36,151 nt of DNA from Candidatus Aquitaenariimonas noxiae (GTDB taxonomy: Bacteria > Omnitrophota > Gorgyraeia > Aquitaenariimonadales > Aquitaenariimonadaceae): assembly GCA_002780005.1 (NCBI GenBank), contig PEWV01000053.1:1-36151 (forward strand), read 5' to 3'. The notes beneath the pieces are model-generated. The model was given only the letters and a program-made list of their open reading frames with translations, was not told the DNA's origin and did no database searches. The position numbers were made by a program, and so were the translations under genes. Below, piece by piece: positions 1 through 36,151 of the stretch; position 1 is the first letter of the stretch; every line of letters starts with the position of its first letter.

Positions 1-1997
1 CTTTCCGTGATATCACCGAGCGCAAGCGGGCGGAGGTTTATTTGAAGGCGATGTTTGATTCTATCCAGACCGGTGTCATTCTTGTTGATCCAGAATTGCA
101 TAAGATTGTTGAGGTCAACCCCACAGCGATGAATATGTTTGGTATGCCTAAAGAAAATATTGTCGGTTCAGTATGTCATCAACTTATTTGTCCAGCAGAG
201 GTCGGCAAATGTCCTATTACCGACCTTGGCCAGACTGTGGATGATTCAGAACGTGTTTTACTAAATGCGAAAGGTAAAAGGATTCCAATTATTAAAACCG
301 TGGTTCCTCTAATGCTGGGTGGCCGCCGGTATTTGCTTGAGAATTTTATAGACATTACCAAGCGCAAGCAGGTAGAGGAGGAACTCGAGAAAACGTTACT
401 GTGGCAGCAGGGTGTTAATCTACTCCAACAGTCTCTTCTTGCGCCGGGTCCCCTTGAGAACAAACTTAAGATAATAACCGACAGCATTGTCCGCCTCTTC
501 AATGCCGATTTCTGTCGAATCTGGCTGATTCGGCCCGGAGATCTGTGTGGGCGGGGCTGCATCCATGCCGAATTGAAGGAAGGACCGCATGTCTGCCGTT
601 ACCGCGACAAGTGCCTGCACTTGCTGGCGAGTTCAGGCCGCTACACCCACATAGACGGCAAAGGTTACCGCCGCGTCCCGTTCGGCTGTTATAAGATCGG
701 ACGCGTCGCGTCAGGCGAAGAGCACAAGTTCTTGACAAACGACGTGCAGAATGACCCCCGCGTTCACAACCATGAATGGGCTCGCGAGTTGGAACTGGTG
801 TCATTCGCAGGATACCAGCTCCGAATTCCCGGCGAAGAAACAATAGGGGTTCTAGTCCTCTTCGCCAAACACCCCGTACTCCCCAGTGAAGACGGAATGC
901 TGGATGGGCTCAGCAATGCTGTCGCTTTCATTGTTCAACAAGCCGTTGCAGAGGATGACCTGCGCAGAATAAAGCAGCGATTAGAATTCATCCTTGGTGT
1001 CACAAAAACCGGCTTGGATATCGTAGATTCCAATTTTAACATAGTTTATATTGATCCGGAATGGCAAAAAGTTTATGGTAGTCCTGCGGGTAAGAAATGC
1101 TACGAATACTTTATGGGCAGAAATGAAATTTGCCCTAATTGCGGAATTATAAAGGTATTAGAGACAAAAGAGCCGCTTGTTAGTGAGGAAATTTTGGTAA
1201 AAGAGGGCAACAGGCCAATTCAAGTTACTACCATACCTTTCCAGAATGAAAAGGGCGAATGGCTTGTCGCTGAAGTCAATGTGGATATGACTCAGCGTAA
1301 GAAGATAGAAAAAACTCAGCGCTTCGCCCAATTGGGAAATCTTGTATCAAGTATGGCGCATGAAGTAAATAATCCTCTTATGATTATATCCGGAAGGGCT
1401 CAGCTTTCTCTGATGGAAGGAATGCAGACGGAGCAAATGCAAGAAGGTTTAAAAACAATTATTGACCAATGCGACAGGGCAAAGGGCATTATCCAAAGGC
1501 TTCTTCTTTTCTCCAAACCCAGCAAGGGTGAGATGGTAATAACGGATATTAATAGAGGTATCGAATTTATAGTACAACTTCTCGAACATCAATATTCCTT
1601 GGCAAATGTTGCAATTAGTAAAAAGCTGACAACTCCGCTGCCATTTGTTAAAATAGATGAGAAACAGATGCAGGAGGTATTTGTCAATCTTATAAAAAAT
1701 GCGGCTGAGGCTATGCCGAACGGCGGGATTATAAATATAGAAACCTCGCATGACGAGTATGCCGTGAGAATAGATTTTACCGATACGGGTTGCGGTATGC
1801 CGGAAGAAGTTATGAAAAAGATATTCGACCCATTTTTTACGACCAAGAAAGAAGGTACGGGTTTAGGGCTTTCGGTTTGTTATGGTATTGTAAAAGCGCA
1901 TGGAGGAAACCTGCGGTATACAAGCAAAATCGGCAAAGGCACAACCGCTACAATTCTTCTGCCAATAGCGAAGGAGGGCGTGAAAAGTGGCGCATAG
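1..1997 (+). CDS. PAS-GAF-PAS sensor histidine kinase (5' end outside the window)
   Basis: Autophosphorylating kinase of a two-component system, probably cytoplasmic because no membrane segment is visible. The frame is open to the left edge, and its first codons read FRDITERKRAE, the typical end of a further PAS domain, so the TTG at 42 is not the true start. Numbering from that TTG: PAS about 1-110, GAF about 125-310, PAS about 315-425, dimerisation/phosphoacceptor motif MAHEVNNPL with His440, then ATPase motifs NLIKNAAEAM, DTGCGMP and GTGLGL. Each sensory domain carries cysteines: 45/50/57, 169/173/185/191/216 and 353/364/367. This could mean a metal, Fe-S or thiol redox input, but the ligand is unknown. 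Bases of about 480-970 (GAF) are much richer in GC than the flanks. The 3' end overlaps the next gene by 11 bases, so kinase and receiver are probably co-translated partners. Confidence 0.93.
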   Translation, partial: FRDITERKRAEVYLKAMFDSIQTGVILVDPELHKIVEVNPTAMNMFGMPKENIVGSVCHQLICPAEVGKCPITDLGQTVDDSERVLLNAKGKRIPIIKTVVPLMLGGRRYLLENFIDITKRKQVEEELEKTLLWQQGVNLLQQSLLAPGPLENKLKIITDSIVRLFNADFCRIWLIRPGDLCGRGCIHAELKEGPHVCRYRDKCLHLLASSGRYTHIDGKGYRRVPFGCYKIGRVASGEEHKFLTNDVQNDPRVHNHEWARELELVSFAGYQLRIPGEETIGVLVLFAKHPVLPSEDGMLDGLSNAVAFIVQQAVAEDDLRRIKQRLEFILGVTKTGLDIVDSNFNIVYIDPEWQKVYGSPAGKKCYEYFMGRNEICPNCGIIKVLETKEPLVSEEILVKEGNRPIQVTTIPFQNEKGEWLVAEVNVDMTQRKKIEKTQRFAQLGNLVSSMAHEVNNPLMIISGRAQLSLMEGMQTEQMQEGLKTIIDQCDRAKGIIQRLLLFSKPSKGEMVITDINRGIEFIVQLLEHQYSLANVAISKKLTTPLPFVKIDEKQMQEVFVNLIKNAAEAMPNGGIINIETSHDEYAVRIDFTDTGCGMPEEVMKKIFDPFFTTKKEGTGLGLSVCYGIVKAHGGNLRYTSKIGKGTTATILLPIAKEGVKSGA

Positions 1998-2361
1998 AAT
2001 TATGGTTGTTGACGACGAACCGGAAATCGTGTATTTATTGGGTGAGTTTTTGGCGCGCGAAGGCTTTGAAGCAATTAAGTGTAACGGCGGCAAACAAGCT
2101 TTGGAGATTATCAAGAGCGGCGCCCCTGTTGATTTAATTGTTTTAGACGGCAAGATGCCCGAGATCGACGGGCCAACCGTCTTAGCCGAACTGAAAAGAA
2201 TGTCGTGTGCGATACCTGTCATCATGCTCACCGGTTCCATCGATTGGAACGTTCGATATAAAGAACTTCTTGGCAAGAGATGCCGGAAGGTTTTGATAAA
2301 ACCTATTGATTTTAAAATTTTATTGCAGGAAATAAAAAAATTATTACCCGCGGTTTCGTAA
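1987..2361 (+). CDS. Single-domain response regulator (CheY-like receiver)
   Basis: Stand-alone receiver of 124 residues that should accept phosphate from the upstream kinase. The acidic pair Asp9-Asp10, phosphoacceptor Asp54 (VLDGKMP), Thr82 (MLTGS) and Lys105 (LIKPID) are all present, so it looks active. There is no output domain. It must therefore act by protein-protein contact or as a shuttle in a phosphorelay. The GTG start lies inside the end of the kinase gene and is preceded by a good GGAGGG ribosome-binding site within that gene. The specific partner is an inference from position. Confidence 0.9.
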   Translation: MAHRIMVVDDEPEIVYLLGEFLAREGFEAIKCNGGKQALEIIKSGAPVDLIVLDGKMPEIDGPTVLAELKRMSCAIPVIMLTGSIDWNVRYKELLGKRCRKVLIKPIDFKILLQEIKKLLPAVS

Positions 2362-2379
2362 GGCAAAAAAGGAGGAGCG

Positions 2380-3144
2380 ATGTTTGAGAGGGTATTGGTA
2401 GCTGATGGAGACGTTGATGCCCGGGATAGATTTCACGAAATATTAACTGGATTAGCCTACAAGGTAATATGCGTTCCAAATTCCAGCGAGTTGTTAACGC
2501 GGCTTCGGATAGACAGGCCCGCCCTTATTATCCTTGATGAAAATTTGCCGACCCAAGGAGGATTGGAGGCTGTCCACGAGATTCGGAAATTCGATGTTGA
2601 TATTAAAATAGTTATACTGACCGCCAATGACCCGGATATAAGCATTTCTCGTTTGAATTCATTGGGCATATCCGAGGTTTTGAAAAAAGACTTTTCTACT
2701 CACATTATGATGAAAAAAATCCTCGAACTCCTTAAAGAAAAAAAGTTTGACATAGTTAATGAGAAAAGGCAGGGAATCATCTTGATCATTGATGACGAAG
2801 ATGAGATTAGAAAAATTTTAAGTGCGTTTTTGCAGAAAAAGGGATACATTATCGTTACGGCTTCTAGCGGTGAAGCGGGGTTGGACGAATTAAAGGCGCG
2901 TTCATTCGACCTTGTTTTGTGCGATGTAAGGATGCCCGGAATGGACGGCCTTGTCGTGCTCCGCAATATCAAACGGATTAACGAGTCAACAAAGGTTGTC
3001 ATGCTTACGGCCCTGCAGGATAAAGATATTATAGGCGCAGCGATAAAAGAAGGCGCAAGCGATTATTTAGTAAAGCCGTTTAATTTAGGGAAACTAGATG
3101 CGGTTATAGCATCGCTTTTAATACCTTTTCCGCCTGCGAAATAA
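2380..3144 (+). CDS. Tandem double-receiver response regulator
   Basis: The protein of 254 residues has two consecutive CheY-like receiver domains and nothing else. The first (about 1-120) has a less canonical acidic pocket, DGD at 9-11, with phosphoacceptor Asp53 (ILDENLP) and a Lys-Lys-Asp at the usual Lys position. The second (about 130-250) is canonical: IIDDEDE, Asp182 (LCDVRMPGMDG), MLTAL and Lys232 (VKPF). A strong GGAGGAG ribosome-binding site precedes the ATG. Lack of any DNA-binding or enzymatic output suggests a role in a phosphorelay. It sits 18 bases after the single receiver and 13 bases before a second histidine kinase. Which receiver pairs with which kinase cannot be told from sequence alone. 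Confidence 0.9.
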   Translation: MFERVLVADGDVDARDRFHEILTGLAYKVICVPNSSELLTRLRIDRPALIILDENLPTQGGLEAVHEIRKFDVDIKIVILTANDPDISISRLNSLGISEVLKKDFSTHIMMKKILELLKEKKFDIVNEKRQGIILIIDDEDEIRKILSAFLQKKGYIIVTASSGEAGLDELKARSFDLVLCDVRMPGMDGLVVLRNIKRINESTKVVMLTALQDKDIIGAAIKEGASDYLVKPFNLGKLDAVIASLLIPFPPAK

Positions 3145-3157
3145 AGTTAAACAGAAT

Positions 3158-4465
3158 ATGCCGATAATAGAAAATAAAGAAGAGCTTTTAAAAAAATATA
3201 AATTAGCAGGAAAAATAAGATTTATCAGTTTTTTACTGCTTTTACTGTTTCTTTTAGCGATGAAAATTATCGGCGGATATTCTTATCTAAACGCCGCATT
3301 TATAACCCTGATCCTGGTTGAAGCGGCCCTGAACCAACCCTATGCGTTTATCGTAAAGAGGGTCAATCTCTACCGTTTTCAGTATTATCAGATGACGCTC
3401 GATATTCTGGCAATTTCATGGCTCTTGTATTATATGGGAGGGATAGAGGCCCCGCTTGTAACTATAGCTTATTACGCCGTGATCTTATGGGCCGGCGTGG
3501 TCTCTACGACGGGCGCTGTTTTATTTGCGGTCTTGGCGTCGGTGATTTCATTTTCTTCAATAGTTATTTTTGAATATTTCGGGATATTGCCGCATGTTTC
3601 GTTTTATAACTATAAAATGCCGGAAGCGCAGATGTTCAGTTTGCTTTTTGGAAATATATCGTTTTTATTCGCATTCGGTTATTTCAGCGCTCATTCTTCC
3701 GGGGTTATTAAATTTCTTGAGCGAAAAAGACAGGAAGAGTCATTGCGGTATGTGCATAAGCTTTTGGCAACAGGCCACCTTATGGGAAATACCGCTCATG
3801 ATATACTAAACTGTTTTGCCGCCATAAAGGCTTATACCTATATGATATTGGATGGAGGGAAAGCAGGCCCTCAAGATGCCGAGAAATTAAAGGCGATAGA
3901 CAGGATGGAGGAAAAAGGCAAAAGCCTGGTATTTCGTTTAGCCGAATTTTCTAAAAGTCCGCAAAAGGAGCTCGAACCTTTCGATATGCATCGCATTATA
4001 GAGGAGGCGCTGGATCTAACATGGCCTGTGGTGAGGTATTCTAAGATGAGCGTTGAAAAAGAATTTGGCATGAACATTCCTGATGTTATGGCCGACAAAT
4101 GCCAGCTGCAGGAAGTTTTTACAGCACTTATCTTAAACTCGATGGACGCCATGTCTGACAAAGGCGTTTTAACTATAAAAACCGGCTATGACAGGGTTGG
4201 GGGAAATGTGGAAATAGTTTTTTCCGATACAGGTATCGGGATGAATCGGGAGCATTTAAAACGCGTAGGAGAACCTTTTTTTACAACTAAAGAAGCTGAT
4301 AAAGGTTTTGGCTTGGGACTCGCAACTGCGTATGGGATAATAGAGCGTCATAATGGAAAGCTTGAGATTAAAAGTGAACCATATAAAGGCACGACCGTAG
4401 CTATAAGGTTACCGGTCAATCAACCCCCTGTATTTCAAAAAAAATCAAACACGCCAAACCGCTAG
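3158..4465 (+). CDS. Membrane-anchored sensor histidine kinase
   Basis: The first 185 or so residues hold about five or six hydrophobic segments with short loops and no large extracytoplasmic domain, so the input is probably membrane-internal or from a partner. The kinase core follows: phosphoacceptor His214 in GNTAHDILN, N-box LILNSMDAM, G1 DTGIGM and G2 FGLGLATAYGI. An FFTTK box precedes the G2 motif, as in NtrB/AtoS-type kinases. Length is 435 residues. The ribosome-binding site is weak. It is the last gene of the two-component cluster and is followed by a possible weak terminator. The signal sensed is unknown. Confidence 0.9.
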   Translation: MPIIENKEELLKKYKLAGKIRFISFLLLLLFLLAMKIIGGYSYLNAAFITLILVEAALNQPYAFIVKRVNLYRFQYYQMTLDILAISWLLYYMGGIEAPLVTIAYYAVILWAGVVSTTGAVLFAVLASVISFSSIVIFEYFGILPHVSFYNYKMPEAQMFSLLFGNISFLFAFGYFSAHSSGVIKFLERKRQEESLRYVHKLLATGHLMGNTAHDILNCFAAIKAYTYMILDGGKAGPQDAEKLKAIDRMEEKGKSLVFRLAEFSKSPQKELEPFDMHRIIEEALDLTWPVVRYSKMSVEKEFGMNIPDVMADKCQLQEVFTALILNSMDAMSDKGVLTIKTGYDRVGGNVEIVFSDTGIGMNREHLKRVGEPFFTTKEADKGFGLGLATAYGIIERHNGKLEIKSEPYKGTTVAIRLPVNQPPVFQKKSNTPNR

Positions 4466-4491
4466 AATCTGCCGTTTGTAATAATCTTAAC

Positions 4492-4517
4492 AAAAACAGC
4501 TTGTTTTTTTTATTTTT
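4492..4517 (+). terminator. Possible weak intrinsic terminator after the kinase cluster
   Basis: A 7-bp stem AAAAACA/TGTTTTT with the 3-base loop GCT is followed by a run of T broken by one A. The stem has only one G-C pair, so it would be weak. It lies 26 bases after the kinase stop. The same T run overlaps the proposed -35 of the next transcription unit, so both readings may not hold. Confidence 0.3.
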
Positions 4518-4528
4518 AGCTATATAAT
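4501..4528 (+). promoter_or_regulatory. Candidate sigma70-type promoter for the methyltransferase gene
   Basis: A perfect TATAAT (4523-4528) is separated by 16 bases from TTGTTT, a weak match to the -35 consensus. The start codon of the next gene is 26 bases after the -10 box, which would give a short leader. In an AT-rich intergenic region a chance match is possible. Confidence 0.38.
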
Positions 4529-4554
4529 AAATACCAAGTATTTATGGAGTTGCC

Positions 4555-5307
4555 TTGTCGAAGACTTATATGGTATTATATGGTAAGAATTCGGTAGCTG
4601 AGCGGTTGAAAGCAAATCCGGGGAGTATACAGAAAATCTTTCTTGAAGATACGTTCGATCCCTCTGGTATCGACAAGTTGATAAAAATAAATAAAATTCC
4701 TGTCGAACATGTTTCACGGCAGGGATTGAGTAAAACAAAAAACGCTAAAGACCTTCAAGGTATTACTGCCAGGGTAAACGCGTTTGAGTATATTTCTTTT
4801 GATGAGTTGCTGGACCGGCCCAAGGAAAAGCGGCTTACACTTATATTTTTGGACAGGATAAATGATCCGCAGAATTTAGGGGTCATCATCCGGACGGCGG
4901 CTTGCTTCGGAGGATTTGCCGTTATAATTCCCAGGCACGAGGCGTGTGAAGTTACAGAAACTGTTTTACATGTGGCTTCGGGAGGCGAAAATTATGTGCC
5001 GGTATCAAAAGTGCCGAATCTTTCTGGAGCGATAATAGCGGCAAAGGCTGCAGGATATTGGATTTTGGGAACAGTTGTTACCGACGACGCCGAAGATATA
5101 AATAAAATTTCTTTGCCGTTCCCTTTAGGGGTCGTGTTAGGCTCGGAAGGAGAGGGAATCCGCTACGGCATAGAGAAACATCTTGATATAAAGGCTCGAA
5201 TTCCGATGCATGGCGCGAAGCTTTCGTTCAATGTGAATATAGCGTGCGCTATATTCTGCCACGAAATATCAAAACAAAGGGAACATCAGCATGAAGCGCA
5301 AAATTAG
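4555..5307 (+). CDS. SpoU-family (TrmH/RlmB-like) RNA 2'-O-ribose methyltransferase
   Basis: Transfers methyl from S-adenosylmethionine to a ribose 2'-OH in rRNA or tRNA, in the cytoplasm. An N-terminal substrate-binding domain (about 7-80, starting VLYGKNSVAE) is followed by the knotted SPOUT domain. Motif 1 is DRINDPQNLGVIIRTA (100-115, with catalytic-type Asn107 and Arg113), motif 2 is LGSEGEGIR (195-203), and motif 3 is around IPMHGAKLSFNVN (216-228). Length of 250 is normal for RlmB-like proteins. The TTG start has GGAG five bases upstream. The best-known relative is 23S rRNA Gm2251 methyltransferase RlmB, but tRNA targets cannot be excluded. It overlaps the next gene by 17 bases. Confidence 0.9.
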   Translation: MSKTYMVLYGKNSVAERLKANPGSIQKIFLEDTFDPSGIDKLIKINKIPVEHVSRQGLSKTKNAKDLQGITARVNAFEYISFDELLDRPKEKRLTLIFLDRINDPQNLGVIIRTAACFGGFAVIIPRHEACEVTETVLHVASGGENYVPVSKVPNLSGAIIAAKAAGYWILGTVVTDDAEDINKISLPFPLGVVLGSEGEGIRYGIEKHLDIKARIPMHGAKLSFNVNIACAIFCHEISKQREHQHEAQN

Positions 5308-5887
5308 CGGCACTTCTATCGATAAGGCGCTGGATTTTATTTGTGAAGCGGGAATGCTTAAGCAGGTAAGGCGTTCAGGATGGTCCGTATTGGGCATAAG
5401 GGACGCCGAGAGCGTTGCCGATCATAGTTTTCGATGTGTCGTAATAGGTTATATATTGGCGCATATGGAAAAAGTTTCGCCGCACAAAGTTATGCTCATG
5501 ACCTTATTCAATGATATACAGGAAGCGCGTATCACAGATCTTCACAAAATGGCTCAGCGTTATATAGACGGAGAGATGACCGAAGACAGGGCGTTTTATG
5601 AGCAGATCAAATATCTGCCTAAAGACATAAAAAAAGAATTGATCGATGTTTCTAAAGAATACAGAAACCAAAGAACTAAAGAAAGTATAATATCAAGGGA
5701 CGCCGATATTTTAGAATGCCTTATTCAGGCTAAAGAGTATTACACCCACGGCCACCGCGAAGCGACTAAATTCATGAAAAAGGCGCCAGGGTTTTTGAAG
5801 ACAAAAAGCGCGCGCGAACTCTGGAGGCTGGCAAAAGCTAAAGATATCAATAATTGGTGGTTTAAGTTAAGCGGTTTTAAGAGATGA
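5291..5887 (+). CDS. HD-domain protein of the YfbR/HDDC2 type, with an altered HD motif
   Basis: Family members are metal-dependent phosphohydrolases, typically 5'-deoxynucleotidases. The fold signature is clear: a tryptophan segment RRSGW (27-31), AESVADHSF with metal ligand His45, the helix with EARITDLH (78-85), and the late Asp in SRDADILE (Asp137/139). At the position of the doublet that names the family, the sequence is Phe-Asn-Asp (Asn74-Asp75) where His-Asp is expected, so one metal ligand is replaced. Activity is therefore uncertain, although the rest of the pocket remains. Length is 198 residues. It starts inside the end of the methyltransferase gene with AAAGGGA upstream, so the two are probably co-translated. 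Confidence 0.82.
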   Translation: MKRKISGTSIDKALDFICEAGMLKQVRRSGWSVLGIRDAESVADHSFRCVVIGYILAHMEKVSPHKVMLMTLFNDIQEARITDLHKMAQRYIDGEMTEDRAFYEQIKYLPKDIKKELIDVSKEYRNQRTKESIISRDADILECLIQAKEYYTHGHREATKFMKKAPGFLKTKSARELWRLAKAKDINNWWFKLSGFKR

Positions 5888-5949
5888 AGCTTATTAAGAA
5901 AAAAGTTTTTGCTGTTTAAAAATAAGATGTAAAACGGAGGTGACTGGTG

Positions 5950-6903
5950 ATGAAAAAATTTGAAACAGTAGCAATTTATTTTTTAGTTATTACAGCAATT
6001 TTTACATCCGGCTTTACTTTAGGCGAAAACCGAGAAAAGAAAAAGAAAAAAGAGGTCGAGCAATTACAGGAACAATTTAAATGGTGGCCGACGGACGCCA
6101 AACCCGCGCCTGTCAAAGATGAGTTGCGAGGCGGGTACTGGTGGTGGCCTGTGACGCCCGGCGAGTCAAAACCATGGGGGAATAGAGGATTCATTTATGT
6201 ATATAAAATAATTTTCGATTACAAAGAAGAAGAACTCCCTCCGCCGAAAGCTCAGGAAATGAGGCCGTCGCTTTTGATAAAGAAGATCGTTAAAAACGTT
6301 AAAATTTATTTTGATTATGACAAGGCTGATTTAAGGAATGACGCCGTATCCCTTTTGGATAAAGCCGTATCTACATTAAAAAAGGATCCCGAAACTTCTA
6401 TTCTGGTAACCGGGAATTGCGACATACGCGGAACAGAGAAATACAACGAGAAGCTGGGCCGGAAACGCGCCGAATCAACAAAGAATTTCATGCTGTCAAA
6501 AGGTATCCCTGAAGACAGGATCAAAATAGTTAGTCGCGGCAAGCTGGATGCTATTGCGCACATAACCGACCTTGTTGGTATGCAAAAAGACAGAAACGCG
6601 CAGTTCATGATAGCAGAAGTTGAAGAGATCATGATCCCTTACCAGGGGGAGGGTGCCAATATCGAAGGACAGCCCGCAGGCGAGGGTAAGTATGTAGTCG
6701 AAGAAGAAGAAAAGGTCGAATCCGAGGTAAAGGTCGCTACGGAGGAATACACCATTCAAAAAGGGGATACGCTTTGGAAGATCGCCCAGAAAAAATGCGG
6801 AAGCGGTTACAGGTGGAAGTATCTCTACGAACTGAATAAAGGCAAAATAAAGGATCCGGATAAGTTAAAGGCCGGTCAAAAGATCCTAATTCCTATAGAA
6901 TAG
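5950..6903 (+). CDS. OmpA-LysM peptidoglycan-binding envelope protein
   Basis: Secreted or periplasmic protein that should bind peptidoglycan twice over. An N-terminal hydrophobic segment (about 7-25) looks like a signal peptide or anchor and is followed by a lysine-rich stretch. Residues 43-86 form an unusual Trp/Pro-rich segment with KWWPTD and YWWWPVTPGE. The OmpA C-terminal domain spans about 116-224, with the peptidoglycan-binding pair Asp158 (NCDIRG) and Arg173 at the canonical 15-residue spacing. A Glu-rich linker leads to a LysM domain (about 267-316, from EYTIQKGDTLWKIA to AGQKILIP). I chose the ATG at 5950, 8 bases after GGAGGT; a GTG one codon earlier is possible. The next gene begins 8 bases downstream. 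Confidence 0.88.
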   Translation: MKKFETVAIYFLVITAIFTSGFTLGENREKKKKKEVEQLQEQFKWWPTDAKPAPVKDELRGGYWWWPVTPGESKPWGNRGFIYVYKIIFDYKEEELPPPKAQEMRPSLLIKKIVKNVKIYFDYDKADLRNDAVSLLDKAVSTLKKDPETSILVTGNCDIRGTEKYNEKLGRKRAESTKNFMLSKGIPEDRIKIVSRGKLDAIAHITDLVGMQKDRNAQFMIAEVEEIMIPYQGEGANIEGQPAGEGKYVVEEEEKVESEVKVATEEYTIQKGDTLWKIAQKKCGSGYRWKYLYELNKGKIKDPDKLKAGQKILIPIE

Positions 6904-6911
6904 ATGATATA

Positions 6912-8120
6912 GTGCGTTTCCAGACTAGATTTTTATATATAGCGCTTATTTTACTGCAGGCGATAATTTTACTTTTTGGCACCGATCTCCCCTATGCCAG
7001 AGGCCTGTCTTTATCAAAAAAGGCCCCTCCGGTCATTTCTAAAGGCGTTTGGGTTACCTGTTTCTCCGAAAAAAAGGTCCTTTATTCCAAGGAAGCCGCT
7101 CTTGAGCTTATCGAATTTTGCAAAAATTCCGGTATAAGCGAAGTCTACATACAATTATATAGAGGTGGGCAAGCCTACTATGACTCTAAGATAGTCGACA
7201 GGGCAAAGTATGAGAATATGCTGAAGGAGTCAGGAGTTGACGTGCTGGATTTTTTGCTGCAGGAGGCCCAGAAAAATAAAATAAAAGTTTTTGCGTGGGT
7301 AAACGCGCTCTCCGTGGCGCAAAACAAAAAGGCGGACATAATCGTTAAATTCGGGGATAAAGTCTTAACGCGCGACCAATACCTAAGGCCGTCCATGAAG
7401 GGCGAAAATGTAAATAAGACCGATAATTATTACCTGAGAGATAACCAGCTTTTTCTCGAACCCGGCGACCCTGCCGTGGCTGAATACACGCTCGCAATAG
7501 TCGCCGAAATAATTAGCCGATATCCTGCAATAAGCGGGATCCACCTTGATTATGCGCGCTACCCGTATCCGATACCGTTCCTTCCCGATTCCAGGTTTAC
7601 AAGATATGGCTTGTCCTATGGCTACGGCGCAAGCAGCGTGACGCGATTTAAAGAAAAAACAGGAATAAACCCGCTATTCTTGCTGAATGATGAAAAAAAC
7701 ATTCTATTGTGGGACAGCTGGAAAAGGGAGCAGGTAACTTCACTGGTCGAAAAGATATCTAAATACTTAAAGAGCGCATCTAAAGATAAACTTCTTTCCT
7801 GCGCTGTCGTTCCGTTTCCGGAGAGGGCGTATTCTGCGGCATTTCAAGACTGGCCCGGATGGCTCGAAAAAGGCATAGTTGATTATGTTGTCCTGATGAA
7901 TTACACAAAAGACAATAAATTGGCTAAGGAAACAATAAAATCCGCGTTATCGCAGAGGGGAATGGGCAAGGTATTTGTCGGCATGGGCAATTTTTTGATG
8001 AAGGACGACCCTGCCTTACTTTCAGAGCAATACAGGATAACATCCGATCTAAAACCTGACGGTATAGTCTTCTTTTCATACGATGATGTAAGCAATGACC
8101 CAACTCTGGGACGGCGTTAA
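6912..8120 (+). CDS. Secreted GHL10-type (YddW-like) glycoside hydrolase family protein
   Basis: An N-terminal hydrophobic segment (about 8-29) suggests export. The rest matches the TIM-barrel proteins called glycosyl hydrolase-like 10: it opens with KGVWVTCF (44-51), then has an EVYIQLYRGG strand, a FAWVNALSVA segment, and the conserved barrel motif GIHLDYARYPYP, whose Asp is the likely catalytic or substrate-contact residue. The substrate is not known; some family members act on peptidoglycan glycan strands. Length is 402. The GTG start lacks a convincing ribosome-binding site and may depend on coupling to the preceding gene, 8 bases away. It ends 3 bases before the next gene. Confidence 0.82.
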   Translation: MRFQTRFLYIALILLQAIILLFGTDLPYARGLSLSKKAPPVISKGVWVTCFSEKKVLYSKEAALELIEFCKNSGISEVYIQLYRGGQAYYDSKIVDRAKYENMLKESGVDVLDFLLQEAQKNKIKVFAWVNALSVAQNKKADIIVKFGDKVLTRDQYLRPSMKGENVNKTDNYYLRDNQLFLEPGDPAVAEYTLAIVAEIISRYPAISGIHLDYARYPYPIPFLPDSRFTRYGLSYGYGASSVTRFKEKTGINPLFLLNDEKNILLWDSWKREQVTSLVEKISKYLKSASKDKLLSCAVVPFPERAYSAAFQDWPGWLEKGIVDYVVLMNYTKDNKLAKETIKSALSQRGMGKVFVGMGNFLMKDDPALLSEQYRITSDLKPDGIVFFSYDDVSNDPTLGRR

Positions 8121-8123
8121 ATT

Positions 8124-9371
8124 ATGCAAGCTTACGACATTGCTGTTATCGGCGGAGGCGCGGCTGGGAGTATGGCAGCGATACGAGCCTCCCAGCTCAA
8201 CGCTCGCGTCATTTTAATAGAAAGAAACGAGTCTATTTGTAGAAAGATCCTCCTGACCGGCAAAGGCAGGTGCAATGTTACAAATATCGCTGATATCGAC
8301 GCCTTTATTGAAAAGTTCGGCAAGCAAGGTCATTTTTTAAGGTCTGCATTTTCGGTATTCTTCAATAAAAATTTAATCTCTTTTTTTGAATCTAAAGGCC
8401 TGAAATTAAAAATAGAAAGACAGGGGCGTGTTTTTCCCATCACTAACGAGGCCAGTTCAATAGTCCGCGTTTTAAATGCGTGCTTGGCAGAAAATAAGGT
8501 TAACGTACTTTACGGTAAGCGATTACGCAATTTAACCCCCAAGAAAGATTTTTTCGAGCTTGAGCTTGAAAACAGTTTCGGAATAGATGCAAAAAAAGTT
8601 ATACTGTCAACCGGTGGGGCTTCTTACAGGGCGACCGGTTCGACGGGCGATGGGTTCAAGATCGCGGCGGAGTTAGGCCATTCTATCATTCCTCCTAAGC
8701 CGGCGCTTGTACCTTTAAAAACGAAAGAGCCGTGGGTTAAGGAGTTGCAGGGCCTTTCATTAAAAAATATCCGCGTCACTTTCGAATACGGGAAAAAAAG
8801 GATGGCGTCGAATATAGGAGAGTTGATTTTTACGCATTTCGGCGTATCCGGACCATTAATCTTAGATTTAAGCGGCCAGGTTATTTGCATGATGGATGAA
8901 TACGAAGAGGTGCCATTTTCCATAGATCTTAAGCCTGGCTTGGAAGTCGAACAGCTTGAAAATAGATTGCTAAAGGACTTCAAGGCTGGCGGAAACACCC
9001 AATTTAAAAATTTTATGAAAGATTTATTGCCAAATAGCTTAGTACCTGTATTTGTCCGCCTTTCCAAGGTGGATCCTTCAAAAAAAGTGAATCAAATCAC
9101 ACAAAAAGAAAGGATTGCGATAATGGCTCTTTTGAAATCTCTGCCGCTGACAATTGTCGGCTCATTGCCTATAGAGGAAGCCATGGTGACTGCGGGAGGG
9201 GTTTCAACAAAAGAAATCGACCCGAAAACAATGGAATCAAAGATTGTGCCGGGATTATTTTTAGCCGGCGAAATCATAGACGGCTCGGCGCCAAGCGGCG
9301 GATACAATTTACAACAAGCTTTTTCGACGGGTTATCTGGCGGGGGAGAAGGCGGCTACATGCGTAAAATAA
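8124..9371 (+). CDS. HI0933/YhiN-family FAD-dependent oxidoreductase
   Basis: Flavoprotein of a widespread but poorly characterised family. The N-terminal Rossmann motif VIGGGAAGSMAA gives FAD binding (Gly10-Gly15). The family hallmark CRKILLTGKGRCNVTN follows. A middle motif GGASYRATGSTGDGFK and the C-terminal block AGEIIDGSAPSGGYNLQQAFSTG, which contacts FAD, are complete. Length of 415 is normal. The physiological reaction is unknown, and database names such as aminoacetone oxidase should be treated with caution. Its last 13 bases overlap the start of maf, which suggests translational coupling. Confidence 0.88.
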   Translation: MQAYDIAVIGGGAAGSMAAIRASQLNARVILIERNESICRKILLTGKGRCNVTNIADIDAFIEKFGKQGHFLRSAFSVFFNKNLISFFESKGLKLKIERQGRVFPITNEASSIVRVLNACLAENKVNVLYGKRLRNLTPKKDFFELELENSFGIDAKKVILSTGGASYRATGSTGDGFKIAAELGHSIIPPKPALVPLKTKEPWVKELQGLSLKNIRVTFEYGKKRMASNIGELIFTHFGVSGPLILDLSGQVICMMDEYEEVPFSIDLKPGLEVEQLENRLLKDFKAGGNTQFKNFMKDLLPNSLVPVFVRLSKVDPSKKVNQITQKERIAIMALLKSLPLTIVGSLPIEEAMVTAGGVSTKEIDPKTMESKIVPGLFLAGEIIDGSAPSGGYNLQQAFSTGYLAGEKAATCVK

Positions 9372-9964
9372 TACTGGCTTCAAGGTCAAAAGCGCGCCAA
9401 AAATTGCTGAAGCAGATCGGATTGAAGTTCCAAGTAGTAGGATCGCGCGTAAAAGAAAAAAGGATATTAAAAAAAGGATGCGGGGATTTAGTCGTAGAAA
9501 ACGCCTTGATGAAAGCAAGGGATGCGGCAAAAAAAATTGATTCGGGAATTGTTATTGCTGCGGATACAGTGGTTTTGGTCGGGACCAAGATAATCGGTAA
9601 GCCAAAGGACTTAAAAGACGCCTTTAGCACTTTAAAGATACTTTCGAAAGAGCCTCAATGGGTGTATAGCGGTTTGGCGGTTATCGATATTGATAATAAA
9701 AAGACATTTACCGATTATGACAAGACAAAGGTTTACATGTACCGGTTGAGTGATGAAGATATAAAAAATTATTTCAAACAAACATCGCCCATGGACAAGG
9801 CCGGAAGTTTTGATATCCAGGGGATGGGCGGCATGTTCATTGACCGCATTGAGGGATGCTTCTATAATGTGGTAGGGTTGCCGCTGGCGAAACTTGTAAG
9901 AATATTAAAAAAAGTTAATGTAGACATTTTCAAACTGCGAATGCGGAAAGGAAAAAGAAGATGA
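9359..9964 (+). CDS. maf: Maf-family nucleoside triphosphate pyrophosphatase
   Basis: Maf proteins hydrolyse non-canonical or modified nucleoside triphosphates to monophosphates and pyrophosphate in the cytoplasm. The N-terminal ILASRSKARQKLL corresponds to the ASxSPRRxxLL motif with Pro-Arg replaced by Lys-Ala. AADTVV with Asp69, GKPKDLKDA with Lys81, and MDKAGSFDIQGMGG followed by NVVGLPL complete the pocket. At 201 residues it is slightly long because of a basic tail (RMRKGKRR). The substitution in the first motif may affect substrate choice. It overlaps its neighbours by 13 and 4 bases. Confidence 0.9.
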   Translation: MRKIILASRSKARQKLLKQIGLKFQVVGSRVKEKRILKKGCGDLVVENALMKARDAAKKIDSGIVIAADTVVLVGTKIIGKPKDLKDAFSTLKILSKEPQWVYSGLAVIDIDNKKTFTDYDKTKVYMYRLSDEDIKNYFKQTSPMDKAGSFDIQGMGGMFIDRIEGCFYNVVGLPLAKLVRILKKVNVDIFKLRMRKGKRR

Positions 9965-11124
9965 CTTCGGATAAAATTTACTATGCGCTCGGATTGCACA
10001 TGCACCAGCCTCCGGAAAACTTGAAATTATTAATTGAATCCAACGAATGGGAGGCGCAGCAGATCATTCGCTGTTATGAACGGGCGGCGCGTTACGCCCA
10101 TTTATATAAGGATGTCGCATATTTTCATGTAGGATTTTCAGGAATTTTACTAGAGCAGTTTACAGACAAAGATATCATAGATAAATACAGGAAATTCGTG
10201 GATATACCAAAAATGATAGAGATGTACCGGACGGCAAAAAATATAGAGATAATAGGCATGGGGTTTTATCATCCCATTTTTCCTCTTATCCCCAAAGATG
10301 ACTGGAGCGAACAACTCAGGATGGGAGCTGACATAGCCGATGAATTGTTTGATCAGAGGCCTGTGGGTTTCTGGCCGTCAGAAATGGCCTTTGCGATGGA
10401 GATGATCCCTGCATTACGAGAGGCCGGTTATGAGTATGTGGTTGTCGATCATGTTCACGTGAAGCCGGTAATTGAATCGAATAAGCTTGATTATTTTAAA
10501 CCGTATAAGGCTAAATACGGCTCTTCAGAGATAACCGTTATACCAAGAAATCGAGATTTATCAAACGCGCAGGAAAGCGGGCTTAACCCCTCGTGGTTCT
10601 TGAACGAAGTAAATAATAAAATCAAAGATTGTCCAAATACGGATAAGGCTCGTCTTGTTACAACATGGTCGGACGGAGAAAATGGGGGCTGGTTCAGGCA
10701 AATCGATGAAAAAGCGGGCTTCTTCGGATACTTTTTTGCGCCATTGATGGATATGGTTAAAAGTAAAGAGGCGCATATTTCACCGATAAGGATCTCGGAT
10801 TATATCAAAAAGTATCCGGCGAAAGAAGAAGCTACGATACAGACAGGCGCCTGGAATGTGGGCTCAACAAGCGGTTACGACTTTAGACAGTGGAACGGTT
10901 CAGAATCCCAAAAAAGGGCGATCGATACGCTTTTTAAGGCGAGTCAAAAGTATTGGGAACTTGAGAAGAATAAAAATAAATTAGCAGAATATAAAAAATG
11001 GCAGCTTAAACGGGCCAGAAAACTTCTTCTTGATGCCGAAACAAGCTGTTACCTATTCTGGGGGGATGCTTGGATCCCGAAAATATACGATAAGCTAAAC
11101 GAAGTAAATAAATTATTGCAATAG
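9961..11124 (+). CDS. Glycoside hydrolase family 57 enzyme (amylase or branching type)
   Basis: GH57 enzymes act on alpha-glucans by retaining hydrolysis or transglycosylation. Motif 1 is GLHMHQP (11-17). The motif FWPSE carries the presumed nucleophile Glu141, and TTWSDGENGG carries the presumed acid/base Asp238. A late WNVGSTSGYDFRQW segment is also typical. There is no signal peptide, so it is cytoplasmic and may work on glycogen or malto-oligosaccharides. Length of 387 is short for branching enzymes (usually over 500) and close to compact GH57 proteins. The ATG overlaps the maf stop by 4 bases. Exact specificity cannot be told from sequence. Confidence 0.87.
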   Translation: MTSDKIYYALGLHMHQPPENLKLLIESNEWEAQQIIRCYERAARYAHLYKDVAYFHVGFSGILLEQFTDKDIIDKYRKFVDIPKMIEMYRTAKNIEIIGMGFYHPIFPLIPKDDWSEQLRMGADIADELFDQRPVGFWPSEMAFAMEMIPALREAGYEYVVVDHVHVKPVIESNKLDYFKPYKAKYGSSEITVIPRNRDLSNAQESGLNPSWFLNEVNNKIKDCPNTDKARLVTTWSDGENGGWFRQIDEKAGFFGYFFAPLMDMVKSKEAHISPIRISDYIKKYPAKEEATIQTGAWNVGSTSGYDFRQWNGSESQKRAIDTLFKASQKYWELEKNKNKLAEYKKWQLKRARKLLLDAETSCYLFWGDAWIPKIYDKLNEVNKLLQ

Positions 11125-11238
11125 AAATTATCGCTAAACTCGCAAAGCGCATTTAATACATTTCAGGAACATACATAGCATAAAATAATATTATAATTTG
11201 CTTGTATATAGATATCATATTTGTTACTATATATTAGT

Positions 11239-11300
11239 AGCTTGGCAGTATAAAGAAGCTCACCTAATCATAAAAGGATAAAGGATGAGCTTATTTTTTT
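11239..11300 (+). promoter_or_regulatory. Attenuator-like leader hairpins before the hydrogenase operon
   Basis: A stem AAGCTCA (11256-11262) / TGAGCTT (11286-11292) can extend inward by CCT/AGG across one bulged A. It is followed by A and seven T, the form of an intrinsic terminator, and ends 6 bases before the first hydrogenase start codon. An alternative 5-bp stem AGCTT (11239-11243) / AAGCT (11256-11260) uses the same left arm and would exclude it. The two mutually exclusive structures look like an attenuator. No known riboswitch class is recognised. The rest of the 182-base gap shows only AT-rich sequence and no convincing promoter. Confidence 0.45.
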
Positions 11301-11302
11301 AG
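11285..11302 (+). CDS. Possible five-codon leader mini-ORF (MSLFF)
   Basis: ATG-AGC-TTA-TTT-TTT-TAG begins 6 bases after AAAAGGA, the best ribosome-binding site in this gap, and ends 4 bases before the next ATG, which itself lacks a well-spaced site. Ribosomes on it would melt the right arm of the leader hairpin and could reinitiate on the hydrogenase gene. It is very short, so chance is a real alternative. Confidence 0.25.
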   Translation: MSLFF

Positions 11303-11306
11303 AAAA

Positions 11307-12746
11307 ATGAAAAATGAAACATTACTTTTATTAACTGTTTCGGTTCCGGTTGTCGGGGCGTTTATTGTTCCGATTGTAGGACGCGTTTCGGAAAAGCTTA
11401 GGAATTTACTGGCACTGGCTTTCGTTTCGACGTCTTTTATTTGTTCTTTGTGCCTGATTCCTTCCGCCTTGTCCGGCAAAGTTACAAGTATCGCCATTGC
11501 CTTTCCGCTAGGGTTTAATTTTGTCCTCACAGCAGATTGCTTGGCGGTATTTATGGCGGCCGTATCTTCTTTTATAAGCTCAGTAATCGTATTGTATTCT
11601 TTTGACTACATTAGCCATTATCCGAACAGGGATGAATACTATCTGATGGTAGTATTGTTTCTTGGTTCTATGATGGGTTTGGTATTTTCAGGGAACCTGA
11701 TTTTTTTATATATTTTCTGGGAACTGACAGCCATTGTCAGCTGGCGCCTGATAGGCTTTTTTAGAGAAAAGCACCATGTTCTGATGGCGGATAAAGCGTT
11801 TCTTGTTACTGTATTCGGAGCGCTTGCGATGCTTGTAGGATTTTTATTTATATATCAAAAAACTGGCTCCTTCGACCTTTTAGTGATCAAAGAGAATTTT
11901 AAGGGAGTTCCGGTTCCGGATATCGCCGTGCTGCTTATATTGGTAGGCATCCTTTCAAAGTCAGCGACCCTGCCTTTTCATACGTGGTTACCCGATGCCG
12001 GTATTGCTCCTTCGCCTGTTACAGCGCTGCTTCACGCCGCTGTTCTTGTCAAAATCGGCGTATACGTTTTTGCCAGGCTCTTTATTTCAACATTTTCGCT
12101 CGATGCCGCCTGGCATGTCTTAATCCCAATAATAGCAGCAACGAGCGCCCTTGTCTCGGCAGGAGCCGCTCTTGTAGAAACTGACATGAAGAGGGTTATA
12201 GCGTATTCGACAGTTAGTCAAATAGCCTTTATATTTCTTGGTTTTTCCGTTAACGCGGAAATAGGCATAGTCGGCAGTTTGCTATATATACTGATGCATG
12301 GCCTGGCAAAAGGCGGATTGTTTCTTTGCGCCGGCATAGTTGAACAAAACACAAAAGAACGGGATATAACGAAAATGGGCGGTCTTATTGCTACGATGCC
12401 TCTTACAGCGGTGTCATTTTTGGCATGTGTTTTTTCTGTTATGGGCGTTCCGCCCTTCGGAGGTTTCTTTAGTAAATATATGGTATTTTCAGGCGCAGTT
12501 ACGAGCGGCCAAGTAGGAATTGCTGTGACGTTCTTGTTTGGCGCGGTCTTGACAATACTTTATCTTTTACGTTTGTTTAATCATATTTTCTTGGGAGAGT
12601 CGCACGGTAAAATAGCGAAGGAAGAGTCGGTCCTAATGGTGAGTTCAGTTATGATATTTGCATTAGTTTCGCTCGCGTGCGGCATTTATATTAAATATCC
12701 TTTCTTATTTGCTCAATTTGCGACCAAACAAATGCTGGGGATGTAA
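11307..12746 (+). CDS. Hydrogenase antiporter-like membrane subunit 1 (NuoL/M/N family)
   Basis: Polytopic inner-membrane protein of the proton- or sodium-translocating family shared by complex I, Mrp antiporters and group 4 hydrogenases. About 14 hydrophobic segments are visible over 479 residues. The coupling residues are all in place: Glu139 in IFWELTA, Lys218 in ILSKSATLPFHTWLPDA, and His243/Lys249 in LLHAAVLVKIG. It is the first gene of the hydrogenase operon, and the only in-frame start is the ATG used, because a TGA lies 21 bases upstream. It has no C-terminal lateral-helix extension. The next gene begins 2 bases after its stop. Confidence 0.9.
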   Translation: MKNETLLLLTVSVPVVGAFIVPIVGRVSEKLRNLLALAFVSTSFICSLCLIPSALSGKVTSIAIAFPLGFNFVLTADCLAVFMAAVSSFISSVIVLYSFDYISHYPNRDEYYLMVVLFLGSMMGLVFSGNLIFLYIFWELTAIVSWRLIGFFREKHHVLMADKAFLVTVFGALAMLVGFLFIYQKTGSFDLLVIKENFKGVPVPDIAVLLILVGILSKSATLPFHTWLPDAGIAPSPVTALLHAAVLVKIGVYVFARLFISTFSLDAAWHVLIPIIAATSALVSAGAALVETDMKRVIAYSTVSQIAFIFLGFSVNAEIGIVGSLLYILMHGLAKGGLFLCAGIVEQNTKERDITKMGGLIATMPLTAVSFLACVFSVMGVPPFGGFFSKYMVFSGAVTSGQVGIAVTFLFGAVLTILYLLRLFNHIFLGESHGKIAKEESVLMVSSVMIFALVSLACGIYIKYPFLFAQFATKQMLGM

Positions 12747-12748
12747 AT

Positions 12749-14596
12749 ATGCTGACTAATGTCTTATTATTGCCCATTACCGTACCGACAGCCGCTGCGT
12801 TGTTGATCTTGATGTTGCCGAAAAAGTTTCGTGCCGCAATCGATGCGATATCTTTATTCGGTTCATTTTTAATCCTATTGCTCTCTATACTTTTATTCAA
12901 GCGAAACCTTAGTTATTCCATGCCCGCCCTGGGCTTCGGTATAGAATTTTCACTGCGATTGTATCATTTTAGCGGTTTCATAGTTTTAGCAGCGGCCTTC
13001 TTTGTATTTTTAATAACTTTATATTCCAATGCCTTTTTACGCGAAAAAAGTTATTCGAAACAGTTCTATGTGTATTTATTATTATCCCTGGCCTTTATCA
13101 ATGGCGCAGTGCTGTCTGACAATCTTGTCTCGATGCTCTTTTTCTGGGAAGGTATGCTTATTACTTTATTCGGAATGATATATATCGGAGGTAAGAGGTC
13201 ATTTAAAACTGCAACGAAAGCTTTTATAATAGCCGGGGTAGGTGATCTTTGCCTTATGCTGGGTGTGGCAATCTGTTTTTATATTTCAGGGACTCTGGCT
13301 ATTTCCAAACTTCATATCCCGATAAGCGGTATCGGAGGCGCAGCGTTCATATTGTTAATGATGGGTGCTATCGCGAAGGCCGGCTCTATGCCGTTTCACA
13401 CCTGGATCCCCGATGCCGCTATTGACGCGCCCTTGCCTTTCATGGCGATAGTGCCGGCTTCCTTTGAAAAACTCCTGGGTATATATTTTCTATCGCGCAT
13501 CTCGCTTGATATTTTTGAAATGAGCCCCGATTCTTGGGCAAGCATGACGCTGATGATAATAGGCTCAATAACGATCGTATTTGCGGTTTCTATGGCATTG
13601 ATCCAAAAAAACTACAAGCGATTATTGTCCTATCACGCCATTAGCCAGGTGGGATACATGATATTAGGCATAGGAACCCTGGTTCCGGCCGGTATAGTTG
13701 GCGGTTTATTCCATATGATAAACAACGTTATGTATAAAAGCTGCCTGTTTCTTACGGGCGGTGCAGTCGAGAAACAAGCCGGAACGACCGATCTAGAAAA
13801 ATTAGGTGGGTTAAAAAAATATATGCCGGTTACTTTTATATGCTATGTGATAACGGCCGCCTCAATATCCGGAGTGCCGCCCTTTAACGGCTTTTTTTCT
13901 AAAGAATTGGTGTGCGAGGGGGCCTTGGAGCGCGGTTTTATATTTTATCTTGCAGCCATCATAGGTGCATTTCTTACGGCGGCTTCATTTCTGAAGCTGG
14001 GCCATGCCGCTTTTTTAGACAAATCGAAGAACGGAAAGCTTCCGATTAAAGAGGCACCTATACGGATGCTGATCCCGATGATCGCGATAGCAGCCTTATG
14101 CGTGCTTTTCGGAGTGTGGAATAGCTTGCCGCTCAAACTGTTTATACAGCCTATTTTAGGGCAGGAAAGGCTTGGGGGCCGCGATTTTTCGGGGATGCCG
14201 CATAATTCCTTGCTAGTGGTCATTACAATAATGGTTTTGCTTGGTGCTCTTTTAAATCACCGGTATGGGGTAAAGAAGCACGGCAGTGGCTTAAAGGCAG
14301 CAGAGCATATACATCATGCACCGGTTTTATCCTATATTTTTAATAAAGCAGAGAACGGATATTTTGATCCGTATAATATCGGTCTAAATATTTCATATGG
14401 ATTTTCTAAGGTAGCGTTTCTTTTTGATAGGGCCATTGATTGGGTATACAATGTTTTTATAATAAAAGTGTCGAAAGTTTTTACTGCTGCTGCGCGAAGC
14501 TTGAACGACGGCAGTTATAAATCATACATAATTTGGTCTCTTTTAGCTACCGGCGCAGTTGTTATATTTTTAATTAAATCAATGATAGGAGCCTAA
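12749..14596 (+). CDS. Hydrogenase antiporter-like membrane subunit 2 (NuoL-like, with C-terminal extension)
   Basis: The longest antiporter-like subunit, 615 residues. Glu134 (FFWEGML) and Lys210 (AIAKAGSMPFHTWIPDA) of the ion channel are kept. Where relatives carry LLHAA.LVK, this protein reads IVPASFEKLLG (234-244), so the usual His is lost and a Glu240-Lys241 pair appears. After the last core helices, a polar stretch with ENGYFDPYNIG and an amphipathic segment leads to a final membrane helix. This resembles the lateral helix by which NuoL clamps the complex I membrane arm. That suggests a distal or clamping position in the complex, by analogy only. Confidence 0.88.
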   Translation: MLTNVLLLPITVPTAAALLILMLPKKFRAAIDAISLFGSFLILLLSILLFKRNLSYSMPALGFGIEFSLRLYHFSGFIVLAAAFFVFLITLYSNAFLREKSYSKQFYVYLLLSLAFINGAVLSDNLVSMLFFWEGMLITLFGMIYIGGKRSFKTATKAFIIAGVGDLCLMLGVAICFYISGTLAISKLHIPISGIGGAAFILLMMGAIAKAGSMPFHTWIPDAAIDAPLPFMAIVPASFEKLLGIYFLSRISLDIFEMSPDSWASMTLMIIGSITIVFAVSMALIQKNYKRLLSYHAISQVGYMILGIGTLVPAGIVGGLFHMINNVMYKSCLFLTGGAVEKQAGTTDLEKLGGLKKYMPVTFICYVITAASISGVPPFNGFFSKELVCEGALERGFIFYLAAIIGAFLTAASFLKLGHAAFLDKSKNGKLPIKEAPIRMLIPMIAIAALCVLFGVWNSLPLKLFIQPILGQERLGGRDFSGMPHNSLLVVITIMVLLGALLNHRYGVKKHGSGLKAAEHIHHAPVLSYIFNKAENGYFDPYNIGLNISYGFSKVAFLFDRAIDWVYNVFIIKVSKVFTAAARSLNDGSYKSYIIWSLLATGAVVIFLIKSMIGA

Positions 14597-14599
14597 AAC

Positions 14600-16042
14600 G
14601 TGCCGTCTTTACTAGTCCTTATACCACTTTTCGGCATAATACTTTTGAATTTACCGTTCAGAAGATTAAACGAAAAATACGTTTTTTGGTTTGCCGTGTT
14701 TCTTCTTTCAGTGCAAATATTGTTTACAATTTCGCATCACTCGCTATTTTGGCAGCAGGGGATGGGGTATATCGATTCGTTTTTCAAAGTAGATTTCGCT
14801 ATAGATAGCCTTAGCTTCATAATGCTGCTATGTATAGCCATTGTTTCCATGGTAAGCCTCTCCGTTTCCCGATATACCATTCCGGACCCAAGAGAAAGAT
14901 TTAAATTTATAAATCTTTTAATGATCGCGGCAATTGGTATGAATGGCATAGTGATTACAAAAGATCTATTCTCATTGTATGTTTTTCTTGAAATAACAGC
15001 GTTGTCATCGGTAGTGCTTATAGCTTTTCAAAAAGACATGAATGCGCTGGAAGGGGCCTTTAAATACCTGATACTTTCTTCTATTGCCACTATTATGATG
15101 CTTTTTTCTATAGCCCTGATATTGCTTGTCTCTCCCGGGACATCTTTTGCGGTCATAGCGGCAGCGCTTAAAGAGTCGCCCAATAGCGCCGTAATTATTT
15201 TCGCAATGGGTATTTTTATATGCGGCCTTTTTATAAAAGGCGGATTAGTTCCTTTTCACGGATGGCTTCCAGATGCGTATACGGCTGCGCCGTCAGCCGT
15301 ATCTATATTATTGGCTGGTATTGTAACAAAGGTATGCGGCATCTATACAGCTATCAGAGTTATCGCATTCGTATTCGGTTTTAACGAAGTTATTAAAAGC
15401 TTGTTTATGTTTATAGGCCTTTTTTCAATATTGATAGGGGCATTGGCCGCGCTCGGCCAGAAAGATCTTAAAAGGCTACTTGCATATTCAAGTATTAGCC
15501 AGGTCGGATATATAATATTGGGCTTCGGGACAGGTACAGCCCTTGGCATGGCCGGAGCCGTATTCCATATTTTTAACCACGCTGTTTTCAAGTCGCTCTT
15601 ATTTGTGAATGCCGCAGCCGTAGAGAAAAGAATAGGCTCAAGCGATCTGGATAGGATGGGCGGCTTGTCATACAGGATGCCCATCACGGGTTCAACCTCG
15701 GTTATCGGCGTGCTTTCGACTTGTGGTATACCCCCGCTTGCGGGGTTTTGGAGCAAGCTCGTGATAATCATAGCGCTATGGCAATCCGGTCATTATATGT
15801 ACGGAACCATTGCGGTATTGGCCAGCATTCTTACACTGGCGTATCTATTGTTGATGCAGAGAAAAGCGTTTTTCGGGAAATTGCCGAAAGAATTGGAGAA
15901 TCTAAAGGATTTAAAGGAGGTCGGTCCGGAATTCACGTTGCCGTCTATAATTTTGGCGATGATAACCATTAGTGTAGGTGTGTTTTTCCCTTTTGTGTTC
16001 GATAAATTCGTAGTACCGATTAAAAGTATCTTTATGCAATAA
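14600..16042 (+). CDS. Hydrogenase antiporter-like membrane subunit 3 (NuoN/M-like)
   Basis: Third paralogous ion-channel subunit, 480 residues with about 14 hydrophobic segments. Glu131 (FLEITAL), Lys213 (FIKGGLVPFHGWLPDAY) and Lys244 (GIVTKVCGIY) line the predicted half-channels. The mix of features is closest to NuoN and MrpD-like proteins. Three such subunits give a membrane arm of complex I size rather than the single antiporter subunit of Ech-type hydrogenases. The GTG start follows AGGAG at good spacing, and the next gene begins 6 bases downstream. Confidence 0.89.
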   Translation: MPSLLVLIPLFGIILLNLPFRRLNEKYVFWFAVFLLSVQILFTISHHSLFWQQGMGYIDSFFKVDFAIDSLSFIMLLCIAIVSMVSLSVSRYTIPDPRERFKFINLLMIAAIGMNGIVITKDLFSLYVFLEITALSSVVLIAFQKDMNALEGAFKYLILSSIATIMMLFSIALILLVSPGTSFAVIAAALKESPNSAVIIFAMGIFICGLFIKGGLVPFHGWLPDAYTAAPSAVSILLAGIVTKVCGIYTAIRVIAFVFGFNEVIKSLFMFIGLFSILIGALAALGQKDLKRLLAYSSISQVGYIILGFGTGTALGMAGAVFHIFNHAVFKSLLFVNAAAVEKRIGSSDLDRMGGLSYRMPITGSTSVIGVLSTCGIPPLAGFWSKLVIIIALWQSGHYMYGTIAVLASILTLAYLLLMQRKAFFGKLPKELENLKDLKEVGPEFTLPSIILAMITISVGVFFPFVFDKFVVPIKSIFMQ

Positions 16043-16048
16043 GAGGCT

Positions 16049-16540
16049 ATGATGACAATAAATATAATTCTTTTAATTGCCATGACCATTGCCACGCTTT
16101 GGACTGTAATGGGGAGAAGCCTGTTGAAAGCGACATTGGGACTCGCCGTAACCAGTGTTGTTATTTCAGTGCTTATGTTCAGGCTAGACTCGCCGATGGC
16201 TGCTGTTTTTGAATTATCGGTTTGTGCGGGGCTGATAACTATTATATTTGTCAGTGCGATAAGCCTCGTGAAGCCCCTGACACATAAGGAAGCGATAGTT
16301 GTCTCGAAAGATCGGATGAAACGATTCCGATATCTGCCCTTGCTGGTTATTTTGTTCGGAGTGATCGCCGGATTTTTTGGGATACCGAACGATTTTAAGC
16401 CGATTTATGTTGCGCTTGCAAATGACGTGCGTACCGTATTGTGGAGCTTGCGGCAATTCGACATGTTCGGGCAGATAGTAATAATTATAGCAGGCGCTCT
16501 TGGGGTTGTGGTACTTTTCAGGGAAAAGGAGAAAAGATGA
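16049..16540 (+). CDS. NuoJ-like hydrogenase membrane subunit
   Basis: Protein of 163 residues with about five hydrophobic helices: three in the first 75 residues, one near 90-110 and one at the C-terminus. The third helix region, with FELSVCAGLITIIFVSAISL, resembles the helix of NuoJ that contacts NuoK and is implicated in coupling in complex I. The link to NuoJ rests on size, helix order and position before a NuoK-like gene, and sequence identity is likely low. It overlaps the next gene by ATGA. Confidence 0.78.
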   Translation: MMTINIILLIAMTIATLWTVMGRSLLKATLGLAVTSVVISVLMFRLDSPMAAVFELSVCAGLITIIFVSAISLVKPLTHKEAIVVSKDRMKRFRYLPLLVILFGVIAGFFGIPNDFKPIYVALANDVRTVLWSLRQFDMFGQIVIIIAGALGVVVLFREKEKR

Positions 16541-16857
16541 GCCCTGACACATGGCATATCCTTTCGGTGTTTGTTGCTTTTGTTGCGGTACTTTTCGTAT
16601 GCGGCATTTACAGTATACTTGTAACGCGGAATCTTCTTCGGACCGTAATAGGCATAGAGATCCTGATAAAAGGCGTTACGCTGCTTTTAATAGTAGTTGG
16701 CTATATTACTAATCAGACAGGGTTAACGCAAAGCCTTGTTATAACTATTATAGTTATCGAAGTTGTTGTTATGGTTATAGCGGGTGGTATCGCGCTTAGC
16801 ATGTTCAGGAATATAGATTCAATAGATACAAGAAACTTGACTAAATTGAAGGGGTAA
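16537..16857 (+). CDS. NuoK-like hydrogenase membrane subunit (MrpC/HyfE type)
   Basis: Small three-helix membrane protein of 106 residues. Two buried glutamates known to be essential in NuoK are present: Glu41 (VIGIEILIKG) and Glu75 (IVIEVVVMVIAGG). The frame stays open 96 bases upstream, but the ATG at 16537 has GGAGA just before it and gives the family's normal length. It overlaps the previous stop as ATGA, so translation is coupled. It should form the proton-transfer link between the NuoJ-like and antiporter-like subunits. Confidence 0.87.
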   Translation: MSPDTWHILSVFVAFVAVLFVCGIYSILVTRNLLRTVIGIEILIKGVTLLLIVVGYITNQTGLTQSLVITIIVIEVVVMVIAGGIALSMFRNIDSIDTRNLTKLKG

Positions 16858-16864
16858 TTGGTAT

Positions 16865-17197
16865 ATGGGTAAAATATTGCTTACTCCGGTGGTTGCATTT
16901 ACAGTGATTTATATAACAATGACACTGTTTTCGAATTTGATGGCCAGGCTTTCGTTTAAAAAAGGAAAACGGGCAGAGGGCACGGAAAAAGCGTACGCAT
17001 GCGGCGAAGACACGCAAACTAATTTAGTACAGCCGGACTATAGCCAGTTTTTTCCGTTTGCGTTCTTTTTCAGCATATTGCACGTTGTCGCATTAATGAT
17101 AGCGACTGTGCCTATTAAGACCATGGGCTCGGTCTACATAGCGCTTGTTTACATATTAGGCGCGATGGTCGCCCTGTCAATTTTATTCCGGAGGTAG
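16865..17197 (+). CDS. NuoA-like hydrogenase membrane subunit
   Basis: Protein of 110 residues with three hydrophobic helices (about 5-27, 60-80 and 88-107). The loop between the first two contains YACGED with Cys46, equivalent to the YECG loop of NuoA that reaches towards the quinone site in complex I. Acidic and aromatic residues after it (QPDYSQFFPFAFFFSILHV) match NuoA spacing. A NuoA counterpart is absent from the classic Hyc, Hyf and Ech hydrogenases, so its presence makes this complex more complex-I-like. Confidence 0.8.
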   Translation: MGKILLTPVVAFTVIYITMTLFSNLMARLSFKKGKRAEGTEKAYACGEDTQTNLVQPDYSQFFPFAFFFSILHVVALMIATVPIKTMGSVYIALVYILGAMVALSILFRR

Positions 17198-17202
17198 CGT
17201 TT

Positions 17203-17649
17203 ATGGGGTTGATTCACAAGGTTGTTAATTGGGCAAGAATAAAGTCTCCGTGGATATTGCATTTTAATACAGGCGCCTGCAACGCCTGCGATATCGAGAT
17301 TATTGCCGCCTTAACTCCGCGTTATGACATGGAGCGTTTCGGTGTGCTTTTGAAGGGGACGCCGAGGCACGCTGATGTGCTTGTCTGCTCCGGTCCTGTC
17401 ACAAAACAGGTAAAGTGCAGACTGCAAAGGATCTACGAACAAATGCCTGAACCAAAGTTTGTAGTTGCGGTTGGGAGCTGTTCTTGTTCGGGAGGGGTTT
17501 TTCAAGGGTGCTACAATGTCGAATCAGGTATAGATAAGGTTATACCTGTGTCTGTCTATATACCGGGATGCCCAGCGAGCCCGACAGCAATAATCCACGG
17601 CGTGACAAAATTGCTGAAGAGTTTAGAGGAAAAAAAAGGAAATGACTAA
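17203..17649 (+). CDS. [NiFe] hydrogenase small subunit (NuoB/HycG-like)
   Basis: Carries the proximal [4Fe-4S] cluster that feeds electrons to the NiFe site. Four cysteines fit the ligand pattern: Cys26 and Cys29 in TGACNACDIE, Cys93 in GSCSCSGGVF, and Cys123 in PGCPASP. The first pair is CxxC as in hydrogenases (CNGCDIE in HycG), not the adjacent Cys-Cys of NuoB. This supports a hydrogenase rather than complex I. Length is 148. Its end overlaps the next gene by 8 bases. Confidence 0.93.
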   Translation: MGLIHKVVNWARIKSPWILHFNTGACNACDIEIIAALTPRYDMERFGVLLKGTPRHADVLVCSGPVTKQVKCRLQRIYEQMPEPKFVVAVGSCSCSGGVFQGCYNVESGIDKVIPVSVYIPGCPASPTAIIHGVTKLLKSLEEKKGND

Positions 17650-18112
17650 AGAAGAAGATGTCCAGAATGAACTGGTGAAAAAATTTGATTTTCTTAAAGA
17701 TAAAGTAAAAATACAGCGCTCGCGCAGGATATTTGCCGATGTCGCGGCCCAGGATTTGCGATCCGTTCTCGATCATATGATAAAAAACATGGGATTTTCT
17801 TTTCTTTGCACGATAACCGGCCTTGACGAAGGTAGTGTTTTTGGCGTTGTATATCATTTAAGCACAAAGGACGGAATGATCCTGAACCTGAAAATACGCA
17901 TTCCAAAGGATAAACCGACTCTCGAGACAATAACTGAGTATTTTCCTAGCGCCGAGGCGTACGAGCGAGAACTAATGGATTTATTTGGAATGCAGGTCGA
18001 AGGTCTTCCTAAGGGGTCTCGATACCCGCTGCCGGATGATTGGCCCGCAGGAGAATTCCCGCTCAGGAAGGGCTGGAAGTCTAAAACTTCAAAGCAAGAA
18101 GGGGGAATTTAA
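17642..18112 (+). CDS. NuoC-like hydrogenase subunit
   Basis: Soluble protein of 156 residues corresponding to the 30-kDa complex I subunit, which in E. coli HycE/HyfG is fused to the large subunit. The signature ERELMDLFGM is followed by RYPLPDDWP and the end motif FPLRKGW. It braces the large subunit in the peripheral arm. Here it is a separate gene, as in many group 4 enzymes outside the formate hydrogenlyases. It overlaps the small-subunit gene by 8 bases and lies 1 base before the large subunit. Confidence 0.9.
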   Translation: MTKEEDVQNELVKKFDFLKDKVKIQRSRRIFADVAAQDLRSVLDHMIKNMGFSFLCTITGLDEGSVFGVVYHLSTKDGMILNLKIRIPKDKPTLETITEYFPSAEAYERELMDLFGMQVEGLPKGSRYPLPDDWPAGEFPLRKGWKSKTSKQEGGI

Positions 18113-18113
18113 T

Positions 18114-19337
18114 ATGCACAAATTCACTGTACCCATAGGTCCTCAACACCCAGCCTTAAAAGAGCCCGAGAGTTTTAACGTGCTCTTGAGCGGCGAGAGA
18201 ATAATGAAATTCAGCGCGCGGCTCGGATATAATCACCGTGGAATAGAAAAGGCGTGTGAAGAAAGAACGTACATACAAAATGTTTATTTAACCGAGCGCG
18301 TATGCGGGATTTGTTCTCATGCGCATTCGTCTTGTTTTGTGCAGGCCGTAGAAGAGATAGCGGGGCTGGAGATCCCTAGGAGGGCGAACTATATACGCAC
18401 GCTTGTGGGTGAGTTAGAAAGGATACACAGTCATCTTCTTTGGCTCGGGGTTGCCGGCCATGAAGTCGGATTTGACACTTTGCTCATGTATGCGTGGCGC
18501 GACCGTGAGATAGTCATGGATATCCTGGCTAAACTTACAGGGAACAGGGTGAATTACGGCATTAACACTATCGGAGGCGTAAGACGCGATATTAATACTG
18601 ACCAGATAAAAGATGTGAGTAAAGCTGTAAAAAAGCTTAAAGAAAGAACAGAATACTATGTGCGGGTCGCAAAAGAAGAAGTAACCCTTATTAAACGGCT
18701 ATCGGGCGTCGGGGTGTTACTACCTAAAGACGTTCTTAAATTAGGGGCGGTCGGACCTACAGCGCGCGCTTCAGGCATTGAACGCGATACCAGAAAAGAC
18801 GATCCTTATGGGGCTTATGGTGAATTAGATTTTAGGGTTATCACGGACGATCATAATGATGTATACGGACGAACATTAGTGCGTCTTGGCGAGTTATTGG
18901 AATCTTATAAAATGATATCGCAAATTTTAGAAAATATTCCGGAGGGCCCTATTACTGTTAAGGCGCCTCGCAAGATACCCGCAGGCGAAGCTGTGAGCCG
19001 CTATGAAGCGCCTCGGGGTGAAAATGTTCATTATGTTAAATCTAACGGCACGGATAAACCTGAGAGGGTAAAGATACGCGCCCCAACCCTTGCCAACATA
19101 CAGACAGTAGCCAAAATGCTGGAAGATAGAAATTTGGCGGACTTGCCTATCGTCATCGCGGCGATAGACCCATGCTTCTCTTGCACCGACAGATTGACAT
19201 TGGTAAAGGACGTCGGGCATGGAAAAGGGAGAAAAATGCGATGGGAAGACCTGCATTCGCACAGCATTCAGTGGTATAAAGCGCGCGGGATCGATTTTTC
19301 CGATCTCAATAAAAAAATGGAAAAATTGTTAAAATGA
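18114..19337 (+). CDS. [NiFe] hydrogenase large subunit, group 4 (NuoD/EchE-like)
   Basis: Catalytic subunit for 2H+ + 2e- to H2. Both NiFe-binding motifs are intact: ERVCGICSHAH (Cys64, Cys67) and DPCFSCTDR (Cys354, Cys357). It is therefore not one of the cysteine-less relatives such as NuoD. A 47-residue tail follows Arg360, matching the C-terminal extension that HycI-type proteases remove after nickel insertion. The frame is open 129 bases further upstream, but the ATG used follows a GGGGGA ribosome-binding site and begins MHKFTVPIGPQHPAL, the normal family N-terminus. Length is 407. The ATG of the next gene overlaps its stop. Confidence 0.95.
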   Translation: MHKFTVPIGPQHPALKEPESFNVLLSGERIMKFSARLGYNHRGIEKACEERTYIQNVYLTERVCGICSHAHSSCFVQAVEEIAGLEIPRRANYIRTLVGELERIHSHLLWLGVAGHEVGFDTLLMYAWRDREIVMDILAKLTGNRVNYGINTIGGVRRDINTDQIKDVSKAVKKLKERTEYYVRVAKEEVTLIKRLSGVGVLLPKDVLKLGAVGPTARASGIERDTRKDDPYGAYGELDFRVITDDHNDVYGRTLVRLGELLESYKMISQILENIPEGPITVKAPRKIPAGEAVSRYEAPRGENVHYVKSNGTDKPERVKIRAPTLANIQTVAKMLEDRNLADLPIVIAAIDPCFSCTDRLTLVKDVGHGKGRKMRWEDLHSHSIQWYKARGIDFSDLNKKMEKLLK

Positions 19338-20275
19338 TAGGATCGCTATTAAGCATTTTCATATTTCCCGGTTTTCTTTTTTTGATGGTATTCGGCTTAT
19401 CAGCCGAATTTATCGACCGAAAACTCTACGCTCGATTGCAGAACAGGGTCGGCCCTCCGTGGTTCCAACCGGTCGCTGACCTGATCAAGCTTTTTAGCAA
19501 GGAAGATATTATACCGGAAGAAGCCAACCCAGCGATGTTTAAGGCTATGCCTATATTAGCCCTTACAGCTACCATTACATCGTTTTTTTATATTCCTACA
19601 TGGAGAAATGAAGCGCTGTATCACTTTAACGGCGACCTTATTATCGTGCTTTATCTTTTGACTCTTCCCACGCTTTCATATTTCCTGGGTGGGTGGTACT
19701 CTACTTCACTTTTTTCAAAAATAGGAGCGGTACGCACGCTGACGCAATTATTCGCTTATGAAGTCCCGCTATTAATGAGCATTTTGGCTCCGGCCCTTTT
19801 GGCCGATACGTGGTCGCTGACAGAGATGGCTGTCTTTTATAGCGCGCATCCATGGTATTGGTTATTTAATATTTTGGGTTTCTTCGTAGCATTAATAACG
19901 CTTCTGGGGAAACTTGAGAAGGTCCCGTTTGACATACCCGAAGCGGAAACAGAAATAGTCGCAGGCACGTTTACAGAATATAGCGGGAGGCTCTTGGGGC
20001 TGTTTAGGTTAAGCATGGATATAGAACTTATTGTAGGCGCTTCGCTTCTGGCCGCGGTGTATATGCCTTTCGGGCTGGCAATTTCTCCGATATTTGCCTT
20101 CATTTTATTTTTAATAAAAGTTCTCTCTATTGTTGCGATGGTATCTGTTTTACGTACAGTATTCGCGCGGCTACGAATAGACCAGATGGTAAATTTCTGC
20201 TGGCGATACCTCGCGCCATTCTCATTTTTGCAAATTCTGATAATTCTAGCACTGAAAGGATTTCTCGTAAGATGA
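19334..20275 (+). CDS. NuoH-like hydrogenase membrane anchor subunit (EchB/HyfC type)
   Basis: Membrane protein of 313 residues with about eight helices that docks the peripheral arm on the membrane. Conserved cytoplasmic loops are present: RKLYARLQNRVGPPWFQP followed by KLFSKEDI near the N-terminus, and the acidic loop FDIPEAETEIVAGTFTEYSG near residues 197-216, whose glutamates start the ion path in complex I. It overlaps both neighbours by 4 bases. The sequence is complete and looks functional. Confidence 0.93.
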   Translation: MIGSLLSIFIFPGFLFLMVFGLSAEFIDRKLYARLQNRVGPPWFQPVADLIKLFSKEDIIPEEANPAMFKAMPILALTATITSFFYIPTWRNEALYHFNGDLIIVLYLLTLPTLSYFLGGWYSTSLFSKIGAVRTLTQLFAYEVPLLMSILAPALLADTWSLTEMAVFYSAHPWYWLFNILGFFVALITLLGKLEKVPFDIPEAETEIVAGTFTEYSGRLLGLFRLSMDIELIVGASLLAAVYMPFGLAISPIFAFILFLIKVLSIVAMVSVLRTVFARLRIDQMVNFCWRYLAPFSFLQILIILALKGFLVR

Positions 20276-20649
20276 TAAGACCGGCTAAGATGATCAGGCA
20301 AGTCCTCTCGTCCCTTTTTAAAAAACCGGCTACAAACCTCTATCCGTTCAATAAATTCGAAATGCCGGATAAATTCAGGGGAAAAATAGTGTTCGATCCC
20401 GAACTTTGCGTCGGCTGTAAACTTTGCATGAAGGATTGTCCGGCCGGGGCCATCAATATTAAGAAGGTAGGCGAGAAGAAATTCGAAGCCGAATTTGACC
20501 TTGGCAAATGCGTTTATTGCGCGCAGTGCACGGAAACCTGTTTTAAAAAAGCTTTAAAATTTACAGGCGAATTTGAACTTGCCTCATTAGACAGGGAAAA
20601 ATTGAAAATAACTTTTAATGCCAAACCTGACGACACTGCTTCAAAATAG
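20272..20649 (+). CDS. NuoI/HycF-like 2x[4Fe-4S] ferredoxin subunit
   Basis: Electron-transfer subunit of 125 residues. Two CxxCxxCxxxC motifs are complete: Cys46/49/52/56 (CVGCKLCMKDCP) and Cys80/83/86/90 (CVYCAQCTETCF, where Phe replaces the usual Pro). It should pass electrons from soluble ferredoxin to the small subunit. No NADH-binding (NuoE/F/G) genes accompany it, which argues for ferredoxin as the redox partner. Its last 32 bases overlap the protease gene in another frame. Confidence 0.92.
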   Translation: MIRPAKMIRQVLSSLFKKPATNLYPFNKFEMPDKFRGKIVFDPELCVGCKLCMKDCPAGAINIKKVGEKKFEAEFDLGKCVYCAQCTETCFKKALKFTGEFELASLDREKLKITFNAKPDDTASK

Positions 20650-21124
20650 GCTAGAGAATGCTAAAAAAATAGCGGTCCTGGCAATAGGTTCGGAACTGAG
20701 AGGGGACGATTACGCAGGTATAGCCGTAGCCAAGGCCCTTGAAAAAAAGCTTAAAAAAAAGCGAACCAGACCTCAAATAAAAACGTTTATCGGATCTACG
20801 GCGCCTGAGAATCTTACCGGTGAAGTAAAGAAATTTAAACCGTCTCATTTATTAATAATAGACGCCGCCGAGACCGGAGAAAAATCCGGAACTGTTATTT
20901 TATTAAAACCCGAAGACATAAATGAACTTGCGATGTTTTCTACGCATAAGATCCCGATTAATGTTCTAGTCAGATATTTAAGCGGATCCTTGAAGTGCAA
21001 AACAATTATTATAGGGATCCAGCCGGCATCGATCAAATTTGGTAAAACTTCTTCAAGGGTTGTGATGAAATCTGCAGAAGGAGTAGCTCAAGCAATATAT
21101 CTTGCAAGCGCTGGTATTAAATAA
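20618..21124 (+). CDS. HycI-type [NiFe] hydrogenase maturation endopeptidase
   Basis: Cuts the C-terminal tail of the large subunit after nickel is loaded. The motif IGSELRGDDYAG and the three expected nickel-sensing ligands are present: Asp31, Asp82 (IIDAAE) and His110 (FSTHKIP, like TTHNMP in HycI). GSTAPEN and IIIGIQP also match HycI closely. Length of 168 includes a short N-terminal addition. The ATG lies 32 bases inside the ferredoxin gene with no obvious ribosome-binding site, but no later ATG gives the full domain. No hyp genes for NiFe cofactor assembly are in the window. Confidence 0.9.
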   Translation: MPNLTTLLQNRLENAKKIAVLAIGSELRGDDYAGIAVAKALEKKLKKKRTRPQIKTFIGSTAPENLTGEVKKFKPSHLLIIDAAETGEKSGTVILLKPEDINELAMFSTHKIPINVLVRYLSGSLKCKTIIIGIQPASIKFGKTSSRVVMKSAEGVAQAIYLASAGIK

Positions 21125-21150
21125 AAAAAGCGGTAAGGCTGGTTAATCTT

Positions 21151-21801
21151 TTGAAACAGTATAAAATAATTTATGAAGATGAGGCAGTAATAGTTGTAGA
21201 TAAACCCTCCGGTATGCTTGTTATTCCTACTCCCAAGATGGAAACTAATACGTTGACAGCATTGCTTAATAGGGAACTAGACCTGCGCAGCGTAGAAGTA
21301 AATGCCTACCCATGTCACAGGCTTGACAGGGAGACTTCAGGCTTAATAGTTTACGCAAAGGGCAAGCATTTTCAGGGTATTATTATGGATGAATTTAAAA
21401 AAAGGCAGGTTAAAAAGCTGTATATAGCCTTTGTTCACGGTAAATTGCCAAAAAATTTTGATGAACTAAAAAGCGAAATTTATAATAGAAATAAAAGAAG
21501 GGGAGAGGTCGCTATTACGAAATACAAAGTTACCGGCCGAAGGAAAAATTTTACCATAGCAGAAGTTGAACCGGTTACGGGAAGGACTAACCAGATAAGG
21601 ATACAATTTAAAGAACTTGGCCACCCGCTTGTAGGCGAAAGCGTTTATGCGTTCCGCAAAGATTTCAGCTTGAAATTCAAAAGGGCCGCCTTGCACGCGA
21701 AGCGTATCGAATTTATCCATCCCGTAACGAAGAAATTATTAACATTCGACTCGCCCATGGCCGACGACATGAATGATTTTCTCAAAAAACACCCGGTTTA
21801 A
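21151..21801 (+). CDS. RluA-family RNA pseudouridine synthase
   Basis: Isomerises uridine to pseudouridine in rRNA or tRNA. The catalytic Asp59 lies in HRLDRETSG (56-64). DKPSGMLVIP (17-26), KLYIAFVHG, and the C-terminal GRTNQIRIQFKELGHPLVG block are all typical. There is no S4 domain at the N-terminus, and length is 216 residues, as in RluA or TruC-like members. TTG is the start; the site before it is weak. Target base cannot be assigned. It lies 26 bases after the hydrogenase protease gene and may share its transcript. Confidence 0.9.
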   Translation: MKQYKIIYEDEAVIVVDKPSGMLVIPTPKMETNTLTALLNRELDLRSVEVNAYPCHRLDRETSGLIVYAKGKHFQGIIMDEFKKRQVKKLYIAFVHGKLPKNFDELKSEIYNRNKRRGEVAITKYKVTGRRKNFTIAEVEPVTGRTNQIRIQFKELGHPLVGESVYAFRKDFSLKFKRAALHAKRIEFIHPVTKKLLTFDSPMADDMNDFLKKHPV

Positions 21802-21804
21802 AAT

Positions 21805-22476
21805 ATGAATATTAAAAACAGATTTAAAAGATGGTTCAGACTGCGGTTTGCGGTTACATATCCTTTTATAGTCTTCTTAGCGTTTTTTTGCAATTCCGAT
21901 AGCAGGTCTGTCATAAATGCGATATGGCTTATTATTGCCGGCTTCTTTATTCGCATTTGGGCAAACGGATACGCGATAAAGCTAGAAAAACTAACCACGT
22001 CCGGCCCTTACGCCTTTGTGAGGCACCCGCTATATTTAGGAACAATGCTTATAATATGCGGTTTTATTGTTATGCTGAGGGCTTATTATGTGGGCATATT
22101 GTTCATTGCGATAATTGTCGCTGTATATTACCGAACTATAAAGAATGAAGAGGGAATGCTTGAAAAAAAATTTAAAGATTTATATATTGATTACCGAAAA
22201 AGGGTTCCGGCAATAGTTCCCACTATTTTTCCTTACCGGCTTGGTGAAAAGTGGTCTTTCAGCCTTAGGCGTTTAATTAAAAGCAAGGAGTACAAACCGT
22301 TCATTTGGGTGGTAATTATTATAATCGCGTTTCATTTAAAGTATACGCTTATCATAAAACATGAAAAAATCGGCGCAAAGGCATTGGCATTAATTATCGT
22401 AGCGTTATCTTTGGGCCTGTTGGATCTATTCGGCGAGCTTATGAAGCTTATTTATAAAAAGAAAGCCAAGCAATGA
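21805..22476 (+). CDS. ICMT/PEMT-like membrane methyltransferase
   Basis: Polytopic membrane protein of 223 residues in the isoprenylcysteine carboxyl methyltransferase-like group. The SAM-binding signature is TTSGPYAFVRHPLYLGT, followed by a helical hairpin and NEEGMLEKKFKDLYIDYRKR. After this core two extra hydrophobic segments follow (about 166-180 and 192-210). The bacterial substrates are mostly unknown and include lipids and small isoprenoids. It overlaps the P-type ATPase gene by ATGA, so the pair is translationally coupled, though no functional link is obvious. Confidence 0.82.
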   Translation: MNIKNRFKRWFRLRFAVTYPFIVFLAFFCNSDSRSVINAIWLIIAGFFIRIWANGYAIKLEKLTTSGPYAFVRHPLYLGTMLIICGFIVMLRAYYVGILFIAIIVAVYYRTIKNEEGMLEKKFKDLYIDYRKRVPAIVPTIFPYRLGEKWSFSLRRLIKSKEYKPFIWVVIIIIAFHLKYTLIIKHEKIGAKALALIIVALSLGLLDLFGELMKLIYKKKAKQ

Positions 22477-25073
22477 TAGATACGGTAGGTTTTAAGCAAA
22501 AACAAAACGAGAATTCTAAAACTAACGGCAATCGAAAGCAGCAGCTCCTTGATTTTGATTATGTAAACTGCGGGACGGAAGATCTTTTTAAAAAATTTAA
22601 AACCTCCTTAAAAGGACTTTCCGACAAAGAGGTAAAACTGCGCCTTGAGGAATATGGTTATAACGAACCCGCCAAAAAAAAGAAAAGAACCATTCTCTTT
22701 CAGATAGCTTCAAAATTTATAAACCCGCTTGTAATAGTTCTTCTGATAATAGCCGGTTTCTCGCTCTTCTTCGGCGAAAGGATGAGCGCGTTATTAATTA
22801 TATTGATGGCTATGATGAGCGTTTTTCTTTCTTTTTTACAAGAACATCGCGCAGGCAAAGAGGCCGAGAAGCTCAGTGAAATGGTGCGCGCCACCGCTAC
22901 CGTTTATAGAAACGGCAGGCCTAAAGAGGTTAAAATAAAAGAAATCGTTCCCGGAGATATAGTGGATTTATTCGCGGGTGATATGATACCGGCTGATTTG
23001 CGCCTAATTTCATGTAAAGACCTCTTTGTGAACCAGGCATCCCTGACCGGCGAATCATTTCCTATAGAAAAAAGCTCTGACGCTATAAAGCCTAACACTA
23101 ACGCAGTGACTGATTTGACCAACATTGCGTTCATGGGCTCAAGCGTAGTGAGCGGAACAGGTTTAGGGGTCGTTATAAAAACAGGTCTTTCAACTCAATT
23201 CGGAGAGCTTTCGCGCAAGCTTGCCAGCATCGTTGTGGAGACGAGTTTTGATAAGGGCATAAGCAAGTTTACCTGGCTCATGATCCGATTCATGCTAGTT
23301 TTAGTGATAGCGATCTTTTCTATAAATGCCCTATCAAAAGGCAACCCTCTTCAGGCGCTTCTTTTTTCGCTAGCGGTAGCGGTGGGCCTTACCCCTGAAA
23401 TGCTGCCCATGTTAGTTGCCATAAATCTCTCGAAGGGCGCAATAGCAATGTCAAAAAAAGATGTTATAGTAAAACGTTTAAATTCGATACAAAACTTTGG
23501 CGCCATGGACGTGTTATGCACCGATAAAACCGGCACGCTGACTTTAGATAGAATCGTTTTGGAAAAACATTGCGATGTAGTAAGAAACGAGAGCGATGAT
23601 GTGTTAAGATTCGCTTACATAAACAGTTTTTACCAGACGGGGTTAAAAAATATTTTAGATCGTGCTGTCTTAAAATATGAAAAGTTAGTCGTAAATGCCT
23701 ACAAAAAAATCGACGAAGTCCCCTTTGATTTTTCTCGAAAAATAATGTCGGTAGTGATTGAAGCGGACGGCAGGCACAGAATTATCACTAAAGGCGCCCC
23801 AGAGGAGATTTTTAAAAGATGCTCGCAGTATGAGTTAGACGGCGATATCCTCGACATGGAGCAATTGATACTCATGGACTTAAAAACAGAATATGATAAC
23901 TTAAGTTCGGAAGGGTTTAGAGTGCTGGCCGTTGCATATAAAGATTTTGATAATAAAAAAGAGGTCTATTCAAAAGAAGACGAACAACAGTTGACACTCA
24001 AGGGCTACATCGCGTTTCTCGATCCGCCAAAACCAACCGCAAAAAAGACGATAGAGGTTTTAAAAAGTTTGGGCATAGAATTCAAAGTTTTAACGGGGGA
24101 TAATGAGCTTGTAACAAAGAAAATATGCAGTGAAGTGGGCCTTGACGTGAAGGGATTGCTTACCGGGGATCGTGTCGAGGGCTCAAACGATTCGGAACTT
24201 AAAGAATTGGTAAAAACAACTAATGTTTTTGCCAGGCTGTCTCCGCTACAGAAGGAAAGGGTGATCCATGCCTTGCACGAAAATAAACATATCGTCGGCT
24301 ATTTGGGAGACGGCATCAATGACGCGCCCGCCTTAAAGGCTTCCGATGTCGGTATTTCCGTAAATAACGCCGTGGATATAGCTAAAGAATCCGCTGATAT
24401 AATTCTTTTGAAAAAAAGCTTAATGGTGCTTGAAGATGGTGTGTTGGAAGGCAGAAAAACTTTCGGGAATATCCTTAAATATATAAAAATGGGGTCAAGC
24501 TCGAATTTGGGTAATATGATCAGCATGACCGGCGCAAGTTTATTCCTTCCGTTTTTACCGATGCTGCCCATACAGATACTTTTAAATAATTTTCTGTATG
24601 ACCTGTCTCAGGCAGCCATTCCTACGGATGGGGTGGATAATGAGTACCTTGCGAGGTCCAGGCCCTGGAACATGGGGTATATAAAAAAGTTTATGCTCTT
24701 TATAGGGCCGATTAGCTCAATATTTGACTTCATAACATTCGGGGTGTTATTGTTTATATTTCATGCGTCGCAGCCGCTTTTTAATACAGGCTGGTTCCTG
24801 GAATCTCTCTGTACCCAGACCTTAGTTATCCATGTAATTCGCACAGGGAAGAAGCCTTTCATTGAAAGCAGGCCGAGCCAGTTCTTAATATTTACGTCTA
24901 TCTATATCGTTACAATCGCGCTTTTTATGCCTTTTATCCCCCTGGGAAGGCATTTTGGCTTTGTTACTCCACCACCCTCGTTCTTCTTGGCACTTTTTGT
25001 CATAGTTGCGTTTTATTTATTTATGGTAGAGTTTGTAAAACGATGGTTTATAAAAAGATACGGGTATGAATAG
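22473..25073 (+). CDS. MgtA-type (P3B) magnesium-translocating P-type ATPase
   Basis: ATP-driven cation importer of the inner membrane. A cation-ATPase N-terminal domain (LSDKEVKLRLEEYG) precedes the first helices. TGES (192-195) is the dephosphorylation loop, phosphorylated Asp351 is in CTDKTGTLT, KGAPEEIF binds nucleotide, and GDGINDAPA (612-620) closes the P domain. The early SSNLGNMISM and late membrane segments match MgtA/MgtB rather than calcium pumps. Length is 866, slightly under the E. coli 898. Mg2+ import is inferred from subfamily resemblance. I saw no Mg2+-sensing leader, since the gene has no separate upstream region. Confidence 0.9.
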   Translation: MIDTVGFKQKQNENSKTNGNRKQQLLDFDYVNCGTEDLFKKFKTSLKGLSDKEVKLRLEEYGYNEPAKKKKRTILFQIASKFINPLVIVLLIIAGFSLFFGERMSALLIILMAMMSVFLSFLQEHRAGKEAEKLSEMVRATATVYRNGRPKEVKIKEIVPGDIVDLFAGDMIPADLRLISCKDLFVNQASLTGESFPIEKSSDAIKPNTNAVTDLTNIAFMGSSVVSGTGLGVVIKTGLSTQFGELSRKLASIVVETSFDKGISKFTWLMIRFMLVLVIAIFSINALSKGNPLQALLFSLAVAVGLTPEMLPMLVAINLSKGAIAMSKKDVIVKRLNSIQNFGAMDVLCTDKTGTLTLDRIVLEKHCDVVRNESDDVLRFAYINSFYQTGLKNILDRAVLKYEKLVVNAYKKIDEVPFDFSRKIMSVVIEADGRHRIITKGAPEEIFKRCSQYELDGDILDMEQLILMDLKTEYDNLSSEGFRVLAVAYKDFDNKKEVYSKEDEQQLTLKGYIAFLDPPKPTAKKTIEVLKSLGIEFKVLTGDNELVTKKICSEVGLDVKGLLTGDRVEGSNDSELKELVKTTNVFARLSPLQKERVIHALHENKHIVGYLGDGINDAPALKASDVGISVNNAVDIAKESADIILLKKSLMVLEDGVLEGRKTFGNILKYIKMGSSSNLGNMISMTGASLFLPFLPMLPIQILLNNFLYDLSQAAIPTDGVDNEYLARSRPWNMGYIKKFMLFIGPISSIFDFITFGVLLFIFHASQPLFNTGWFLESLCTQTLVIHVIRTGKKPFIESRPSQFLIFTSIYIVTIALFMPFIPLGRHFGFVTPPPSFFLALFVIVAFYLFMVEFVKRWFIKRYGYE

Positions 25074-25076
25074 TTC

Positions 25077-25394
25077 ATGGGTAAAGTAAGCGTAGTTAAG
25101 ATAGGGAAGAGTATAAAAAACAGCTTAAGCAGCTGTATCAATCTTATAGGTGGAATAAAAAGATACGTTAATTCATCCGATAAGGTATTATTAAAACCAA
25201 ACCTGAACGGCAGCGAATGCTGCACGAATATAAAATTGACTGGATCGCTTATACAGCTATTAATCGATAATGGCAAAAAGAATATTTTTATCGCAGAATC
25301 GACGTTTGGCAATAAAGACATTACGCAAAAATACTTTCAAGAGACCGGGTACTCGACTTGGCCAAAAAATACAACATTGAGCTGGTTAATCTGA
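25077..25394 (+). pseudogene. DUF362 protein, N-terminal fragment before a frameshift
   Basis: Residues 1-93 or so are a good DUF362 N-terminus: KVLLKPNLNG, a conserved Leu-rich helix and FIAESTFGNKD. The homology stops after FQETGY, and the frame then runs through unrelated residues to a stop. The remaining domain continues in another frame immediately after (next entry). A single missing base near 25353 explains the break. The function of DUF362 proteins is unclear; many have cysteine motifs and occur with redox genes. Confidence 0.75.
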
Positions 25395-26164
25395 ATAGTT
25401 CCGAATGGATAGAGGCTGAAGTAAAGAACCCAATGATACTAAATAAGATCAAAATAGCAAAGGAAGTATTCTCGGCCGACAAAATCATTAACTTGCCGGT
25501 TATGAAAGTTCACTACGCGACAGGCGTAACCCTGGCGCTTAAAAACGTAAAGGGATTTTTATCTTGCGAGGAAAAAGTCCACTTTCATGAAGTCGGGCTT
25601 GATAAGGCGATAGTCGATTTGAATAGCGTGATCAAAATAGATTTAAATATAATAGATTGCATTTCATGCATGGAGACTATGGGGCCCAGGGGCGGAGACG
25701 TTGTAGAGCTAGGTCTTCTTATGGCAGGAGGGGATACCGCAGAGATTGATTATATCGGCATGAAAATCATGGGTTACAGCCTGGATGAGGTCAAACACCT
25801 GAAATATTACATTGAGCGAAACGGCACGGTCTTAGAAGATATAGAAGTATGCGGAGAAAAGCTATTAGACGTTACTCGCCCTTTTAAAAAAGTTAGTATA
25901 AAAAGTATCGTGCCGAAAAAGATTTCTCTGCATAACAAAAACGCCTGCAGTTCGTGCATGAATGCCCTATTATTATCATGCAGCTTTATTGAAACAGAGG
26001 TTAAAGACGATGTCCACATTTATTTAGGCGCGCTATTTGATAATAAAGATATAAGTAACGGCCTTAAAATTGCTTTCGGGAATTGCTGCAAAATTAGAAA
26101 TCCTGATGTAAAAATCAAGGGATGTCCGCCGTATCCTTTTGAACTAAAAAAGGCATTGTCATAG
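25358..26164 (+). pseudogene. DUF362 protein, C-terminal portion after the frameshift
   Basis: From LDLAKKYNIELV onward the DUF362 domain is complete: VMKVHYATGVTLALKNVKG is the central signature and CSSCMNALLLSC (residues 197-208) is the C-terminal cysteine cluster, with further cysteines near the end (NCCKIRNPD, KGCPP). The TTG at 25358 lies where the coding continues and has no ribosome-binding site, so it is probably not a real start. Joined with the fragment upstream, the intact gene would encode about 363 residues, normal for the family. Whether the cell makes an intact protein depends on the base call near 25353. Confidence 0.78.
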
Positions 26165-26170
26165 TAACCC

Positions 26171-26698
26171 ATGAAGAATGAGACCATAATTCTCAAGTGC
26201 GATAAAGATGATTTTAAGGATATATGCGAAATTATAAACGATGCCGCTAGTGCATACAAAGGTGTTATTCCGGCAGATTGCTGGAGAGAGCCTTATATGC
26301 CAGAAAGCAAATTAGCCGATGAAATACGGAAAGGTGTAATTTTCTATGGATACAAAGAAGACGGGGATCTGGTCGGCGTGATGGGTATTCAAGATGTCCA
26401 AGACGTAACCCTTATCCGGCACGCTTATGTCAAGACTATCAAAAGGAATAAGGGGGTCGGCGGAAAACTATTATCATTCCTTTGCGTGCAAACAGGCCGT
26501 CCTATTTTGATAGGCACCTGGGAAGACGCATCATGGGCTGTCAGATTCTACGAAAAACACGGATTTCAAGCAGTATCAAAATCAGAAAAAGACCGCTTGC
26601 TCAAGAAATACTGGTCTATTCCGGAGCGTCAAATACAAACATCCGTAGTCTTGGTTGATAAGAAATGGTTCAGCATTAATTATAAGAAGGCAATATGA
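26171..26698 (+). CDS. GNAT-family N-acetyltransferase
   Basis: Acetyl-CoA-dependent acyltransferase of 175 residues. The acetyl-CoA loop is RNKGVGGKLL, preceded by the strand GVMGIQDVQDVTLIRHAYVK and followed by FYEKHGFQAV, the usual order of motifs A and B. The substrate cannot be predicted. It has an ATG 6 bases after the DUF362 stop and overlaps the next gene by 4 bases. Confidence 0.86.
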   Translation: MKNETIILKCDKDDFKDICEIINDAASAYKGVIPADCWREPYMPESKLADEIRKGVIFYGYKEDGDLVGVMGIQDVQDVTLIRHAYVKTIKRNKGVGGKLLSFLCVQTGRPILIGTWEDASWAVRFYEKHGFQAVSKSEKDRLLKKYWSIPERQIQTSVVLVDKKWFSINYKKAI

Positions 26699-27285
26699 AA
26701 ATCTCGGTCATATTTGGTCATCCGCGAAAGGGAAGCTTTAATCACGCAATTGCCAAGACAGCCGTTTCTGCGTTGAAAAATAACGGTTATGAAGTCATTT
26801 TTCACGATCTATATAAAGAAAAGTTCGATCCTATTGTTACCTGCGGCGAAATTGCCAAAAATTCCAGATCAAATCCGGTTATCAAAAGGTATCGCAATGA
26901 GATCTCCCGCGCGGACGGTATTGTCGTAATTCATCCGAATTGGTGGGGGCAGCCTCCGGCTGTCCTTAAAGGGTGGCTCGATCGCGTCATGTGCGCGGGT
27001 GTCGCATATAATTTTAAGGAAGGCGACAAGGGAGAGGGTGTGCCGATAGGATTGCTGAAAGCCAGGGTCGGGCTGGTATTCAATACTTCAGACACCCGCC
27101 CGCTTCGGGAAAAGGAAGTTTTCGGCGATCCACTGGAAACTATTTGGAAAAATTGCATTTTCGGGCTGTGCGGCGTAAAAATTTTTTACAGAAAGATATA
27201 TAGCATAGTAGTGACGAGCACTTTGACGCAAAGAAAAGATTGGCTGGAAGATGTCCGAAAAACCGTAAATAAGTACTTTCCGTAA
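26695..27285 (+). CDS. NAD(P)H:quinone oxidoreductase, flavodoxin-fold (KefF/MdaB/NQO1 family)
   Basis: Two-electron flavin reductase of 196 residues. The N-terminal phosphate loop ISVIFGHPRKGSFNHAIA binds FMN or FAD. The hallmark VVIHPNWWGQPPAVLKGWLDRV follows at about 78-99, and GLCGVKIFYRKIY matches the family's C-terminal strand. Probable role is detoxification of quinones or control of potassium efflux systems as in KefF; no kef gene is nearby. The start overlaps the preceding stop by 4 bases. Confidence 0.87.
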   Translation: MKISVIFGHPRKGSFNHAIAKTAVSALKNNGYEVIFHDLYKEKFDPIVTCGEIAKNSRSNPVIKRYRNEISRADGIVVIHPNWWGQPPAVLKGWLDRVMCAGVAYNFKEGDKGEGVPIGLLKARVGLVFNTSDTRPLREKEVFGDPLETIWKNCIFGLCGVKIFYRKIYSIVVTSTLTQRKDWLEDVRKTVNKYFP

Positions 27286-27301
27286 AATAAGGGCATTGCT
27301 C

Positions 27302-28195
27302 ATGTACAAGCATTTTTTTATTGCCTTGAGACCGAAGCATTGGATCAAAAACCTCTTTATTTTCCTGCCGTTGATTTTTGGTAAAAAATTATTTGTTTAC
27401 CCGACCGTCCTGCGATCCATAGCCGCGTTTTGTCTTTTTTTCCTGGCGGCGAGCGGTTCTTATTTGATAAACGATATCATCGACTCAGAAAGAGACAGGT
27501 TGCATCCAACTAAACGCTCAAGGCCAATAGCTTCCGGGAAACTGAATGTGAGGCAAGGCCTTATTGTCGCATTATTATTGCAGGTTTTTGCAATCCTGGT
27601 ATCTTTTATTTTCAGTGTTCCGTTCGGATGCATCATAGCCGCGTATATTCTGTTTAACTTTATTTACTCAAAAGTTTTAAAGGATGTGGTCATTGTTGAC
27701 GTTTTTTGTATCGCCGGTTTTTTTATCCTGCGTATTATGGCAGGAAGCGTTGCCGGCAATATGGCAATGTCTTATTGGATCATAGTTATGACGGTCCTCT
27801 TGGCGCTATTTTTGGGATTCAATAAAAGGCGCCAAGAGTTGAACTTGTATGGGGAGGCGGCATTCGGTTACCGCGCCGTGCTTAAAAAATACAGCCGGAA
27901 TTTTATTGACCGGATGATAATGATAGTAACATCTTTAATACTGCTGGCATATATACTTTATACGATAGACGGGAGGACGGTCAGGGAGCTAGGGACTTGT
28001 AATCTTGTTTTTACCATACCGTTCGTTTATTACGGAATATTTCGTTACCTTTACTTGATTCACAAAGTTCAAAAGGACGGCGACCCAGTTCAGATGCTAT
28101 TAGGCGACCGAATGATGCGGGTAGATCTTGCGTTATGGATAAGCGCTTGCATTTGGGTAATTTATTTTGGCTCACAAAAAAGATGGCCGAATTGA
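27302..28195 (+). CDS. UbiA-family decaprenyl-phosphate phosphoribosyltransferase-like protein
   Basis: Membrane prenyltransferase of 297 residues with about eight or nine helices. RPKHWIKNLFIFLPLIF near the N-terminus, the Asp-rich motif NDIIDSERDRLHP (58-70) followed by KRSRPIASG, and the second motif region DVFCIAGFFILR are typical of DPPR synthases. These join phosphoribosyl pyrophosphate to a polyprenyl phosphate, the first step to polyprenyl-P-arabinose or -ribose. I chose the ATG 8 bases after AAGGG; an in-frame TTG two codons earlier is possible. The subfamily call is by motif memory, so other UbiA substrates remain possible. Confidence 0.82.
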   Translation: MYKHFFIALRPKHWIKNLFIFLPLIFGKKLFVYPTVLRSIAAFCLFFLAASGSYLINDIIDSERDRLHPTKRSRPIASGKLNVRQGLIVALLLQVFAILVSFIFSVPFGCIIAAYILFNFIYSKVLKDVVIVDVFCIAGFFILRIMAGSVAGNMAMSYWIIVMTVLLALFLGFNKRRQELNLYGEAAFGYRAVLKKYSRNFIDRMIMIVTSLILLAYILYTIDGRTVRELGTCNLVFTIPFVYYGIFRYLYLIHKVQKDGDPVQMLLGDRMMRVDLALWISACIWVIYFGSQKRWPN

Positions 28196-29229
28196 AAGTT
28201 TTAATCTCAGGAGGCTCTGGATTTTTAGGGATAAATTTAGTGAGGTATCTTGTTTCTAAGGGCATACAAGATATCATTGTTTTAGATATTGCCGATTTTG
28301 ATTCTGCCGAGAAAGAAAAAATCAGCTTTGTAAAAGGGGATATAAGGGACAAGGCTGTAATTGCGCAAGTTACCATGGGGGTCGATCTTGTTATTCACGC
28401 CGCCGCCGCACTTCCTCTATACAAAAAGAAAGAAATATACTCTACGAATGTAGAAGGTACCAAAAATCTGCTGGAAGGTGCGTTCCGGAACGGAGTCGAC
28501 AGATTTATTCACATATCTAGCACGGCCGTTTACGGCATTCCCGAGCATCATCCGTTATATGAAACCGATAAATTGAGCGGAGTGGGCGATTACGAAAAAT
28601 CGAAAATAATGGCCGAAGCGCTTTGTGAAAACTATAGAAAAAAAGGAATGTGCGTATCGATACTAAGGCCTAAATCTTTTATCGGTCCCGAACGGCTAGG
28701 GGTGTTTTCCTTGCTCTATGAGTGGGCGAAGGACGGCAGAGGGTTTCCGGTTATAGGAAATGGGAGCAATCGATATCAACTTTTGGACGTCGAAGACCTC
28801 TGCGAGGCTATTTTTTTATGCGCTACAAAAGATAAGCGGTTGGCCGGCGATATTTTTAATATAGGGGCAGGAGAATTCGGTACTATCAGGGAGGATTGGC
28901 AGGCCGTTCTTGATGCGGCCGGACACGGCAAGAAGATCATATCTTTTCCCGCCGCCCCCTCTCTAATTGTGTTAAGAATATTCGACTTTCTGCGGATCTC
29001 GCCGCTATATAAATGGATATATGAAACGGTAAATAAAGATTCTTTCGTGTCGATCGAAAAGGCAGAAACTCAACTAGGTTTTTCTCCAAGGTATTCTAAT
29101 AAGCAGGCCCTGATAAGAAATTATCGGTGGTACCTGGAAAATTTTAATCGTTTCAACGGCAAATTGGGTATTTCGCATAACGTGCCATGGAATCAGAGTG
29201 TTCTGAAAGTGCTAAAAGTATTTTTTTAA
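28183..29229 (+). CDS. Extended SDR: NAD-dependent epimerase/dehydratase
   Basis: Nucleotide- or lipid-sugar modifying enzyme of 348 residues. NAD binding is through GGSGFLG (10-16), with Asp35 at the end of the second strand. HISSTAVYG gives the catalytic Ser/Thr, and Tyr137/Lys141 form the YxxxK pair. The start chosen is the ATG that begins MAELKVLISG; the frame is open 48 bases further upstream. It overlaps the UbiA gene by 13 bases, so a joint role is likely. It is not the classical SDR fold of mycobacterial DprE2, so the exact reaction is open: epimerisation, dehydration or reduction. Confidence 0.85.
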   Translation: MAELKVLISGGSGFLGINLVRYLVSKGIQDIIVLDIADFDSAEKEKISFVKGDIRDKAVIAQVTMGVDLVIHAAAALPLYKKKEIYSTNVEGTKNLLEGAFRNGVDRFIHISSTAVYGIPEHHPLYETDKLSGVGDYEKSKIMAEALCENYRKKGMCVSILRPKSFIGPERLGVFSLLYEWAKDGRGFPVIGNGSNRYQLLDVEDLCEAIFLCATKDKRLAGDIFNIGAGEFGTIREDWQAVLDAAGHGKKIISFPAAPSLIVLRIFDFLRISPLYKWIYETVNKDSFVSIEKAETQLGFSPRYSNKQALIRNYRWYLENFNRFNGKLGISHNVPWNQSVLKVLKVFF

Positions 29230-29248
29230 AAAAATCTATTAAAACCAT

Positions 29249-30805
29249 ATGCAGAGATCGAAAACATTTAAAAACAGATTTTACAATATTATGCACAGTG
29301 AAAGGTTTTATTATTGGGTCGCAGCGGGAATCGTGTGTGCAAGTATCGGAATTCGCTTAATCGGCCTTAACAGGGGGATGTGGTTAGATGAGTACAGCTC
29401 TTTAAAGGTAGTGTTGAGCCAGGATTTTATCGGACAGCTACGCGCCTATGATCATCCGCCCCTCTATTATATTTTACTGAGACTATGGCATTTTATCTGC
29501 GGGAGTGAGGAATTTTTAAGATTGCTTTCCGTTATTTTTGGGATCTGCACAGTAATTGCAATAATGAAATGGATGAAATCATACTCAAAACTCAGCAGCC
29601 TTCTTTCGGGGATTTTGTGCGCCGTGTTGCCTATTATGACAAGATATTCCCAGGAGATCAGGGACTATTCATTGCTATTGTTTGCTACGGCACTTTCATT
29701 CTTATTTGCTTCTCAAGTAATAAATAATCCGGGAAAGCGGCTGGGATATATAGGTCTGGCATTTGCCTTGTTTATAGCTGTTGCAACACACTTGATCGGC
29801 GTAATGCTTATAACCACTGTAGTTCTATACATATTGACATCACGGTTGATCACAGAAAAAAAACAAATAAAAAATATTTTGCTGGCTATCCTGCTTCCGA
29901 TAAGCGCTTTTATTGTGCTTTATTTCTTCTTTTTTACAAATATTAAAAAAGATCCCAATGATTGGTGGATCCCTGCATTTTCTTTTCATTCGGATTCGTA
30001 TAATTCGGTTTCATATGTAGCTCAATGTGCATTCGAAATCGATCATATGCGCATCTGGATGCATGTTTGTGCGTGTGCTTGGGCATTGCCCTTTTGCATT
30101 AAAACCATTTCCAAAATTATTATCTGTGAATTAGTTGTTAGTTCGCTTATTTTTGGCGACTGGAAACGCAGCTTCCCTTTATTTATTGCCGCAGTATCCT
30201 ATTGGGTGCAATTAGCGATATATTCTATAGCGGTAGTCCCTATTTTCTTTGACAGAACGGCTCTTCCAGGAATGGTTCCTTTTATAGGTTTTTTAGGGTT
30301 GTATGTCGCAACTTTTAGAATTAAAAGGCTCAAAACGCTATTTGTGACTTTGTTTCTATTGTTATGCGTAATTTTCGCTATGAGCGGGATCGTTAATGAT
30401 GCAGGGAGGCCTTACGAGCAATGGGGCGAGATGATCCGGTTATTAAAGGCATCATCGAAGCCTAAAGATATTATTTTATTTTTTCCACATTATACCGAAA
30501 TGCCCGTAAAGTACCATCTTGATTTGTCTAATAAGACAGTGATCTCCATTAGGGCGAAGTCCGGCATAGACGAAATTAAAAAAACTATCAGTGAACAAAT
30601 TTTAGCCCGCGAACAAGAAACGGACCGGCTTGCCGTATTCCTCGTGGTGCGCAAGGACTATAATTTACAAAAGAACTTTAAAACCTATTCCGATCTAAAC
30701 GCGTATCTTAAGTCCGAATTCGGTCAACCTGCGTTTTTTAAAGAATTCGATGGCTTGACATTGATAAAATATGAAGCATATAAAAAAGAAGGGGCTGAAG
30801 AGTAA
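29249..30805 (+). CDS. GT-C glycosyltransferase, GT39/ArnT-like, first copy
   Basis: Polytopic membrane protein of 518 residues with about ten to twelve helices and a soluble C-terminal part from about 390. The first external loop has WLDEYSS with Asp47-Glu48, and DHPPLYY at 68-74; the acidic pair is the catalytic site of GT-C enzymes that use polyprenyl-phosphate sugars. It should act on the outer face of the inner membrane. The acceptor is unknown. It lies 19 bases after the SDR gene, and its stop shares one base with the ATG of the next gene. Confidence 0.85.
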   Translation: MQRSKTFKNRFYNIMHSERFYYWVAAGIVCASIGIRLIGLNRGMWLDEYSSLKVVLSQDFIGQLRAYDHPPLYYILLRLWHFICGSEEFLRLLSVIFGICTVIAIMKWMKSYSKLSSLLSGILCAVLPIMTRYSQEIRDYSLLLFATALSFLFASQVINNPGKRLGYIGLAFALFIAVATHLIGVMLITTVVLYILTSRLITEKKQIKNILLAILLPISAFIVLYFFFFTNIKKDPNDWWIPAFSFHSDSYNSVSYVAQCAFEIDHMRIWMHVCACAWALPFCIKTISKIIICELVVSSLIFGDWKRSFPLFIAAVSYWVQLAIYSIAVVPIFFDRTALPGMVPFIGFLGLYVATFRIKRLKTLFVTLFLLLCVIFAMSGIVNDAGRPYEQWGEMIRLLKASSKPKDIILFFPHYTEMPVKYHLDLSNKTVISIRAKSGIDEIKKTISEQILAREQETDRLAVFLVVRKDYNLQKNFKTYSDLNAYLKSEFGQPAFFKEFDGLTLIKYEAYKKEGAEE

Positions 30806-32448
30806 TGAAAAAATCCGGCAATTTTATAAATATTTTGGTCCTGCTGGCAGTTTCAATAGTTTTTCTTATCGCAGGTAACGGTATTCTTCACCTCACAGAT
30901 CCGGATGAAGTATTTTACGCTGAGACCGCTAAAGAAATGATTCATCAAAAAACTTGGCTGGTTCCGTATTTGTTCGGAGAACCTCAATTTGAAAAACCTA
31001 TTTTGACGTTCTGGTTGATGCGAATCGGTTATATCATATTCGGGATTTCAAGTTTTAGCGCTCGCCTTTTTCCGGCACTTTTCGCGATAGTAGGCGCATT
31101 TGCTACATATTTTCTTTCAATCGTTGCATATAATGACAAAAAGAAGGCATTTATTAGCTTCCTTATCCTGATTTCTTCCGGGTTGTATATCGGGCTTGCG
31201 CGAGCAGTGATGACCGATATGATCTTTGCAGTATTCATTTCATTGTCATTAGTATCGTTTTTTTACGGTTACACAGACATAAAAAAGAAATCCTTAGGCA
31301 TTAATTTGTTTTTTCTCTTTTCAGGGTTAGCTGTTTTAACAAAAGGGCCGCTTGGGATCATATTGCCCATATCCGCTATATTTTTATTTCTAGCGATTCG
31401 AAAAGATTTAAAATTTTTGTTTTGCAAACATTCAATACTCGGGCTTTTGATATTTATTGTAGCAACGCTGCCGTGGTATTGGTTTATGATCAATAAATTT
31501 GGGGAGAGCTTCATCAACGAATTTTTCTATAACGACCATATTAGAAGATTGTTCGAGGCAGAGCACAGATCGAGCGACACGTGGTATTTTTATCCGGCAA
31601 CCATGTTAGGGTGTATGTTTCCGTGGAGTATTTTAGTCTTTGCCGCGCTCCTTTATTTAGCGAAAAAAATTATGGAAAAACACCCTTCGCCGCTCTACCT
31701 GTTTTTATTATGCTGGATTTCGACTACTTTCATTATATGTCAAGCCGCGCATTCGAAACTGGTTAGCTATATCTTTCCGTTTTTTCCGGCCTTAGCTGTA
31801 ATTACCGGAGATTTCATATGCAGCTCGGCAGAATCGGGCAGGCGCTGGAGCGCTAAACTTTTGGTAGCCTCATTGTGTATACTAACCCTGGTACCGGCCG
31901 TATTGATCATTGCAGGCAAGGAATATATGGATTATTTGCCTTCCAGAGCCTTTTTGTATTGGTTTATTTTTTGCTACTTAGCGTTAGTGTTAAGCGCGCT
32001 GTTTTTAACAATAAAGCGGAGATGGTTAGCCGGGGTTTGCCTAACAGCGCTTTTAGGGCCGCTGGTTTTGATATTCGCATTTTTGGGACATAAGAGCGTC
32101 GATAACTACGCGACCAGCTATGATACGAGCGAATACCTATTAAAAAATTATGTTGTACAAAATAAAATTATTTGTTCGAAACCGCTCGCGCGCGGTATAA
32201 AATTTTTTACAGATAAAGATGTGGCTGTTATGGACATAAACGGAAGCGGGTATTTTAGCCCGCATCCGATCACCTATCTAAACGCAGAAGAGAAGCTAAT
32301 GGCCTTTTTGACAGCCCAAAAGGTTACTTACGGTATTTTTACCGATTCGAGCTTTGAGGACATAAACCGCTTATCCGGCGAGTATAAATTCACTCTAAAT
32401 GTATTAAAAGTCATCGGAAACCAGTATATCGTAAAAATTCAAAGATAA
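30805..32448 (+). CDS. GT-C glycosyltransferase, GT39/ArnT-like, second copy
   Basis: A second polytopic transferase, 547 residues, closer to ArnT than its neighbour. TDPDEVFYAETAKEM (31-45) carries Asp34-Glu35, and FEKPILTFW (62-70) with Lys64 is the ArnT-type donor-phosphate contact. ARAVMTDM and TKGPLGIILP also match ArnT-like proteins. The C-terminal soluble part begins near 435. ArnT moves 4-amino-arabinose from undecaprenyl phosphate to lipid A; here the donor may be the pentose lipid implied by the UbiA gene. Start ATG overlaps the upstream stop by one base. Confidence 0.88.
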   Translation: MKKSGNFINILVLLAVSIVFLIAGNGILHLTDPDEVFYAETAKEMIHQKTWLVPYLFGEPQFEKPILTFWLMRIGYIIFGISSFSARLFPALFAIVGAFATYFLSIVAYNDKKKAFISFLILISSGLYIGLARAVMTDMIFAVFISLSLVSFFYGYTDIKKKSLGINLFFLFSGLAVLTKGPLGIILPISAIFLFLAIRKDLKFLFCKHSILGLLIFIVATLPWYWFMINKFGESFINEFFYNDHIRRLFEAEHRSSDTWYFYPATMLGCMFPWSILVFAALLYLAKKIMEKHPSPLYLFLLCWISTTFIICQAAHSKLVSYIFPFFPALAVITGDFICSSAESGRRWSAKLLVASLCILTLVPAVLIIAGKEYMDYLPSRAFLYWFIFCYLALVLSALFLTIKRRWLAGVCLTALLGPLVLIFAFLGHKSVDNYATSYDTSEYLLKNYVVQNKIICSKPLARGIKFFTDKDVAVMDINGSGYFSPHPITYLNAEEKLMAFLTAQKVTYGIFTDSSFEDINRLSGEYKFTLNVLKVIGNQYIVKIQR

Positions 32449-32469
32449 GTAACGGCGTTTCGGACTAAA

Positions 32470-34077
32470 ATGAAAAATAACGCCAATAAAAATCGCATGG
32501 AGTGCATATCAACAAAGATGAAGCAGGTACGTATTATTTTTATGGCTGCGGCTATGCTTTTTTTCTTTGGGCTCGGCTCCTGCGTGGGAGGCGAGGATAA
32601 AAACCCGGTAGTGCTGTTTTTCTCTTCGCCGGGCTGCCACAGATGCGAAACAACGCAAAGGCAGCTGAAGAAGGTCATAAAAACCAGCTTTGATGGAAAA
32701 ATTGATATTGAATACCTCGACATATCAGACATTAGTAATTATGAGGAGCTTATCTCTCTTCGCGAGACATATGGCATGGTCTTGAAATTTGATTTTCCGG
32801 TATTGTATTTTGGCGGCGCGTTCATTGACGGATCAGGCTCCGCGGTATATGACAAAAAAATTCTTAAGGCGTTCATCGATAAGGGCTTGAGAACCCCTGG
32901 ATACCCGGAAGGCGGAAAGAAAAGCATCGATCTTACGGAATATTTTAAGACTTTCGGAACGCTGACAGTGGCCGGGGCCGGCCTTATCGATGGAATAAAC
33001 CCGTGCGCTTTTACAGCGATAATATTTTTCATATCTTTTCTTTCATTCCAGGGATACGAGAAAAAGAAAATATTTTTAGGAGGAGCGGCGTTCATTGCGA
33101 CTACGTTTATTACATACCTTTTGATAGGAACAGGCCTTTTTAACTCGTTATACTCTCTTGGAACATATAAAATGGTGTCAACGACCATAAACGTGAGTAT
33201 AGGGTTCCTGAGCGTTGCCCTAGGGGTACTATCACTCCGCGATGCTTTTATATTCGCGAAGACAGGTTCAACGAGCGATATTATTCTTCAGTTACCAAAG
33301 AAAATCAAGGCAGGGATAAATGTTATCATAGGCAGGTATTTTAGAATTTCGCAAGCCGGGATAGGACAAGGAAAGCGCAGGGCATGGGCTATAGTATTAT
33401 CAGCGGTAGTTGTAGGATTTTTTGTATGTCTGGCAGAGGCAGTATGCACCGGGCAAGTTTATCTGCCTACCATAGTCTTCGTATTCAATATGTCAGGGGA
33501 CAGGATGAAGGCATTGAAGGCGCTAGTTGTGTATAACCTTTTTTTTATAGCGCCGCTTGCACTAATTTTTATTTGCGGGATGGCCGGGGTGACTTCGGAA
33601 AAATTCGGAAGATTTGTAAAAAAGTACATTGTAGGCATAAAAATACTTCTGGCCATAGTATTGCTTGGATTGGGTATGGCGCTGCTTCTGTCGCGCTTCC
33701 CTGAATTTGGTAGCGTTGCACACGCTTTAGGAAGCGATGATCAGGCAAAAACTATCCGCGGGGCTGAGCGGAAAGATCCGGACGAAAAACTTTACTGGGA
33801 TTTCGGAAAAGCTAAAGAAGGGGATATTCTTAAGCACCTTTTCAGGATAAAAAACAGGACCGGACGAAAAGTAAATATAAAACAGATTAACTCTTCATGC
33901 GCTTGTACCACATCTCATATCAGCGGCAGCGAGATTCTCCCTGGGAAAAGCTTAGAGATAGAGGTGGTTTTTAAAACGAAAGGATACCCCGGGGAGAGGC
34001 ATAGGTACGTTTATGTGCACACGGACTCCCGGGAGATGAGGATAGTGCTGCTTGAAATAAAAGCCGTGATCAAATAA
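32470..34077 (+). CDS. Thioredoxin-like / DsbD-type transmembrane / DUF1573 fusion lipoprotein
   Basis: Single polypeptide of 535 residues that looks like a thiol relay across the inner membrane. A hydrophobic stretch ending LGSC (Cys38) looks like a lipobox. A thioredoxin-like domain follows with GCHRC (Cys56, Cys59). The DsbD/CcdA-like membrane domain has NPCAF (Cys179) and AVCTGQVYLP (Cys326), the paired cysteines that shuttle electrons. From about 437 a DUF1573 domain has WDFGKAKEGD and SCACTT (Cys477, Cys479). Start is uncertain: ATGs at 32470, 32497 and 32518 are all in frame, and the last best fits a lipoprotein signal. Substrates are unknown. Confidence 0.82.
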   Translation: MKNNANKNRMECISTKMKQVRIIFMAAAMLFFFGLGSCVGGEDKNPVVLFFSSPGCHRCETTQRQLKKVIKTSFDGKIDIEYLDISDISNYEELISLRETYGMVLKFDFPVLYFGGAFIDGSGSAVYDKKILKAFIDKGLRTPGYPEGGKKSIDLTEYFKTFGTLTVAGAGLIDGINPCAFTAIIFFISFLSFQGYEKKKIFLGGAAFIATTFITYLLIGTGLFNSLYSLGTYKMVSTTINVSIGFLSVALGVLSLRDAFIFAKTGSTSDIILQLPKKIKAGINVIIGRYFRISQAGIGQGKRRAWAIVLSAVVVGFFVCLAEAVCTGQVYLPTIVFVFNMSGDRMKALKALVVYNLFFIAPLALIFICGMAGVTSEKFGRFVKKYIVGIKILLAIVLLGLGMALLLSRFPEFGSVAHALGSDDQAKTIRGAERKDPDEKLYWDFGKAKEGDILKHLFRIKNRTGRKVNIKQINSSCACTTSHISGSEILPGKSLEIEVVFKTKGYPGERHRYVYVHTDSREMRIVLLEIKAVIK

Positions 34078-34125
34078 ATATTGACAGTCGTTTGGAAAAA
34101 TGATCGCATGCGAAAAAAATAGCCA

Positions 34126-34899
34126 GTGGAAAATATAATTCAGAATAACCAATTTAATATAGGGCATATATGCACAAAACGACAGTGCGAACTGGGGAAT
34201 TCGGACAAAGTCGCGATGCGATGCGTGACTCCAGATTTTAGATTTATTGATTATAGTTTTAAAGATTTGGAAACTCAATCGAATAAATTAGCTAATGTTT
34301 TGCGAGCGTTAGGTTTTTCCAAGGAAGATGTCGTGTTCACCCTTCTTCCCAAGATACCGGAGCAGTTTTTTATCCTGCTTGGTGCATTGAAGCTGCAGTT
34401 AATCATCAGTCCCTTATTCGCCAATTTCGGTGAAGAAGCCATACTCGATCGAATGGGGGATGCCTGCGCTAAAGTATTGATCACCAAGGAGAGCTTTTTA
34501 AAGAAGATCGACAAGATAAAAACCAAGCTATCCTGCCTAAAGTACATAATTGTAGTTGATAGCGAGCTCCATTTATCGTCTGATATTCTTAGCTATAATA
34601 TTTTGATGCAGGGCGCAGAATGTGTCTTTGAAACCCCAACAACTGGCAAAGATGTACCATCGATCCTGCATTATACATCAGGCTCAACAGGAAAACCTAA
34701 AGGAGTTCTTCATGTACATGGCGCCATAACGACAATCAATCAAACGACAAGGGAGATCCTGGGCCTCAAAGAAAACGATAAGTATTGGTGTACGGCTGAT
34801 CAAGGATGGGTGACGGGTACGTCTTACGGTATGGCAGGGCCATGGAGCTGTGCGGTCACACAGATCCATTTTAGCGGACAATACAGCCCTGAAGCATAG
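34126..34899 (+). pseudogene. Acetyl-CoA synthetase-like AMP ligase, N-terminal part before an in-frame TAG
   Basis: Adenylate-forming domain of the AcsA type, residues 1-257. The P-loop motif YTSGSTGKPKG (183-193) and the WCTADQGWVTG segment are good matches. The reading frame is closed by TAG at 34897-34899 and then continues in the same frame with the rest of the domain. At this position relatives of AcsA commonly have Trp (TGG), one base away from TAG. Start is a GTG without a clear ribosome-binding site; the in-frame ATG at 34108 is separated from it by another TAG. It lies 48 bases after the fusion lipoprotein gene. Confidence 0.78.
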
Positions 34900-34908
34900 T
34901 TCTCAATA

Positions 34909-35754
34909 TTGGAAAAAGAGAAAATAACCGTTTGGTATGCTGCTCCCACTGCGCTCAGAATGTTGATGAAAGAAGATATTTCGCTATTCAAGAAATTCGA
35001 TCTCAAAGAACTGTGGCATATTTGCAGCGTCGGTGAGCCATTAAATCGCGAGGTCATCCATTGGTCGCGCAAAGTCTTGGGTAAAGAGATCTACGATACC
35101 TGGTTCCAAACGGAAACAGGATCCATTATGATAGCCAACCATCCCGGTCTTGAGATAAAACCAGGCTCTATGGGGAAACCTATAGAAGGGGTAGAGGCGG
35201 CTATAGTAACTGATAATGGGCAGATGGCCAAAAATAATCAGCGTGGCAATCTTTGCCTAAAAACAGGTTGGGAGTCGATGTTCGTTTCATATCTTAATAA
35301 CGGTTCGGCCTATAAACAGAAGTTTAAAGATGGTTACTATTATTCCGGGGACGTTGCATTTAAAGATAAAGAAGGGTATTACTGGTTCGCCGGACGGCAG
35401 GACGATGTTATAAATACGGCCGGCCATCTTGTAGGGCCTTTTGAGGTGGAAAGCGCCTTATTGGAGATTGAAGAAGTAAAAGAGGCGGCGGTGATAGGCG
35501 CGCCAGACGACACGCTATTTGAAAAAATAGTGGCTTTTATCAAATTAAAATCAGGATATGCCTATAATAAAGAACTGGAGCTCAAGATCAGGATATATAT
35601 TGCTAATAAGGTATCAACAATTGCTGTTCCACAAGACATAGTAGCGGTACAGAGCATTCCGAAAACTAAAAGCGGAAAGATAATGAGAAGGGTGTTAAAA
35701 GCGCAATACCTGGGCTATGATGCAGGCGATCTTTCAACCCTGGAGGAATTCTAA
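34909..35754 (+). pseudogene. Acetyl-CoA synthetase-like AMP ligase, C-terminal part after the in-frame TAG
   Basis: Same frame as the preceding entry; together they would encode 542 codons including the TAG at codon 258. This half holds YAAPTALRMLMKED, DTWFQTETG, the hinge motif YWFAGRQDDVI, and the C-terminal PKTKSGKIMRR whose Lys518 (joined numbering) is the catalytic and acetylation-regulated residue of acyl-CoA synthetases. The TTG at 34909 has no ribosome-binding site, so independent translation is doubtful. If read through, the enzyme would activate a short acyl chain as the adenylate and load it on CoA or on the carrier protein encoded 2 bases downstream. Confidence 0.8.
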
Positions 35755-35756
35755 AA

Positions 35757-35993
35757 ATGGAAGTTCGAGATAAATTAAACAGGATATTTCAGGAAGTTTT
35801 TAAAGACAGCGTGATTCAGATAAAACCCGAAACGACAGCCAATAATATTGACGGCTGGGATTCTTTTTCGCATATTACGCTTATAGTCGCTATCGAAACC
35901 AGGTTTAACATAAAATTTACTCAAAAAGAATTACTGGGATTTAGAAATGTCGGAGATTTAATAAAATCCATTGAGAGCAAAATAGCACCTTAA
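35757..35993 (+). CDS. Acyl carrier protein
   Basis: Small acidic four-helix carrier of 78 residues. The phosphopantetheine attachment site is Ser36 in GWDSFSHITLI, where Phe replaces the usual Leu of DSL. Helix three and the end (FRNVGDLIKSIES) fit standard ACPs. It is 2 bases after the AMP ligase gene and 4 bases before an MBOAT gene, so it is probably a dedicated carrier in an O-acylation pathway and not the fatty-acid synthase ACP. Confidence 0.9.
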   Translation: MEVRDKLNRIFQEVFKDSVIQIKPETTANNIDGWDSFSHITLIVAIETRFNIKFTQKELLGFRNVGDLIKSIESKIAP

Positions 35994-35997
35994 TCAC

Positions 35998-36151
35998 ATG
36001 TTATTTAATTCCTTATCATTTACATTGTTCTTCATAGTAGTATTTTTTTTGTATCTTGTGCTTAAGTGCAAGTGGCAGAACAGGGTGCTGCTTTTGGCAA
36101 GTTGCATCTTTTACGCTGCCTGGGATTGGAAGTTTTTATCTCTTATATTTA
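35998..36151 (+). CDS. MBOAT-family O-acyltransferase (3' end outside the window)
   Basis: The first 51 codons are in the window. They start MLFNSLSFTLFF and continue with WQNRVLLLASCIFYAAWDWKF, the standard N-terminus of AlgI/PatB/DltB-like membrane-bound O-acyltransferases, with hydrophobic segments at about 7-22 and 29-40. The enzyme should move an acyl group from a carrier or donor across the membrane to an envelope polymer. It lies 4 bases after the ACP gene. The catalytic His is beyond the edge. Confidence 0.85.
   Translation, partial: MLFNSLSFTLFFIVVFFLYLVLKCKWQNRVLLLASCIFYAAWDWKFLSLIF

Follow-up and report, generated by a model that had tools for sequence, protein, structure and literature searches.

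The window, a 36,151-nucleotide contig of Candidatus Aquitaenariimonas noxiae (phylum Omnitrophota; contig C26 of the genome that we label G000), harbors a group 4 [NiFe]-hydrogenase operon behind a GH57 gene. The large subunit of the hydrogenase retains both cysteine motifs, CGIC and CFSC. The leader of the operon contains a hairpin located 131 nt past the GH57 stop codon and 14 nt ahead of the hydrogenase start. The features of the locus are as follows.

11239..11243, forward strand: AGCTT, upstream strand of a possible competing helix, with five Watson-Crick pairs to 11256-11260 across a 12-nt loop; not above chance
11256..11265, forward strand: left arm of the terminator hairpin (AAGCTCACCT), from folding; the arms covary in 18 leaders
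11266..11281, forward strand: apical part of the hairpin, including a ribosome-site-like AAAAGG, from sequence and folding
11282..11292, forward strand: right arm of the terminator hairpin (AGG, one bulged A, TGAGCTT), from folding
11294..11300, forward strand: T7 tract of the terminator, from sequence; relatives have T tracts at the same place
11285..11302, forward strand: mini-ORF MSLFF, from sequence; not conserved in a comparison of hairpin leaders
11307..12746, forward strand: HyfB-type antiporter-like subunit of 479 aa, the first gene of the operon (Pfam Proton_antipo_M, 2.3e-71)
12749..21124, forward strand: the remaining hydrogenase operon, with antiporter-like and small membrane subunits, NuoB/C/D-like and NuoH-like subunits, a ferredoxin and a HycI-type protease

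In the predicted fold, AAGCTCA (11256-11262) pairs with TGAGCTT (11286-11292) to give a hairpin of -12.6 kcal/mol, and CCT (11263-11265) extends the stem by pairing with AGG (11282-11284), one bulged A lying between the two helices. The right arm is followed by a single A and then by T7 (11294-11300), which ends 6 nt 5′ of the ATG at 11307. The hairpin, the T7 tract, the upstream AGCTT and MSLFF all lie where the original prediction had placed them. Only one of 200 dinucleotide shuffles folded as stably as a chosen 47-nt segment (z -3.6), and with all 74 nt the number was 35 of 200; the window sequence alone is consequently weak evidence for the hairpin. The AGCTT/AAGCT helix, proposed earlier as one half of a mutually exclusive structure, is at chance level in the window leader (p = 0.51, in a test that leaves loop size free). 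Upstream of the hairpin the best promoter match is 8 of 12 positions, with none above, and a 9-of-12 promoter-like site beginning at 11242 would start transcription inside the hairpin. No Rfam family reached its gathering score in the window, and nothing relevant appeared up to an E value of 5 for six sources. A direct DNA search for the window leader in relatives returned only a 28-base match, within coding sequence.

Conservation of the leader terminator

Homologues of the first gene were drawn from 384 genomes of the class and from a genome collection. Of 61 prepared entries, which never included L056, 55 were counted, the distant homologues L055 and L069-L073 being set aside. In 27 of these 55 homologues (3.7 in shuffled sequences) a single hairpin with a folding energy of -9 kcal/mol or lower and a T tract lies no farther than 150 nt from the start codon, and in 20 (2.3 in shuffled sequences) no farther than 60 nt; the largest of 20 shuffled sets reached 9 and 6, respectively. 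Ordinary tandem genes, taken from the hydrogenase and hppA loci only, gave 7 of 37 within 150 nt and 2 of 37 within 60 nt, in a control whose gene classes were set by simple sequence patterns, some hppA genes falling among "hyfB" and some among "other". The loci surrounding antar genes are full of further terminators of the same kind, and for this reason are unfit as a control.

The hairpins fall into the sequence families F1 (GTCTTCTGG..), F2 (GCCCACCTG.., which includes the window), F3 (CCAGAG..) and F4 (TTCACTC..). Across 18 F1 and F2 leaders base pairs switch type while pairing is kept. When the F1 family is combined with the hppA leaders and a single leader of the sigma-like type, 99.4% of cells are paired and three of 11 pairs have changed on both sides. 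Because the MAFFT alignment of F2 hairpins was out of register, each sequence was folded separately and the pairs of its fold were counted with the left arm as the common anchor. The upstream genes and their distances vary among relatives while the hairpin remains with the operon, and in G256, where hppA comes first, it stands ahead of hppA. A sigma-70-type promoter matching at least 10 of 12 positions lies upstream of the hairpin, usually 20–40 nt before it, in 17 of 30 leaders (1.15 in shuffled sequences), a set scanned over a slightly longer stretch than the 27 hairpin leaders. Many of these operons are thus probably transcribed through the terminator before the first codon is reached.

Sequence comparison identifies the terminator as genuine, and it is the homologues rather than the single sequence that decide this. 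Leader terminators predicted at this position are common for the operon in Omnitrophota. The loss of the stem in close relatives, which would have spoken against the original prediction, did not occur, the terminator hairpin being kept. Of the controls that it had proposed, transcription attenuation gains support from the hairpin position, the covarying arms and the promoters upstream in relatives.

Individual leaders depart from the general layout. The hydrogenase leader of G035 (L065) has a strong conserved hairpin followed by CCCCTTAAGC in place of a U tract, and is for that reason unlikely to be an ordinary intrinsic terminator. In three F4 leaders (L020, L026 and L034) the hairpin starts 6 nt past the -10 box, where transcription itself probably begins, as against 20–40 nt in most others.

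A probable hexaloop antiterminator in related leaders

In the F1 family the sequence of the right arm recurs 5′ of the left arm (AAGAC..GAAGAC), and this second copy is able to base-pair with the left arm so as to enclose a loop of exactly six bases. This hexaloop helix onto the left arm is present in six of ten F1 hydrogenase leaders, where 0.2 would be expected and none of 5000 shuffles did as well, and in eight of 13 F1 leaders when those of hppA are included; the leaders in this test had not been selected by the covariance model R1 described below. A scan of loop sizes from 3 to 16 peaks at 6 alone, all other sizes reaching at most 2. The part of the earlier proposal concerning mutually exclusive structures, at chance level in the window, thus has an exact hexaloop version in related hydrogenase leaders.

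A loop of six occurs in 12 of 20 energy-gene leaders and in 29 of 32 nitrogen-gene leaders, counts that at R1-found sites are partly selected, since many R1 source leaders contain AAGAC. G at loop position 4 (G4) is found in 11 of 12 energy-gene and in all 29 nitrogen-gene hexaloops, and A at position 1 (A1) in five of 12 and 26 of 29. The upstream hexaloop P1 of ANTAR targets is mostly absent from F1 hydrogenase leaders, and none of six further energy-gene leaders has a P1 with both A1 and G4. Nitrogen-type leaders carry an upstream A1/G4 P1 in 18 of 31 cases (for example UAC-AGCGUU-GUA), as read from a table produced by a script that favoured A1/G4 loops and required stems of at least three pairs. 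The nitrogen-gene leaders found with R1 thus show the dual A1/G4 hexaloops before a terminator that characterize ANTAR targets, and six of ten F1 hydrogenase leaders show the P2 hexaloop. From its sequence, the F1 hexaloop overlapping the left arm of the terminator is identified as the P2 half of an ANTAR antiterminator, and the hydrogenase of the F1 relatives is likely to be an ANTAR target.

The helix is not universal. Three F1 leaders (L017, L065 and L083) keep the terminator arms and lack the hexaloop; in L003, L004, L005 and most F2–F4 leaders the terminator is kept and the hexaloop is unrecognisable, alternative helices having varied loop sizes.

At 26 of 32 nitrogen-type sites (for example L179, L178, L180 and L161) a second hexaloop-like hairpin follows the first terminator. 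It lies just past the first U tract and is typically GGAC-UAAGGC-GUCC with G4, though not all have the GGAC form, and its placement suggests tandem antiterminators.

The window leader has the terminator, and a promoter match of at most 8 of 12 upstream, and differs in its hexaloops. At the left arm it has no P2 hexaloop, only the alternative with a 12-nt loop, and upstream it has no A1/G4 P1, only CUAU-auauua-GUAG, which lacks G4. Model R1 misses it at E values up to 1 and in the genome search. It is accordingly not classed as an ANTAR-target RNA, and because its hexaloop is unrecognisable, ANTAR control of the window copy is inferred from orthology.

Genes downstream of R1 sites

The covariance model R1, built from F1 leaders, gave 60 matches representing 57 sites in 48 of the 384 genomes, three matches duplicating a hairpin on its opposite strand. 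The genes that follow the sites were named with Pfam for representatives and otherwise by eye from sequence likeness. Hydrogenase (nine sites), hppA (four) and a short sigma-like protein (one) account for 14 sites. The genes after the other 43 encode the short sigma-like protein (17), NAD synthetase (eight), the ammonium transporter Amt (four), ATP synthase subunits (three), GltB (two), H+-pyrophosphatase (two), an exchanger (one) and a permease (one), with five sites unclear or at a contig end. The NAD synthetase carries an amidase-type domain. The one representative of the short sigma-like protein examined has no Pfam match; in G235 its gene is followed by amt. At 15 of the 57 sites an antar gene in the same orientation ends no more than about 200 nt upstream.

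F1/R1 sites precede hppA in five genomes. As a general target, H+-pyrophosphatase was rejected: none of the 20 hppA loci examined out of 28, that of the window's genome included, has such a leader. In G300 an F1-type leader (L177) nearly identical to the hydrogenase leader of its congeners precedes a fusion of a Na+/H+ exchanger with PTS EIIA.

ANTAR proteins in Omnitrophota and in the window's genome

The genome of the window encodes one ANTAR protein, composed of GAF and ANTAR domains and similar to EutV, Rv1626 and NasR. It retains the RNA-contact residues of EutV when the comparison is anchored on Met172, the Met of the SM motif, an anchor that was our choice. Its gene precedes a glutamate-synthase-like gene, amt and a PII-like gene, the first and last of these named by eye. 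The amt leader has a promoter (TTGACA-17-TATAAT), a hexaloop with A1 and G4 (UGAC-AGUGAU-GUUA) and tandem terminators, one of which is overlapped by the hexaloop AGAAC-GAAGAC-GUUCU, a helix read by eye. At about 78915-80109 of contig C14 (L245, L100), amt is split over two overlapping frames, through either a frameshift or an assembly error.

An ANTAR protein was found in all 31 hydrogenase genomes tested (of 45 listed), that of the window included, and in 45 of the 48 genomes with R1 hits, the other three having no ANTAR match. Among 40 genomes in which this hydrogenase subunit has no close homologue, 27 also encode an ANTAR protein, which makes the co-occurrence of ANTAR and hydrogenase a loose one. 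R1 hits occur in none of 13 ANTAR-less genomes and in 20 of 58 others (two-sided p 0.014, with relatedness ignored).

Some genomes have two GAF-ANTAR genes (L110, L117, L118 and L101-L104). In one class of GAF-ANTAR proteins the residue corresponding to EutV Glu160 is replaced, and ALTTRK..ILSQEAN stands in place of the usual ANTAR core. In G257 the same ANTAR match occurs on nine contigs; either the gene is multiplied or the assembly is redundant.

Proposed mechanism and comparison with known systems

The conserved terminator, the hexaloops of the relatives, the adjacency of antar genes and the GAF-ANTAR protein of the window's genome are the observations from which the following mechanism is built. 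The hairpin and T7 would act together as an intrinsic terminator within the leader transcript of the hydrogenase operon and, by default, would halt RNA polymerase immediately ahead of the first start codon. Nascent transcripts of the best preserved subfamily could fold differently, into a short hexaloop hairpin that consumes the left arm of the terminator. A GAF-ANTAR protein, once its GAF sensor domain is switched on by a signal, would bind and hold this hexaloop, and polymerase would pass, as with EutV, NasR and AmiR. The degenerate copy in the window would, on this view, remain a target. We judge the case for and against leader-terminator attenuation of the hydrogenase operon with relief by GAF-ANTAR to be evenly balanced, the window copy being included by inference.

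As in the known ANTAR systems (EutV/eut, NasR/nas and AmiR/ami), a predicted intrinsic terminator precedes the gene, a hexaloop can be formed on its left arm in relatives, the loop has G4 (and A1 in nitrogen-gene leaders), an ANTAR protein is encoded nearby or in the genome, and nitrogen genes are among the targets. Unlike EutV, the regulator here has a GAF domain in place of a receiver domain. Unlike the dual-hexaloop targets, the hydrogenase leaders show one hexaloop only, P1 being absent, and the window leader has none that can be recognised; the putative targets also extend to a group 4 hydrogenase, H+-pyrophosphatase and ATP synthase, which sets them apart from those of known systems.

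A protein-stabilised hairpin overlapping a leader terminator is also the basis of BglG/LicT-type antitermination, where it is the RAT hairpin, but the fixed loop size of six is more in keeping with ANTAR. Leader-peptide attenuators have a short ORF near the leader terminator, whereas MSLFF sits inside the terminator and is not conserved.

The hexaloop, A1 and G4 are the loop features of ANTAR antiterminators in the portions consulted of PMC3369931, PMC8934654 and PMC8164766. According to the same portion of PMC3369931, EutV targets require both P1 and A1, which counts against hydrogenase leaders that lack P1 and often A1; in the portion consulted of PMC8934654, the minimal binding motif is redefined as a single hexaloop. 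Two papers were found on ANTAR, hydrogenase and terminators, neither of which, judged by title and abstract opening, concerns this control, and a search for "ANTAR domain" with Omnitrophota found no paper.

Alternative explanations

We conclude with good confidence that the window element works like a leader attenuator. It could instead be passive, a terminator of the GH57 gene or a 5′ hairpin stabilising the mRNA, with no switch involved, as might be suggested by the lack of a strong promoter upstream of the window hairpin and by the terminators that tandem genes can carry (seven of 37 within 150 nt). We consider this improbable, given a hairpin far from the GH57 stop yet close to the hydrogenase start, which tracks the operon while upstream genes vary, stands ahead of hppA in G256, and has promoters upstream of it in many relatives. 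A more serious alternative, though still an unlikely one, accepts that the terminator attenuates the operon and holds that the window's lineage uses a different release, its ANTAR hexaloop having been lost or replaced; candidates are a ligand, an RNA-binding protein of another kind, or a polymerase speed that determines readthrough. The many leaders that keep the terminator with an unrecognisable hexaloop (L003, L004, L005 and most of F2–F4) are what it would lead one to expect, but the window's genome has a GAF-ANTAR protein and an ANTAR-like amt leader, and both arms of the window hairpin can be aligned with their counterparts in relatives that do have the hexaloop.

The remaining alternatives concern MSLFF (ATG AGC TTA TTT TTT TAG, 11285-11302), which has AAAAGG just 5′ as its ribosome site. 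The original prediction also raised translational coupling, in which ribosomes would start at MSLFF and reinitiate at 11307; the ribosome site is good and well spaced, the stop codon lies 4 nt 5′ of the ATG, and 11307 has no Shine-Dalgarno (SD) sequence of its own. However, the mini-ORF is not conserved: an SD-led mini-ORF starting in the hairpin is found in only four of the 27 hairpin leaders, and only that of the window ends beside the hydrogenase start. As the first gene has no SD in 22 of the 27, weak initiation right past the U tract is the rule and requires no mini-ORF. Coupling is unsupported by this comparison and very improbable, and MSLFF is probably a local accident. Hardly credible is the reading that the first gene really begins with MSLFF, its frame broken at T7 by slippage or by a mistake in the assembly. 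The ATG at 11285 would be in frame with one base fewer, and the same assembly has amt split over two frames, but the homologues start at about residue 1 of the ORF as it stands, and many of them have a stop codon in the same frame a short way upstream.

Implications

The same module precedes genes for the ammonium transporter, glutamate synthase and NAD synthetase, and under GAF-ANTAR control the hydrogenase would therefore join them in one antitermination regulon, which in some species H+-pyrophosphatase and ATP synthase would share with the nitrogen assimilation genes. In its widest form, which we put forward tentatively and at somewhat less than even chances, one GAF-ANTAR antiterminator would, across Omnitrophota, join nitrogen assimilation (amt, gltB and NAD synthetase) with the ion-pumping complexes of energy metabolism (group 4 hydrogenase, H+-pyrophosphatase, ATP synthase and a Na+/H+ exchanger). 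The energy genes would be served by a minimal attenuator of about 60 nt with one hexaloop, and the window's clade would have a diverged version of it. The proposal can be checked in vitro, without culturing the organism. If true, it would provide a regulon for GAF-ANTAR proteins, a group of which, as PMC3369931 stated in 2012, specific examples had yet to be characterised, and an energy-conserving group 4 hydrogenase would be controlled at transcription termination and tied to nitrogen status.
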